DNA from: Pseudomonas sivasensis
Lineage (GTDB): Bacteria > Pseudomonadota > Gammaproteobacteria > Pseudomonadales > Pseudomonadaceae
Reading direction: 5' to 3'
NCBI RefSeq assembly: GCF_013778505.1
Contig: NZ_JAAOWU010000002.1
Coordinates: 1 to 64,000 of the forward strand
DNA: 64,000 nt
Both the position numbers and the translations under genes were made by a program. The notes under the pieces are model-generated. The model was not told where the DNA came from, searched no databases, and saw only the letters and a list, made by a program, of their open reading frames with translations. This document shows, one piece after another, positions 1 through 64,000 of the stretch. The stretch's first letter is position 1; every line of letters begins with the position of its first letter.

Positions 1-81
1 TGATTATTTTCAGAAGCTTTCGAAGATTTCTTCAACAACTTCAACCACTTGCGCTTCTGATCTCTCATCAGCGGGAGGCGA

Positions 82-109
82 ATTCTACAGCGTTACACGC
101 TGCTGTCAA
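82..109 (-). promoter_or_regulatory. rRNA-operon type promoter, proximal (P2)
   Basis: Read on the minus strand there is TTGACA (104-109), a 16-base spacer and TAGAAT (82-87), followed by a GC-rich discriminator beginning TCGCCTCCC. Strong hexamers plus a GC-rich discriminator are typical of stringently controlled rRNA promoters. It fires leftward out of the window, and tyrS is next to an rrn operon in several Pseudomonas genomes. The rRNA genes themselves are not visible, so the target is inferred. Confidence 0.75.
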
Positions 110-227
110 CACCTCTTTTTCAACTTCCTTTTGGCTTCGATGAACTGAAGCAACTTACTGCCGAAAACCGCGTAACTCATTGTTTAACAAGGAGTTTTCC
201 GTTTCGACTGCACCGGAAGTGGGGCGA

Positions 228-255
228 ATTATAGACAGATATAATTCGCCGTCAA
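228..255 (-). promoter_or_regulatory. rRNA-operon type promoter, distal (P1)
   Basis: The minus strand shows TTGACG (250-255), a 16-base spacer and a perfect TATAAT (228-233), followed by TCGCCCC. It has the same architecture as the promoter at 82-109 and lies 146 bases upstream of it, giving a tandem pair. It begins only 15 bases past the tyrS stop codon, and no terminator is visible between them, so tyrS transcripts may read through. Confidence 0.7.
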
Positions 256-270
256 CACTTAATTTCAGCC

Positions 271-1470
271 TTATTCAGATTTGAGCGTAATGCGTGCAAA
301 GGCCTTCTTCCCCGCCTGACAAACGTGGGTCGCTCCGAGCTCATATATAAAGGTGCGATCTACCACCTCACCATCTATACGCACACCACCCGAACCCAGA
401 AGGTCACGAGCCACGGCGGAGTTTTTCACCAAGCCCGCCTTATTAAGAACGGCCGCAATCGGCATCGCCTCAGCAGCAGTCAGCTCAACCTCAGGAAGAT
501 CATCCGGCAACTCGCCATCTTTCATGCGGTTGCCCGCCGCGCGGTGAGCACTGGCCGCTGCCTCTTCACCATGGAACCGAGCAACAATCTCTTCTGCCAG
601 CTTGATTTTCACATCACGCGGATTGGCGCCAGCCTCGACGTCAGCGCGCAACGCATTGATCTCGTCCATCGAGCGGAAGCTCAACAGCTCAAAGTAACGC
701 CACATAAGCGCATCAGGAATGGAAACCAGCTTGCCGTACATCACGCCTGGCGCCTCTTGGATACCTACATAGTTACCCAGAGACTTGGACATCTTCTTGA
801 CGCCATCCAACCCTTCCAGCAATGGCATGGTCAGAATGCACTGAGCCTCTTGCCCATACGCACGCTGAAGCTCACGCCCCATCAGCAGGTTGAACTTCTG
901 GTCGGTACCACCCAGCTCCACATCGGCACGCAGCGCCACCGAGTCATAACCCTGGACTAGCGGATACAGGAACTCATGAATAGCGATCGGCTGATTGGTG
1001 GAGTAGCGCTTATCGAAGTCGTCGCGCTCAAGCATTCGCGCAACGGTGTACTGAGATGTCAGACGAATAAAGTCGGCCGGCCCCATCTGATCCATCCAGG
1101 TGGAGTTGAACGCCACCTCGGTCTTAGCCGGATCAAGAATCTTGAATACTTGGGTCTTGTAGGTCTCGGCGTTGTCGAGAACCTGCTCGCGGGTCAGCGG
1201 CGGGCGCGTAGCGCTTTTGCCACTCGGGTCGCCGATCATCCCAGTGAAGTCACCTATAAGGAAGATGACCTGATGCCCCAGCTCCTGGAACTGACGTAGC
1301 TTATTAATAAGCACGGTGTGACCCAGGTGCAGGTCCGGCGCTGTCGGATCGAAACCAGCCTTAATACGCAGGGGTTGGCCACGCTTGAGCTTTTCGATCA
1401 GCTCGGCCTCAACCAACAGTTCTTCCGCACCACGTTTTATCAGCGCTAGCTGCTCTTCAACCGACTTCAT
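271..1470 (-). CDS. tyrS: Tyrosine--tRNA ligase
   Basis: Class I aminoacyl-tRNA synthetase that charges tRNA-Tyr in the cytoplasm. The 399-aa product has the HIGH-type signature HLGH at residues 48-51, the KMSKS loop at 226-230, and a C-terminal S4-like RNA-binding domain ([12 protein letters not shown] region). The frame stays open 15 codons upstream, but the ATG at 1470 gives the usual family N-terminus ([11 protein letters not shown]). It is the second-type TyrRS called tyrZ in P. aeruginosa, where a separate tyrS also exists; which symbol applies depends on whether a second copy is elsewhere in this genome. It is divergent from the M23 peptidase gene and followed by the rrn promoters. Confidence 0.95.
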
Positions 1471-1506
1471 AACAGATCCGCAAGGCTCAGATTCAAAAGG
1501 GAACCA

Positions 1507-1534
1507 ACCATACAAGATCAGGGACTAATTACAA
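1507..1534 (-). promoter_or_regulatory. Candidate tyrS promoter
   Basis: On the minus strand TTGTAA (1529-1534) is separated by 16 bases from TATGGT (1507-1512), 37 bases before the tyrS ATG. Hexamer matches are moderate; this is a pattern call only. Confidence 0.35.
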
Positions 1535-1583
1535 GTTTTGCCCTGCGCACGGACACCGTTCAGCAAGCCCAGCATTCGCGAGC

Positions 1584-1612
1584 TTGCGCCACAGATGATT
1601 TGGTTATATTTT
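1584..1612 (+). promoter_or_regulatory. Candidate promoter of the M23 peptidase-anmK pair
   Basis: TTGCGC (1584-1589), a 17-base spacer and TATTTT (1607-1612) in a locally AT-rich stretch upstream of the ATG at 1679. An alternative -10, TATATT at 1605-1610, overlaps it. Weak consensus match. Confidence 0.3.
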
Positions 1613-1678
1613 ATACAGTTATTTCATCTTCATCATGTCATTCATCTTTTCCATTTCATCTTCAAAGTCAAATTACCT

Positions 1679-3097
1679 ATGACCACTGAACCGTCTAAAG
1701 CGCCGCCGCTTTACCCGAAGACCCACCTGCTCGCCGCAAGTGGTATCGCCGCCCTTCTTAGCCTGGCACTCCTGGTATTCCCTTCCAGTGACGTAGAAGC
1801 CAAACGAACATCCCTGAGCCTCGACTTGGAGAGTCCAGTTGAACAACTGACACAAGATCAAGACGCTGCCGACGCTCAACAAGCCACAAATGCCCCATCT
1901 GAATCGCCGTTTGCCCAGATAGAAAACACGCCCGAAGATACCCAGCAAGCGGCAAAGGAACTGCAAAAGCCAGTCGCAGACGCAGCTAAGAATCCTCAGC
2001 ACCGCGAAGTGATCGTCGCAAAAGGCGATACGCTTTCTACCCTTTTCGAGAAGGTTGGTCTTCCTGCCGCCACCGTTAACGACGTGCTGGCCAGCGACAA
2101 ACAAGCCAAGCAGTTCACCCAACTGAAACACGGCCAGAAGCTTGAGTTCGAATTGACGCCTGACGGCCAGTTGAACAACCTGCACAGCAACGTCAGCGAC
2201 CTCGAAAGCATCTCCCTGACTAAGGGCGCTAAAGGTTTCGCGTTCAATCGCATCACCACCAAACCAGTGATGCGCTCCGCCTACGTTCACGGCGTGATCA
2301 ACAGCTCGCTGTCGCAATCCGCTGCGCGCGCGGGGTTGTCGCATAGCATGACCATGGACATGGCCAGCGTATTTGGCTACGACATCGACTTCGCCCAAGA
2401 CATCCGCCAAGGTGACGAATTCGACGTGATCTACGAGCAGAAGGTCGCCAACGGCAAAGTGGTCGGCACTGGCAATATTCTCTCTGCACGCTTCACCAAC
2501 CGCGGTAAGACCTACACCGCTGTGCGCTACACCAACAAGCAAGGCAATAGCAGCTACTACACGGCTGATGGCAATAGCATGCGCAAAGCGTTCATCCGCA
2601 CCCCAGTGGACTTCGCTCGCATCAGCTCGCGTTTCTCCATGGGGCGCAAGCATCCAATCCTGAACAAAATCCGCGCACACAAGGGCGTCGACTACGCAGC
2701 TCCTCGTGGTACGCCTATCAAGGCAGCGGGAGACGGCAAGGTCCTGCTGGCCGGCCGTCGCGGCGGTTACGGCAACACGGTGATCATTCAGCACGGCAAC
2801 ACCTACCGAACCTTGTATGGCCACATGCAAGGCTTCGCAAAGGGCGTGAAGACGGGCGGTAATGTGAAGCAAGGTCAGGTGATCGGCTATATCGGCACTA
2901 CCGGCCTCTCCACCGGACCGCATTTGCACTACGAGTTCCAGGTCAATGGCGTACACGTTGATCCACTGGGCCAGAAACTGCCGATGGCCGACCCAATCGC
3001 CAAAGCAGAGCGCGCGCGCTTCATGCAACAAAGCCAGCCCCTGATGGCACGTATGGACCAGGAGCGTTCCACCCTTCTGGCTTCGGCGAAGCGTTAA
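1679..3097 (+). CDS. M23 family peptidoglycan DD-metalloendopeptidase
   Basis: Zinc endopeptidase expected to cut peptidoglycan cross-links in the periplasm. The 472-aa protein has an N-terminal membrane anchor or uncleaved signal (about residues 15-35), an OapA/LysM-like domain (about 108-165), a central domain, and a C-terminal LytM/M23 domain (about 325-430). The zinc motifs are complete: HxxxD at H334/D338 and HLH at 415-417, with a further active-site His at 382. The longer open frame from 1538 is AT-rich and lacks family character, so ATG 1679 was chosen. It resembles MepM of E. coli. The stop is 3 bases before anmK, so both are likely co-transcribed and join wall cutting to recycling of the released anhydro-sugar. 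Confidence 0.9.
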   Translation: MTTEPSKAPPLYPKTHLLAASGIAALLSLALLVFPSSDVEAKRTSLSLDLESPVEQLTQDQDAADAQQATNAPSESPFAQIENTPEDTQQAAKELQKPVADAAKNPQHREVIVAKGDTLSTLFEKVGLPAATVNDVLASDKQAKQFTQLKHGQKLEFELTPDGQLNNLHSNVSDLESISLTKGAKGFAFNRITTKPVMRSAYVHGVINSSLSQSAARAGLSHSMTMDMASVFGYDIDFAQDIRQGDEFDVIYEQKVANGKVVGTGNILSARFTNRGKTYTAVRYTNKQGNSSYYTADGNSMRKAFIRTPVDFARISSRFSMGRKHPILNKIRAHKGVDYAAPRGTPIKAAGDGKVLLAGRRGGYGNTVIIQHGNTYRTLYGHMQGFAKGVKTGGNVKQGQVIGYIGTTGLSTGPHLHYEFQVNGVHVDPLGQKLPMADPIAKAERARFMQQSQPLMARMDQERSTLLASAKR

Positions 3098-4192
<1,095 letters not shown>

Positions 4193-4208
4193 CTAATCCG
4201 CAGACAGC

Positions 4209-4247
4209 AAAACGCCGCGTGGCCCATGAAAGCCAAGCGGCGTTTTT
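4209..4247. terminator. Bidirectional terminator between anmK and erpA
   Basis: AAAACGCCGC (4209-4218) pairs with GCGGCGTTTT (4237-4246), flanked by A and T runs, so it works as an intrinsic terminator on both strands between two convergent genes. Confidence 0.85.
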
Positions 4248-4261
4248 GTATCCACTCTCGA

Positions 4262-4612
4262 TCAGATCGAGAACGAAGACCCGCAACCACATGTAGTGGT
4301 GGCATTAGGGTTCTTGATCACGAAACGCGAACCCTCCAGACCTTCCTGATAATCCACCTCGGCGCCCGCCAAGTACTGGAAACTCATCGGGTCTACAACC
4401 AGGCTCACGCCCTCGCGCTCAACGATAGTGTCATCGTCAGCCACATCTTCATCGAAGGTAAAGCCGTACTGAAACCCTGAACAACCGCCGCCCGTAACGA
4501 ATACGCGCAGCTTCAAGCGATCATTACCCTCTTCATCGACCAGGCTCTTCACCTTGTGCGCAGCACCGTGAGTGAATTGCAAAGCCGTGGGGGTGAAGGA
4601 TTCAACGCTCAT
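4262..4612 (-). CDS. erpA: Iron-sulfur cluster insertion protein ErpA
   Basis: A-type carrier that hands Fe-S clusters to apoproteins such as isoprenoid-pathway enzymes. The 116-aa product has the three conserved cysteines C44 (in [10 protein letters not shown]), C108 and C110 (TTCGCGSSF), the same spacing as E. coli ErpA. The frame is open 16 codons upstream, but ATG 4612 gives the family N-terminus [11 protein letters not shown]. It converges on anmK and follows argC on the same strand, separated from it by a terminator hairpin. Confidence 0.93.
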
Positions 4613-4733
4613 GCTGATAATCTCCCGGCGTAGAGCCGCCATATGCGTAATGGCGGGCATTATCCGCTTCTCCTAGAAAATCGGTCAACTATTGTTACGG
4701 TATATCAATCTGCATCGCCGCCATTAGAAACAC

Positions 4734-4758
4734 AAAAGGCCCGATCAACGGGCCTTTT
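4734..4758 (-). terminator. Terminator after argC
   Basis: AAAAGGCCCG (4734-4743) and CGGGCCTTTT (4749-4758) form a 10-bp perfect stem with a 5-base loop. On the minus strand it sits 20 bases past the argC stop and ends in a short T run. Confidence 0.8.
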
Positions 4759-4777
4759 GCGCAATCAACAAACCGCC

Positions 4778-5812
4778 TTAAGGCAGCATGCCGGCATGGG
4801 ACAAGCCCAACTTCTCATCCAAGCCGAATAGGATGTTCATGTTCTGCACAGCCTGGCCCGACGCGCCCTTGACCAGGTTATCGATCACCGACAGCACGAC
4901 CACCAGGTCGCCGTCCTGCGGACGGTGCACAGCAATCCGGCACACGTTGGCGCCACGCACGCTACGGGTTTCCGGGTGGCTGCCCGCCGGCATTACGTCG
5001 ACGAACGGCTCATTCGCGTAGCGCTTTTCAAACAACGCCTGCAGGTCTACCGAACGATCGACCACGGTTGCGTATAGCGTGGAGTGGATACCACGGATCA
5101 TTGGCGTCAGGTGTGGCACAAAGGTCAAGCCCACATCCTTACCGGCAGCACGGCGCAGGCCCTGGCGGATTTCCGGCAGGTGGCGATGCCCTTTTACCGC
5201 ATAGGCCTTCATGCTTTCCGAAGTCTCGGAGTACAGCGACCCTACCGCGGCACCACGGCCTGCACCGCTGACGCCAGACTTGCAGTCTGCAATCAAGCGC
5301 GACGCATCCGCCAACCCAGCTTCAAGCAACGGCAGAAAGCCCAACTGCGTAGCGGTTGGGTAGCAACCCGGCACCGCGATCAGGCGCGCCTGCTTGATTT
5401 GCTCACGATTGACTTCAGGCAGGCCGTACACCGCCTCTTCCAACAACTCCGGCGCGCCGTGTGGCTGACCGTACCACTTGGCCCATTCATCGGCGTCCTG
5501 CAGCCGGAAGTCTGCCGACAGGTCAATGACCTTGGTGCCAGCTGCCAGCAACTCACCGGCCAGCGCATGGGCAACACCATGTGGCGTGGCGAAGAACACC
5601 ACGTCGCAGGCGCCAAGGGTCTTGATGTCCGGAACACTGAACGCCAAGCCGTCGTAGTGGCCTCGCAGGTTCGGGTACATATCGGCCACAGCCAGGCCTG
5701 CCTCGGATCGAGAGGTGATGACCACCACCTCAGCTTGCGGATGCTGAGCCAACAGACGCAGCAATTCGACACCGGTGTAACCCGTGCCGCCGACGATACC
5801 GACCTTGACCAT
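4778..5812 (-). CDS. argC: N-acetyl-gamma-glutamyl-phosphate reductase
   Basis: Third step of arginine biosynthesis: NADPH-dependent reduction of N-acetylglutamyl phosphate to the semialdehyde in the cytoplasm. The 344-aa protein begins with the Rossmann motif [12 protein letters not shown] and contains the catalytic-cysteine block [11 protein letters not shown] 5812 was chosen over the longer open frame (to 5908) because it directly precedes the Rossmann strand. It is divergent from hemJ and is not clustered with other arg genes here, as is usual in Pseudomonas. Confidence 0.95.
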
Positions 5813-5946
5813 AAACCTGCCCTCAACGAACCACTGGAAAGCCGTCGATAATAGGGGCCGTATCGCCCTGCGACAACCGTCAACGTGACGTATGGGCGCA
5901 TGAGCCACTACTATCTTCGCTACCGTGAACCTGGGAATAACTAAAA

Positions 5947-6375
5947 ATGCTTTATCTATGGGTCAAAGCCTTCCACATCATCAGCATCGTCTGCTGGTTT
6001 GCCGGGCTGTTCTACCTGCCGCGCCTGTTCGTCTACCACGCCCAAAGCGAGGACACCGTCAGCAAGGAGCGCTTCAGCATCATGGAGCGCAAGTTGTACC
6101 GCGGCATCATGGGCCCGGCGATGATTGCCTCCCTGGCATTCGGCATCTGGCTGATTGCCCTCAACCCCGGCATCTTTCAGTCCGGCGGCTGGATCCACGC
6201 CAAGCTGACCCTCGTTGTACTGTTGATCGGCTATCACCACATGTGTGGCGCACAGGTAAAACGTTTCGCCCGTGGCGAAAACACCCGCAGCCATGTCTTT
6301 TATCGCTGGTTCAATGAAGTCCCGGTTCTGATATTGCTGGCTATCGTAATTTTGGTCGTAGTCAAACCGTTCTAA
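5947..6375 (+). CDS. hemJ: Protoporphyrinogen oxidase HemJ
   Basis: Inner-membrane enzyme of heme synthesis that oxidises protoporphyrinogen IX, the non-HemG/HemY type common in Gram-negatives. The 142-aa protein is very hydrophobic with about four membrane segments. It starts with the family signature ([17 protein letters not shown], conserved His at 10), continues with [12 protein letters not shown], and has a [16 protein letters not shown] block. Length fits the UPF0093/HemJ family. It is divergent from argC and 24 bases upstream of the next gene on the same strand. Confidence 0.9.
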
Positions 6376-6399
6376 CTTCAATTACTCGGGGTACCTCCA

Positions 6400-7362
6400 A
6401 TGTCGCTGCCCGCTCTGCTTGAACAACGTCTGCGCCTGCCCGTGGTGGCTGCGCCGATGTTCCTGATTTCCAATCCACAACTGGTCCTGGCCTGCTGCCG
6501 CAATGGCGTGGTCGGGAGCTTTCCTGCGCTCAACCAGCGCGAGAGCAGTGGCTTCAAAGCCTGGCTGGAGGAAATCGAAGCGGGCCTTGCGCAGTTGGAC
6601 AATCCAGCGCCGTACGCCGTCAACCTTATCGTGCACAACAGTAACCCTCGCCTGGAGGCGGATCTGGCGATCTGCGTTGAGCACAAGGTGCCGATCGTGA
6701 TCACCAGTTTGGGCGCGGTGAAGGAGTTGGTAGATGCCGTGCACAGCTACGGCGGGCTGGTGTTCCACGATGTCACCACCCGGCGCCATGCCGAAAAAGC
6801 CGCTGAAGCCGGTGTAGATGGCCTGATTGCTGTGGCTGCCGGTGCCGGTGGCCATGCCGGCACCTGGAGCCCGTTCTCGCTGATTGCCGAGATTCGACAG
6901 TTCTTCGACAAAACCCTGCTGCTGGCCGGGTGCCTCAATCATGGACACGAAATCCTCGCCGCCCAGTTACTGGGCGCAGACCTGGCATATTTCGGCACGC
7001 GCTTCATCGGTACCGCCGAAAGCCACGCCCCAGATGCCTATAAAGAGATGCTGCTCACATCGCGCGCCGCCGACATCGTGCACACTCCCGCAGTCTCCGG
7101 CGTTCCCGCTAGCTTTATGCGCCAAAGCCTGGAAAATGCCGGGTTCGACCTCGCCGCCCTGCAAGGCAAAGGCGAAGTGAACTTCGGTTCCAAGCTCAAA
7201 CCGCTGAGCGACGAAGCCAAAGCATGGAAGACCGTATGGTCCGCCGGCCAAGGCGTCGGTGAGATTAATGATTTGCCCAGCGTCGATGAACTCGTTGCCC
7301 GCCTCGATGCCGAATACCGCAAGGCGCGCGAGCAGGCCGCACAATTGCGCTGGCCACGCTGA
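6400..7362 (+). CDS. Nitronate monooxygenase-like FMN oxidoreductase
   Basis: A 320-aa FMN-dependent TIM-barrel protein of the 2-nitropropane dioxygenase/nitronate monooxygenase family, which detoxifies alkyl nitronates using FMN and oxygen. Visible family features are LRLPVVAAPMFLISNP at the N-terminus, the GAGGHAGTWSPF loop with the presumed catalytic His, and the phosphate-binding LGADLAYFGTRFIGT. The family includes enoyl reductases (FabK) and unassigned flavoproteins, so the substrate is uncertain. A good ribosome site (ggggtacctcc region) precedes ATG 6400, and it probably shares a transcript with hemJ. Confidence 0.85.
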   Translation: MSLPALLEQRLRLPVVAAPMFLISNPQLVLACCRNGVVGSFPALNQRESSGFKAWLEEIEAGLAQLDNPAPYAVNLIVHNSNPRLEADLAICVEHKVPIVITSLGAVKELVDAVHSYGGLVFHDVTTRRHAEKAAEAGVDGLIAVAAGAGGHAGTWSPFSLIAEIRQFFDKTLLLAGCLNHGHEILAAQLLGADLAYFGTRFIGTAESHAPDAYKEMLLTSRAADIVHTPAVSGVPASFMRQSLENAGFDLAALQGKGEVNFGSKLKPLSDEAKAWKTVWSAGQGVGEINDLPSVDELVARLDAEYRKAREQAAQLRWPR

Positions 7363-7430
7363 CCCAACCGACAGGCCTGCCAATTGAGCAGGCCCGCACC
7401 CCCACCTGAATAAGTGACAAGGAAGCCCGC

Positions 7431-8396
7431 ATGAGCGACAACCGCTTCAAGATTGTTTTTGATGGAGCCTTGCTCCCGGGTGTCGAAAGCACCACGGCCA
7501 AGCTGAACCTGGCTGAGCTGTTCAAAAGCACCGTCGAGGACATCGAGAAACTCTTCACCGGTCGCCCGGTTGCACTAAAACGCGACCTGTCACGCCCCGA
7601 CGCCGAAACCTACCTCACCGCTCTGAAGAACGCTGGCGTCGACGCGCGCATCGAGGCCGAACAGCCCGTAGCCTTCAGCCTTGCCGAAACACACGAGACG
7701 AGCTCTGGTGCAACAGACTTCTCTCGCCCAGCCGCTTCACCGTACGCGCCTCCGCGTGCTGCCGTGGGTGACAGCCACCCTGAATACGCCGATCTCAAGA
7801 TCTTCACGATCAATGGCCGTATTGGCCGTCTGCGGTATTTGGCATGGACGCTGGTACTGACCGTCGCAATGCTCGTCGCAGCAGGCATCCTTAGTACTGT
7901 AGGCTTCGCCATCGCGACCGCGTCACCGACGATAGCCATCATTGTTGGCTCGCTGCTCGGTTTAGCGCTGTTCGTTGCGGTTGTAGTCGTGAGTGTGCAA
8001 ATCGGGGTCCAGCGCTTGCACGACCTGGGCTGGTCTGGCTGGCTGTACCTGCTGAACCTCGTGCCGCTGGTAAACAGCATTTTCCCGCTGTTGCTGCTGG
8101 TAGTGCCAGGTAACTCGGGTGCCAACCAATACGGCGCACCGCCACCGCGTAACTCCACTGCGGTAAAGGTTCTGGCCTCTCTGTGGCTGGCATTCATTCC
8201 TCTGATGCTCATCCTCGTCGTGTCGCTGGGCATGAACGGCTACCTGGACCAACTCGAATCCAACGTCGACAGCAGCTACGAAAGCAGCTCCATCACCTCC
8301 GATGAAGACGCCGATCAAAGCGTCATCGTTGATGAAGAAGACGCCCAAAGTGCTGACGAAGCGGCCGAACCTGTAGACTCTGCAGAAGAACAGTAA
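7431..8396 (+). CDS. DUF805 membrane protein with an N-terminal soluble domain
   Basis: Unknown function. The 321-aa protein has three parts: a soluble N-terminal domain of about 80 residues (starting SDNRFKIVFDG) that I cannot assign, a DUF805 region (about 120-270) beginning RIGRLRYLAW with three to four membrane helices and the conserved IGVQRLHDLGWSGWLYLL block, and an acidic, Ser/Asp/Glu-rich tail (about 275-321). A DUF805 domain alone is usually about 120 residues, so this is an enlarged architecture. It is followed by a GC-rich hairpin and lies between unrelated metabolic genes. Confidence 0.8.
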   Translation: MSDNRFKIVFDGALLPGVESTTAKLNLAELFKSTVEDIEKLFTGRPVALKRDLSRPDAETYLTALKNAGVDARIEAEQPVAFSLAETHETSSGATDFSRPAASPYAPPRAAVGDSHPEYADLKIFTINGRIGRLRYLAWTLVLTVAMLVAAGILSTVGFAIATASPTIAIIVGSLLGLALFVAVVVVSVQIGVQRLHDLGWSGWLYLLNLVPLVNSIFPLLLLVVPGNSGANQYGAPPPRNSTAVKVLASLWLAFIPLMLILVVSLGMNGYLDQLESNVDSSYESSSITSDEDADQSVIVDEEDAQSADEAAEPVDSAEEQ

Positions 8397-8399
8397 AGA

Positions 8400-8441
8400 A
8401 ACGCCCCCATCCGTGATGCCTCCATCATTGATGGGGGCGTT
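8400..8441 (+). terminator. Hairpin after the DUF805 gene
   Basis: AACGCCCCCATC (8400-8411) is perfectly complementary to GATGGGGGCGTT (8430-8441). The 12-bp stem directly follows the stop codon at 8396 but lacks a long T run; it ends 15 bases before the next start codon. Confidence 0.6.
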
Positions 8442-8456
8442 GCGATGGAGAAAGGC

Positions 8457-9245
8457 ATGACCCGTTACGCTCTGATCACCGGTGCCTCCAGCGGCATTGG
8501 CCTCGCCTTGGCAGAAGCCCTGGCCCGTCGCGGCCGCAGCTTGATTCTGGTGGCCCGCCAGCGTGATCAGTTGGAAAGCATTGCACTCGAATTGACTCAG
8601 CGCTTCGGCGTCGAGGTGCTGTTTCGTGCCTGCGACCTGGGCGAGCCGCTGCGCTTGTCCGGATTCCTGTTGGAGCTTGAAGAAGGCGAGCGGCAGATTG
8701 ATTTGCTGGTCAACTGCGCCGGCATCGGCACAAGCGGACCATTCCTGGCCCAGGACTGGATGACCGAGCAAGACCTTATTGAAGTCAACATCCTCGCCCT
8801 CACCCGCATGTGTCACGCCCTGGGCAATACCATGGCGCTGCAGGGCGGCGGACAAATTCTTAACGTTGCGTCGATTGCCGCGTTTCAACCCGGTCCGTGG
8901 ATGAGCAGTTACTACGCCAGCAAGGCCTATGTGCTGCATTTCTCCGAGGGTTTGCGCGAAGAACTGAAGACCTGCGGCATCAAGGTATCGGTCCTTTGCC
9001 CTGGCCCGACACGCACCGCGTTCTTCGGTACCGCGCAAATGGACACCGCCAAGCTTGATCGCAGCGAACAACTGATGAGCCCGGAAGAGGTCGCGCTCTA
9101 CACCGTACGCGCATTGGAAAAGAACAAAGCCATCATCATCCCCGGCCGCCGTAATCGCTGGCTGGCCTTCAGCCCACGTCTAAGCCCGCGCTGGCTGACG
9201 CGCAAAATAGCCGGTGCCATCAACAAGGCCTATTGCCCACGCTGA
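8457..9245 (+). CDS. SDR family NAD(P)-dependent oxidoreductase
   Basis: Classical short-chain dehydrogenase/reductase, 262 aa from the chosen start. It shows the cofactor motif [11 protein letters not shown] near the N-terminus, NCAG (usually NNAG), a catalytic-serine strand [10 protein letters not shown] and the YxxxK pair in YYASKAY. The C-terminus is basic. The substrate cannot be read from sequence. The frame also has an ATG at 8445, but ATG 8457 has GGAG at 8447-8450 at proper spacing, so it is preferred. Confidence 0.85.
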
Positions 9246-9292
9246 CCGCGTGGGTACACTCACCCCTGCACGCTCATAATGGAGAAACAGCT

Positions 9293-9631
9293 GTGGATAC
9301 TCTGTTCACCAAGATCATCAACAGAGAAATACCCGCGAAGATCATCTACGAAGATGATCAAGTCCTCGCTTTTCACGATATTGCCCCGCAGGCACCAGTG
9401 CATTTTCTGGTGATCCCGAAGAAGCCTATCCGCACCCTCAATGACCTCACGGAAGATGACAAATCCCTGGCCGGGCACATTCTGTTTACCGCCCAGCGCC
9501 TCGCCGTGGAACAAGGCTGCGAGAAAGGGTTTCGCGTAGTAATGAACTGCAATGAGGATGGCGGACAGACTGTCTATCACATCCATATGCACGTGCTGGG
9601 TCAGCGCCAGATGAACTGGCCACCGGGCTGA
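9293..9631 (+). CDS. HIT family (histidine triad) nucleotide-binding protein
   Basis: Small purine-nucleotide phosphoramidase/hydrolase of the HINT branch, 112 aa. It has the standard N-terminus [13 protein letters not shown], the [15 protein letters not shown] strand and the catalytic triad HIHMH near the C-terminus, ending [11 protein letters not shown]. The open frame extends upstream to 9233, but GTG 9293 is preceded by GGAG at 9281-9284 with 8-base spacing and gives the family start. It is most like E. coli HinT; the in vivo substrate is not defined by sequence. Confidence 0.9.
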
Positions 9632-9640
9632 GGATTATTG

Positions 9641-9691
9641 GGGAGTTTGCGACTGCGACGCAGCCGGACGGCAGCAAGCTCCCTCGCCACA
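9641..9691 (-). repeat. REP-type palindromic element (singlet)
   Basis: Read on the minus strand it is TGTGGCGAGGGAGCTTGCTG, then a short spacer, a CTGCGTCGCAG palindrome and trailing CAAACTCCCC. This matches the REP form TGTGGCGAGGGAGCTTGCT common in fluorescent pseudomonads. It lies between the HIT gene and coq7. Confidence 0.7.
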
Positions 9692-9769
9692 AAGGCAAAT
9701 TGACTCAGGGCAAACGCTTGCCCATCTCTTGCGGTAAACTGGCCGCCGAGATTCTTCCCGGAGGTCAGC

Positions 9770-10417
9770 ATGACTACCCAACGTCACTACTCGCCGATTG
9801 ATCGCCTATTGCTGCAAGCCGACACGGCCATGCGCACACTCCTGCCCTTCAGTGGCCAACCGTACCGTCCGTCGCCCGCCATCCTGCAACCTGACGCGCA
9901 GATGAGCGAGACCGACACTCGTCATGTCGCCGGCCTGATGCGCATCAACCATACCGGCGAAGTCTGTGCCCAGGCGCTTTACCAAGGCCAGGCACTGACT
10001 GCCAAGCTGCCGCAGGTACGCGCCGCCATGGAGCACGCGGCCGAGGAAGAAATCGACCACCTGGCCTGGTGCGAGCAACGCATCCGTCAACTGGGTAGCC
10101 ATCCCAGCGTGCTGAATCCACTGTTTTACGGTTTGTCGTTCGGCATTGGCGCTGCTGCCGGCTTGATCAGTGACAAGGTCAGCCTCGGTTTTGTCGCCGC
10201 GACTGAACATCAAGTGTGCAAGCACTTGGATGAACACCTGGAACAATTGCCGGCCGAAGACGAAAAATCCCGGGCCATTCTTGAGCAGATGCGTATCGAT
10301 GAAGAACACCACGCTGAAAGCGCACTGGATGCAGGCGGCTTCCGCTTCCCGGCGCCAGTGCGTTTCGGCATGAGCCTACTTGCCAAGGTCATGACCAAAA
10401 GCACCTACCGCGTCTGA
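9770..10417 (+). CDS. coq7: Coq7-type demethoxyubiquinone hydroxylase
   Basis: Membrane-associated di-iron monooxygenase of ubiquinone synthesis, hydroxylating the 2-octaprenyl-3-methyl-6-methoxy-benzoquinol intermediate. The 215-aa protein carries the carboxylate/histidine ligand pattern of the family: E64 in RINHTGEV, E94/H97 in [10 protein letters not shown]146 in ATEHQV, and E178/H181 in [13 protein letters not shown] 9770 has a GGAGG ribosome site. A bidirectional terminator follows. In P. aeruginosa a speD gene sits between coq7 and the OsmC gene; it is absent here. Confidence 0.93.
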
Positions 10418-10435
10418 GCAAACCTGCAGCCGAAA

Positions 10436-10462
10436 AAAAGGGCGCTTTCAAAGCGCCCTTTT
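10436..10462. terminator. Bidirectional terminator between coq7 and the OsmC gene
   Basis: AAAAGGGCGCTTT (10436-10448) and AAAGCGCCCTTTT (10450-10462) make a 13-bp stem around a very short loop, with an A run on one side and T run on the other. Confidence 0.85.
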
Positions 10463-10479
10463 CTTTTGCCAATCGACGA

Positions 10480-10902
10480 TTAACCCAACTCGATAATCTC
10501 GTAGTCATGGGTAATGGCCACGCCGGCCGCACCGAGCATGATCGACGCCGAGCAGTACTTCTCTGCCGACAGCTCGATGGCGCGCTTGACCTGAGCCTCC
10601 TTCAGCCCTCGGCCCTTCACCACGAAGTGCATATGGATCTTAGTGAACACCTTGGGATCTTCAGTGGCGCGCTCGGCTTCCAGGAAGGCTTCACAGCTTT
10701 CCACGGCCTGTCGGGATTTTTTCAGGATGCTGACCACGTCGAAATTGCTGCAACCGCCCACGCCCAGCAGGAGCATTTCCATCGGACGTACGCCCAGGTT
10801 GCGGCCACCGGCTTCAGGCGGGCCATCCATGACCACTACATGGCCACTGCCCGACTCACCGAGGAACATGGCTTCGCCCGCCCATTGGATGCGTGCCTTC
10901 AT
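10480..10902 (-). CDS. OsmC family protein (YhfA-like)
   Basis: A 140-aa OsmC/Ohr-fold protein. OsmC relatives reduce peroxides with a cysteine pair; here there are cysteines in VGGCSNFDVV and SCEAFLEAE, and a later one in KYCSASIM. Start ATG 10902 gives the usual N-terminus MKARIQWAGEAMF; upstream codons (to 10944) are unlike the family. E. coli has its OsmC-like yhfA next to crp, and here the gene is divergent from vfr, the crp homologue, so the pairing is old. Its own role is not established. Confidence 0.85.
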   Translation of the reverse strand: MKARIQWAGEAMFLGESGSGHVVVMDGPPEAGGRNLGVRPMEMLLLGVGGCSNFDVVSILKKSRQAVESCEAFLEAERATEDPKVFTKIHMHFVVKGRGLKEAQVKRAIELSAEKYCSASIMLGAAGVAITHDYEIIELG

Positions 10903-11147
10903 CGCCCAGACTCCACTGCTAAAAAAGGGTCGCCAGCTTAGCACAGGGCCTGAGCGCGACAGCGTTTCCCATCTATGTGATCAATAACGGGGCTTGCTCG
11001 GTAAATTGGCTAATCGAGTCAGAATGTGTCTGTTAAGCTGACGCCAAATGAGTGGCGCATTGCCACCCTTTATAAAGCGTGTATCAATGCCGATACCGCC
11101 GAGTACAACAATTCCAACCACCTCGCGCTGCCTTTCGGGATACAACC

Positions 11148-11792
11148 ATGGTTGCTCTGACGCCCATACCCAAGATCAAGAATCTCGACAAGCTGCTGAT
11201 GCATTGCCAGCGCCGACGTTACCCGGCCAAGCACAACATCATCTGCGCCGGCGAGCGCTCCGAAACGTTGTTCTTCATTATCAAGGGCTCAGTCACCATT
11301 CTGATCGAGGATGAAGACGGCCGCGAGATGATCATCGCCTACCTGAACACGGGGGATTTCTTCGGGGAACTGGGGCTGTTTGAGCAAGCCGGCAAGGAAC
11401 AGGAGCGTAGCGCCTGGGTGCGGGCCAAGGTCGAGTGCGAAGTGGCCGAGATCAGTTACACCAAATTTCGCGAGCTGGCTCAACACGATCCCGACATTCT
11501 CTACGCACTCAGCGGTCAGATCGCCCAGCGCCTGCGTGACACCACGCGCAAGGTCGGCGACTTGGCATTCTTCGACGTTACCGGTCGCGTGGCCCGTTGC
11601 CTGCTGGAGCTGTGCAAACAGCCCGATGCAATGACTCATCCCGACGGCATGCAAATCAAGATCACCCGTCAGGAAATCGGGCGAATTGTCGGCTGTTCAC
11701 GAGAGATGGTCGGCCGCGTGCTCAAGGACCTGGAAGAGCGCAACCTGGTCCACGTCAAAGGCAAGACAATGGTGGTGTTCGGTACTCGCTAA
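11148..11792 (+). CDS. vfr: cAMP-regulatory protein Vfr (CRP family)
   Basis: Global transcription factor that binds cAMP and controls virulence/surface genes in Pseudomonas. The 214-aa length equals that of P. aeruginosa Vfr. The cyclic-nucleotide pocket is visible as [11 protein letters not shown] (about 69-79) followed by RSAWVRAK, and the C-terminal helix-turn-helix is about 173-193 ([18 protein letters not shown]). The open frame extends upstream to 11079, but ATG 11148 gives the known start [10 protein letters not shown]. The 245-bp gap to the divergent OsmC gene should hold both promoters; I see only one CRP-like half site (TGTGATC at 10976). Confidence 0.95.
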
Positions 11793-12484
11793 CCCGGCAG
11801 GAAGCTGGCCAGCATCTGACGGTACAAGGTATCCAATCGGCTGATGGCATCCGGCGCGGGGAAAGCTTCGTGCAAGGCGATATGGCTGTCGGCACGAACC
11901 CGTTGCTCCAGACCGCAGGCTTCGTTGAAGCGATTGACCGCCGCGATCAGTTCTTCGCGATCGTTATCCAGCAACAACGCACCGTGCACCAACCCTACCG
12001 GGCGGCCACCGCTTTGCCGCCAGCGCTGAGCCGTGCCGACCATTTTGCGCCCGTTCAGGTTGACGTTGTAACGACCGTCGCAGAATGCACCTTCGATTTC
12101 CCCGACGGAGGCATCGCCGCCCAACTCGATGAGTAAATCGCAGATCGGCTGGCATAGGCGCTGGTAACCGGTTTCGATGCGGCCTTGATCGCCTTCACTG
12201 CGCGGCGGAGCGTAGACCAGGGCGATATTGACCGTAGCGCTGGACTGCGGCACCGGTTCGCCACCGGTCTCACGCAGCAACACCGGCCAACCGTAATCGG
12301 CCGAGACTTGGCTGGCGGCTTCGAATGCCGGCAACCGACTCAGACGACGCGGCATCACCAAGGCTTGATCACTGGGTTGCCAGAACAGCAGGCCGAACTC
12401 CTGGTCACCAGCACAAACGGCAGCCAACAAGGCTTGCTCGGCGGCAAGGCCTGCTTCGACGGTCATCTTTACTGGCTGAGTCAT
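11789..12484 (-). CDS. Lipoate-protein ligase A-like protein
   Basis: A 231-aa member of the biotin/lipoate protein ligase fold. Features are an N-terminal [11 protein letters not shown] helix, [19 protein letters not shown] at the place of the ligase RRxSGGGAVxHD motif, and [27 protein letters not shown] (given here only as a region around residues 125-150) resembling the lipoate-binding loop. The GGA-type motif is altered, so activity on lipoate is uncertain and it could be a transferase-like paralog. Its stop overlaps the vfr stop by 4 bases in convergent orientation. Confidence 0.7.
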
Positions 12485-12520
12485 CTAACACCTACCTATC
12501 GGCATAACCACAGGACCCAA

Positions 12521-12610
12521 TGTGGAAGGGGGCTTGCTCCCGATGGCATTCTGTCAGTTGATGAACAAGTCAACTGACACTCCGCTATCGGGAGCAAGCC
12601 CCCTCCCACA
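12521..12610. repeat. REPIN: inverted pair of REP elements
   Basis: TGTGGAAGGGGGCTTGCTCC at 12521-12540 and its near-perfect inverse ending CCCCCTCCCACA at 12610 flank a short centre containing GTCAGTTGA/TCAACTGAC, itself an inverted repeat. This is the REP-doublet (REPIN) arrangement of P. fluorescens genomes. It lies between the trpC 3' end and the lipoate-ligase-like gene start. Confidence 0.85.
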
Positions 12611-12645
12611 TTTGACTGCATTTCAAATATTGATCGTGGGTCAAA

Positions 12646-13482
12646 TCAATCGAGAGTTGAACCGCTGACCGCCACGCCACGCTCCGGGAAGAACAGACGC
12701 TGCAGTTCCGCCCCCGGGTTCTCGGCGCGCATGAAGGTCTCGCCCACCAGGAACGAGTACACATTGCTGATTTCCATCAGCTCCACGTCGGCGCGGTTAA
12801 CAATGCCGCTCTCAGTGATCACCAGCCGGTCGCGTGGAATACGCGGCAGCAGGTCGAGAGTGTTTTCCAGGCTGACTTCAAAGGTGTGCAGGTTACGGTT
12901 GTTGACCCCCACCAGCGGTGTGTCGAGGGTTTTAAGTGCGCGCTCCAGCTCATCGCCGTCGTGCACTTCCACCAGCACGTCCAAGCCGACGCTTTTGGCC
13001 ACGGCCGCCAACTCGGCCATCTTCACGTCATCCAGAGCGGAGACGATCAGCAGAACGCAGTCGGCGCCCAAGGCACGGGCTTCGACGATCTGGTACGGGT
13101 CGACCATGAAATCCTTGCGGATCACCGGTAACTTGCACGCCGCACGGGCCTGCTGCAGGAACAGGTCGGAACCCTGGAAATAATCGATATCAGTCAATAC
13201 GGACAGGCATGTCGCCCCGCCCTTTTCGTAGCTGACCGCGATTTCCGCTGGCACAAAGTGCTCGCGGATCACACCCTTGCTCGGCGAAGCCTTCTTGATC
13301 TCCGCGATCACTGCCGGATGCTTGAGCTTGGCCTGGGCGATCAGTGCATTGGCAAATCCACGCGGTGCGTCAGCGGCTTTCGCTTGGGCTTCCAGCTCGG
13401 CCAGGCTCACACGGGCACGGCGTTCGGCGACTTCTTCAGCCTTGCGGGCCAGGATCTTTTCCAGAACGGTCGGAACACTCAT
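12646..13482 (-). CDS. trpC: Indole-3-glycerol phosphate synthase
   Basis: TIM-barrel enzyme that closes the indole ring in tryptophan synthesis. The 278-aa protein has the family blocks [54 protein letters not shown] and VITESGI, including the catalytic lysines and glutamates. It is last in trpE-G-D-C and its start overlaps the trpD stop by 4 bases, implying translational coupling. A REPIN follows the gene. Confidence 0.97.
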
Positions 13483-14528
13483 CCTTCATTCTCCATCTTG
13501 AATACAGCGGTGAATGCTCCCAGCTCCTCGAGCTTTTCACGAGCCAGACCGGTGTGCAGCGCATCGTGGGCCAATTCGACACCTTCCTTAAGACTATAGG
13601 CATGGTCGGCGGCGTAAAGTGCCGCGCCAGCATTCAGAACAATCATTTCCGCAGCTTTTTGACCGTTCTCAGTCTTACGCCGCCCTAGGGCATCGCGAAT
13701 CAACTCCAGGGACGCAGCCGGGCTTTCTACCGCCAAGCCATGCAGGCTCTGGCTCTTCATGCCCAGGTCTTCTGGCTCGACCCAATACTCGGTGATCTGA
13801 TCATTCTTCAGCTCCGCCACAAAGGTCGGCGCGGCCAGGCTGAATTCATCCAGGCCATCTTTGGAATGCACCACCAGCACATGCTTGCTGCCCAGCCGTT
13901 GCAGCACTTCAGCCAACGGTTTGCACAACGCCTGACTGAATACGCCCACCACCTGGTGCTTTACACCGGCCGGATTCGTAAGCGGGCCGAGCATGTTGAA
14001 CAGCGTACGCAGGCCAAGGTCTTTGCGCGGACCGGCGGCGTGCTTCATTGCACCATGATGGGACTGGGCAAACATAAAGCCGATGCCGACGTTGTCGATG
14101 CAGCGCGCCACTTGTACCGGTGTCAGGTTCAAGTAGATACCGGCCGCTTCCAGCAGATCGGCACTGCCGCTCTTACCGGACACCGCACGGTTACCATGCT
14201 TGGCCACGGTGCAGCCCGCCGCCGCGACCACAAAGGATGAAGCCGTCGACACGTTGAAAATATTTGCACCGTCGCCGCCGGTGCCAACCACATCGACCAC
14301 ACCGTCGAGGGTTTTAAGCTCGACCTTGTCGGCCAACTCACGCATCACCGAAACCGCGCCGACGATCTCGTCGATACTCTCGCTCTTCATGCGCATTGCC
14401 ATCATGAACGCGCCGATCTGCGCGTCAGTGCATTGGCCGGTCATGATCTCGCGCATCACATCGCTCATTTCAGCGGTGCTCAGGTCCAGATGGCCGACGA
14501 TACGGCTCAGGGCAGTCTTGATATCCAT
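13479..14528 (-). CDS. trpD: Anthranilate phosphoribosyltransferase
   Basis: Joins anthranilate to PRPP, second committed step of tryptophan synthesis. The 349-aa protein has the PRPP-binding motif [16 protein letters not shown], the [15 protein letters not shown] loop, and [13 protein letters not shown], all standard. It follows trpG by 9 bases and overlaps trpC by 4, so the three are one operon. Confidence 0.97.
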
Positions 14529-14537
14529 GGAAAGTCC

Positions 14538-15131
14538 TTAGCGCGTGCCGCCGCTCTGCTTGAGAAAGTTGGCGAACAGCTCGTAGCCCTGCTCGGTCAG
14601 GATCGATTCAGGGTGAAATTGCACCCCTTCGATATTCAATGTCTTGTGACGCAGGCCCATGATCTCGTCGACGGTGCCGTCTTCCAGTTGGGTCCAGGCG
14701 GTCAGTTCCAGGCATTCCGGCAAGGTTTCGCGCTTGACCACCAGCGAGTGGTAGCGGGTCACAGTCACCGGGTTGTTGAGTGCCTGGAATACACCCAGGT
14801 CCTTATGGAACACCGGACTGGTCTTGCCGTGCATCACTTGGCGCGCACGCACCACGTCACCACCAAAGGCCTGGCCAATGGATTGGTGGCCCAGGCATAC
14901 ACCCAGGATTGGCAGCTTGCCGGCGAAGTACTTGATGGCTTCGAGAGAAATACCCGCCTCGGTCGGCGTGCACGGGCCCGGCGAAACCACGATGCGCTCG
15001 GGATTCAGCGCGGCGATCTCGGCCACGGTCAGCTCGTCGTTGCGCACCACCTTGACCTCGGCACCGAGTTCGCCCAGGTACTGCACAACGTTGTAGGTAA
15101 AGGAATCGTAGTTATCAATCATCAGCAACAT
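14538..15131 (-). CDS. trpG: Anthranilate synthase glutamine amidotransferase subunit
   Basis: Class I glutaminase that supplies ammonia to TrpE. The 197-aa protein has the catalytic triad Cys79 ([10 protein letters not shown]), His173 and Glu175 (QFHPES), and the [14 protein letters not shown] start. It is only 9 bases after trpE; in P. aeruginosa the same trpE-trpG junction is split by the pyocin/regulator region. TrpG-type proteins can also serve PabB as PabA. Confidence 0.96.
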
Positions 15132-15140
15132 GGGGAAACC

Positions 15141-16622
15141 TCAGGAATTGGGGGTCTGTTCAGCCAGCGCAACAGCGCGGAACATCGCGCGGCGCTTGTT
15201 CAGGGTTTCTTCCCATTCGAGGGCCGGTACCGAGTCGGCGACGATCCCGCCACCGGCCTGCACATGCAGCTCCCCGTCCTTGATCACTGCCGTGCGGATC
15301 GCAATAGCGGTGTCCATGTTGCCGTTCCAGGCGAAATACCCCACGGCGCCGCCGTAGACACCACGCTTGACCGGTTCCAACTCGTCGATGATTTCCATCG
15401 CGCGAATCTTCGGCGCGCCCGACAACGTGCCCGCCGGCAGAATCGCCCGCAGTGCGTCCATTGCCGTCAACCCGGCTTTCAGTTCACCGGTGACGTTGGA
15501 CACGATGTGCATCACGTTGGAATAACGCTCGATGACCATCTTCTCGGTCAGCTTCACCGAGCCAATTTCCGAAACGCGCCCGGTGTCGTTACGGCCCAGG
15601 TCGATCAGCATCAAGTGCTCGGCGATTTCCTTATCGTCGCTGAGCAGGTCTTCTTCCAGCGCCAGATCCGCTTCTTCAGTCGCGCCACGCGGACGAGTGC
15701 CGGCGATCGGGCGCACGGTGATCAGGTTATCCTCGACACGCACCAGCACTTCCGGCGAGCTGCCCACTACGTGGAAGTCGCCAAAGTTGAAGAAGTACAT
15801 GTACGGCGTCGGGTTGAAGCAGCGCAGCGCCCGGTACAGGTCAATGGGCGCAGCCTTGAAGTCGATGGACATGCGTTGCGACGGCACCACCTGCATGCAG
15901 TCACCGGCGAGGATGTATTCCTTGATGGTATCGACCGCGCGCTCATAGTCATCCTGGGTAAAGCTGGAGCGGAACACCGGATCAGCCGCCGGCGGACGGC
16001 TGAGGTCCAGGCCGCGACGCGGGGTGATCGGCTGCCGCAGTTTTTCCAGAAGGGCTTCCAGGCTGGCCAGGCCCTGTTCGAAGGCGTCAGCTTGGGATGG
16101 GTCAGCGAGCACAATCGCGTGCATCTTGCCGGCGAGGTTGTCGAAAACCACCACCGCGTCAGACACCATCAGCAGAATATCCGGCACGCCCAGCGGGTCC
16201 GGGTTCGGGCATTTGCCCAGGCGTTTTTCCACGTAACGCACGCAGTCGTAGCCGAAGTAACCCACCAGCCCGCCGTTAAAACGCGGCAGACCCGCAATGG
16301 TCGGCACGTTGTAGCGCGCCTTGAAGGCTTCGACGAAGGCAAGCGGGTCTTCAACGTCATGGCTTTCGATCTCGACGCCATCATGGGTAATGCTCACATG
16401 ATGGTCGTGTACCCGCAGCACCGTGCGGCATGGCAGGCCGATGATCGAGTAACGGCCCCACTTCTCGCCGCCCTGTACCGACTCCAGCAGATAGGAGTTG
16501 GGCTCGTCGGCCAGTTTCAGGTAGATCGACAGTGGCGTGTCGAAGTCGGCCAGGGTTTCGCAGGCCAGGGGGATACGGTTATAGCCGGCAGCGGCCAAAC
16601 GCAGGAATTCTTCGCGGATCAT
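15141..16622 (-). CDS. trpE: Anthranilate synthase component I
   Basis: Chorismate-using catalytic subunit of anthranilate synthase, first step of tryptophan synthesis. The 493-aa protein has the N-terminal feedback region with [18 protein letters not shown] (Ser of the LLES motif binds tryptophan in the family) and C-terminal chorismate-binding blocks: [47 protein letters not shown] and [16 protein letters not shown]. It begins about 70 bases after gph on the same strand. I see no attenuator-type leader peptide in that gap. Confidence 0.97.
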
Positions 16623-16692
16623 GATGTGCCTCGTGGCGTGAGGGTCTAACAGTCAGGTATGCAAACGTGCCGCAGGGCGCGGCCAGGATCAG

Positions 16693-17511
16693 TCAGGCGC
16701 GCCAACGCCAGCGGGCCAGGGCCTTGATGACTTTCATCCAGAGTTTGCGAGTGACCACCACGATGGAATTTCCAGAAGGGGACTTATCGATGTCGGGCAA
16801 CGTTATCTCAGCGCCCGCTCCCAAGCAACCGGGGATTAGCAGTCGCAGGTCATCAATGACCAGCGCCGGCGACTCTTCGGCAATCGGCCGGCCATGGTTA
16901 TAACCGTAGCTTAGGGCTACACACTGAACACCCGCGGCTTTTGCCGCCTGCACATCACTGCGCGAGTCGCCGACAAACAGCGACTGGGACGCCGGGATAT
17001 TGGCCATTTTCATCACGAAAAACAGCGCCGCCGGGTCGGGTTTCTTCTGTGGCAAGGTATCGCCACCGATGATCCAGCGGAAATACCGGCCGATTTTCAT
17101 CTGGTCCAACAGCGGCGCTACGAAGCGCTCCGGCTTGTTGGTGATCAGGGCCATTTCCACGCCCTGTTTGTGCAGCCATTTGAGGGTGTCGCGCACGCCG
17201 GGGTAAACCACGGTCAGTTCGTGGCCGTCCTCATAAGCAACATTGAATAACTCCAGCGCATGCTCGGCTTCCACGTCATCGACGCCTTCAGCGTCGATAT
17301 GGTTAGCCAGGGCCCGGCGCACCAGCATCTGCACGCCATTGCCAACCCATTCGCGTACAGACTCGATCCCCGCCGGCTTGCGTCCCAGCTTGAGCAGCAT
17401 TTGGTCCACCGCCGCCGCCAGGTCTGGCACCGAGTCGATCAGCGTACCGTCCAGATCGAACATCACCAACCGTGGCAGTTTGCCGGGAAACAGCTGCTCA
17501 AAGCCGCTCAT
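16693..17511 (-). CDS. gph: Phosphoglycolate phosphatase
   Basis: HAD-superfamily phosphatase that removes phosphate from 2-phosphoglycolate, often formed during DNA repair. The 272-aa protein has the nucleophile motif [12 protein letters not shown], a TNKP motif ([10 protein letters not shown]), the lysine region TLPQKKPDP and [12 protein letters not shown]. The C-terminus extends about 40 residues past the usual HAD end with a basic tail. It overlaps the rpe stop by 4 bases, the conserved rpe-gph-trpE order. Confidence 0.93.
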
Positions 17512-18182
17512 GGACGTGCCAGCGCCAGTTCGGCACGCATCTTGTCGATGACTTCCTGGTAGTTCGGCGCGTTGAAGATCGCCGAACCGGCCACGAACGT
17601 ATCGGCGCCAGCCGCTGCGATTTCACGGATATTGTTGACGTTGACCCCACCGTCGATTTCCAGGCGGATATCACGACCGGACGCATCGATCAGCGCGCGG
17701 GCTTCGCGCAGCTTGTCGAGGGTGCCGGGGATGAACTTCTGCCCGCCGAAACCTGGGTTGACGCTCATCAGCAACACCATGTCGACCTTGTCCATCACGT
17801 ACTTGAGCACGTCCAGCGGGGTAGCCGGGTTGAACACCAGGCCCGCCTTGCAGCCGCCTTCGCGGATCAGTTGCAAGGTACGGTCGACGTGCAGCGAGGC
17901 TTCCGGGTGGAAGGTGATGTAGGTTGCACCGGCTTCGATGAAGTCGCCGATGATGCGGTCTACCGGGCTCACCATCAGGTGCGCATCGATCGGCGCGGTA
18001 ACGCCGTATTTGCGCAACGCTGCGCAGACCATCGGACCGATGGTCAGGTTGGGCACGTAGTGGTTGTCCATGACATCGAAGTGCACGAAGTCGGCACCGG
18101 CGGCCAACACGTTGTCCACTTCCTCACCCAGGCGGGCAAAATCGGCGGAGAGAATCGATGGAGCAATGACGAAGGGCTGCAT
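17508..18182 (-). CDS. rpe: Ribulose-phosphate 3-epimerase
   Basis: Interconverts ribulose-5-phosphate and xylulose-5-phosphate in the pentose phosphate pathway. The 224-aa TIM barrel has [14 protein letters not shown], the metal-site [30 protein letters not shown] and LEIDGGV. The frame is open to 18263, but ATG 18182 gives the conserved start [11 protein letters not shown]. First of the rpe-gph-trpEGDC run. Confidence 0.96.
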
Positions 18183-18266
18183 GACGCACCTTTTTTGAGC
18201 TAAATCACGATGGCGCGCATTGTATACCTCATGCTTTGCTGCGCGCACCGTGACCTGGCTCAATGG

Positions 18267-19415
18267 CTAATAAGCGGCCCGGTAGATTTTCTCGATATCC
18301 GCCACGCTGAGCTTGCGCGGGTTGTTACGCATCAACCGTTCGATACCTGCCGCTTCGGCAGCCATAGTGGGAATTGCGCCTTCGGGAATCCCGAAACTGT
18401 GAAGCCCTTCCGGGATCTCCACTGCGGCGCAGAGTCGCGTCATCGCCTCGACCGCCTGGTCGGCCGCGTCATTGGCACTTAACCCCGTGATATTCACGCC
18501 CATGGCCTGAGCAATGTCCTGCATCCGCTCGACACACGCCAGCTTGTTCCAGTGCATCACATAGGGCAGTAACAGCGCGTTACTCACGCCATGGGCGATA
18601 TTGAAACGCCCGCCCAGTGGATAAGCCAACGCGTGCACCGCACCCACCCCGGCATTCCCGAACGCCATGCCGGCCATCAGGCTGGCGGTGGCCATGTCGT
18701 CGCGGGCCTGGAGGTTGGCGGGGTTGGCGTAGGCTTTGGGCAGCGCCTTGGCGATCAGCTTGATTGCGCCGATGGCCAAGGCGTCCGTGATCGGCGAGGC
18801 ATTCAGCGACAGGTAGGACTCAATGGCATGCACCAGTGCATCTACACCACTGGCGGCGGTGACACTGCGTGGGCAGGTCAGGGTCATTTGCGGGCTGATC
18901 AGCGCCACATCCGGCAAAAGGTAGTCGCTGACGATGCCTTTTTTCAGCTGTGCGGCCTTGTCGGAGAGGATCGCCACATTGGTCACCTCCGAGCCGGTGC
19001 CGGCCGTAGTCGGGATGGCGATCAGCGGCGGGCCCTTGCGCGGTACCTGGTCGACACCAAACAAGTCGGCCAGGGCGCCATGGTAACCGGCGTAGGCGGC
19101 CACACTTTTAGCGATGTCGATGGCACTGCCGCCGCCCAGCCCAATCAGGCCGTCGTGCCCGCCGTCGCGATAAGCCTGCATGCAGTCTTCGACGATGGCG
19201 ATTTCCGGGTCGGGCAGCACGCGATCAAAAATTTCGTAGGGGCGTTCACCCAGGTGTTCAAGCGCCAGCGCCACGGTGCCGGATTTGACCAGCACGGCGT
19301 CGGTCACGATCAGCGGGTTATCCACATCCAGGCGCGTGAGTTCAAAGGCCAGTTGTTCGATGGCGCCAGCGCCGGTCAGCAATTTGTGGGCGATCTTGAA
19401 TGAGGAAGTACTCAT
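18267..19415 (-). CDS. Iron-containing (type III) alcohol dehydrogenase
   Basis: A 382-aa group III metal-dependent dehydrogenase that oxidises an alcohol or reduces an aldehyde with NAD(P). Motifs: cofactor GLGGGSAIDIAKSVA, IPTTAGTGSEVT, SGVDALVHAIESYLS and the metal-ligand His segments around VGAVHALAYPLGGR and FNIAHGVSNA. The substrate is unknown; the family includes butanol, propanediol and 4-hydroxybutyrate dehydrogenases. It lies between agtD and rpe, a place where P. aeruginosa has no such gene as I recall. A strong REP hairpin separates it from agtD, so co-transcription is uncertain. Confidence 0.85.
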   Translation of the reverse strand: MSTSSFKIAHKLLTGAGAIEQLAFELTRLDVDNPLIVTDAVLVKSGTVALALEHLGERPYEIFDRVLPDPEIAIVEDCMQAYRDGGHDGLIGLGGGSAIDIAKSVAAYAGYHGALADLFGVDQVPRKGPPLIAIPTTAGTGSEVTNVAILSDKAAQLKKGIVSDYLLPDVALISPQMTLTCPRSVTAASGVDALVHAIESYLSLNASPITDALAIGAIKLIAKALPKAYANPANLQARDDMATASLMAGMAFGNAGVGAVHALAYPLGGRFNIAHGVSNALLLPYVMHWNKLACVERMQDIAQAMGVNITGLSANDAADQAVEAMTRLCAAVEIPEGLHSFGIPEGAIPTMAAEAAGIERLMRNNPRKLSVADIEKIYRAAY

Positions 19416-19500
19416 GTGCGCGGCCTCTTATTAGTCGATGGGCTGGCACAAGAGTAGCTGACCGAAACAGGTTGTCTTTCATTCAGCAGCTGAATGGTCA

Positions 19501-19546
19501 CAGAACCCATGTGGGAGGAGGCTTGCCCCCTCCCACATGGGTTCTG
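19501..19546. repeat. REP-type element with an 18-bp perfect stem
   Basis: CAGAACCCATGTGGGAGG (19501-19518) is perfectly inverted at 19529-19546 around a 10-base GGCTTGCC-containing loop. The centre is the P. fluorescens REP core (TGTGGGAGGaGGCTTGCC), and the flanks extend the symmetry by 8 bp. It sits between agtD's stop and the dehydrogenase start and could terminate or stabilise the agt transcript. Confidence 0.85.
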
Positions 19547-19555
19547 TGCTGGGCT

Positions 19556-20380
19556 TTAGACTTGGGCAGTACGCAGTTTCTCGCTACGGCCGCGCAGCCA
19601 TTCCAGGGTCAGCAACAGCAACACCGAGAAGGCAATCAGCAACGTCGCCGCCGCCGCAATAGTGGGGCTGAGGTTTTCGCGGATACCGCTGAACATCTGC
19701 CGTGGCAGGGTCGCTTGCTCGGGGCCGGCGAGAAACAGCGTCACCACCACCTCGTCGAACGAGGTCGCGAACGCAAACAGCGCCCCGGAGATCACCCCCG
19801 GCGCAATCAACGGCAGGGTCACCCGACGAAACGCAGTCAGTGGCGAAGCCCCCAGGCTGGCCGCTGCACGCACCAGATTGTGGTTAAAACCCTGAAACGT
19901 CGCCGACACCGTGATGATCACAAAAGGGACACCCAACACCGCGTGCACCACGATCAGCGAGAAAAAGCTGTTACCCAAACCCAGCGGCGCAAAAAACAGG
20001 TAGCTGGCCACGCCGATGATCACCACCGGTACCACCATCGGCGAAATCACCAGCGCCATGACCAGTGCTTTGCCGGGGAAATTGCCACGGGTCAGGCCAA
20101 TCGCCGCCAGCGTACCAAACACCATGGCCAGCACGGTGGCCGCCGGGGCGACGATGATGCTGTTCTTAAGCGCTCGCATCCATTCGGCCGAAGCGAAGAA
20201 GTCCTGGTACCAGTGCAGCGAGAAGCCCTGCAACGGGTACACCAGAAAACTGCCGCTGTTGAACGACAGCGGGATGATCACCAGCACGGGCAAGATCAGG
20301 AACAGCAGAATCAAGCCGCAGAGGATCCGCAAGCTGTAGAACCAAACCCGCTCAACGGGCGACATATAAGGGCTCAGCAT
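19556..20380 (-). CDS. agtD: ABC transporter permease (PotC-like; AgtD-like)
   Basis: Inner-membrane permease of a polyamine/opine/GABA-class ABC importer, 274 aa with about six membrane helices and the cytoplasmic EAA loop (AAASLGASPLTAFRRVTLPL) that contacts the ATPase. Last of four transporter genes on the minus strand. The neighbouring AgtS/AgtR-like genes and order match the P. aeruginosa agt locus (5-aminovalerate and GABA uptake), so the symbol is by context. Confidence 0.85.
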   Translation of the reverse strand: MLSPYMSPVERVWFYSLRILCGLILLFLILPVLVIIPLSFNSGSFLVYPLQGFSLHWYQDFFASAEWMRALKNSIIVAPAATVLAMVFGTLAAIGLTRGNFPGKALVMALVISPMVVPVVIIGVASYLFFAPLGLGNSFFSLIVVHAVLGVPFVIITVSATFQGFNHNLVRAAASLGASPLTAFRRVTLPLIAPGVISGALFAFATSFDEVVVTLFLAGPEQATLPRQMFSGIRENLSPTIAAAATLLIAFSVLLLLTLEWLRGRSEKLRTAQV

Positions 20381-20392
20381 CGCAAGGTCTCC

Positions 20393-21640
20393 TCAGCTCA
20401 GGCGCAGGCGGCTGGCGCCGACCAAACGGTTGTAGATCAGGTACAGCACCACGGTCGCCAGCAGCAGTAAGCCGCCCAACGCCGTCGCCATGCCCCAGTT
20501 GATGCTGGTGTTGGTGTAGAAGGCCACGAAGTAGCTGACCATCTGGTCGTTCGGGCTGCCCAACAGTGCCGGGGTGATGTAGTAACCAATCGCCAGGATG
20601 AACACCAACAGGCAACCAGCGCCAACGCCGGCGTAGGTCTGCGGGAAGTACACGCGCCAAAAACTGGCGAACGGGTGGCAGCCCAGGGAAATCGCCGCAC
20701 GCATGTAGGTCGGCGAGATGCCTTTCATCACGCTGTAGATCGGCAGAATCATGAACGGCAGCAGGATGTGCACCATGGAGATGTAGACCCCGGTGCGGTT
20801 GAACACCAACTCCAGGGGCTTATCGATCAGCCCCATGCCCATCAGCGCACTGTTGATCAGACCGCCGGATTGCAACAGCACGATCCACGCTGCAACTCGC
20901 ACCAGGATCGAGGTCCAGAACGGCAGCAGCACGAGAATCATCAGCAGGTTGCTTTTACGCGCCGGCAGGTTGGCCAGCAGATACGCCAGGGGATAGGCCA
21001 ACAACAGGCAGATCACGGTGATCACCAGGCCCATCCAGAAGGTACGGGCAAAGATATCCAGATAGATCGCCTGATCCGGGGTTGCCGGGGCCACTTCGCC
21101 GAGGTCGTCGATGCGGTGATCGACGGCCGCCAGCAGGTAGAACGGTGTCAGGCTGCTGGTATTACGCCGGATCGCTTGCCAGTACGCCGGGTCGCCCCAG
21201 CGTTCGTCGAGGGTTTCCAGCGCTTCTTTATAGGAGGCAGGCGCTTCGGTGAACGGCAGCGCCCGCGCGGTTTTGGTCAGCAGGCTACGATAGCCGGCCA
21301 GCTCCATGTTCAAGCGTTTAGACAGATCGCCCAGGGTCTGGTTTTTGCGCGCCTCGCCCAGGTCTTCACTGAGAGCCTGATACACCGGTTCACCCGGCAG
21401 ACCACGGCCGTCCCAGGCAGTCACCGCCACCACGGTACGCGGCAGGCCGCCCACCACTTCCGGATTACCGACGCTCTTGAACAAAAGCGCGACGATCGGC
21501 ACCAGAAACACCAGCAGCAAAAACAGCACCAGCGGTGCAATCAAGGCCTGGGCCTTCCAGCGATTGACCCGCTCGGCACGCGCCAGACGCTGCTTGAGGG
21601 TGGGGCTGTTGACCTCGTTCGAGGGAACGGCGATGGCCAT
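20393..21640 (-). CDS. agtC: ABC transporter permease with enlarged periplasmic loop (PotB-like; AgtC-like)
   Basis: Second permease of the importer, 415 aa, far longer than E. coli PotB (about 275-300). After the first helix (about 35-60) there is a roughly 150-residue hydrophilic segment before the remaining helices, then the EAA loop (RAAISLGCHPFASFWRVYFP). The open frame reaches 21772, but ATG 21640 has GGAG six bases upstream and skips the REP-derived sequence. It is 12 bases upstream of agtD. A REPIN separates it from agtB. Confidence 0.85.
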   Translation of the reverse strand: MAIAVPSNEVNSPTLKQRLARAERVNRWKAQALIAPLVLFLLLVFLVPIVALLFKSVGNPEVVGGLPRTVVAVTAWDGRGLPGEPVYQALSEDLGEARKNQTLGDLSKRLNMELAGYRSLLTKTARALPFTEAPASYKEALETLDERWGDPAYWQAIRRNTSSLTPFYLLAAVDHRIDDLGEVAPATPDQAIYLDIFARTFWMGLVITVICLLLAYPLAYLLANLPARKSNLLMILVLLPFWTSILVRVAAWIVLLQSGGLINSALMGMGLIDKPLELVFNRTGVYISMVHILLPFMILPIYSVMKGISPTYMRAAISLGCHPFASFWRVYFPQTYAGVGAGCLLVFILAIGYYITPALLGSPNDQMVSYFVAFYTNTSINWGMATALGGLLLLATVVLYLIYNRLVGASRLRLS

Positions 21641-21694
21641 GGCTAACTCCGAAAATCTGAAAGTGACGACAAACCTGTGCCTGGGCTCAGACGC

Positions 21695-21828
21695 TGTGTT
21701 GAGCGGGCATGCCCCGCGCAGGGTGGCGAAGCGGCCCCTCTGACAGTCACCGCGTTCTTTCAGACAGAACACGGCGCCTGGTTTGGGACTGCTTCGCAGT
21801 CCAGCGCGGGGCAGGCCCGCTCACCACA
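21695..21828. repeat. REPIN between agtB and agtC
   Basis: A REP (TGTGTTGAGCGGGCATGCCC at its start, ending with GCGAAGCGGCCCC) faces an inverted copy that on the minus strand reads TGTGGTGAGCGGGCCTGCCC followed by a CTGCGAAGCAG palindrome. The two belong to one REP subfamily, distinct from the GGGGGCTTGC type seen elsewhere in the window. It occupies the gap inside an operon, between binding-protein and permease genes. Confidence 0.8.
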
Positions 21829-21854
21829 AAAGCCCATTGAACACAGCAGGCGGG

Positions 21855-22895
21855 TTACTTGGCAGCCCAAGAATTGAAGCGCTGCTCAAGCTGCTCGCCG
21901 TTGTCCGCCCAGAAGCTCACGTCGATCTGCACCTGGTTGGCGATGTTCTCTGGCGTAGTCGGCATGTCCTTGAGGATGTCCTTGGCCAGCAACGGTACGG
22001 CTTGGGTGTTGGCCGGGCCGTAGGCGATGTTTTCCGAGTAGGTCTTCTGCTGCTGCGGTGCGACCGAGAAGGCGATGAATTTCTTCGCCGCTTCTGCGCG
22101 ATCCTTGGCCAGACCTTTTGGAATCGCCCATGCATCGAAGTCGTAGATGCCGCCGTTCCACACCACTTTCAGGTTGCTTTCTTTCTGCACGGCAGCGATT
22201 CGGCCGTTGTAAGCCGAGCTCATCACCACGTCACCCGATGCGAGGTACTGCGGCGGTTGTGCGCCAGCTTCCCACCATTGGATCGACGGCTTGAGTTCGT
22301 CGAGTTTCTTGAACGCACGGTCTTGGCCATCTTTGCCGGCCAGCACTTTGTACACGTCCTTCGGCGCTACGCCGTCGGCCATCAAGGCGAATTCCAGGGT
22401 GTACTTGGCGCCTTTGCGCAGGCCGCGCTTGCCCGGGAATTTCTTGGTGTCCCAGAAATCCGCCCAGCTGGTTGGCGCGGAAGCCAGTTTGTCGGCGTTG
22501 TACGCCAACACAGTCGACCACACGAAGAAACCCACGCCGCATGGCTGGATCGCACCCTTCACGTAGTTGGCGCTGTCGCCGAACAGTTTCGGGTCCAGCG
22601 GTTCGAACATGTCTTCGTCACAACCGCGGGACAGTTCCGGCGATTCCACTTCTACCAGGTCCCAGGACACGCTTTTGGTGTCGACCATGGCTTTGACCTT
22701 GGCCATCTCACCGTTGTACTCACCGGCGACGATCTTGCCGTTGCCCGCGCTTTCCCACGGTGCATAGAAGGCCTTGACCTGTGCAGCCTTGTTCGCGCCA
22801 CCAAAGGACACGACGGTCAGGTCCGGGCCGGCCATGGCCTGTGTCGCGCCCATCAAGCTCAAGGCCAGGACGGAATACTTCAGGGATCTCAACAT
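21855..22895 (-). CDS. agtB: ABC transporter substrate-binding protein (PotD-like; AgtB-like)
   Basis: Periplasmic binding protein of the spermidine/putrescine-type family, 346 aa. The N-terminus is a signal peptide (MLRSLKYSVLALSLMGATQ, cut near AMA-GPDL), followed by LTVVSFGGANKAAQVKAFY. The ATG at 22895 was chosen over the longer frame because it starts the signal peptide directly. The proposed ligand, 5-aminovalerate/GABA, comes only from the agt-like context. Confidence 0.85.
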   Translation of the reverse strand: MLRSLKYSVLALSLMGATQAMAGPDLTVVSFGGANKAAQVKAFYAPWESAGNGKIVAGEYNGEMAKVKAMVDTKSVSWDLVEVESPELSRGCDEDMFEPLDPKLFGDSANYVKGAIQPCGVGFFVWSTVLAYNADKLASAPTSWADFWDTKKFPGKRGLRKGAKYTLEFALMADGVAPKDVYKVLAGKDGQDRAFKKLDELKPSIQWWEAGAQPPQYLASGDVVMSSAYNGRIAAVQKESNLKVVWNGGIYDFDAWAIPKGLAKDRAEAAKKFIAFSVAPQQQKTYSENIAYGPANTQAVPLLAKDILKDMPTTPENIANQVQIDVSFWADNGEQLEQRFNSWAAK

Positions 22896-22938
22896 TGTTG
22901 TTCTCTCCACGTGCAGGGTTGGTGAAGCCATGGGGCGA

Positions 22939-24051
22939 TCAATTCGCCTCTAGAAGTGGGTCGAGTGCGCGAACGTGCTCGACTTGCCAGCCAATCGGTA
23001 CCACGTCGCCGACCGCCAGTGCTGGGTCCAGCTCGGCAATCGGTTGTTTCACAAAAAAATCGGTCTTGCCGCAGACTTCCAGGCGCACACGCACGTGGTC
23101 GCCCAGGTAGATAAATTCGGCCACCCGCCCGGAGAAGCGGTTGATGCAGCTTTCGCTGGAGCCATTGAGGCTGACCCGTTCCGGACGCACCGATAGCGTT
23201 ACAGGGCCACCGATCTGGCCGACATTGATCGCCAGTGCTTCAACCTTCTCGCCCCGCGCCAGCTCGACCACGCAGCGGTCGCCGGTGTGGCTGTGCAAGC
23301 GGCCGTTGAGGCGGTTGTTCTCGCCAATAAAGTTAGCGACGAAGGTGTTCTTCGGTTCTTCATACAGCGTGCGCGGCGGGGCGATCTGCTGGATCTCGCC
23401 CTGATGGAACACCGCCACGCGGTCGGACATGGTCAGGGCTTCACCCTGGTCATGGGTCACGTACACCACTGTCACGCCGAGACGTTGGTGCAGGTGCTTG
23501 ATCTCCATCTGCATGTGTTCGCGCAATTGCTTGTCGAGAGCGCCGAGCGGTTCGTCCATCAGTACCAGTTGCGGTTCGAACACCAACGCGCGGGCCAGGG
23601 CCACACGCTGTTGCTGGCCGCCGGACAGTTGCGCCGGGTAGCGCTGGGCGAACGCGTCGAGCTGGACCATGCTCAGTACGCGCTTGACCCGCTCACTGAC
23701 ATCGGTCTTGCTCAAACCGCGCACGGACAAGGGAAACGCCAGGTTCTCGGCCACGGTCATGTGCGGGAACAGCGCGTAGTTCTGGAACACCATGCCAATG
23801 TCGCGCTTGTGCGGCGGCACGTTGTTGATGGAGCGCCCGGCCAGCTGGATTTCACCGGCAGTCGGCGTCTCAAATCCGGCGAGCATCATCAGGCTGGTGG
23901 TCTTGCCCGAACCGGAAGGCCCGAGCAAGGTGAGGAACTCGCCCTTGCGGATTTCCAGGTTGAGGTCTTTGACGATCAGGTTCTCGCCGTCGTAGCTCTT
24001 CTGCACGCCACGAAAGCTGACCAGCACATCATTTGAATCCACCTCGCTCAT
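22939..24051 (-). CDS. agtA: ABC transporter ATP-binding protein (PotA-like; AgtA-like)
   Basis: Cytoplasmic ATPase energising the importer, 370 aa. Walker A GPSGSGKTT, Q loop VFQNYALFPHMTV, signature LSGGQQQRVALARAL, Walker B LVLMDEPLGALD and the switch His (VTHDQGEA) are intact, followed by a C-terminal TOBE-type regulatory domain (about 280-370). ATG 24051 was chosen over the frame start at 24087. It is the first gene of the four-gene transporter operon. Confidence 0.92.
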   Translation of the reverse strand: MSEVDSNDVLVSFRGVQKSYDGENLIVKDLNLEIRKGEFLTLLGPSGSGKTTSLMMLAGFETPTAGEIQLAGRSINNVPPHKRDIGMVFQNYALFPHMTVAENLAFPLSVRGLSKTDVSERVKRVLSMVQLDAFAQRYPAQLSGGQQQRVALARALVFEPQLVLMDEPLGALDKQLREHMQMEIKHLHQRLGVTVVYVTHDQGEALTMSDRVAVFHQGEIQQIAPPRTLYEEPKNTFVANFIGENNRLNGRLHSHTGDRCVVELARGEKVEALAINVGQIGGPVTLSVRPERVSLNGSSESCINRFSGRVAEFIYLGDHVRVRLEVCGKTDFFVKQPIAELDPALAVGDVVPIGWQVEHVRALDPLLEAN

Positions 24052-24069
24052 ACCCGCACCTTTGTGTTT

Positions 24070-24097
24070 TGGACTGCTGTGGCACAAGCGTAGTCCA
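24070..24097. promoter_or_regulatory. Operator-like inverted repeat upstream of the transporter operon
   Basis: TGGACT (24070-24075) and AGTCCA (24092-24097) form a dyad 19-46 bases before the agtA start. A second dyad, GTAGGG-attg-CCCTAC, is at 24161-24176. Either could bind the adjacent LuxR-type regulator, but there is no direct evidence. The rest of the 214-base gap has only a GC-rich hairpin near 24103-24122. Confidence 0.3.
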
Positions 24098-24265
24098 GGC
24101 GCGAGGCCCCGGAAATCGGGGGCCAGGAGAGAATTGCATCAGCAGGATGGAAGCTTGGGGGTAGGGATTGCCCTACACGGATGGCGGGGATGGAACAGTG
24201 CTGCGGTGCGAAGCGCCGGGAATGGCGTCAGCGGGGTTTAAAGCAGGTCGCAAACAGGCATGTCA

Positions 24266-24895
24266 TCACAACAGCTTGTGTTCCATGGCGTACTTCACCA
24301 GCTCAGCCAGGGAGGTGATATTGAGCTTTTGCATCAATCGCGCCTTGTGAGTGCTGATGGTCTTGCTGCTCAGCGCCAGTTGCTGGGCGATGTCATTGAC
24401 GTTGGCGCCCTGCGCCAAGCGTTCGAACACCGAGAACTCCCGTTCCGACAGCAACGAATGCAATGGCCGGGCGTCGGTCAGACCGACTTCAAACACCATA
24501 CGGTCGGCCAGGTCCGGGTCTATATAACGCCCGCCGGCCGCGACTTTGCGGATCGCCGTCAGCAACAGCGCCGGGTCGCTGTCCTTGGTGGCGTAACCGG
24601 CGGCACCGACCTTCAGGGCACGGGCTGCCATTTGCGCTTCGTCGTGCATCGACAGCACCAGGATCGCCGGCGGGTTGCTCAACGCACGGATGCGCGCAAT
24701 CGCTTCCAGGCCGTTGACGCCGGGCATCGAGATGTCCAGCAACACCACCTCGCACGGCACGTGGCGCAACGTCTCCAGCAACTGCTCGCCATTGCTAGCC
24801 TCCCCCACCACCAGCAGGTCTTTGGCCAGGCCGATCAGTTGTTTGATGCCTTCACGAACGATGGTGTGGTCTTCGGCTACCAGTACACGGATCAC
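24266..24895 (-). CDS. agtR: LuxR/NarL-family response regulator (AgtR-like)
   Basis: Two-component transcription factor, 209 aa. The receiver domain (1-120) has acidic residues at the start (AEDH), phospho-acceptor Asp54 (VVLLDISMPG) and Lys in GYATKDSDP. The C-terminal LuxR helix-turn-helix (about 148-205) has LSEREFSVFERLAQGA and LSSKTISTHKARLMQKL. It is 18 bases after the sensor kinase gene, its likely partner, and beside the transporter operon, as with AgtR in P. aeruginosa. Confidence 0.85.
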   Translation of the reverse strand: MIRVLVAEDHTIVREGIKQLIGLAKDLLVVGEASNGEQLLETLRHVPCEVVLLDISMPGVNGLEAIARIRALSNPPAILVLSMHDEAQMAARALKVGAAGYATKDSDPALLLTAIRKVAAGGRYIDPDLADRMVFEVGLTDARPLHSLLSEREFSVFERLAQGANVNDIAQQLALSSKTISTHKARLMQKLNITSLAELVKYAMEHKLL

Positions 24896-24913
24896 AGGGA
24901 CTTCCTCTTGGCG

Positions 24914-26908
24914 TTATGCATCCAGCGGCACCGTCACACTCAGGGTGGTGCCCTCCCCCAACTCGCTGTGCAGGCTCAATTGCCCGCCCATGATCAGCAC
25001 CCGCTCGCGCATACCGACCAGGCCAAACGATACCGCACGCCCTTCAGGCTGGACGAAACCCACGCCGTCGTCGCTGATGGTCAACCGCAAATCCGAGCCG
25101 TCTATGGCCAGCGTCAGCTCCACAGTATGCGCCTGGGCATGGCGCATCACGTTGGTCAGCGCCTCCTGCAGGATACGAAACAGGCCGATGGCCTTGGCGT
25201 CGCTCAGGGTCGGCAGGTTATCCGGCACCTGAACCAGACAGGGAATCTGCGTGCGCGCTTCAAAACGACGGGCTTGCCATTCAACGGCGGAGGCAATGCC
25301 AGCATCGAGAATCGGTGGGCGCAGCGCCGTCGCGACGTCCCGCACCAGTTGGAACAGTTGAGCAATCAGGCGCTTCATGCTGTTCAAGCGCTCGTGCAGG
25401 CCAGGGTCCAGTTGCGCATAAGCCAGCTCGCACATGGACGTTTCCAACTTGAGCACGGTGAGCATCTGACCGAGTTCGTCATGTACTTCCCGGGCGATGC
25501 GGGCTTTTTCTTCCTCGCGCACGGTTTCCAGGTGGGCCGACAGTTCGCGTAGTTGCGCTTCGCTTTGCATCAACGCGGCCAGCGTGCGGCGCAACTCGGT
25601 GACGTCGTTCAGGTAAACCACCAAGTACTCAGCCTCGGCAAACCGCAAAAAGCTCAAGGACACGTTGGCCGGCAGGATGCTGCCGTCGGCGCGCAAACAA
25701 TCGGTGGCGAAGTTCTGTGGTCCCTCTTCGCTGGCCCGTGCGCGCTTCCACAAATTGAGCCAGCGGTCCATGTCCAGGGTCGGGTCGAGGTCAACCAGCG
25801 GCCGCTCGATCAGTGCGCCAGGAGCATAACCGAGCATGCTTTCGGCGGCGTGGTTGGCGTAGCGCACATGGCTGTCCCAGTTGACCCACAGGATGCCAAC
25901 GGTGCTTTGGTCGATGGAAAACTGTGTCAACCGCAGCGCTTCGGCACCGGCAGCGCGGGCGGCGCTTTCTTCACGGGCGGCCAGCAGGCCATGCTCCAAC
26001 ACACGTTGCTGGCGGCGCTGCCAGAACACGGTCGCCAAACTGGCGAGCAGCAGCAGGCTCAGTAACAGGCTGAGGTTCTGCCACAACCCAGGCGACTCCG
26101 ATAACCGTGGGTATTTGGGTTGCAGCCAGCGGCTATGCAGTTGGTCAAGGTCTCGGGCGGGGATAGCGCCCAAGGCACTTTCCATGATGCCCGCCAGTTC
26201 GGGCCAATCGCGCCGTGTGGCCAACCGCAACAATTGCGGCAGACCGATGTCCCCCACCACCGCCAAACCGGCGAACTCGGCCTCGCCGGATAATCGGCTT
26301 AATTGCGCTTCATCTACCACGGCATAACGCGCTTGCTGGCTGACCAACAACTGCAAGGCCTGGCGCTCAATGGGCACACCTTGCAGGTTGAGGTTGGGAT
26401 AAGTGCTGCGCAAGTAATCGGCCACGGCGCTGGGCATGCGCACGGCGACGCGGGATTGATCGTCCAGTTTTTCCAGCTCAACCGCGCCGCCGCCCTCGCG
26501 GATGCCGACGATATGCTGGGGCACACGCATATATGGGTCGCTGAATAACCACAGGCGCAAACCGGCTGGGGTTTGTTGCAGGCCGGGGGCAATGTCCACT
26601 TCGTCGTCGCGGACGGCGGCTTCCAGTTGCTCCTGGTTGGGGAAATTGCGCCAGGTCAGCTCGATATTCAGCGCCTTGGCCAGCCACTGCATCAACTCCA
26701 CATTGGCCCCGGACAAGCGCTGCAAGCGACGGTCGTATTGCGCGTAAGGCAACTGCAGCACTACGCCCACCCGCAACTCCGGGTGCTGGGCCAGCCATTC
26801 GCGCTGCTGCGCATTGAGCTGCGCCTGCGGGGCAGCAGGCGTAGGTGAGGCGTTCGCCATCAAGGCGACGCACAAACAGCCGATAACCAGCAGACAGCGA
26901 AAACCCAT
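24914..26908 (-). CDS. agtS: Membrane sensor histidine kinase with periplasmic binding domain (AgtS-like)
   Basis: A 664-aa hybrid-topology sensor: signal peptide (1-20), a periplasmic SBP_bac_3-type ligand-binding domain (about 35-265), a membrane helix (about 277-297), a PAS domain (about 325-440), a HisKA_3 dimerisation segment with phospho-acceptor His476 (REVHDELGQML), and a C-terminal HATPase domain (FRILQEALTNVMRHAQA, DDGVGF). HisKA_3 kinases pair with LuxR-type regulators, consistent with the next gene. In P. aeruginosa the AgtS/AgtR pair responds to 5-aminovalerate and GABA; the same ligand is inferred here from synteny. Confidence 0.85.
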   Translation of the reverse strand: MGFRCLLVIGCLCVALMANASPTPAAPQAQLNAQQREWLAQHPELRVGVVLQLPYAQYDRRLQRLSGANVELMQWLAKALNIELTWRNFPNQEQLEAAVRDDEVDIAPGLQQTPAGLRLWLFSDPYMRVPQHIVGIREGGGAVELEKLDDQSRVAVRMPSAVADYLRSTYPNLNLQGVPIERQALQLLVSQQARYAVVDEAQLSRLSGEAEFAGLAVVGDIGLPQLLRLATRRDWPELAGIMESALGAIPARDLDQLHSRWLQPKYPRLSESPGLWQNLSLLLSLLLLASLATVFWQRRQQRVLEHGLLAAREESAARAAGAEALRLTQFSIDQSTVGILWVNWDSHVRYANHAAESMLGYAPGALIERPLVDLDPTLDMDRWLNLWKRARASEEGPQNFATDCLRADGSILPANVSLSFLRFAEAEYLVVYLNDVTELRRTLAALMQSEAQLRELSAHLETVREEEKARIAREVHDELGQMLTVLKLETSMCELAYAQLDPGLHERLNSMKRLIAQLFQLVRDVATALRPPILDAGIASAVEWQARRFEARTQIPCLVQVPDNLPTLSDAKAIGLFRILQEALTNVMRHAQAHTVELTLAIDGSDLRLTISDDGVGFVQPEGRAVSFGLVGMRERVLIMGGQLSLHSELGEGTTLSVTVPLDA

Positions 26909-26985
26909 GATCCACGTCTCACATCACTGACAAAAACTGACCAACCCATTAGGCTGCTGGAATCTCTTCTGGCCGGAAATCTACG

Positions 26986-27960
26986 ATGCCCTATCGAAAC
27001 CGTTCGGCACTGCCAGCATTGTGCCTGTCGCTGCTGTTTACCAGTGCCTTTTCTGTACAGGCCGCCGACGCCCCCGCGCCGGCCGACGAAAAACCCGTCG
27101 AGCGCCAGCCTCTGCTTGAGCGCAGCCAGGAAGACGCCACCGCGCTGGAGCGCACCATCCCTCAGCAGGAACAGCAACAATTGCAGGCTGGCAGCGACTC
27201 ATTCCTCGCCCTGTGGAAACCGGCCAACAGCGCCGAACCCGAAGGTGTGGTGATTATCGTACCGGGCAGCGGTGAAAGTGCTGACTGGCCGCAAGCAATC
27301 GGCCCGTTGCGGCGCAAATTTCCCGACGCCAATTGGGGCAGCCTCAGCCTGTCATTGCCGGATGTGAGCGTAGATACCCTGCCGCCGCGCGTTATGGAAG
27401 CACCCAAAGCCACTGTCGACACCAGCAGCAAAGAAGCGAGCACCGCCGACAAACCGATCGAACAAGCCGCCAGCGCCGAAGCCGAGGGCACCGATCCGTC
27501 AGTGGTGCCGGGCGCCGACGAGCAGGACAAGACCGACGCCTCGCGCATCTTCGACCGCATCGACGCTGCCGTAGCCTTCGCCCAGACGCAGAACGCACGC
27601 AGTGTGGTGCTGCTGGGTCATGGCACAGGCGCCTGGTGGGCCGCGCGTTATCTCACCGAGAAACAACCGTCCCAGGTGCAGAAATTTGTGATGGTCGCGG
27701 CGCAGACGCCTAACGGACGCCATCCGGACGTGCAGCAACTGGCGCCCGGCCTGAAACTGCCGACTGCCGATGTCTTCTATCAAGACAACGCGCAGGCACG
27801 CAAAAACGCTCAGGCCCGTGCGCAGGCTGCCAAGCGATTGAAGAATGATGGCTATAAGCAGGTGTCATTGAAAACCGTGCCCGGCAATAGCGCAGCCGAG
27901 CAGGAGCAGTTGTATCGCAGGATTCGCGGGTGGTTGAGCCCGCAGGCCAGCGCCGACTGA
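26986..27960 (+). CDS. DUF3530 family protein (alpha/beta hydrolase-like, exported)
   Basis: A 324-aa protein with a signal peptide (about 1-26, cut near VQA-ADAP), a low-complexity Ala/Glu/Gln linker and a hydrolase-like core. GVVIIVPGSGESADWP and VVLLGHGTGAWWAARYL resemble the oxyanion and nucleophile-elbow regions of alpha/beta hydrolases, but the elbow reads GHGTG rather than GxSxG, so the nucleophile Ser is missing. Function is unknown and catalysis doubtful. It is divergent from agtS and followed by a REP element. Confidence 0.8.
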   Translation: MPYRNRSALPALCLSLLFTSAFSVQAADAPAPADEKPVERQPLLERSQEDATALERTIPQQEQQQLQAGSDSFLALWKPANSAEPEGVVIIVPGSGESADWPQAIGPLRRKFPDANWGSLSLSLPDVSVDTLPPRVMEAPKATVDTSSKEASTADKPIEQAASAEAEGTDPSVVPGADEQDKTDASRIFDRIDAAVAFAQTQNARSVVLLGHGTGAWWAARYLTEKQPSQVQKFVMVAAQTPNGRHPDVQQLAPGLKLPTADVFYQDNAQARKNAQARAQAAKRLKNDGYKQVSLKTVPGNSAAEQEQLYRRIRGWLSPQASAD

Positions 27961-27977
27961 AGAACAGCACAAAAACA

Positions 27978-28007
27978 ATGTGGGAGGGGCTTGCCCCTCT
28001 CCCACAT
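27978..28007. repeat. REP-type element (singlet)
   Basis: ATGTGGGAG (27978-27986) and CTCCCACAT (27999-28007) flank a GGGGCTTGCCCC-type centre. It is the same REP subfamily as at 19501-19546, placed between the convergent DUF3530 and djlA genes. Confidence 0.85.
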
Positions 28008-28038
28008 CGGAATGTGATTATCCGTGAAAGAGCGGCAT

Positions 28039-28806
28039 CTAGCGAAAATCCCGGCGCTCGCGAATCAACGAGTAAGCATTGTGTAATTCACGGGTTCGCT
28101 CGGTCGCCTCACGCACTTGCGCGAGACTGGCGCCACTGCCGGCCACCTTGTCCGGATGGTGACGGCTCAGCAGGCGGCGATAGGCACGTTTGATGACCGA
28201 CGGCTCGGTGGTAGCGGTGACGCCGAGCAGTCGCAACGCTTCCTGGTAGGTCGTGCCTCGATTGACCAGCGGCTTGCGCTCAGGCGTGTAGTCGGCCGCT
28301 AAGGCCTGAAGCTGCTGCGGCGTCCAGCCCAACCACTTGCCCCACAGGTTGATCAAGTCGCGCTCGGCATCATCCGCCTTGCCGTCCGCCCACACCATCC
28401 GCCAACAGGCGCGCAACACACCTTCCGCCGCATGGGGCTGAGCCTTGAGCACGCGCAGATAACTGCGCATACGGTCGGAGCCCGATTTACCGCGATTGAA
28501 CGCCGCAATCGCGCGGCGCTGGGCGGACTCGGTCATGTCCAGCGAGCGCATCTCCTGACGCGCCTGCTGGATATGCCCGTCCACCACTCGCCCGTTGCTT
28601 TTGGCCAGGCGCCCGAGCAATACAAACAACAACTCATCATTGCGCAGCACCGGGCGGCCGCCCATGCGCTCGCGCAACTGAGCCCAACTGCGCAGTTGCA
28701 TTCGGCGGTCCAACGCCTGCCCCAACAATGCACCCAACAAGGCCCCCGGAATACTGGCAATGGCAAAGCCAGCCCCGGCGCCGATCAGCGTCCCTGGCCA
28801 CAACAT
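28039..28806 (-). CDS. djlA: DjlA-type J-domain/TerB-like co-chaperone
   Basis: Membrane-anchored DnaK co-chaperone, 255 aa. An N-terminal glycine-rich membrane segment (about 4-32, GTLIGAGAGFAIASIPG) precedes a TerB-like helical domain (about 60-170) and a C-terminal J domain with the essential HPD (SRHHPDKVAGSG). It starts 1 base after the murU stop and is transcribed with amgK-murU. Gene order matches the P. aeruginosa lptD-amgK-murU region. Confidence 0.88.
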   Translation of the reverse strand: MLWPGTLIGAGAGFAIASIPGALLGALLGQALDRRMQLRSWAQLRERMGGRPVLRNDELLFVLLGRLAKSNGRVVDGHIQQARQEMRSLDMTESAQRRAIAAFNRGKSGSDRMRSYLRVLKAQPHAAEGVLRACWRMVWADGKADDAERDLINLWGKWLGWTPQQLQALAADYTPERKPLVNRGTTYQEALRLLGVTATTEPSVIKRAYRRLLSRHHPDKVAGSGASLAQVREATERTRELHNAYSLIRERRDFR

Positions 28807-28807
28807 G

Positions 28808-30504
<1,697 letters not shown>

Positions 30505-30634
30505 TACAAGGGTCTCCGACGGCGCTAGCCGTCAAGCGGGTCATGCTTTATTATCACGCATCTTTTTCAGACCATCGAGAGGCGTGCGGCCCAAACCGCG
30601 GGCAGATGGCACGCAGGAAGCCCGGACTAATAAG

Positions 30635-33448
30635 ATGGCATTGAAATCCCCCGCGTTTCGTAGAAAATTTCCGTTGCTGGTAACCGGCAGTCTGCTGGCC
30701 ATGCAACCCTTCGCCACCTCATTCGTGGTCGCCGCGGAACAGTATGACTGCTCAGTCTCTGCTTCGGGTGCCTGGGATTGCGCGCCGAAAACCGCCGCAG
30801 CCCCATTGCCACCGCGCCCGGTGCATGACGGCGCTGCGGTCAGCTCGGCCAACAGCACGGCGCAGGCCGAAGCTGGTGGCACTGCCGCGGCCGAACCCAA
30901 GACCGCACTGGTCACAGAATCCAAGGGCCGTGGCCTGCGCTCACGCAGCGCCGACTACAGCCACTTGGACTGGGTACCTCGCGAAAAGTTGACCGCAGCC
31001 CAGTTGGCCGAAACCGGTCCTTATTGCGGCGGTGCGTACATCGAGCCGACTCGTCCTGGCATGAACGACAAGACGAACAAGAGCGATGCGCCCACCTTCA
31101 TCGGTGCCAAGGCCTCTCGTTACGAGCAGGAACAACAAGTCGCGACCCTGGCAGGTGACGTCGTCATGCGCCAGGGCAGCATGCAGCTTGAAGCCGAAGA
31201 AGCCAGCCTGTACCAGGCCGAAAGCCGCGGCGAGCTGAACGGCAACGTACGACTGCGTGACAACGGTGCGCTGATCGTCGGCGACCACGCCCAGGTTCAG
31301 TTGGACACCGGCGCGGCCCAGATCGACAACGCCGAATACGTGCTGCACAAGTCGCGTATCCGCGGTAACGCGCTGTACGCCAAGCGCGCCGAAAACGCGA
31401 TCATCCGTCTCAAGGACGGTACGTACACCACCTGCGAGCCGGACAGCAACGCCTGGCAGCTTCGAGGCAACAACATCACGTTGAACCCAGCCACCGGTTT
31501 CGGTACGGCCACCAACGCGACGTTGCGGATCAAGAACATCCCGATCCTGTACACCCCTTACATCTATTTCCCGATCGACGACCGTCGTCAGTCCGGCTTC
31601 CTGCCGCCGAGCTTCAGCACCGGCAGCGAAACCGGCTTCACCCTGGTTACGCCGTACTACTTCAACCTGGCGCCGAACTACGACGCCACGTTGTACCCGC
31701 AATACATGACCAAGCGCGGCATGATGATGGAAGGCGAATTCCGCTACCTCACCAAGTCCAGCGAAGGCCAGTTCGGCGGCGCGTACCTCAACGACGACAA
31801 CGACGAACGCAAACTGCAGACCGATTACGAAAAAACCCGCTACATGCTCAATTGGCAGCATAAAGGCGGGTTGGATTCGCGTGTACTGACCCAGGTCGAC
31901 TACACCAAAATCAGCGACCCTTATTACTTCCAGGACCTCAAGTCCTATCAGGAGGGTGTCGAGAGCCGGGACTACGTCAACCAGCAGGGCTCCGTGAGTT
32001 ATCGCGGCGACTCCTACCAGGCGCGCTTGAATGTCCAGGCTTACCAGCTGGCCACGATCTCCCAGATCACACCGTATGACCGACTGCCACAGATCACCTT
32101 CAATGGTCAGCTGCCATACCACCCAGGTGGTTTGAACTTCAGCTACGAAACCGAAGCAGTTCGGTTTGAACGCAGCCTGGAAAGCGGCAACTTTATCAAT
32201 GAAAACGGTGATTCCGAGCGTCGCCTGGACACTTACGTCAACGGTCTGACCCGTGCAAACGGTACTCGCCTGAACGTAGCGCCAGCCGTTTCATACCCGA
32301 TGAACTGGACCTACGGCTTTGTGACGCCGAAGCTCAAGTACGTCTACACCAAGTACGATCTTGACCTGGACAACAAAGGCAAGAACGACATCATCGCTGC
32401 ACAAGCTGCAGCCGCGACAGCTGGCACCCAATATGCCGGCGGCACGTTCAAAAGCTCTCAGGATCGCGCAATTCCTGTAGCCAGCGTCGACAGCGGCCTG
32501 TACTTCGATCGCAATACCAACTGGTTCGGCAAAGACTATCGCCAGACCCTTGAACCGCGCGCGTTCTACCTGTACGTGCCGAACAAGGACCAGGCCGATA
32601 TTCCGGTGTTCGACACCAGCGAGTACTCGTTCAGCTACGCGTCATTGTTCCGCGACAACCGCTTCAGCGGCTCCGACCGTATCGGCGACGAAAACAAGCT
32701 GTCTCTTGGCTTGACCAGCCGCTGGATCGAAGAAAACGGCTTCGAGCGTCAACGCGTGTCCGTGGGCCAAGCTGTGTACTTCAAGGATCGTGAAGTTCAA
32801 CTGCCGGGTATCCTGGCCGCCGACCGTGCCGATGCACAGTCCGACGTGTCCCCGGTTGCCCTGGACTACGAGTTCCGCTTCAACCGCGACTGGCGCGCCA
32901 CGGCCGACTACAACTGGGACACCGAAGAGCACAGCCCTCGCTCCGGCAGCGCGATGCTTCACTACCAGCCGGAAGACAACCCGAACAAGATCATCAACGT
33001 TGGTTACCGCTATCGTAACGACCAGGTTGTCTACAACCAGTTGACCGGTAAGTGGCAGTTCGGTGGCGACTACGGTCAGCCAGGCGACCCGAACTACGTG
33101 AAGGATTACTACAAAATCCAACAACACGACTTCTCGATGATGTGGCCGATCATTCCTCAGTGGAACCTGATCACCCGCTGGCAGTATGACTACGCACGCA
33201 ACCGTACCCTGGAAGCCTTTGGTGGTTTCGAGTACGACAACTGCTGCTGGAAACTGCGCGTCATCAACCGTTACTGGGTTTCCAACGACGAATACAGCCA
33301 GATCGCCCCGCTGAACGAAAAGGGTGACCACGGGCTCTTCCTGCAGATCGTCCTCAAAGGACTCGGCGGCCTGACCGGCGCCAAGGTAGAGAGCTTCCTC
33401 GACAAAGGCATTGAAGGTTATCGTGAACGTGAAGACCAAGCTTTCTGA
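30635..33448 (+). CDS. lptD: LPS-assembly outer-membrane protein LptD
   Basis: Essential beta-barrel that inserts LPS into the outer leaflet with LptE. The 937-aa precursor has a signal peptide (about 1-34, cut near VVAA-EQ), an N-terminal OstA/beta-jellyroll domain that binds LPS from LptA ([12 protein letters not shown]... INNAEYV-like repeats), then a large beta-barrel rich in alternating aromatic strands. Cysteines early (residues 39 and about 49) and in the C-terminal DNCCWK pair could form the family disulfides. ATG 30635 was chosen; the frame is open 67 codons upstream into the amgK 5' region but looks non-coding. It leads the lptD-surA-pdxA-rsmA-apaG-apaH-glpE run. Confidence 0.95.
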
Positions 33449-34763
33449 TTGTCTGCGCCCGCTAGTGCTGGGCGCACTGTTCCTGGGGACCGCATCGGCA
33501 CACGCTGCGGTTCAACAGCTGGATAAGGTAGTGGCCATCGTCGATAACGACGTGATCATGCAGAGCCAACTGGACCAACGGGTCAAGGAAGTTCAGCAAA
33601 CCATCGCCAAGCGTGGCGGTGGTGTACCGCCTACCAGCGTCCTGGACCAACAGGTACTTGAACGCTTGATCGTCGAAAACCTGCAACTGCAGATCGGTGA
33701 TCGTTCCGGTATTCGTATTTCGGACGAAGAGCTGAACCAGGCCGTCGGCACCATCGCTCAACGCAATAACATGAGCATCGACCAGTTCCGCTCAGCCCTG
33801 GCCCGCGACGGTCTTTCGTACGAAGACGCCCGCGACCAGATCCGCCGCGAGATGATCATCAGCCGTGTGCGTCAGCGTCGTGTTGCCGAGCGAGTGCAGG
33901 TGTCCGAGCAGGAAGTGAAGAACTTCCTGGCCTCCGACCTGGGCAAGATGCAGCTTTCCGAAGAACTGCACCTGGCCAATATCCTGATCCCGACCCCGGA
34001 CAGTGCCAACTCCGAGCAACTGAATGCGGCGGCGGCGAAAACCCAAGCTATCTATGATCGCCTGAAAGGCGGTGCTGACTTTGCTCAGATGGCCATTGCC
34101 CAGTCCGGCAGCGACAACGCCCTTGAAGGCGGCGATATGGGCTGGCGTAAAGCCGCTCAACTGCCACCTCCGTTCGACCGTGAACTGAGCGCCATGGAAG
34201 TGGGCGGTATCACCCAGCCAGCCCGCACCCCAGGTGGCTTCATTATCCTGAAGTTGCTGGAACGTCGCGGTGGCGAGACCTCGCTGAAAGACGAGGTTCA
34301 TGTTCGTCATATCCTGGTCAAACCAAGCGAAATCCGTACCGAGGCGCAAACCAAGGAGCTGGCCCAGAAGATCTATGACCGCATCGAAAGCGGTGAAGAC
34401 TTCGCCACCTTGGCCAAGAGCTTCTCGGAAGACCCAGGTTCAGCCCTCAACGGCGGCGACCTGAATTGGATCGATCCGAAAGCGCTGGTGCCCGAGTTCC
34501 AACAGGTAATGGCCGATACTCCGCAAGGCGTACTGTCCAAGCCGTTCAAGACCCAATATGGCTGGCATGTACTGGAAGTCCTTGGCCGCCGCGCCACTGA
34601 CAACACCAGCCAGGCCCGCGAGCAACAAGCGCTGAACGTACTGCGTAACCGCAAGTACGACGAAGAGCTGCAAACCTGGTTGCGTCAGATCCGTGACGAA
34701 GCCTACGTGGAAAACAAGCTGCCAGGCGCCGAGCAAACAGGCACCGACCAGGCAGCACAGTGA
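33423..34763 (+). CDS. surA: Periplasmic chaperone and peptidyl-prolyl isomerase SurA
   Basis: Escorts outer-membrane proteins such as LptD to the Bam machine. The 446-aa protein has a signal peptide (cut near AHA-AVQQ), a SurA_N domain ([14 protein letters not shown]) and two parvulin PPIase domains (starting [11 protein letters not shown] and [12 protein letters not shown]). No ATG is available; GTG 33423 has GAAGG five bases upstream and is chosen, giving a 26-base overlap with lptD; GTG 33429 and TTG 33411 are alternatives. Confidence 0.93.
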
Positions 34764-35749
34764 AACCCCAGCGTTTCGCGGTAACACCCGGCGAGCCGGC
34801 CGGCATTGGTCCAGACCTTTGCCTGCTGCTCGCCTCGCAGCCTCAGCCATACCCCCTGATTGCCATTACCAGCCGCGACCTGCTCCTTGAGCGGGCCGCG
34901 CAACTCAGTGTGGCTATCAACTTGGTGGACGTGGCGCCGGGCAACTGGCCTGATCTGCCGGCGCCCGCAGGCAGCCTCTATGTGTGGGACACCCCGCTGC
35001 AGGCCAAGGTGGTTGCAGGGCGACTGGACAAGGCCAATGCGGCGTTCGTGCTCGAAACCCTGACTCGTGCGGGGCAAGGCTGCATCGACGGTGACTTCAA
35101 CGGCATGATCACCGCACCGGTCCACAAGGGCGTGATCAACGAATCCGGCATCGCCTTTTCCGGCCACACCGAATTCCTCGCCGAACTGACACACACTGAA
35201 CAAGTCGTGATGATGTTGGCCACACGCGGCCTGCGTGTCGCCCTGGTGACTACGCACCTGCCGCTGCGTGACGTCGCAGACGCCATCACCGCCGAACGCG
35301 TGGAGCGCGTCACGCGCATCCTGCACGCCGACCTGCAGCAAAAATTCGGCATCGCTCAACCGCGTATCCTGGTCTGTGGGCTCAACCCCCATGCAGGTGA
35401 AGGCGGGCACTTGGGCCATGAAGAAATCGACATCATCGAACCAACCCTGGAGCGTCTGCGCCAAGAAGGCATGGACCTGCGTGGCCCACTGCCAGCGGAC
35501 ACTCTGTTTACCCCCAAATATCTGGAGCACTGCGACGCAGTGTTGGCGATGTACCATGACCAGGGGCTGCCGGTGCTGAAATACAAAGGCTTCGGCGCCG
35601 CCGTCAACGTGACACTGGGCCTGCCGATCATCCGCACCTCCGTCGACCATGGCACTGCCCTGGACTTGGCGGGCAGCGGCAAGATCGATACCGGCAGCCT
35701 GCACGTGGCCCTGGAAACCGCCTATCAGATGGCCGAGACCCGTATATGA
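34760..35749 (+). CDS. pdxA: 4-hydroxythreonine-4-phosphate dehydrogenase
   Basis: NAD-dependent step of pyridoxal phosphate synthesis by the DXP-dependent route. The 329-aa protein has [11 protein letters not shown], the metal His motifs [10 protein letters not shown] and [13 protein letters not shown], and [16 protein letters not shown]. It uses a GTG start whose GTGA overlaps the surA stop by 4 bases, so translation is coupled. Its stop likewise overlaps rsmA. Confidence 0.95.
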
Positions 35750-36558
35750 CTGAGCATTACCAACACCGGGCGCGCAAGCGCTTCGGGCAAAACTTCCTGC
35801 ACGACGCTGGCGTGATCGACCGCATCCTGCGCTCCATCCATGCCAAGCCCGAAGACCGCCTGCTGGAAATCGGCCCAGGCCAGGGCGCATTGACCCAAGG
35901 CCTGCTGGCCAGCGGTGGCCAGCTGGACGTGGTTGAACTGGACAAGGATCTGATCCCTATCCTCAACCAGCAGTTCGCCGGAAAATCCAACTTCAACCTG
36001 CACCAGGGCGATGCACTGAAGTTCGACTTCAACTCCCTCAACGCCGCGCCTAACAGCCTGCGCGTGGTCGGTAACCTGCCGTACAACATCTCCACACCGC
36101 TGATTTTCCACCTGCTGAACAACGCCGGGATCATCCGCGACATGCACTTCATGCTGCAGAAAGAAGTGGTGGAACGCCTGGCCGCAGGCCCAGGTGGTGG
36201 TGATTGGGGCCGTCTGTCGATCATGGTTCAGTACCACTGCCGCGTTGAACACCTGTTCAACGTGGGTCCGGGTGCATTCAACCCGCCGCCAAAGGTCGAC
36301 TCGGCCATTGTTCGCCTGGTACCGCATGCTGTTCTGCCCCACCCGGCCAAGGACCACAAGTTGCTGGAACGTGTCGTGCGTGAAGCGTTCAACCAACGCC
36401 GCAAGACCCTTCGCAACACGCTCAAGGTCCTATTGAGCCAAGCTGAAATCGAAGCCGCCGGCGTCGACGGTAGCCTGCGTCCCGAGCAACTGGACCTGGC
36501 CGCGTTCGTGCGCCTGGCAGACCAGCTTGCCATCCAGCCTGCTCCAGCAGTCGACTGA
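35746..36558 (+). CDS. rsmA: 16S rRNA dimethyladenosine transferase (RsmA/KsgA)
   Basis: Dimethylates two adjacent adenines in the 3' hairpin of 16S rRNA. The 270-aa protein shows the SAM motif [12 protein letters not shown], the start [11 protein letters not shown], and the catalytic [10 protein letters not shown]. The name rsmA here is the methyltransferase, not the CsrA-type regulator that Pseudomonas also calls RsmA. It overlaps pdxA by 4 bases. Confidence 0.96.
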
Positions 36559-36571
36559 AGCACCCAGGCAT

Positions 36572-36591
36572 GGCCAGACACATGTCTGGCC
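36572..36591 (+). terminator. Hairpin between rsmA and apaG
   Basis: GGCCAGAC (36572-36579) and GTCTGGCC (36584-36591) form an 8-bp stem with a 4-base loop just past the rsmA stop. No T run follows, so it may be a partial terminator or RNA-stability element. Confidence 0.45.
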
Positions 36592-36661
36592 TAGTGCCCA
36601 CCTCTTGGCCTAGACTGATCCGCATCTGCTGTCCTCCGCTTTTGCTTTTAAGGCCTCTTGC

Positions 36662-37042
36662 ATGTCCGATCCTCGCTACCAGATCGACGTCAGCGTCGTG
36701 ACCCGCTTCCTGGCGGACCAATCGCAACCTGAACAGAACCGCTTTGCCTTTGCCTACACCATCACGGTGAAGAACAACGGGCAGGTGCCGGCCAAGTTGC
36801 TATCACGCCATTGGGTAATCACCGACGGTGACGGCCAAGTGGAAGAAGTGCGCGGCGCAGGCGTGGTTGGCCAGCAACCGCTGATCGACATTGGCGCCAG
36901 CCACACCTACAGCAGCGGCACGGTGATGACCTCCAAGGTCGGCACCATGCAAGGCTCGTATCAGATGAAAGCCACCGATGGCCAACTGTTCGACGCCATC
37001 ATCAAGCCATTTCGCCTTGCCGTACCGGGAGCCCTGCACTGA
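36662..37042 (+). CDS. apaG: Co2+/Mg2+ efflux-associated protein ApaG
   Basis: A 126-aa fibronectin-like fold protein. Family blocks visible are [40 protein letters not shown] and [11 protein letters not shown]. Its biochemical role is not settled. The stop shares a base with the apaH start (TGATG), and the apaG-apaH pair is conserved. Confidence 0.93.
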
Positions 37043-37893
37043 TGGCGACCTACGCAGTCGGCGACCTGCAAGGCTGCCTGGAGCCTCTCAAGTGCCTGCT
37101 TGAGCGCGTGGGCTTCGACCCGGCCAATGATCGGCTTTGGCTGGTCGGTGATCTGGTCAATCGCGGCCCCGAGTCCCTGGAAACCCTGCGCTACTTATAT
37201 AGCCTGCGTGATTCCCTGGTGTGTGTGTTGGGCAACCATGACCTGCACCTGTTGGCGGCCGGCAATAATATCGAGCGCCTGAAAAAGGGCGACACCCTGC
37301 GGGAAATTCTCGAAGCGCCCGACCGAGCCGAGCTGCTCGACTGGCTGCGCCGGCAAAAGATCGTGCATTACGACGAAGGCCGCAACATGGCCCTCGTGCA
37401 TGCGGGTATCCCGCCGCAATGGACGCTGAAGAAAGCCCTTAAGTGCGCAGCCGAAGTCGAAAGTGCCTTGGCCGATGACAGCCTGTACACCACCTACTTG
37501 GACGGCATGTACGGCAACGAACCGGTGAAGTGGGATAACGACCTGACGGGCGTCGCCCGCCTGCGGGTGATCACCAACTACTTCACGCGCATGCGCTTCT
37601 GTACCGCCGAGGGCAAGCTGGACCTCAAGAGCAAAGAAGGTGCCGACACCGCCCTGCCCGGTTACAAGCCGTGGTTTGCCCATAAGGAACGCAAGACCCG
37701 TGATACGAAGATCATCTTCGGCCACTGGGCCGCCCTGGAAGGCAAGTGCAACGAACCCGGCGTATTCGCCCTCGACACCGGTTGCGTGTGGGGCGGCGCC
37801 ATGACCCTGATGAACATCGACACTGGCGAGCGCCACAGCTGCCAGTGTGAATCTCCCCTTCCCATTACACTGCCGGCTGCCGCCAAGCGCTAG
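37042..37893 (+). CDS. apaH: Diadenosine tetraphosphatase (symmetrical)
   Basis: Hydrolyses Ap4A to two ADP and also removes Np4 caps from RNA. The 283-aa calcineurin-type phosphoesterase has the metal motifs [14 protein letters not shown] and GNHD, then VHAGIPPQW and IFGHWAA. It is translationally coupled to apaG by a 1-base overlap. Confidence 0.95.
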
Positions 37894-37925
37894 ACGCTAA
37901 GCGCCGCCAAGACAAGGAGCCCGCC

Positions 37926-38255
37926 ATGAGCGAATTCAAACGTATCCCTCCCGAACAAGCCCAAGCCCTGCGCGAGCAAGGCGCGGTGGTGGTTGATATC
38001 CGCGACCAGCCTACTTACTCGGCAGCCCATATCACCGGCGCCCAGCATCTGGATAACGTTAACATCGCCGACTTCATCCGCGCCGCCGACCTCGACGCGC
38101 CACTGATCGTGGCCTGCTACCACGGCAATTCCAGCCAGAGCGCCGCCGCCTACCTGATCAGCCAAGGCTTCTCCGACGTCTACAGCCTGGACGGTGGTTT
38201 TGAGCTGTGGCGTACGACCTATCCTGCAGAAATTTCTTCGGGCGATTCGCAATAA
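37926..38255 (+). CDS. glpE: Thiosulfate sulfurtransferase GlpE
   Basis: Single-domain rhodanese that moves sulfane sulfur from thiosulfate to cyanide or thioredoxin. The 109-aa protein has the catalytic Cys64 in ACYHGNSSQ and [20 protein letters not shown] clear ribosome site (AAGGAG) precedes ATG 37926. Last gene of the lptD run. Confidence 0.93.
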
Positions 38256-38295
38256 ATATTTTCAAACCCCGCTACCCCGCGTGACGCTTGGGCTC

Positions 38296-38318
38296 GCGCC
38301 GTTTCTGACGAACGGCGC
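38296..38318 (+). terminator. Hairpin after glpE
   Basis: GCGCCGTT (38296-38303) pairs with AACGGCGC (38311-38318) around a 7-base loop, 40 bases past glpE. There is no T run, so terminator activity is uncertain. Confidence 0.5.
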
Positions 38319-38343
38319 AGGCAAACTAATTGCGTATCACGCC

Positions 38344-38370
38344 TTGACCTCCCAGATTCCGAACTATCCT
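38344..38370 (+). promoter_or_regulatory. Candidate promoter of prkA-yeaH-ycgB
   Basis: TTGACC (38344-38349), a 15-base spacer and TATCCT (38365-38370) preceded by C and followed by TAAG, i.e. CTATCCTTAA, close to the sigma-S -10 consensus. The homologous operon is stress/sigma-S responsive in enterics. The leader to the ATG is about 165 bases and contains a GCCGGT/ACCGGC dyad at 38400-38413. Confidence 0.35.
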
Positions 38371-38539
38371 TAAGCGCAGGCCATCCGAATCAGGGGAGAG
38401 CCGGTACACCGGCGTGCGGGTCATCGGTAGCGTTTAGGGTGTTCTGGGGGGAAAACGGCCATTGGCGATCGTCAATGACTGCCAGCATCGACTGATAGAT
38501 CCGGCGTCGGCTCCACGTATCGAGCGAGGTGACGACGTC

Positions 38540-40462
38540 ATGAGTATCTTTAGCCACTTCCAACAACGCTTCGCGTCCACACAGCAGGAAGAACTCACGC
38601 TGCAAGAGTATCTTGAGCTGTGCAAGCAGGACCGCAGCACCTACGCATCTGCCGCCGAGCGCCTGCTATTGGCGATTGGTGAGCCGGAGCTGGTGGAAAC
38701 CGCCAATAATTCGCGCCTGTCGCGAATATTCTCCAACAAGGTGATCCGCCGCTACCCGGCCTTTGAAGACTTCCACGGAATGGAAGAATGCATTGATCAG
38801 ATCGTCTCCTACTTCCGCCATGCCGCCCAAGGCCTGGAAGAGAAGAAACAGATCCTCTACCTGCTCGGCCCTGTCGGCGGCGGTAAATCGTCCCTGGCCG
38901 AAAAGCTCAAACAGCTGATCGAGAAAGTGCCCTTCTACGCGATCAAGGGCTCGCCGGTCTTCGAGTCGCCACTGGGCCTGTTCAACGCCACGGAAGATGG
39001 CGCGATCCTCGAAGAAGACTTCGGCATCCCACGCCGCTACCTCAACACCATCATGTCGCCCTGGGCCACCAAGCGCCTGGCCGAGTTTGGCGGTGACATC
39101 AGCCAGTTCCGCGTGGTGAAACTCTACCCCTCGATCCTCAACCAGATCGGCGTTGCCAAGACCGAGCCGGGCGATGAGAACAACCAGGATATTTCGGCGC
39201 TGGTGGGCAAGGTCGATATCCGCAAACTCGAAGAATTCCCGCAAAACGACGCCGACGCCTACAGCTACTCGGGCGCACTGTGCCGGGCCAACCAAGGCCT
39301 GATGGAATTCGTGGAAATGTTCAAGGCTCCGATCAAGGTGCTGCACCCACTGCTTACCGCGACCCAGGAAGGTAACTACAACAGCACCGAAGGCTTGGGC
39401 GCGATTCCGTTCACCGGGATCCTGCTGGCCCACTCCAACGAATCGGAATGGCACACCTTCCGTAACAACAAGAACAACGAAGCCTTCATCGACCGGATCT
39501 ACATCGTCAAGGTGCCTTATTGCCTGCGAGTCAGCGATGAGATCAAGATCTACGACAAGCTACTGTTCAACAGCTCCCTGGCGAAGGCCCATTGCGCACC
39601 CGACACCCTGAAGATGCTCGCCCAGTTCACCGTGCTGTCGCGCCTCAAGGAGCCGGAGAACTCGAACATCTACTCGAAGATGCGCGTGTACGACGGTGAA
39701 AACCTCAAGGACACCGATCCTAAAGCCAAGTCAATCCAGGAATACCGCGACACGGCAGGCGTGGATGAAGGCATGAACGGCCTATCGACGCGCTTTGCGT
39801 TCAAGATCCTGTCCAAAGTCTTCAACTTCGACCCGCACGAGATCGCCGCCAACCCGGTGCACCTGCTCTATGTGCTGGAGCAGCAGATCGAACAGGAACA
39901 GTTCCAGGCGGAAACCCGTGAACGCTACCTGCGCTTCCTCAAGGAGTACCTCGCGCCGCGCTACATCGAGTTTATTGGCAAGGAAATCCAGACCGCGTAC
40001 CTGGAGTCCTACAGCGAGTACGGCCAGAACATTTTCGACCGCTACGTGCTGTATGCGGACTTCTGGATCCAGGACCAGGAATACCGCGACCCGGAAACCG
40101 GCGAGATCCTCAACCGCGTAGCCCTCAACGAGGAATTGGAAAAGATCGAGAAACCCGCTGGCATCAGCAATCCGAAGGATTTCCGCAACGAGATCGTCAA
40201 CTTCGTACTGCGTGCCCGCGCCAACAACAACGGCAAGAACCCTACCTGGCTCAGCTACGAGAAGCTGCGGGTGGTCATCGAGAAGAAAATGTTCTCCAAC
40301 ACCGAGGATCTGCTACCCGTCATCAGCTTCAATGCCAAGGCCAGCAAGGAGGACCAGCAAAAACACAACGACTTCGTCACACGAATGGTCGAGCGTGGCT
40401 ACACCGACAAACAGGTACGACTGCTCTCCGAGTGGTATCTGCGGGTTCGCAAATCGCAGTAA
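38540..40462 (+). CDS. prkA: PrkA family serine protein kinase / AAA+ protein (YeaG)
   Basis: A 640-aa AAA+ protein with an N-terminal P-loop GPVGGGKS (residues 110-117) and a C-terminal kinase-like region; the family is linked to nitrogen starvation and stress survival. In-frame codons upstream (from 38462) lack a ribosome site; ATG 38540 gives the family start MSIFSHFQQRF. First of three genes that are kept together across proteobacteria. Kinase versus protease-like activity is debated in the family. Confidence 0.93.
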   Translation: MSIFSHFQQRFASTQQEELTLQEYLELCKQDRSTYASAAERLLLAIGEPELVETANNSRLSRIFSNKVIRRYPAFEDFHGMEECIDQIVSYFRHAAQGLEEKKQILYLLGPVGGGKSSLAEKLKQLIEKVPFYAIKGSPVFESPLGLFNATEDGAILEEDFGIPRRYLNTIMSPWATKRLAEFGGDISQFRVVKLYPSILNQIGVAKTEPGDENNQDISALVGKVDIRKLEEFPQNDADAYSYSGALCRANQGLMEFVEMFKAPIKVLHPLLTATQEGNYNSTEGLGAIPFTGILLAHSNESEWHTFRNNKNNEAFIDRIYIVKVPYCLRVSDEIKIYDKLLFNSSLAKAHCAPDTLKMLAQFTVLSRLKEPENSNIYSKMRVYDGENLKDTDPKAKSIQEYRDTAGVDEGMNGLSTRFAFKILSKVFNFDPHEIAANPVHLLYVLEQQIEQEQFQAETRERYLRFLKEYLAPRYIEFIGKEIQTAYLESYSEYGQNIFDRYVLYADFWIQDQEYRDPETGEILNRVALNEELEKIEKPAGISNPKDFRNEIVNFVLRARANNNGKNPTWLSYEKLRVVIEKKMFSNTEDLLPVISFNAKASKEDQQKHNDFVTRMVERGYTDKQVRLLSEWYLRVRKSQ

Positions 40463-40479
40463 GGCAGCGATAGGCGTGC

Positions 40480-40504
40480 ACTGCCAGGTCATGTGCCTGG
40501 CAGT
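40480..40504 (+). repeat. Strong hairpin in the prkA-yeaH gap
   Basis: ACTGCCAGG (40480-40488) pairs with CCTGGCAGT (40496-40504), a 9-bp stem with a 7-base loop. A second dyad, AAGCTTC/GAAGCTT at 40520-40526 and 40540-40546, follows. Together they may protect the prkA mRNA 3' end or reduce read-through into yeaH. Confidence 0.6.
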
Positions 40505-40575
40505 TGACCGCTTGTCTCTAAGCTTCCAGCTCGCCGCTTGAAGCTTGTAACGTGAAGCTGCCCGGAGGGCTCCTC

Positions 40576-41847
40576 ATGAGCTATGTGATCGACCGACGCC
40601 TCAATGGCAAGAACAAGAGCACGGTAAACCGCCAGCGTTTCCTGCGGCGTTACCGTGACCACATCAAAAAGGCCGTCGAAGAGGCCGTCAGCCGCCGCTC
40701 CATTACCGACATGGAGCATGGTGAGCAAATCAGCATTCCCGGACGGGACATCGACGAACCGGTCCTGCACCATGGCCGCGGCGGCAAACAAACCGTCGTG
40801 CACCCTGGTAACAAGGAGTTCACCACCGGCGAACATATCCAGCGACCTCAAGGCGGTGGTGGCGGCAAAGGTCCAGGCAAAGCCGGCAATTCTGGCGAAG
40901 GCATGGACGAGTTTGTGTTCCAGATCACCCAGGAGGAATTCCTTGAGTTCATGTTCGAGGACTTGGAATTACCCAACCTCGTCAAACGAAACCTAACCGG
41001 TACCGACACCTTCAAGACCGTGCGGGCAGGTATCAGTAACGAGGGCAACCCGTCACGGATCAATATCATCCGTACCCTGCGCTCGGCCCATGCACGGCGT
41101 ATCGCCCTGTCGGGCAGCAGCCGCGCCAAATTGAAAGAGGCCAAGGAAGAGTTGGCGCGCTTGAAGCGCGAAGAACCGGATAACTTCGGCGATATCCAGG
41201 AAATCGAGGCGGAAATCGAGAAACTCAGTGCGCGCATCCATCGTGTGCCGTTCCTCGACACCTTCGACTTGAAATACAACCTGCTCGTCAAACAACCGAA
41301 CCCCAGTTCCAAGGCGGTGATGTTTTGCCTGATGGACGTTTCCGGCTCCATGACCCAGGCCACCAAGGACATCGCCAAACGGTTCTTCATCCTGCTCTAC
41401 CTGTTCCTGAAGCGAAACTACGACAAGATCGACGTAGTGTTCATCCGCCATCACACCAGCGCCCGGGAAGTCGACGAAGAAGAGTTCTTCTACTCGCGGG
41501 AAACCGGCGGCACCATCGTGTCCAGCGCCCTGAAGCTGATGCAGGAGATCATGGCCGAGCGCTACCCGGCCAACGAATGGAATATCTACGCCGCTCAAGC
41601 CTCTGACGGCGACAACTGGAATGATGATTCGCCCATCTGCTGCGACATTCTGATCAACCAGATCATGCCGTTCGTGCAGTACTACACTTACGTTGAAATT
41701 ACCCCCCGTGAGCACCAGGCCCTGTGGTTCGAATATGAGCGCATCGGCGAAGCTTTTGCCGACACGTTCGCCCAGCAGCAACTGGTCTCGGCCGGCGATA
41801 TCTATCCGGTCTTCCGTGAACTCTTCCAGCGCAGGTTAGTGACATGA
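40576..41847 (+). CDS. yeaH: YeaH/YhbH family protein (DUF444, VWA-like)
   Basis: A 423-aa protein of unknown biochemical role. The N-terminal half is basic and contains a Gly-rich linker ([10 protein letters not shown], 91-100) and a coiled-coil-like stretch (about 185-220); the C-terminal half is a von Willebrand A-like domain with the MIDAS motif DVSGS (254-258). ATG 40576 has a GGAGG site at 40564-40568. It overlaps ycgB by 4 bases. The conserved prkA-yeaH-ycgB order suggests the proteins act together. Confidence 0.92.
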
Positions 41848-43409
41848 CCGCCAAAAAAGAGACTAAGCGCCAACCCATTTCCACCGGCTCCGAGTGGACC
41901 TTTGAGCTGATCCAGGCCTATGACAAGGAAATCAGTCGGATCGCGGCGGGTTATGCCCTGGACACATACCCCAACCAGATCGAAGTGATCACCGCTGAGC
42001 AGATGATGGATGCCTACGCGTCTGTCGGTATGCCGCTGGGTTATCACCATTGGTCCTACGGTAAACACTTCCTCAGCACCGAGAAGTCCTACACCCGTGG
42101 CCAGATGGGGCTGGCCTACGAGATTGTGATTAACTCCGACCCATGCATCGCCTACTTGATGGAAGAAAACACCATCTGCATGCAGGCATTGGTGGTGGCC
42201 CACGCTTGCTATGGGCATAACAGCTTTTTCAAAGGCAACTACCTGTTCCGCACCTGGACCGATGCGAGTTCGATCATCGATTACCTGGTGTTCGCCAAGC
42301 AGTACATCATGCAGTGTGAGGAGCGCCACGGGATCGACGCAGTGGAGGACTTGCTCGACTCTTGTCATGCCCTGATGAACTACGGGGTCGACCGCTACAA
42401 GCGCCCGTACCCGATTTCCGCGGAGGAAGAACGCCTGCGTCAGAAGGAGCGCGAAGAGCACCTGCAGAAGCAAATCAACGACCTGTGGCGCACTATTCCT
42501 AAACGCGCCGACAAAAACAGCGACAAGGACAATGCACGCTTCCCCGCCGAACCTCAGGAAAACATCCTATATTTCCTGGAAAAACACGCCCCACTGCTGG
42601 AACCATGGCAACGGGAAATCGTGCGCATCGTGCGCAAGATCGCCCAGTACTTTTATCCACAGCGCCAAACCCAAGTGATGAACGAAGGCTGGGCGACGTT
42701 CTGGCACTACACGCTCATGAACGACCTGTACGACGAGGGGTTGGTCACCGACGGCTTCATGATGGAGTTCCTCACCTCCCACACCAGTGTGGTATTTCAG
42801 CCTGGCTTCGACAGCCCGTATTACAGCGGCATCAACCCTTACGCTCTGGGTTTTGCCATGTACCGCGACATCCGGCGCATGTGCGAACACCCGACCGAAG
42901 AGGACCGCCGCTGGTTTCCGGAAATCGCCGGCAGCGACTGGCTGTCCACCATCAAGTTCGCCATGAGCAGCTTCAAGGACGAGAGTTTTATCCTGCAGTA
43001 CCTGTCACCCCAGGTGATCCGCGACCTCAAGCTGTTCAGCATCCTCGATGACGATCTCAAGGACGATTTGGTGGTCCCGGCCATCCACGATGAGCCCGGC
43101 TACCGCATCATCCGTGAAACCTTGGCCGCGCAGTACAACCTGGGCAACCGGGAGCCCAACGTACAGATCTACAGCATTGATGTCCGCGGCGACCGCTCGC
43201 TGACCTTGCGTCACCAGCAACATGACCGCAAACCCCTGGGCGAATCCACCGAGGAAGTACTCAAGCACTTACACCGGTTGTGGGGCTTCGACATCCATCT
43301 GGAAACACTGCAAGGCGATCAGGTGATGAAAACTCACCATGTTCCACCGCGCAGTGATCACAACGATAACGACTATGGTCGCCTGGACATGGCCGTCGTT
43401 CACCTCTGA
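41844..43409 (+). CDS. ycgB: SpoVR family protein (YcgB)
   Basis: A 521-aa SpoVR-like protein. The family was named from Bacillus spore cortex formation, but it is common in non-sporulating proteobacteria with PrkA and YeaH. Family blocks: [45 protein letters not shown], and [18 protein letters not shown], with many His/Glu residues suggestive of metal binding. Function is unknown. It ends at a strong terminator that overlaps the cca ribosome site. Confidence 0.92.
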
Positions 43410-43415
43410 AACAGC

Positions 43416-43471
43416 AAAGCCTCCATTGGTCAGGCACAGGCGGTATCCTGTGCCGCTAATGGAGGCTTTTT
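43416..43471 (+). terminator. Two-part terminator hairpin overlapping the cca ribosome site
   Basis: AAAGCCTCCATT (43416-43427) pairs with AATGGAGGCTTT (43458-43469), followed by T's. Inside it is a second stem, GGCACAGG/CCTGTGCC (43433-43440, 43447-43454). The 3' arm contains GGAGG (43461-43465), which is the cca Shine-Dalgarno sequence seven bases before its ATG. Confidence 0.8.
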
Positions 43472-43472
43472 C

Positions 43473-44708
43473 ATGAAAATCTACAAAGTCGGCGGCGCCG
43501 TGCGTGACCGCCTGCTGGGCATCAAGGTCACTGATATCGACCGCGTCGTTGTCGGCGCGACCACCGAGGAGATGCTGGCGAAGGGCTTCAAGCCGGTAGG
43601 CGCTGACTTCCCGGTGTTCCTGGACCCGAAGAACGGCGACGAATATGCTTTGGCCCGCACTGAACGCAAGAGCGGCCGGGGCTATGGCGGTTTTGTCTTT
43701 CACGCCAGCCCCGAGGTCACGCTGGAAGAAGACCTGATCCGTCGCGACCTGACCATCAACGCAATGGCTGAAGACGATGACGGCAACCTGACCGACCCCT
43801 ACAACGGCCAGCGTGACCTCGAAGCCCGCGTTCTGCGCCATGTTTCCCCCGCTTTCGCCGAAGATCCCCTGCGAGTTCTGCGCGTCGCACGTTTTGCCGC
43901 TCGCTATGCACATCTTGGTTTTACAGTGGCACCGCAGACTCTGGAACTGATGCGTCAACTCAGCGAGTCAGGCGAATTGGAAGCCCTGACGCCGGAGCGC
44001 AGCTGGAAGGAAATCTCCCGAGCGCTGATGGAAGATCAGCCTCAGGTGTTTATTCAGGTCCTGCGCGACTGCGACGCACTGAAAAGCTTGATGCCGGAAG
44101 TAAATGCACTCTTCGGCGTCCCCCAACCCGAGGCCCACCACCCCGAGATAGACACTGGCGTGCATACCTTGAGCGTGCTGGAGCAGGCCGCCTTGCACAA
44201 ACAGCCACTGACCGTGCGCTGGGCCTGCCTGCTGCATGACCTGGGCAAAGGTCTAACGCCTGTGGATAAGTTGCCGCAGCATATCGCCCATGAGCATCGG
44301 GGCTTGAAGCTGATCAAGGCAGTCAATGAACGTTTCAAAGTGCCAAGGGATTGCCAGGAGTTGGCGCTGCTGGTGGGTCAATATCACACCCACGGCCATC
44401 GAGCGCTGGAGCTGAAAGCCTCGACGCTGCTGGAGTTACTGCAAAGTTTTGACGTATATCGCCGACCGCAGCGCTTTGAGGAGTTTGTGGTCGCCTGTGA
44501 AATGGATGCCCGGGGCCGCAAGGGCTTCGAGCAACGCAGTTATCCACAGGCAGATTATTTGCGCGGTGCGGCGCAGACAGCACGCGAGGTGGCGGTGGCG
44601 CCATTGGTGGAGAAGGGTTTCAAAGGCCCTGAGCTGGGCGAAGCCTTGAAGCGCGAACGGCTCATGGCGTTGCAGGCCTACAAGGAACAACGCGCCCTAT
44701 CGAATTAG
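43473..44708 (+). CDS. cca: Multifunctional CCA-adding enzyme
   Basis: Class II tRNA nucleotidyltransferase that builds or repairs the tRNA 3' CCA. The 411-aa protein has the nucleotidyltransferase start [12 protein letters not shown], the metal carboxylates in [18 protein letters not shown], and a C-terminal HD phosphohydrolase domain ([17 protein letters not shown], about 225-330). The HD domain defines the multifunctional type. The 3' end overlaps the folK 3' end by 12 bases. Confidence 0.96.
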
Positions 44709-45221
44709 AAGCGCATTCGGCGTCAGGTGCTGGCCCTGCCACTCAAAGGCGACAGGCGCCAGCAACTGATCGATCTGCGCATCCCGCCACAGATCAGCCA
44801 TCGTTTTACCCACCTCAGGATGCACGCGGTCCGGCGCCATCAACGACAGCGGCCACAAAACAAAGGCGTTTTTCAGGATTTCTGCACGGGGCAGAATCAA
44901 ACCGTCGAAATCCCCCACCAACTCGCCGTACAGCAGCACATCGATGTCCAATGGCAGGCCTTTGCGGTCCGGCGCGTAGCGGCCGTTTTCAGCTTCGATG
45001 GCCTTAAGACGGCGGTCCAATTCTGTCAACGACAGGTCGGTATAGGCCGACACCACCAGATTGAAGAACGGCCCGCTTTTGATGCCCACCGGCTGGCTTT
45101 CAAACACCGCCGAGCAGCGCATATCCGTCAGAAAGCTCGCTAACGCGTCGAGCCCGGCGCACAGATGGAGCTCGCGCTCGATATTGCTACCGAGGCCAAG
45201 GTAAACCTGAGTTAGCGACAT
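44697..45221 (-). CDS. folK: 2-amino-4-hydroxy-6-hydroxymethyldihydropteridine pyrophosphokinase
   Basis: Pyrophosphorylates the pterin precursor before dihydropteroate synthesis. The 174-aa protein has [32 protein letters not shown], and the PPPK signature [16 protein letters not shown]. It overlaps folB by 10 bases on the same strand and cca by 12 on the other. Confidence 0.94.
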
Positions 45222-45565
45222 CCGCGCTCAATCTCCACGCCCACACCTTTGGCGGCCGGTACTGCGCCGGGCTTGGTCAGTTTGAGGTGCAGCCAGGGAA
45301 TCTGGAACTCACTCATCAACACTTGGGCCAAGCGCTCAGCAAAGGTTTCCACCAGTTGGTACTGGGACTGTTCGGCAAACGCCTGGATACGCGCCGAAAC
45401 GCTGGCGTAATCCAGCGCCAAGGTCAGGTCGTCACCTGCGGCGGCCGGGCGGTTATCCCACGCAAAGCTCAGGTCCAGACGCAGGCATTGGCGGATCCCG
45501 CGCTCCCAGTCGTAGGCCCCGATCACGGTGTCGACTTCCAGGCCTTCGATAAACACTCTGTCCAA
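45212..45565 (-). CDS. folB: Dihydroneopterin aldolase
   Basis: Cleaves dihydroneopterin to the 6-hydroxymethyl pterin and glycolaldehyde, the step before FolK. The 117-aa protein starts [20 protein letters not shown] and has the catalytic region [13 protein letters not shown] and LKLTKPGAV. Divergent from plsY. Confidence 0.94.
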
Positions 45566-45637
45566 GCTCTTCTCCGCAGCACGACAAGGGCGCGATGCCC
45601 CGTTAGAATCAGGGCGTCCTCGCCCGGAATAGTTAGC

Positions 45638-46207
45638 ATGTTTTGGTCACTGGCGATTCTCGCCTACCTGCTCGGCTCGCTGTCCTTCGCCATTTTGCTC
45701 AGCCGCCTGACGGGAAACCCCGACCCGCGAATGAGTGGTTCCGGCAATGCTGGCGCCACCAACATGTTGCGCCTGGCCGGCAAGAAGCTCGCCGTGCTGA
45801 CGCTGCTGGGCGATCTGTGCAAGGGCTTGCTGCCCGTGCTGATCGCCAGCACCGCCGGCCTTACCCTGCAACAGCAGGCCTGGGTGGGCGTGTGCGCCGT
45901 CCTGGGCCATCTGTTTCCACTGTACTTCCGATTTCGCGGCGGCAAAGGTGTCGCCACGGCGGCCGGTATGCTGCTGGGGATCTACCCACCGGCGGCACTA
46001 CTGGCCGTGCTTGCCTGGCTGCTGACGTTCTACCTGACCCGAACCAGCTCACTGGCGGCACTGATCGCCACGCCGCTCACCCTGCCATTGCTGGCCTGGC
46101 AGGAACCGGCGGCGCTGCTGCCGATGAGCGTGCTGACATTGCTGATCGTCTGGCGCCATCGGGGCAATTTACGCGACCTGTTTGCCGGGCGCGAACGGCA
46201 TTTTTAA
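45638..46207 (+). CDS. plsY: Acyl-phosphate glycerol-3-phosphate acyltransferase PlsY
   Basis: Inner-membrane enzyme that acylates glycerol-3-phosphate using acyl-phosphate, the first step of phospholipid synthesis with PlsX. The 189-aa protein has about five membrane helices and the family motifs [30 protein letters not shown], and [12 protein letters not shown] 45638 follows an in-frame extension into the antisense of folB that was discarded. Confidence 0.94.
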
Positions 46208-46250
46208 ATCCCCCAGATGAACCTGGCTCACGTCGCGCCCAAATAACGGC

Positions 46251-47276
46251 CTACAACGGCGGCAGCTGCTCCATCGGCCAACGTGCCTGCACGCTGATCG
46301 CCAGGCTTTCGTGCTGCCCCGCCAGCAGACGCTGGCAACCGGCATAGGCGATCATGGCGCCATTGTCGGTGCAGAACTCAGGGCGCGCGTAGAACACATC
46401 CCCCTTCATATCACCGAGCATTTTTTCCAATGAACTGCGCAGCGCCTTGTTGGCGCTGACGCCGCCAGCGATCACCAGACGCTTCATGCCAGCCTGTTTC
46501 AGAGCACGCTTGCACTTGATGGTCAAAGTCTCCACCACGGCCTGCTGGAACGCCAGAGCGATGTCGCAACGGGCTTGCTCGCTGTCGTCCCCGGCGCTGA
46601 CGCTGTGCTGCCAGGTATTCAGCGCAGAGGTTTTCAAACCGCTGAAGCTGAACATCAAACCGGGGCGATCGCACATCGGACGCGGGAAGGTGTAGCGACC
46701 AGCAACGCCCTTTTCGGCGAGACGGGCGATTTCCGGTCCGCCGGGGTAATTGAGGCCCATCATCTTCGCAGTCTTGTCGAAAGCTTCGCCGGCGGCGTCG
46801 TCCAGCGACTCGCCCAAAAGCGTGTATTGACCGATTCCGTCGACCTGAACCAGCTGCGTATGCCCCCCCGAAACCAACAAAGCGACGAACGGGAACTGCG
46901 GCGGGTTTTCTTCCAGCATCGGCGCCAGTAAATGGCCTTCCATATGGTGCACACCCAGGGCTGGAATACCCCAGGCGAAAGCCAGCGCCTGTGCGCAAGA
47001 GGCCCCAACCAGAAGGGCTCCGACCAATCCAGGGCCCGCCGTGTAGGCAATCGCGTCGATCTCGGTCGGCACACAACCGGCCTCGTCCAGCACCTGGCGA
47101 ATCAAGGGCAGCATGCGCTTGACGTGATCACGGCTGGCCAGCTCCGGCACCACGCCGCCATAAGCGCGGTGCAGGTCGATCTGACTGAACAGTGCATCGG
47201 CCAAAAGCCCGCGTTCACTGTCGTAAAGTGCGACACCGGTTTCGTCGCAGGAGGTTTCAAGTCCCAGTACTAGCAT
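46251..47276 (-). CDS. tsaD: tRNA N6-adenosine threonylcarbamoyltransferase TsaD
   Basis: Final step of t6A37 tRNA modification, with TsaB and TsaE. The 341-aa ASKHA protein has the start [16 protein letters not shown], metal-binding H111 and H115 (VHHMEGHLL), [13 protein letters not shown], and [11 protein letters not shown]. Essential in most bacteria. It is divergent from rpsU. Confidence 0.96.
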
Positions 47277-47363
47277 GGGTTTGCGCCTTGTAGAGGCTAA
47301 ATTCGAAGGCGCGCATAATAGTCGCCACTCCCCCTCCCGACTAGCGGTTTTCGATCAGAGGCT

Positions 47364-47391
47364 TTGCATTCCGGTCAATGAGGGGTTAACA
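47364..47391 (+). promoter_or_regulatory. Candidate rpsU promoter
   Basis: TTGCAT (47364-47369), a 16-base spacer and TTAACA (47386-47391), about 88 bases before the rpsU ATG. The match is moderate; it drives the rpsU-dnaG-rpoD direction. Confidence 0.3.
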
Positions 47392-47478
47392 TCCGCAACC
47401 CTTAAAAACCGACGACCTCAGCCGCGAATTTTTTGCGACGAGAACGTTGATCCCGGTAATGAAAGAAGGTAGCTCTGG

Positions 47479-47694
47479 ATGCCAGCCGTCAAAGTTAAAG
47501 AGAACGAACCCTTCGACGTAGCTCTGCGTCGTTTCAAGCGCTCCTGCGAAAAAGCCGGTGTACTGGCCGAAGTTCGTAGCCGCGAATTTTACGAGAAGCC
47601 AACTTCTGAGCGTAAGCGTAAAGCAGCAGCCGCTGTTAAGCGTCACGCCAAGAAAGTTCAGCGCGAGCAGCGCCGCGCCGTTCGTCTGTACTAA
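47479..47694 (+). CDS. rpsU: 30S ribosomal protein S21
   Basis: A 71-aa very basic small-subunit protein that helps mRNA binding. It starts [20 protein letters not shown], has [10 protein letters not shown] and ends with an Arg/Lys tail [11 protein letters not shown]-like. A GAAGG site precedes ATG 47479. First gene of the macromolecular synthesis block with dnaG and rpoD. Confidence 0.97.
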
Positions 47695-47720
47695 TACACA
47701 GACGTTCGTAGCAAGCTTCT

Positions 47721-47752
47721 GCCAAGCCCGGCCCTTCAGTCGGGCTATTGGC
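47721..47752 (+). terminator. Hairpin after rpsU
   Basis: GCCAAGCCCG and CGGGCTATTGGC pair around the loop GCCCTTCAGT (core AGCCCG/CGGGCT at 47725-47730 and 47741-47746). It lies 26 bases past rpsU. There is no T run, so it may attenuate rather than end the transcript. Confidence 0.5.
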
Positions 47753-48137
47753 ATTTGCAGATATCGCTTGATGCTTCATCGTCGAAGCCGCACATGCGAC
47801 TGAGACAACTGCTTCACACGTCAGGACTGGCTCTTTTGCCAGCGGTGCACGTCTCTTCTGACGAGCCTAACAAGGCTACTGACGAGCACACTTATTCTGT
47901 AAACAGGCGATCAACGGTCGGCTGTGCCCATCGATGAGCTTCCGAGGCCGCCAGCGGCCAAGACCGGAGCCAGGGGCAACACTTCTTCGCCGAAGACTGA
48001 TAGAAATTAACGTCAGTGAATGTTCGGCAGATACACTTCCATACAGCCCAAGCAGACGATTGATGGTCGAGCCACTCGACCCAAGCGCTTGAGCACTTCA
48101 CGGGCCCTCATTTACACGCAGTGATGACGAGAACGCC
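47753..48137 (+). other. Non-coding gap before dnaG
   Basis: No open frame with gene character was found. It contains a GGCCGC-CA-GCGGCC palindrome and a CTTCTTCGCCGAAG hairpin near 47950-47995. I looked for the LexA box known before E. coli dnaG and for a small YqeY-type gene, which P. aeruginosa has here as I recall, and saw neither. Confidence 0.6.
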
Positions 48138-50105
48138 ATGGCCGGGCTAATTCCCCAGAGCTTTATTGACGACCTTCTGAACCGCACCGACATCGTCGAT
48201 GTTGTCAGCTCGCGCGTGCAATTGAAGAAAGCCGGCAAGAATTACACCGCCTGCTGCCCGTTCCACAAAGAAAAAACCCCGTCTTTCAGCGTCAGCCCAG
48301 ACAAGCAGTTCTATTACTGCTTTGGCTGCGGCGCAGGCGGTAACGCCCTCGGCTTCTTGATGGACCACGACAACCTGGACTTCCCCCAGGCAATCGAGGA
48401 CCTGGCGAAAGCCGCCGGCATGGAAGTCCCCCGCGAAGAAAGTGGCCGCCCGCACAAACCACGGCAACCCACCGATTCGCCGCTATACCCGCTGCTCACT
48501 GCCGCCGCCGACTTTTACCGGCAGGCACTGAAGAGCCATCCTCAGCGCAAGGCGGCCGTCGATTACCTCAAGGGCCGCGGCCTTACCGGTGAAATCGCTC
48601 GCGACTTCGGTCTCGGCTTCGCGCCACCCGGCTGGGACAACCTGTACAAACATTTGAGCAGCGACACTCTGCAGCAAAAAGCGATGATCGACGCAGGCCT
48701 CCTGGTGGAAAACGCCGAGACCGGCAAGCGCTACGACCGCTTCCGCGACCGCGTGATGTTCCCTATCCGTGACAGCCGCGGCCGTATCATCGCCTTCGGT
48801 GGCCGCGTACTGGGCGACGACAAACCCAAGTACCTGAACTCCCCGGAAACCCCGGTATTCCACAAAGGCCAGGAACTCTACGGCCTGTTCGAAGCGCGCA
48901 AGAACAATCGCAACCTCGATGAAATCATCGTGGTTGAAGGCTATATGGACGTGATCGCCCTGGCCCAGCAAGGCTTGCGCAACGCCGTCGCCACCCTTGG
49001 CACCGCCACCAGCGAAGAACATCTGAAGCGCCTGTTTCGCGTCGTGCCCAGCGTGCTGTTCTGCTTCGACGGCGACCAGGCTGGCCGCAACGCCGCTTGG
49101 CGCGCACTCGAAGCCACGCTGTCGAGCCTGCAGGATGGGCGCCGCGCGCGCTTCCTGTTCTTGCCCGAGGGAGAGGACCCGGACACCCTGGTGCGCTCCG
49201 AAGGCACTGACGCATTCCGCGCACGCATCAACCAACATGCGCAGCCGCTGGCCGATTATTTTTTCCAGCAACTGACTGAGGAAGCCGATCCGCGCTCCCT
49301 TGAAGGCAAGGCCCATATGGCCACCCTCGCAGCGCCGCTGATCGACAAGGTGCCTGGCGCCAACCTGCGCACCCTGATGCGCCAACGCCTGCTGGAAATT
49401 ACCGGGCTAAGCGGCGAAGCCGTCAGTCAGCTGGTGCACAGCGCACCGCAGGATGCTCCGCCCGCCTACGACCCGGGCATGGATTACGACGCCATGCCGG
49501 ACTATGCCGACTTCCAGCCGCAGGAGGCCTACGCGCCCCAGCAGGAATGGACGCCGAAGAAGCCCGGTGCCGGCGGCAAGAAATGGGACAAGAAACCGTG
49601 GAGCAAGAACGGCAAGCGTGGCGATCGCGATGAGGCCTACGCCCCACGCACGCCAGTTGCCGTAGAAGCGCCCACGCTGATCGCCCTGCGCACGCTCATT
49701 CACCACCCGCAACTGGCGGGCAAGGTCGAAAGTGCCGACCATTTTGCCAATGCGAGCAATACCTACGCTCAGGTGCTGATCGCGCTGATCGAAGCCGTGC
49801 AGAAAAATCCTAAGCTAAACTCAATTCAGCTGATGGCACGCTGGCACGGCACAGAACAAGGGCGCTTGTTGAAAGCACTTGCGGAAAAGGAGTGGCTAAT
49901 TGACGGCGATAACCTTGAACAACAGTTTTTAGACACCATTACTAGGTTATCTGCGGGTCAGCATACGCAAACCCTCGATGAACTCATCAAAAGAGCAAGA
50001 CAGCCAGGATTATCGGCTGAAGAGCAAATTCAGATAGCAAAACAGATGCGCGACCTCTTAAAACAGAATGTTTCCGCATCAAACCCGACCTCAGCTGGCG
50101 TGTGA
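48138..50105 (+). CDS. dnaG: DNA primase
   Basis: Makes RNA primers at the replication fork. The 655-aa protein has a CHC2 zinc finger (C40, H43, C61, C64; CCPFHKEKTPSF and FGCGAGG), a TOPRIM domain (IVVEGYMDVIALAQ about 270-283, then the CFDGDQAGRNAAW block) and a C-terminal helicase-binding domain (about 510-655) after a Pro/Lys-rich linker. The ribosome site is weak (GAGAAC). It is followed by rpoD after 67 bases. Confidence 0.97.
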   Translation: MAGLIPQSFIDDLLNRTDIVDVVSSRVQLKKAGKNYTACCPFHKEKTPSFSVSPDKQFYYCFGCGAGGNALGFLMDHDNLDFPQAIEDLAKAAGMEVPREESGRPHKPRQPTDSPLYPLLTAAADFYRQALKSHPQRKAAVDYLKGRGLTGEIARDFGLGFAPPGWDNLYKHLSSDTLQQKAMIDAGLLVENAETGKRYDRFRDRVMFPIRDSRGRIIAFGGRVLGDDKPKYLNSPETPVFHKGQELYGLFEARKNNRNLDEIIVVEGYMDVIALAQQGLRNAVATLGTATSEEHLKRLFRVVPSVLFCFDGDQAGRNAAWRALEATLSSLQDGRRARFLFLPEGEDPDTLVRSEGTDAFRARINQHAQPLADYFFQQLTEEADPRSLEGKAHMATLAAPLIDKVPGANLRTLMRQRLLEITGLSGEAVSQLVHSAPQDAPPAYDPGMDYDAMPDYADFQPQEAYAPQQEWTPKKPGAGGKKWDKKPWSKNGKRGDRDEAYAPRTPVAVEAPTLIALRTLIHHPQLAGKVESADHFANASNTYAQVLIALIEAVQKNPKLNSIQLMARWHGTEQGRLLKALAEKEWLIDGDNLEQQFLDTITRLSAGQHTQTLDELIKRARQPGLSAEEQIQIAKQMRDLLKQNVSASNPTSAGV

Positions 50106-50119
50106 GGTCATAGCTCGGG

Positions 50120-50125
50120 TATAAT
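50120..50125 (+). promoter_or_regulatory. Candidate rpoD promoter -10 box
   Basis: A perfect TATAAT in CGGGTATAATCC lies 48 bases before the rpoD ATG in the short dnaG-rpoD gap. A good -35 at 17 bases is not evident, so it may rely on an activator or an extended -10. Confidence 0.4.
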
Positions 50126-50172
50126 CCTCGGCTTGTTTTTTGCCCGCCAAGACCTTCAGTGGATAGGGTGTT

Positions 50173-52023
<1,851 letters not shown>

Positions 52024-52030
52024 TACCAGA

Positions 52031-52055
52031 ACCCCCGGCCCATGCCGGGGGTTTT
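52031..52055 (+). terminator. rpoD terminator
   Basis: ACCCCCGGC and GCCGGGGGT form a GC-rich stem with loop CCAT, followed by TTTTGTTTT, directly after the rpoD stop. A textbook intrinsic terminator. Confidence 0.92.
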
Positions 52056-52146
52056 GTTTTGCATAGATAAAATCCCGTACTGCCCCACTCCCCCCGCAAT
52101 GCCCGTCTACACTCGACACATTCCCCCGTGCCATAACGAGACCGTT

Positions 52147-55100
52147 ATGCCCAGATTGCCGACCGTGATACTGCTGTCGCTGCTGAACTGGACCGCAACG
52201 GCTGGCGCGTTGACTCTTACTGATGATGAGCGTGGCTGGCTGGCGGACCATCAGGAGCTGAGACTGGGAGTGGACCCCTCGTGGCCACCCTTCGAATACC
52301 GTGATGAAAATGGTCGATACCAAGGCTTGTCGGCGGATTACGTGCGTCTGATCCAGGATCGCCTGGGCGTCAGGGTCAAGATAATCGAGCCGCCGAGCTG
52401 GGGTGCCGTATTGGAGATGGCTCGAAGCAATCAGCTCGACCTTATCCCCAGCATCATGTCGACACCGGAGCGCCAGAATTATCTGGCCTTCACCCGGCCT
52501 TACATCGACTTCCCGATGGTGATTCTTGCCCACGAAGGCGGGGCACGGCCGCGTAATCTCAAGGACCTTTACGGATTGAAGGTTGCCGTGGTGGAGAACT
52601 ACGCCCCTCACGAGTTGCTGCGCACCCACCATCCTGACCTCAACCTGGTCGCGATGCCCAACGTCAGTTCCACGCTGCAGGCCTTGGCGACCGGCGAAGT
52701 CGATACCGTGGTCAGCGACCTGGCGTCCAGCGTCTGGAGCCTGCGCGAACTAAAACTCGATGGTCTATACGTCAGCGGCGATACCCCTTACCGTTATCAA
52801 TTGGCGATGGGAGTGCCACGGGACGACAAAATACTGGTGGGCATCCTGGATAAAGTCCTGGCCGACCTCAGCCCCGATGAAACCAATGCCATCCAACAGC
52901 ACTGGGTAGGCAACTTCACGGATAACCGCACGTTCTGGCGCGACCTGCTGATGTACGGCCTGCCCGCCGTGCTGCTGCTAATCGCCGTATTGGCCGTCGT
53001 GATTCGGATCAATCGCCGGCTGAGTTCGGAAATTTCCCGCCGCGTCGCGCTTGAACAAGAATTGCGCAGCAGCGAGTACCACTATCGCGGCCTGGTAGAA
53101 AGCTTGTCCGCTATTGCCTGGGAAGCCAGCATCACCGATTTCACCTACAGTTACGTGTCGCCCCACGCCGAGGACCTGCTGGGTTACCCACGAGCCCATT
53201 GGCTGATTCCGGGCTTCTGGCGCAACATCATTCACCCCGCCGACCTGATCCGCACCGAAGCCTATTGCTATCGCGAAACCCGCGCCAACCGCGACCACAG
53301 CATTGATTACCGAGTGATCACCGCCGACGGCCGCTGTTTGTGGGTACGCGATATTGTCAGCCTGATCGAACACGGCCATGAGCCGGTGCTGCGCGGCTTG
53401 ATGATTGATATCAGCGAGGCCAAGCGCACCGAGGAGGCGCTGCAGCTGTCCGAGCAGAAGTTTGCCTCGGTCTTCCAGCAATGCCCCGACATCCTGGTGA
53501 TCGCGCGGCTTTCCGATGGCTGTCTGCTGGAGGTCAATAAAGCGTTCGAAGATCAAATCGGCCTGACCGCCGAGGAAGTGATCGGCAGAACCGGCACGGA
53601 ACTGGAGATATGGGGCATCCCGGGCATCGGTCCGGAGTTGTTGCAACGCGTCCAGACAACCAGTATTCGCAACCTTGAAATGCCGTTTTTGCGCAGCAAC
53701 GGCCAAGCCTTCACCGGGCTTATCTCCGCGGAGCCCTTCCAGCTCGACGCGATTGAAGCCATCGTGGTAGTGGTGCGCGATATCACCCAACTCAAGGAAA
53801 CCCAGCAACTGCTGCAAACCTCCGAAGAGAAGTTCGCCAAAGCCTTCCATGCTTCGCCCGACGGCTTGCTGCTGAGCCGCCAACGCGACGGCCTGCTGAT
53901 TGAAGTCAACGAAGGTTTCAGCCGCCTGACCGGTTACACCAGCGCCACCTCTCTCGACCAATCAACCCTGGAACTGGGCATCTGGGTCGATCTCAACGAA
54001 CGCAAACACATGCTGGAACTGATGCAGCGAGATGGCTTTGTGCGTGATTTCATCTGCCACATACGCCGTAGCGACGGTGAAATTCGGATGTGTGAAGTGT
54101 CCAGTCGCCCGCTGCCGATCGCCGGGGAAGACTGCATGCTGACCATCGCCCGCGACATCACCGAACGTCAATTGATGCAGGAAAAACTGCAACAGGCCGC
54201 GACGGTATTCGAGAGTACCGCCGAAGGCGTGTTGATCACCGACACCCGGCAGAACATCAGCGCCGTCAACCGCGCCTTCAGCGAAATCACTGGCTACAGC
54301 GAAGCCGAAGCCCTCGGCCAAACACCCCGCCTCCTCGCCTCTGGCCTGCATGACAGCGCGTTTTACGCCGCGATGTGGCACCAATTGACGGCCCAAGGTC
54401 ATTGGCAGGGCGAGATTTCCAACCGTCGAAAGAACGGCGAACTGTACCCCAGTTGGCTGACCATCAGCGCCGTGCGCAACCGGGATCAATTGATCACTCA
54501 CTTTGTGGCGGTGTTTGCAGACATCTCCAGCCTCAAACTGGCCCAGGCGCGCCTCGATTATCAGGCGCACCACGATCCACTGACCGGGCTGCCCAACCGC
54601 ACTCTATTTGAAAACCGGTTGCAGGCAGCCCTAAACGGCCATCAAGAGACTGGCAAACAGGGCGCGGTGTTGTTCCTCGATCTGGACCGCTTCAAACACA
54701 TCAACGACAGCCTCGGCCACCCGATCGGCGATCTGCTGCTCAAAGACATTGCCGTGCGCCTCAAGGACCAACTGCGAGACATCGATACCGTAGCGCGCCT
54801 GGGCGGCGATGAATTCATCATCCTGCTGCCCGGCCTGCAACACGCCAATGACGCCGAGCAATTGGCCAACAAGTTACTGACCTGCTTCACCCCGCCATTC
54901 CAGGCTGGCGAGCACGAGTTCTTCATCAGCGCCAGCATCGGCACCAGCCTTTACCCGCAGGACGGTACGGATGTCGCCACCTTGGTCAAGAATGCCGACG
55001 CTGCGATGTATCGATCCAAAGCCAAGGGACGTAACCGGGTCGAAAGCTACACCCGCGACCTGACGGCTCAGGCCAACGAGCGTGTGGCACTGGAGCATGA

Positions 55101-55890
55101 ACTGCGGCGAGCCATCGAACGTAAAGAGCTGAGCCTGTATTACCAGCCGAAACTGAGCCTGGTAACACAAGAACTGATCGGTGCCGAAGCCCTGATCCGC
55201 TGGCATCACCCCACCTTTGGCGACGTACCGCCAGAACACTTTATTGCCCTGGCCGAAGAGAACGGCACGATCCTGCAAATTGGCGATTGGGTCTTGGAAC
55301 AGGCCTGCCGACAACTGCACGCGTGGCAGGGCACCTACGAAGATTTCGGCCCGCTGTCGGTCAACCTCGCCGGTGCGCAGCTACGCCATCCCGGCTTGCT
55401 GAGTCGAATAGAACAACTGTTGCGCGACTACCACCTCGACCCAGGTCACCTGCAACTGGAGATCACTGAAAATTTCATCATGAGCCAGGCCGAAGAAGCA
55501 CTTGAGGTGCTACACCAACTCAAACAACTGGGCGTGCAGCTGGCAATTGATGACTTCGGCACTGGCTACTCGTCCCTCAGCTACCTCAAACGGCTACCGC
55601 TGGATTTCCTGAAGATCGACCAATCCTTCGTCCGCGGCCTGCCGGACGACCCCCACGACGCCGCCATCGTGCGCGCTATCATCGCCCTGGGCCACAGCAT
55701 GCAATTCACCATCATCGCCGAAGGCGTGGAGAACCCCGCGCAGCAAGCCTTCCTGGCAGCTGAGGGCTGCGAACAGATGCAAGGCTACATCGTCAGCTTG
55801 CCACTGCCGCCGGAGCTTTTTGTCGCTACCTTCCTTCGTATGAGCATTGAGGATTTTTCGGATAGCACACAGAAGAAACCATCGTTATAA
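52147..55890 (+). CDS. rmcA: Multi-sensor c-di-GMP enzyme (SBP-PASx4-GGDEF-EAL), RmcA-like
   Basis: A 1247-aa inner-membrane protein. It has a signal peptide (1-22), a periplasmic SBP_bac_3 domain (about 30-255), a membrane helix (about 267-287), four PAS domains (about 305-425, 432-548, 556-675, 683-795), GGDEF with the intact motif GGDEF at 886-890, and an EAL domain with EALIRW (1014-1019) and the later DDFGTGYSS. In P. aeruginosa the gene next to rpoD is RmcA, a redox-modulated c-di-GMP phosphodiesterase of almost the same length and architecture; activity here is inferred. ATG 52147 starts the signal peptide; the frame upstream to 52042 overlaps the terminator and was discarded. Confidence 0.9.
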   Translation: MPRLPTVILLSLLNWTATAGALTLTDDERGWLADHQELRLGVDPSWPPFEYRDENGRYQGLSADYVRLIQDRLGVRVKIIEPPSWGAVLEMARSNQLDLIPSIMSTPERQNYLAFTRPYIDFPMVILAHEGGARPRNLKDLYGLKVAVVENYAPHELLRTHHPDLNLVAMPNVSSTLQALATGEVDTVVSDLASSVWSLRELKLDGLYVSGDTPYRYQLAMGVPRDDKILVGILDKVLADLSPDETNAIQQHWVGNFTDNRTFWRDLLMYGLPAVLLLIAVLAVVIRINRRLSSEISRRVALEQELRSSEYHYRGLVESLSAIAWEASITDFTYSYVSPHAEDLLGYPRAHWLIPGFWRNIIHPADLIRTEAYCYRETRANRDHSIDYRVITADGRCLWVRDIVSLIEHGHEPVLRGLMIDISEAKRTEEALQLSEQKFASVFQQCPDILVIARLSDGCLLEVNKAFEDQIGLTAEEVIGRTGTELEIWGIPGIGPELLQRVQTTSIRNLEMPFLRSNGQAFTGLISAEPFQLDAIEAIVVVVRDITQLKETQQLLQTSEEKFAKAFHASPDGLLLSRQRDGLLIEVNEGFSRLTGYTSATSLDQSTLELGIWVDLNERKHMLELMQRDGFVRDFICHIRRSDGEIRMCEVSSRPLPIAGEDCMLTIARDITERQLMQEKLQQAATVFESTAEGVLITDTRQNISAVNRAFSEITGYSEAEALGQTPRLLASGLHDSAFYAAMWHQLTAQGHWQGEISNRRKNGELYPSWLTISAVRNRDQLITHFVAVFADISSLKLAQARLDYQAHHDPLTGLPNRTLFENRLQAALNGHQETGKQGAVLFLDLDRFKHINDSLGHPIGDLLLKDIAVRLKDQLRDIDTVARLGGDEFIILLPGLQHANDAEQLANKLLTCFTPPFQAGEHEFFISASIGTSLYPQDGTDVATLVKNADAAMYRSKAKGRNRVESYTRDLTAQANERVALEHELRRAIERKELSLYYQPKLSLVTQELIGAEALIRWHHPTFGDVPPEHFIALAEENGTILQIGDWVLEQACRQLHAWQGTYEDFGPLSVNLAGAQLRHPGLLSRIEQLLRDYHLDPGHLQLEITENFIMSQAEEALEVLHQLKQLGVQLAIDDFGTGYSSLSYLKRLPLDFLKIDQSFVRGLPDDPHDAAIVRAIIALGHSMQFTIIAEGVENPAQQAFLAAEGCEQMQGYIVSLPLPPELFVATFLRMSIEDFSDSTQKKPSL

Positions 55891-55905
55891 TCCGCGACCT
55901 GTTAA

Positions 55906-55982
55906 GGGCCTATAGCTCAGTTGGTCAGAGCAGAGGACTCATAATCCTTTGGTCCACGGTTCAAGTCCGTGTGGGCCCACCA
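55906..55982 (+). tRNA. tRNA with CAU anticodon (Ile2 or elongator Met)
   Basis: A 77-nt cloverleaf with acceptor GGGCCTA paired to TGGGCCC, D arm AGCTCAGTTGGTCAGAGC, anticodon loop CTCATAA (anticodon CAT), T arm with GGTTCAAGTCC, and encoded CCA. C4:G69 and C5:G68 pairs are present; these are reported determinants for TilS, which makes lysidine and turns CAU into an Ile AUA reader, so Ile2 is slightly favoured over elongator Met. It is the insertion site of the mini-island to its right. Confidence 0.92.
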
Positions 55983-56010
55983 ACTCCAAAGCCGCGCATT
56001 GCGCGGCTTT
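55937..56010 (+). repeat. Left direct repeat (attL-type), 74 bp
   Basis: This block runs from the first base of the tRNA anticodon loop region through the tRNA terminator and is repeated without mismatch at 58333-58406. The left copy stays in the complete tRNA gene. Confidence 0.95.
55988..56010 (+). terminator. tRNA terminator
   Basis: AAAGCCGCGC (55988-55997), loop ATT, GCGCGGCTTT (56001-56010). It lies wholly inside the duplicated 74-bp block, so the inserted tRNA gene keeps its terminator. Confidence 0.85.
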
Positions 56011-56055
56011 CGCGTTTCTGGCTGGTCCACCACAGATACAGTCCTATGGTCCAAG

Positions 56056-56072
56056 GGTACAATTTAGGTACA
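56056..56072 (+). promoter_or_regulatory. Arm-type site candidate (left): GGTACA-N5-GGTACA
   Basis: Two direct copies of GGTACA at 56056-56061 and 56067-56072, 11 bases apart, one helical turn. They lie just inside the left repeat and before the integrase remnant, where integrase arm sites occur. A matching pair is at 58195-58211. Confidence 0.6.
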
Positions 56073-56107
56073 GTGCTGGTTCGCCAGCCGCCTAGGAGCA
56101 CCCTCTC

Positions 56108-56358
56108 ATGGCTACTCTCGTCAAAACTCCTTCCGGCACCTGAAGGCGCTCATTCGTAAAAATGGCTGGCCCACAGTCTCCAAAACCTTCCGCACAAAGC
56201 GTGATGCGGAGGACTGGTCGAGGCGTACCGAAGAAGAAATGGTGCGTGGCGTGTACATCCGACGTAGCGGCTCGGAGAAAATGACGCTAGAGGCTGCACT
56301 CAAGCGCTATCTGAGCGACATAACCCCCACCAAGAAACCCACCATTTGTTATCGCTGA
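56108..56358 (+). pseudogene. Tyrosine recombinase (site-specific integrase) remnant
   Basis: The 5' part of an integrase gene. It starts MATLVKTPSGT, then the TGG codon expected next has lost a G to give a TGA stop at 56141-56143; shifting by one base restores KALIRKNGWPTVSKTF, then RTKRDAEDWSRRTEEEMV and MTLEAALKRYLSDI up to a stop at 56356. These are N-terminal and core-binding segments of phage-type integrases of Pseudomonas tRNA islands. The C-terminal catalytic domain with the R-H-R-Y residues, expected in a protein of 330-400 aa, is missing. The position next to the tRNA is the normal one for int. Confidence 0.88.
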
Positions 56359-56386
56359 TGCAGAATTAACCCAGATGCCGACTTAA

Positions 56387-56638
56387 AGCCGCTCCATCAG
56401 TGATCCGCTCAAAGTCAGACCTGCTAATACTTACAACGCCAAGGCTTGGGTCAGCCAAATTTCGGTAGCCGGGTCAATTGGGCATCAGCGACAACAGAGT
56501 TTGGTTCAAGGTCTGGGCTTAGACCTATCGGAAGTCACCGACGTCTACAAGCATCACGCGAAATACTTCTGGGCTTCTGCACGTGGTGAGCGCACCGAGG
56601 GGCACCCCGATTATCACCCGCCGCCTTCAGGCTCGTGA
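56387..56638 (+). pseudogene. Decayed open stretch of unknown origin
   Basis: An 83-codon open stretch without a good start, preceded by a stop at 56384, with coding-like text such as NTYNAKAWVSQ, LDLSEVTDVYKHHAKYFW and ASARGERTEGHPDYHPPP before a stop at 56636. I do not recognise it. It may be the 3' end of a gene truncated together with the integrase. The following 56639-56931 has only weak overlapping frames and no gene I can support. Confidence 0.4.
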
Positions 56639-56931
56639 GAGAGGTGCGGCGGGATTCCGCGATTGCAGTTTGATTGCACGCCCTTAACCCTCAGCGCAAT
56701 GCAGAAGTTGTCGACGGAGCTTTACACGGTCACAACATACCCCGGCCAGTGCCTCGTGCGGAGGCGCCTCGGCCTAACGTCTCCAAAACCGACGCGCTCG
56801 ATGTGTTGTTACCGGGGAGTTGGCTTGCTGGCGATGAGACCCGTGCAGACGTCAAATTCCCCGGGGCCTCACATCACAGACCGTTTGCATCTTAGTCACC
56901 GCTTGTAGAAAATCATCGTCTTTTTGCACGA

Positions 56932-57444
56932 ATGGATACGCGCATGAAGTTCGAGAAGACCACGCAGTACAGGTCCGAGGAAGGGATCGTCTTCAATCTG
57001 TCTCAAATCACCCTCATGGAAAGCGACCGAGGTCGCCTGCGCGAGCTGCACTTTGGCGAAGCGAAACGCGCCCATTACCAAGTCAACAGCATCGTCGTCG
57101 ATATGTACGACCGAATGCAGGCTCGAAACCTGCCATGCCTGCTGACAGTCTGCATTTCCAATCCCCTGATCCGGCAGCAGGCCGACGCTATCACTACTAT
57201 GCGCGGCAACGTCGCCAAGGGAATTGCTGCGGCCTCAGGTGGCGTTGCCGGGAAGGTAGGTGCGTTGGGCGGGCCGCTCATTGGTTGGGCTTCAGGTGCA
57301 GTCGTGACGACAGGTGTCAACTGGTACCTCAAAGGGGCCCTACCGAACCTTCATGCAGGTGACGTGCTGGTCAGCATCGAGGGAGAGGTACATGGCGGGA
57401 TTGGCCCACAGCGCTCTGTCGTGACGCTGGTCATCAAGGTCTGA
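56932..57444 (+). CDS. Hypothetical glycine-rich protein (island cargo 1)
   Basis: Unknown function, 170 aa, intact. The N-terminal half (1-88) is mixed charged with IVFNLSQITLM and VNSIVVDMYDRMQ; the centre (about 92-133) is a Gly/Ala-rich hydrophobic stretch (GIAAASGGVAGKVGALGG then LIGWASGAVV) with GxxxG-like spacing resembling a membrane hairpin; the C-terminus has DVLVSIEGEVHGGIGPQRS. No signal peptide or known catalytic motif is seen. ATG 56944 is an alternative start; neither has a clear ribosome site. The next gene starts 10 bases after its stop, so the two form a unit. The glycine-zipper character could fit membrane insertion, but this is a guess. Confidence 0.7.
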   Translation: MDTRMKFEKTTQYRSEEGIVFNLSQITLMESDRGRLRELHFGEAKRAHYQVNSIVVDMYDRMQARNLPCLLTVCISNPLIRQQADAITTMRGNVAKGIAAASGGVAGKVGALGGPLIGWASGAVVTTGVNWYLKGALPNLHAGDVLVSIEGEVHGGIGPQRSVVTLVIKV

Positions 57445-57454
57445 GGAACTGCAC

Positions 57455-57697
57455 ATGCCCTACATCATGCAAACTGTCTTCCTTCTGGTGCTGGGCGCGA
57501 TCCTCGTTCAGTTTCTGAAACCATACCCGCTGCGCAAGTGGCTGGGTTTGGCGCTGCTGGCAACGGGCTTGGTCAGCATCTTCAAGGTTGGTGAGCAGCA
57601 GGTGCTGGGCTTTGACCTGGAGCTGCTAGCACTGCTGGCCGTGCCGCTGGGCGTGGTGCTTTTCCTGACGCGGCGGCGGTTCACGGGGGGGGACTGA
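57455..57697 (+). CDS. Hypothetical small membrane protein (island cargo 2)
   Basis: Unknown function, 80 aa, mostly hydrophobic with three probable membrane segments (about 5-22, 31-49, 54-71) and a basic C-terminus LTRRRFTGGD. A good GAGGA site overlaps the stop of the preceding gene, giving tight coupling. The last codons contain a run of eight G's (57685-57692), which could shift the C-terminus by slippage. Pairing of a Gly-rich protein with a small membrane protein could be a toxin-immunity, transport or stress unit; nothing in the sequence decides. Confidence 0.7.
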   Translation: MPYIMQTVFLLVLGAILVQFLKPYPLRKWLGLALLATGLVSIFKVGEQQVLGFDLELLALLAVPLGVVLFLTRRRFTGGD

Positions 57698-57754
57698 AGC
57701 CCTGGCACGATTTCTCGGTGCCGTCTCTGACCCAAAATCATATGGGACAACAGT

Positions 57755-57775
57755 CGATCAACAGCGCGTTGATCG
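57755..57775 (+). repeat. Perfect hairpin downstream of the island cargo
   Basis: CGATCAAC (57755-57762), loop AGCGC, GTTGATCG (57768-57775), 57 bases after the cargo pair. It could be a terminator-like or protein-binding dyad; no T run follows. Confidence 0.5.
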
Positions 57776-58194
57776 ATAATCTTAGCGTTGGACCTTGCAA
57801 GCGGATTGGGGGGTTACTTTGAACATACTGGTAACTCCTAACGTAGGTTAGATGCCGCCAAAATCACTGATAAATGATGGGTGGCGGCTGTAACGCAGAC
57901 CAGGTGCAGTCGGAAATGTGTAATGCCACATTGACCAGCCTCGCCAACTCTGCGGGCGCGGCCTAATTCTGATCCTAGAAAGCACGGATCTAGCGCACAT
58001 GAAAGGTCACCGCAATCGCCAACCTTTTAAAGTCAGACTATACGCATGCCTTAGGCCAAGTCGCGCTTTGCTTCTCGATCTGTGAATGGAACGTGGTTTT
58101 GAGATGCAAGAGAATTAGCCCGGGGGCACTACAGAAGATCGTGGGCGAAGAATTCACTGCGGGGCAAATTGCGAAACTCAAAGGGCGCAAAATC
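57776..58194. other. Gene-free right arm of the island
   Basis: No gene can be supported. A 38-codon in-frame stretch (GALQKIVGEEFTAGQIAKL and on to a stop near 58224) looks protein-like and may be a fragment of a lost gene, but it has no start and I cannot place it in a family. Confidence 0.5.
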
Positions 58195-58211
58195 AGTACA
58201 ACCACGGTACA
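58195..58211 (+). promoter_or_regulatory. Arm-type site candidate (right): AGTACA-N5-GGTACA
   Basis: AGTACA (58195-58200) and GGTACA (58206-58211) have the same orientation and 11-base spacing as the pair at 56056-56072 at the other end of the island. Confidence 0.55.
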
Positions 58212-58332
58212 GTACTCAGCTTGAGCAACCTTTTCAAAATTACGCTTAACACCACGTACTACGGGGCCTCCAGCTATGCCAACTTACGTTCACCTACGAA
58301 CGATTTCTCTAGGCATATCACCTCGTCCAGCA

Positions 58333-58406
58333 ACTCATAATCCTTTGGTCCACGGTTCAAGTCCGTGTGGGCCCACCAACTCCAAAGCCGCGCATTGCGC
58401 GGCTTT
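58333..58406 (+). repeat. Right direct repeat (attR-type), 74 bp
   Basis: Exact copy of 55937-56010: the 3' part of the tRNA from the anticodon region to CCA (58376-58378) plus its terminator. It lacks the 5' half, so it is a tRNA fragment, not a gene. It marks the right junction of the island. Confidence 0.95.
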
Positions 58407-58462
58407 TGTGTGTCTGAAGACCCACTCTCAGTGTCCGGACTGTCCACACAACGTCCACCGCC

Positions 58463-58818
58463 TCACTTCGCAAACAACGGACCAATATCCCTGGATGCTT
58501 TGAAATCAAGCGCATTAACGCACGGGTCAAACAGGAACAATGTCGCCACCCTCCTACTTGGCCCTTGAACCAAATATGCAACTCCAGCGCAAACGTCGTA
58601 CCTCGCGCCTGCAAGCGTTCCGCCAGTACGTGCCAATCTTCACAGCCCAATACCACGCCGAAATACGGCACGGGGACATCGTGGACGTCGACGGCATTGG
58701 TGTGGGCCGCGTCCTGGAAGGCGGTTTTCGGATGTTCGGGGATGACCAATGGGTGGCCGAAGAAACTCTGACTGTGGCTGGAGCGCTCGCCCCAAGTAAG
58801 AATAATCCCGCTGGGCAA
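58463..58818 (-). pseudogene. Broken VOC (glyoxalase-fold) family gene
   Basis: Reading the minus strand, SFFGHPLVIPEH, NAVDVHDVPVPYFGVVL and FALELHIWFKGQVG match the VOC dioxygenase/glyoxalase fold (compare HDVPVPHFGVVL and FKGQxGEQATxFxxDPSGNALEFK). Near 58547 the frame shifts, after which ATLFLFDPCVNALDFKASRD continues the family end to a stop at 58463. The first quarter of the domain is missing upstream. It lies just beyond the right repeat, so it is chromosomal rather than island cargo. Confidence 0.75.
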
Positions 58819-58960
58819 CCTGACGTTTTACCGAGAGGTCATCCTACTGAGTCGCTATAGCCAACGGCACTTACCAGTGCCACAACTGTTTGCCCGCTGC
58901 CTGCTGGACGATTCAAGCCTGTAACATGCGTTCCCATTGCAGCCCGTCACGGAGCCTCCC

Positions 58961-59407
58961 TTGCCTGTCCTCGATGAAATCGATCGCCAACTGATCGCCG
59001 CCTTGCAGATCAACGCCCGCGAAAGCGTAGCCATGCTTGCGCGGCAGTTGGGCATCGCGCGCACCACGGTGACCTCCCGCCTGGCGCGCCTGGAGAAAAC
59101 CCAAGTGATCACCGGTTATGGCGTGCGCTTGGGCCAACGGGTGGCGGACGGTGGTTTGCAGGCCTACGTGGGCATCACTGTGCAACCTCGCTCAGGCAAA
59201 GAAGTGTTGCGCAGGCTGAGTGCCATGGCTCAGGTGCAACAGTTGTGCGCGGTGAGCGGCGAGTTTGATTACGTGGCTTGGCTACGGACGGATTCGCCGG
59301 AGCAACTGGATCAGTTACTGGACCAGATCGGCAGTGTCGATGGTGTAGAGAAAACCACCACCTCGATCATCCTCAGTAACAAATTGGATCGCGGACAACC
59401 AATATGA
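58961..59407 (+). CDS. Lrp/AsnC family transcriptional regulator
   Basis: Feast/famine regulator, 148 aa. N-terminal helix-turn-helix (DRQLIAALQINARESVAML, LGIARTTVTSRLARLE) and C-terminal RAM ligand-binding domain (YVGITVQPRSGKEVL, AVSGEFDYVAWLRTDSPEQ). TTG 58961 is chosen because GGAG at 58951-58954 is well spaced; a TTG at 58937 adds eight residues. In P. putida the equivalent Lrp-type gene stands next to davB-davA; here it precedes them on the same strand, and it may sense lysine or a product. Confidence 0.88.
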   Translation: MPVLDEIDRQLIAALQINARESVAMLARQLGIARTTVTSRLARLEKTQVITGYGVRLGQRVADGGLQAYVGITVQPRSGKEVLRRLSAMAQVQQLCAVSGEFDYVAWLRTDSPEQLDQLLDQIGSVDGVEKTTTSIILSNKLDRGQPI

Positions 59408-59484
59408 CCAGCAACCTCGTCACTTCGACTGAAAACAATTCATTCCGACGACACATTGCGTCTTATTAACGAGCGCAACGCTCC

Positions 59485-59513
59485 CTAAACTGGCTGCCAT
59501 CTTTTCCTATACT
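59485..59513 (+). promoter_or_regulatory. Candidate davB promoter
   Basis: CTAAAC (59485-59490), 17-base spacer, TATACT (59508-59513) preceded by C: the box CTATACT fits the -10 of sigma-S and sigma-70 well, while the -35 is weak. 41 bases before davB ATG. A weak -35 is consistent with activator control. Confidence 0.4.
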
Positions 59514-59553
59514 CAGCGGGTCGTGCCCCGCCGGGTATCCAGCCAGGTCAGCC

Positions 59554-61245
59554 ATGAATACGTCGAACAAAAACAGTCGCCACCCTGCAGACGGTAAAAA
59601 GCCCATCACCATCTTCGGCCCGGATTTTCCGTTTGCCTTTGATGACTGGATCGAGCACCCCGCAGGCTTGGGCAGCATCCCCGCCGCCAACCATGGTGCA
59701 GAAGTAGCCATCATCGGCGCAGGTATCGCCGGGCTGGTTGCCGCCTATGAGCTGATGAAGCTGGGCCTCAAACCCGTGGTGTACGAAGCCTCGAAAATGG
59801 GTGGCCGTTTGCGCTCCCAGGCTTTCGAAGGTGCCGAAGGCATCATCGCCGAGCTGGGCGGCATGCGCTTCCCGGTGTCGTCCACCGCCTTCTATCACTA
59901 TGTGGACAAGCTGGGACTGGAAACCAAACCGTTCCCCAACCCACTGACGCCGGCCTCCGGCAGCACCGTGATCGACCTCGAAGGCCAAACCCACTACGCA
60001 CAAAAGCTGTCCGACTTGCCTGCACTGTTCCAGGAAGTGGCTGACGCTTGGGCCGACGCCCTGGAAGCCGGCTCGCAGTTCGGTGATATCCAGCAAGCCA
60101 TTCGCGACCGCGACGTACCGCGTCTCAAAGCGCTGTGGAATAAGCTGGTGCCCCTGTGGGACGACCGCACCTTCTACGATTTCGTCGCCACGTCCAAGGC
60201 GTTCGCCAAGTTGTCGTTTCATCACCGTGAAGTGTTTGGGCAAGTCGGTTTCGGCACCGGCGGCTGGGACTCGGACTTTCCCAACTCGATGCTGGAAATC
60301 TTCCGCGTAGTGATGACCAACTGCGACGACCACCAACACTTGGTGGTCGGTGGCGTGGCCCAAGTGCCAATGGGTATCTGGCGCCATGTACCGGAACGCT
60401 GCGCCCACTGGCCGGCCGGCACCAGCCTCAGCTCGTTGCACAGCGGCGCGCCGAGAGCCGGGGTCAAGCGCATTGCACATGCAGCCGATGGCCGCTTCGC
60501 GGTGACCGACAACTACGGCGACACCCGCGAATATGCCGCCGTCCTCACCACCTGCCAAAGCTGGCTGCTGACTACCCAAATCGAATGCGATGAAACCCTG
60601 TTCTCGCAAAAGATGTGGATGGCCCTGGACCGCACCCGCTACATGCAATCCTCGAAAACCTTCGTGATGGTCGACCGCCCCTTCTGGAAAGACAAAGATC
60701 CGGAAACCGGCCGCGACCTCATGAGCATGACCCTCACCGACCGCCTCACCCGCGGCACTTACCTGTTCGACAACGGCGACGACAAACCAGGGGTGATCTG
60801 CTTGTCGTACTCGTGGATGAGCGACGCGCTAAAAATGCTTCCGCAGCCTATCGAAAAGCGGGTAAAGCTGGCCCTGGATGCCTTGAACAAGATCTACCCG
60901 AAAGTCGATATCAAGGCGCGCATCATTGGTGATCCGATCACCGTGTCCTGGGAGGCCGACCCGCATTTCCTCGGGGCCTTCAAAGGCGCGCTGCCTGGCC
61001 ACTATCGTTACAACCAGCGTATGTATGCGCACTTTATGCAGAAGGACATGCCGGCCGAACAGCGTGGGATTTTTATCGCCGGCGACGACGTTTCCTGGAC
61101 ACCTGCCTGGGTGGAAGGCGCAGTACAAACCTCGCTGAACGCGGTGTGGGGCATCATGACCCACTTCGGTGGCAGTACTCACGCCGAGAACCCAGGGCCG
61201 GGCGACGTGTTCGATGACATCGGGCCAATCGCCCTGGCCGAATAA
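59554..61245 (+). CDS. davB: L-lysine 2-monooxygenase (flavin amine oxidoreductase)
   Basis: FAD enzyme converting L-lysine with oxygen to 5-aminovaleramide, first step of the aminovalerate pathway. The 563-aa protein has the dinucleotide-binding GAGIAG at 55-60, the GG motif YEASKMGGRLRSQ, FGTGGWDSDFP and, at the C-terminus, FIAGDDVSWTPAWVEGAVQ. Cys257 (VVMTNCDDH) is probably the counterpart of Cys254 in the Pseudomonas L-AAO/monooxygenase, known to steer oxidase versus monooxygenase activity. The call rests on davA 11 bases downstream and the Lrp gene upstream; the wider tryptophan-2-monooxygenase family is an alternative. Confidence 0.88.
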   Translation: MNTSNKNSRHPADGKKPITIFGPDFPFAFDDWIEHPAGLGSIPAANHGAEVAIIGAGIAGLVAAYELMKLGLKPVVYEASKMGGRLRSQAFEGAEGIIAELGGMRFPVSSTAFYHYVDKLGLETKPFPNPLTPASGSTVIDLEGQTHYAQKLSDLPALFQEVADAWADALEAGSQFGDIQQAIRDRDVPRLKALWNKLVPLWDDRTFYDFVATSKAFAKLSFHHREVFGQVGFGTGGWDSDFPNSMLEIFRVVMTNCDDHQHLVVGGVAQVPMGIWRHVPERCAHWPAGTSLSSLHSGAPRAGVKRIAHAADGRFAVTDNYGDTREYAAVLTTCQSWLLTTQIECDETLFSQKMWMALDRTRYMQSSKTFVMVDRPFWKDKDPETGRDLMSMTLTDRLTRGTYLFDNGDDKPGVICLSYSWMSDALKMLPQPIEKRVKLALDALNKIYPKVDIKARIIGDPITVSWEADPHFLGAFKGALPGHYRYNQRMYAHFMQKDMPAEQRGIFIAGDDVSWTPAWVEGAVQTSLNAVWGIMTHFGGSTHAENPGPGDVFDDIGPIALAE

Positions 61246-61256
61246 GGAGTTACGCC

Positions 61257-62051
61257 ATGCGTGTCGCCCTGTACCAATGCCCGCCGCTGCCACTGGAAGT
61301 GGCGGGCAACCTCAAGCGCCTGCGCCAGCTCGCACACGAAGCGACCGGCGCCGATGTGCTAGTGCTGCCGGAGATGTTCCTGACCGGTTACAACATCGGC
61401 GCAGAAGCCGTCGGGGCATTGGCCGAAGCGCGGGATGGCGAGTCTGCCCAGACCATTGCCGACATCGCGCAAAGCGCCGGACTGGCCATTTTGTATGGCT
61501 ATCCTGAGCGGGCCGACGATGGGCAGATCTACAACGCCGTGCAGCTGATAGACGCCAACGGCCAGCGCCTCTGCAACTATCGCAAGACCCATCTGTTCGG
61601 GGATCTGGACCATTCGATGTTCAGTGCCGGCGACGATGACTTCCCACTGGTGGAGCTCAACGGTTGGAAGCTGGGATTCCTGATTTGCTACGACCTGGAG
61701 TTCCCGGAAAACACCCGACGCCTGGCCTTGGCCGGGGCCGAATTAATACTGGTGCCCACCGCCAACATGGTGCCGTTCGATTTCGTTGCCGACGTCACCG
61801 TGCGGGCGCGGGCCTTTGAAAACCAGTGCTACGTGGCCTATGCCAACTATTGCGGGCACGAAGGCGAGATTCAGTACTGTGGCCAAAGCAGCATCGCCGC
61901 ACCGGATGGCCAGCGCATCGCCCAGGCCGGTCTGGATGAAGCCTTGATTGTCGGCACGTTGGATCACCAATCGATCCTCGACGCCCGCGCCGCCAATCAC
62001 TACCTGCAAGACCGTCGCCCCGAGCTTTACGGCCCGCTGCACAAGCCCTGA
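61257..62051 (+). CDS. davA: 5-aminopentanamidase (delta-aminovaleramidase)
   Basis: Nitrilase-superfamily amidase, 264 aa, that hydrolyses 5-aminovaleramide to 5-aminovalerate. The Glu-Lys-Cys triad is complete: E39 (VLPEMFLTGY), K110 (NYRKTHLFG) and C144 (LICYDLEFPE). AAGGAG precedes ATG 61257, 11 bases after davB. With davB it makes 5-aminovalerate, the proposed ligand of the agt-like transporter in this window. Confidence 0.9.
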   Translation: MRVALYQCPPLPLEVAGNLKRLRQLAHEATGADVLVLPEMFLTGYNIGAEAVGALAEARDGESAQTIADIAQSAGLAILYGYPERADDGQIYNAVQLIDANGQRLCNYRKTHLFGDLDHSMFSAGDDDFPLVELNGWKLGFLICYDLEFPENTRRLALAGAELILVPTANMVPFDFVADVTVRARAFENQCYVAYANYCGHEGEIQYCGQSSIAAPDGQRIAQAGLDEALIVGTLDHQSILDARAANHYLQDRRPELYGPLHKP

Positions 62052-62100
62052 TCCGATGGGTTTGTTAGCATAGGCACTTGCCCCGCTCTGGAAGTGCCCA

Positions 62101-64000
62101 TGCCTGTCCCGGCCCACCCTTATCCCGTTCATTTGACCCTGGCCAACGGCCTGCGGGTTTGCCTGCGCCATGCGCCACGTTTGAAGCGTTGCGCCGCAGC
62201 GTTAAGGGTGGCTGCCGGCAGCCATGACGTACCGTTGGCTTGGCCGGGTCTGGCGCATTTTCTTGAGCATTTGTTGTTTCTCGGCACCGAGCGGTTTCCC
62301 AGCGGCGAAGGGTTGATGGCCTACGTACAACGTCACGGTGGCCAAGTGAATGCCAGCACCCGCGAACGCACCACGGACTTCTTCTTTGAACTGCCCGTTC
62401 CGACCTTTGCAGAGGGACTTGAACGGCTGGCCGACATGCTGACCCATCCGCGCCTGACGCTGGAGGATCAACTGCGCGAGCGCGAAGTGCTGCACGCAGA
62501 GTTTGTCGCCTGGTCTCAAGATGCCAAGGCTCAGCAACAGGTCGCGCTGTTCGAAGGCTTGGCGGCGGATCATCCGTTGCGTGGTTTTCATGCCGGCAAC
62601 CGCGACAGCCTGCCGGTGGAGCGCGAGGCGTTTCAACAAGCCTTGCGGGAATTCCACACACATTTCTATCAGAGCGGGCAGATGACTTTGAGCCTTGCCG
62701 GTCCGCAGTCGCTGCAAGAGCTGGAAGCCCTGGCGCAGCAGTTCAGTGTGCAACTGGTCTCTGGCCCGCAACATCCGCAGGCGTCGCCACCGGCCCTGAT
62801 GCAAGGCCAGGCTCGGCGGTATCAGCACACCGAAGGCGGACACCTGCACCACGTCATCACCTGTGACGTACCCCGCGAAGCACTGGATTTCCTCTGCACT
62901 TGGCTAAACGCCTCTGCACCGGGCGGGCTGCTCGCTGAGTTGAAAGCACGGCAATTGGTCAGCGCACTGCAGGCGTCAGTGCTGTACCACGCGGCCGGAC
63001 AAGCAGTGCTGGATATCGACTTTACGCTCGGTACCGCAGACAAACCGGCGACACACATTGAGGCACTGTTGCACGACTGGCTGAGCTTTTTCTCACACAG
63101 CGACTGGACTCCGCTGCGCGAAGAGTTCGCGCTGCTGAACGTGCGACAACAACAGATCCAAGGCGCCCTGACATTGGCCCGAAACGACAGCGACGATCTG
63201 GGTGAGCAAGGCATCGCCGCGCTCAAGGCCCTGCTTGAATCACTGCAACTACCGCCCGCCGAACATCGCTGGCAACTCCCATCGAACAATTCGTTCCTGC
63301 GCCCACCGGTCAAGCAAGAGCGCGCAGGCCTGATCCGCGGCCAAACCAGCGCCCACCGAGGGCTGCGAACCTTTGCCCAGGATCGCTCGCGGGGTCGCCG
63401 GGAGGTAGCGGCGCTAACATTCAGCCAGGCCTTGGCGGATGACAGCGACGAAGGCGCGCTGTACCTGCAATGGCGGTTTGGCTCGCCAGTTGCCGCCGGG
63501 GTGGAAAGCAGCTTGCAGCCCTTGCTTGAAAATGCACGTCAGGCGGGTGTTGAAGTGTCCTTTGAAGCCACCGGTAGTGACTGGCTGGTGAAAATGACCG
63601 GCCTGCACGAGCCCATGCCGGCCGTGCTGGAGGTCTTGGCGCAAAGACTGAATCAGCCGCAAGAAGCTGTCATCGCGCCACCGCCCATGATCCCAATCCG
63701 AGCGTTGCTCAAGGCGCTGCCCTCGTGCTGCGCCGCTGGTAATGTCGCCCCCCACGAGCAGCCTGCATCCTGGGCCACCGCACGCTGGCATGGCCTGGGC
63801 CTGGGTTTACCCATCGCAACTCAAGCGTTGATCAAAGCGGCCGCCGCCCGTCTGCCTGGGCAACCTGCCCACATCGAACAAACACTGCAAAACCTCAGTG
63901 GTCAACGCGTGTGGCATGAGATAAAAACCAGCTCCACCGAAGCCGCCTTGCTGCTGTTTTGCCCGACCCCGAGCCAATCCCTGGCCGATGAAGCGTCGTG
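62101..64000 (+). CDS. pqqF: PQQ biosynthesis protein PqqF (M16 protease), 5' part
   Basis: Zinc metalloprotease of the M16 (pitrilysin) family that in Pseudomonas PQQ clusters is thought to help process the PqqA precursor. The frame is open from ATG 62101 to the window end (633 codons), so the C-terminus is missing. HFLEH at residues 53-57 is the inverted zinc motif (HxxEH), and Glu134 (LHAEF) lies 77 residues after His57, as for the third ligand of pitrilysin. Start is preceded by GGAAG. Directly downstream of davA as in P. putida; other pqq genes would be expected to the right. Confidence 0.9.

Follow-up and report, generated by a model that had tools for sequence, protein, structure and literature searches.

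Prophage 05 of Pseudomonas fluorescens Pf-5 is described as a 2.6-kb remnant at tRNA-Cys with 84-bp direct repeats and a truncated integrase (PMC2647930). Cis-mobilizable elements (CIMEs) are characterized, at sizes of 1.2-13 kb, by att sites and cargo that are kept and recombination genes that are lost (PMC7563491). The tmRNA genomic islands I23, I44 and I55 are described as having been acquired by P. fluorescens SBW25 and its relatives (PMC12595487). The window analysed here is a stretch of 64,000 nucleotides of Pseudomonas sivasensis (contig NZ_JAAOWU010000002.1), and its segment 55906-58406 is very probably a decayed, CIME-like genomic island that retains an undescribed two-gene module. 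The features of this mini-island are as follows.

55906..55982, + strand: tRNA gene with anticodon CAU (ARAGORN), whose 3' half was probably delivered by the island
55937..56010, + strand: attL, the first copy of the 74-bp repeat, made up of the tRNA 3' part and terminator
56011..58332, no strand: mini-island interior, missing from the empty sites L166 and L167
56109..56344, + strand: tyrosine integrase remnant, limited to the start of the gene and frame-shifted (homology ends at 56344)
56347..56497, no strand: element of ~150 bp with 35-nt imperfect terminal inverted repeats (80%), from repeat and DNA searches
56497..56663, + strand: fragment common to other genomes (79-86%), with a 45-codon open frame
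56875..56931, + strand: leader of the gene pair, conserved at 95-98% in 11 other copies
56932..57444, + strand: ORF170 (170 aa), cargo gene 1, with a glycine-rich, mildly hydrophobic middle (~92-136) and many invariant polar residues
57455..57697, + strand: ORF80 (80 aa), cargo gene 2, with three predicted membrane helices and a KPYPLRKWLG motif
58188..58332, no strand: attR arm common to other islands (80-94% in 14 of 398 genomes)
58333..58406, + strand: attR, the second copy of the 74-bp repeat

The first-pass annotation had proposed a 2.4-kb segment bracketed by perfect 74-bp repeats with a CAU tRNA at its left, an integrase remnant beside the intact tRNA, and one intact gene pair inside. 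Repeat comparison and ARAGORN confirmed the first of these, and the remnant and the pair (56932-57444 and 57455-57697) were borne out as well. The direct repeats of the tRNA 3' end at the two boundaries, 55937-56010 and 58333-58406, were identical at 74 of 74 nt (96% over 84 nt), with a start-to-start distance of 2396. Four matches of the 74-bp repeat were found in the 6.39-Mb assembly: the two full copies at the island ends, and two others, one being the palindrome of the terminator itself and one a 45-nt match at 80%. ARAGORN found a single tRNA in the window and called it Met; it is perhaps an AUA-reading Ile2 tRNA, if, as we assume, the pairs C4-G69 and C5-G68 mark this identity. In a search for RNA families, the tRNA alone was matched.

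An empty tRNA site in relatives had been proposed as a check, and two were found. The flanks of the island, joined in silico, aligned through the tRNA in L167 over 571 columns (82%) and in L166 over 328 columns (82%). Because the sequence after 58406 continues like the empty site of L167, the right repeat copy is probably the native tRNA 3' half. The two-gene unit was complete at the DNA level (at least 96% identity) in 7 of 398 Pseudomonas-genus genomes, own genome counted; one genome had it nearly complete at 84%, another had the right part alone at 98%, and further matches were more diverged or short. The segment is therefore far from being present in all relatives, with 7 of 398 genomes complete and the L166 and L167 sites empty. 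Taken together, the tRNA repeats, the integrase remnant and the empty sites support the proposal that a tyrosine recombinase inserted the element in the tRNA.

Relatives of the open stretch 56143-56355 begin full-length integrase genes elsewhere, and both of the two full-length relatives scanned matched Phage_integrase. The remnant beside attL has a frameshift ~10 codons past its start, and its 71-aa open stretch on its own had no Pfam match. The ~150-bp element next to it is MITE-like, or like a collapsed insertion sequence, and appears twice each in several other genomes (e.g., G213, G356 and G388). Hairpins near 57800-57900 prompted the idea of an integron cassette. A scan for sigma-70-type promoters gave no site, and terminator-like sites were no more frequent than expected by chance.

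Elsewhere in Pseudomonas, larger islands at this tRNA have the same ends as the mini-island, namely its left 334 bp (identity up to 96%) and its right 145 bp. The fetched larger islands with the same ends were 5.5-21.7 kb; in these the attR arm directly adjoins the tRNA 3' copy, several have a full tyrosine integrase, and three contain DNA-methylase or restriction genes. Of 14 loci tested (L103 and 13 fetched islands or tRNA sites), 7 had a near full-length, stop-free integrase; the G277 island is one example of an island in which the integrase of this family is intact. At least 25 of 119 genomes, own included, had a second tRNA 3' copy farther downstream, in the same orientation on the same contig, and tandem arrangements at the tRNA site were seen in L028 and L161. 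Judged from its ends, the mini-island is a collapsed member of this larger-island family. Since no intact-integrase island carrying this exact two-gene module was found in any genome, it is from the ends that we infer the parent island.

A 2.4-kb remnant of a temperate phage in the tRNA, with the pair as lysogenic-conversion genes, would be a different origin. Distant relatives of the pair are scattered over many other locations in Pseudomonas genomes and also occur in temperate phages of this genus; pair homologues stand together at the right ends of the phages Epa33, Lodos and Atpa001, lying ~2 kb from the integrase gene in Atpa001, and the remnant described in Pf-5 (PMC2647930) has the same shape. 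Such an origin is nevertheless unlikely. The island DNA 56011-58332 matched no phage record, and a scan of viral contigs confirmed no close relative of ORF170. No phage structural or lysis gene was found among 11 island ORFs searched against PHROG or in the DNA search of phage records: the 11 ORFs matched no PHROG family at E 0.01, eight other island ORFs besides the pair being among those without a match. Judged by eye from ORF lists, with six cargo ORFs scanned, the same-end islands appeared to carry genes for restriction, methylases, replication and other tasks, and neither capsid nor tail genes were noticed. The same PHROG result at E 0.01 (0 families for 11 ORFs) gave no regulator, replication or packaging gene of a phage satellite (PICI and similar), and a satellite that has lost these genes is possible. 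As immediate sources, phages were rejected on the DNA search above, and plasmids because neither the unit DNA nor the ORF170 protein matched plasmid records.

The ORFs of the module were 96-99% identical in 11 other genomes, in which the flank genes were 80-89% identical, and 9 of the 11 other complete copies lay downstream of an intact CAU tRNA. The mean dS of ORF170 was 0.056 (66 pairs), compared with 0.76 (minimum 0.13, 45 pairs) for a flanking oxidase gene. Likewise, the module tree was unresolved and star-like, whereas the flank tree was deep. These comparisons show, at the level of sequence, a recent horizontal spread of the module into many Pseudomonas species, with most of the arrivals at the CAU tRNA. 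In one genome (G073), the 38 kb upstream of the unit showed no intact tRNA.

The dN/dS ratio was 0.195 for ORF170 and for ORF80 each, and both ORFs appear to be under purifying selection. The edges of the deletions vary between copies and come from both sides, with 56875-57697 spared in the 11 other complete copies. In the DNA search, an eroded copy that kept ORF80 alone (G060) was found beside seven complete copies. Loss of ORF170 is under-counted, because the 11 other copies were all recovered with queries containing ORF170. The suggestion made at first pass of decay around something retained is thus supported, as the pair is whole while the integrase is broken and the edges are eroded.

The module might instead be a non-autonomous mobile unit that itself enters att sites, and not cargo spared by decay. 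In L027, of strain FW300-N2E3, it lies between two repeats 97% alike and 1780 bp apart, and no integrase fragment was detected by DNA similarity; in L041, a distant pair is enclosed by two copies, 93% alike and with a spacing of 1156 bp, of an 81-bp stretch from a protein gene's 3' end. The flanks of family members are diverse (22 clusters in 46 loci), and one copy outside a tRNA has 10 nt of tRNA core at its right edge. We consider this reading improbable. The edges differ between copies, and therefore the module has no constant terminus; the window also retains the integrase remnant at its left. The copy that sits outside any tRNA (L026), the homology of which begins roughly at the leader 56875..56931, has junctions without a clean crossover, and because ~7 bp of the target are missing, a clean integrase insertion there is no more than possible. 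Among family members, clear direct repeats near the module were confined to the tRNA copies and L041; around most other loci examined, direct repeats were absent, or distant, short or very large.

The collapsed-island reading is the preferred one. A tyrosine-integrase island, with its integrase by attL and its characteristic arm by attR, integrated in the CAU tRNA and duplicated its 3' half. The integrase is now reduced to a fragment with little else left between the att sites, and the gene pair stays whole, apparently under purifying selection, as its surroundings erode. Since the att sites remain, the module may move with fuller islands of the same family, be mobilised by their integrases in trans, or move by accretion.

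Searches with ORF170 found nothing in Pfam, NCBIfam, PADLOC or PDB sequences, and the best PHROGs match had an E value of 0.4. A fold search gave best E values of 0.17 in PDB and 0.11 in viral models; these matches are not meaningful because the structure model was poor (pLDDT 60). ORF80 had no match in PHROGs or PADLOC and only sub-threshold matches to DUF202, a holin family, CoaP_CTERM and others, and 3 of 24 relatives showed weak holin-family matches. No known anti-phage defence system was matched by either ORF in PADLOC-DB 2023.

Our leading guess is that the gene pair putatively helps its carrier against phage, as a two-gene exclusion or abortive system. This guess is drawn by analogy from the layout (a soluble-looking partner followed by a small multi-helix membrane partner), from the place that pair homologues occupy in temperate phages, close to the right end, and from the restriction and methylase islands that the CAU tRNA site also hosts. 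In RexAB of the temperate phage lambda, the first gene product is without clear membrane helices and the second is a small multi-helix membrane protein; the likeness to ORF170 and ORF80 is one of layout alone. Alternatively, ORF170 could be a toxin that acts on membranes, with ORF80 as the membrane protein that confers immunity to it, and the pair would persist by addiction or competition. The glycine-rich middle of ORF170 is in line with this. A simple pair was found in 64 of 79 loci (some fetched twice), together with arrays (two loci BSBSSSS, one BBSS and one BSS, where B is ORF170 and S is ORF80). ORF80 stood without ORF170 at three distinct places; among the 79 loci, the sole ORF170 without ORF80 was truncated by the end of its contig. 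Both the orphan ORF80 genes and the arrays of ORF80 would fit toxin-immunity equally well, although the orphan pattern comes from a small number of places and ORF170 was the route to 46 of the 79 loci. Profile searches detected no toxin or export domain in the pair, the conserved polar residues of ORF170 fall outside the glycine-rich part, and hydropathy is weak throughout its family (best 19-residue mean 0.85-1.55). We therefore regard a toxin-immunity or toxin-antitoxin function as possible but doubtful. The most specific proposal is a long shot: a new kind of phage-exclusion module with two parts, restricted to Pseudomonas and the phages of this genus, which travels as a bare att-flanked two-gene mini-island, relies on larger islands for integrases acting in trans, and has repeatedly been established at the same tRNA.

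The locus amounts to a natural repeat experiment: in many species, one and the same gene pair has recently arrived at this tRNA and outlasts most of its companions. An uncharacterised pair that survives erosion is worth testing, and the loci are small and well bounded, with empty-site controls. In comparison with the described systems, I23, I44 and I55 resemble the mini-island family, by description, in the tyrosine integrase at one end, the direct repeats, the lack of autonomous-transfer genes, the defence cargo and the wide occurrence in Pseudomonas; they differ in lying at tmRNA and in having an integrase, shown to work for I55. As in CIMEs, the att repeats and cargo are kept, the integrase is a fragment, tandem layouts occur (L028 and L161), and transfer genes appear to be lost, none being found in a scan of ORF170 and ORF80. 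CIMEs are described as deriving from conjugative or mobilizable elements, an origin that is no more than possible for the mini-island. Prophage 05 of Pf-5 shares the genus, a similar size, tRNA-overlapping direct repeats and a broken integrase; its tRNA and its cargo (a putative tail gene) are different, and its description, as far as available, reports no retention of cargo across species. As an insertion, the element is ordinary, collapsed tRNA islands being already known, including the very similar one of Pf-5; what is new is the undescribed gene pair, not the island.

The first-pass annotation had described perfect 74-bp direct repeats, containing the 3' part of a tRNA gene and its terminator, around a short insertion. 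The features are as follows.

55906-55982: tRNA gene, anticodon CAU, called Met by ARAGORN
55937-56010: left copy of the 74-bp repeat (attL)
56011-56344: first 334 bp of the island, with the start of an integrase gene
56347-56497: 150-bp element with imperfect 35-nt inverted ends
56875-56931: leader of the gene pair
56932-57444, + strand: ORF170 (170 aa)
57455-57697, + strand: ORF80 (80 aa)
57801-57898: stretch of about 98 bp with short matches elsewhere
58188-58332: last 145 bp of the island
58333-58406: right copy of the repeat (attR)

The repeats were confirmed: they extend to 84 bp at 96% identity, and no other full copy occurs in the 6.39-Mb assembly. The acceptor pairs C4-G69 and C5-G68, which we take to be lysidine-synthetase determinants, would suit an isoleucine tRNA (CAU). 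Insertion into the tRNA gene was borne out by two relatives with an empty site, in which the window flanks, joined across one repeat copy, aligned through the tRNA at 82% (L167, 571 columns; L166, 328 columns). Because the DNA beyond the right repeat copy matches the continuation of the L167 site, the right copy represents the native 3' half of the tRNA gene. On these alignments, the left tRNA would consist of the native 5' half and an island-delivered 3' half; such hybrids are the normal outcome when a tyrosine recombinase uses a tRNA gene.

The integrase remnant claimed beside the tRNA was also recognized: its start region is kept with a frameshift near the start, its homology ends at 56344, and fuller genes are present in related islands. 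The first 334 bp recurred in G325 (96%), G277 (93%), G203 (92%) and G282 (85%), and at lower identity elsewhere. The last 145 bp recurred at 80-94% in 14 of 398 genomes, and this arm directly preceded the second tRNA copy in all nine fetched genomes that carry it.

Repeat-to-repeat length of the islands in these nine genomes, with cargo assigned by Pfam; the remaining cargo was judged by eye.
G277: 13.8 kb
G203: 12.8 kb; type I methylase and specificity subunits
G226: 13.5 kb
G275: 5.7 kb; Vsr and cytosine methylase
G306: 5.5 kb; N6/N4 methylase
G374: 10.7 kb
G282: 21.7 kb
G418: 11.9 kb
G371: 2.1 kb

Integrases at 14 loci were compared with the 357-aa integrase of G277, which, as in G306, is a Phage_integrase. 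A stop-free match of at least 349 residues was obtained in seven (G277, G226, G306, G374, G282, G325 and G018). The gene was truncated in G203, fragmented or likewise truncated in G275, G418 and G006, and weakly matched in G015, and no match to the G277 integrase was detected in G003 and G371. Therefore, integrase decay is common at this tRNA and not peculiar to the window. The 150-bp element, which starts where the integrase homology stops and is listed twice per genome in several other Pseudomonas (G213, G356, G388 and others), appears MITE-like. The stretch at 57801-57898, matching single short stretches in G091, G006, G108, G126 and G388, may be a dispersed repeat.

In at least 25 of 119 Pseudomonas genomes, this one included, the 3' part of the tRNA recurs on the same strand of the same contig, about 0.3 to 79 kb downstream. 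Among individual sites, G371 carries another mini-island that shares the attR arm and contains two different ORFs, one regulator-like and one tautomerase-like by eye. The G418 locus is a tandem of an island, an att site and a second integrase start, and in G005, where just some 0.3 kb separates the two 3' copies, the site is left with a nearly empty remnant.

The DNA of ORF170 and ORF80 was 96-99% identical in 11 other genomes, namely H3(2019), FW300-N2E3, MWU13-2100, P. brenneri, P. frederiksbergensis DM22, P. lini, LD120, P. proteolytica, G376, G311 and G073. An intact CAU tRNA lay upstream of the unit in 9 of the 11. In MWU13-2100 a second element intervenes, the order being an integrase element, an att site and then the module. 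In G073, which shares the right flank, a tRNA remnant of 54 bp was found but no intact tRNA within 38 kb upstream; in H3(2019) the unit is located elsewhere. A more diverged copy (84%) lies downstream of this CAU tRNA in L034; around another (88%, protein; L070) no CAU tRNA was found in the 12.5-kb locus.

Decay around a retained gene pair had been proposed, and the copies agree with this. Their left homology edges vary between 56497 and 56874 and their right edges from 57729 up to attR, yet the ORFs (56932-57697) are whole in 11 of 11, a count biased towards whole copies because all were found by queries containing ORF170. A DNA search of 398 genomes, in which partial copies were detectable, gave seven with the unit complete at at least 96%, this one included; the segment is thus not carried by all relatives. 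In G060, ORF80 is kept at the CAU tRNA and ORF170 is lost.

Flank genes of the module copies were 80-89% identical. Mean dS was 0.056 for ORF170 (66 pairs); a flanking oxidase gave 0.76 (45 pairs from 10 genomes; minimum 0.13). Since the noncoding DNA adjoining the module, in some cases a short stretch, is also 92-100% identical, codon selection is not the cause of the similarity. The module tree (11 rows) had no well-supported fork, the best (85/92) uniting the window and LD120; the flank tree was deep, with three well-supported forks. These comparisons indicate a recent spread of the module. dN/dS was 0.195 for ORF170 and likewise for ORF80, for which a value was obtained in 55 of 66 pairs.

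The copy in L026 is not at the tRNA: its neighbours, as judged by eye, are an ABC-type-binding-protein-like gene on one side and a LysR-like gene on the other. Homologous flanks without the unit, about 30-45 bp apart, were present in all 12 fetched relatives. At its right edge the unit retains 10 nt of tRNA core sequence, and its left edge is the module leader; some 7 bp of the target have been lost (by eye, five relatives). An off-target integration with a later deletion may explain this copy.

A genome scan for the family gave 47 loci. Flank nucleotide similarity grouped 46 of them into 22 clusters, which is not an exact number of sites, as places too diverged to match are split; the tRNA cluster is one, and L026 was grouped into it despite its different place. 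Gene patterns (B, ORF170-type; S, ORF80-type; small letters, partial) were surveyed in 79 loci (46 + 33, some places counted twice). The simple pair occurred in 64, ORF80 alone in five (three distinct places), SBS in two (one place), and BBSS, BSS, BSs, bBS, bS and b in one each, the b locus being truncated where its contig ends. Two loci (L049 6001-8447 and L050 6001-8440) had BSBSSSS, a tandem of two ORF170-type and five ORF80-type genes. In L041 5671-6907, a distant pair (55% protein identity) is enclosed by two copies, 1156 bp apart and 93% identical, of an 81-bp direct repeat formed by a protein gene's 3' end; this is apparently a second mini-island lacking an integrase, at a different site. 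Direct duplications also flank the pair in L061 5140-7986 (783 bp at 91%) and L054 5149-9041 (205 bp at 95%). Elsewhere in this genome lies another ORF170 relative, shorter and diverged (G000:C8:129313-129660; profile match E 3e-20, positions 6-118).

ORF170 relatives at 37-38% were found in eight Pseudomonas phage records. In each of three records inspected, the next gene has about 81 codons, and in Epa33 this gene is an ORF80 relative (29%, E 7e-12 for a single comparison). No relative was detected beyond the genus Pseudomonas: among 143 genomes representing 143 genera of the class, the only match was this genome itself, and none occurred in 21 other-genus genomes of a second search. The ORF80 model has three helices (pLDDT 74.7, pTM 0.54); that of ORF170 is poor (pLDDT 60.4, pTM 0.56), with strands and helices flanking a glycine-rich middle of low confidence. 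No significant family match was found for either protein, and no structure or fold match for ORF170. Judged only by context and layout, phage exclusion, a tentative reading of the pair, ranks somewhat above a toxin-immunity function; other roles remain.

A limited search of titles and abstract openings in the open-licence literature on tRNA islands, cis-mobilizable elements and exclusion genes found no description of this gene pair. The island is of an already known kind, and its novelty is the gene pair, undescribed as far as that search reaches. Excerpts of PMC7563491 and PMC3146451 present cis-mobilizable elements (CIMEs) as att-flanked elements without an integrase, that of PMC12595487 describes defence-bearing islands without transfer genes at Pseudomonas tmRNA, and that of PMC9897764 treats tRNA fragments from such insertions as a known annotation trap. 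As far as the excerpt of PMC2647930 describes it, a 2.6-kb remnant in Pf-5 has a shape like that of this mini-island.
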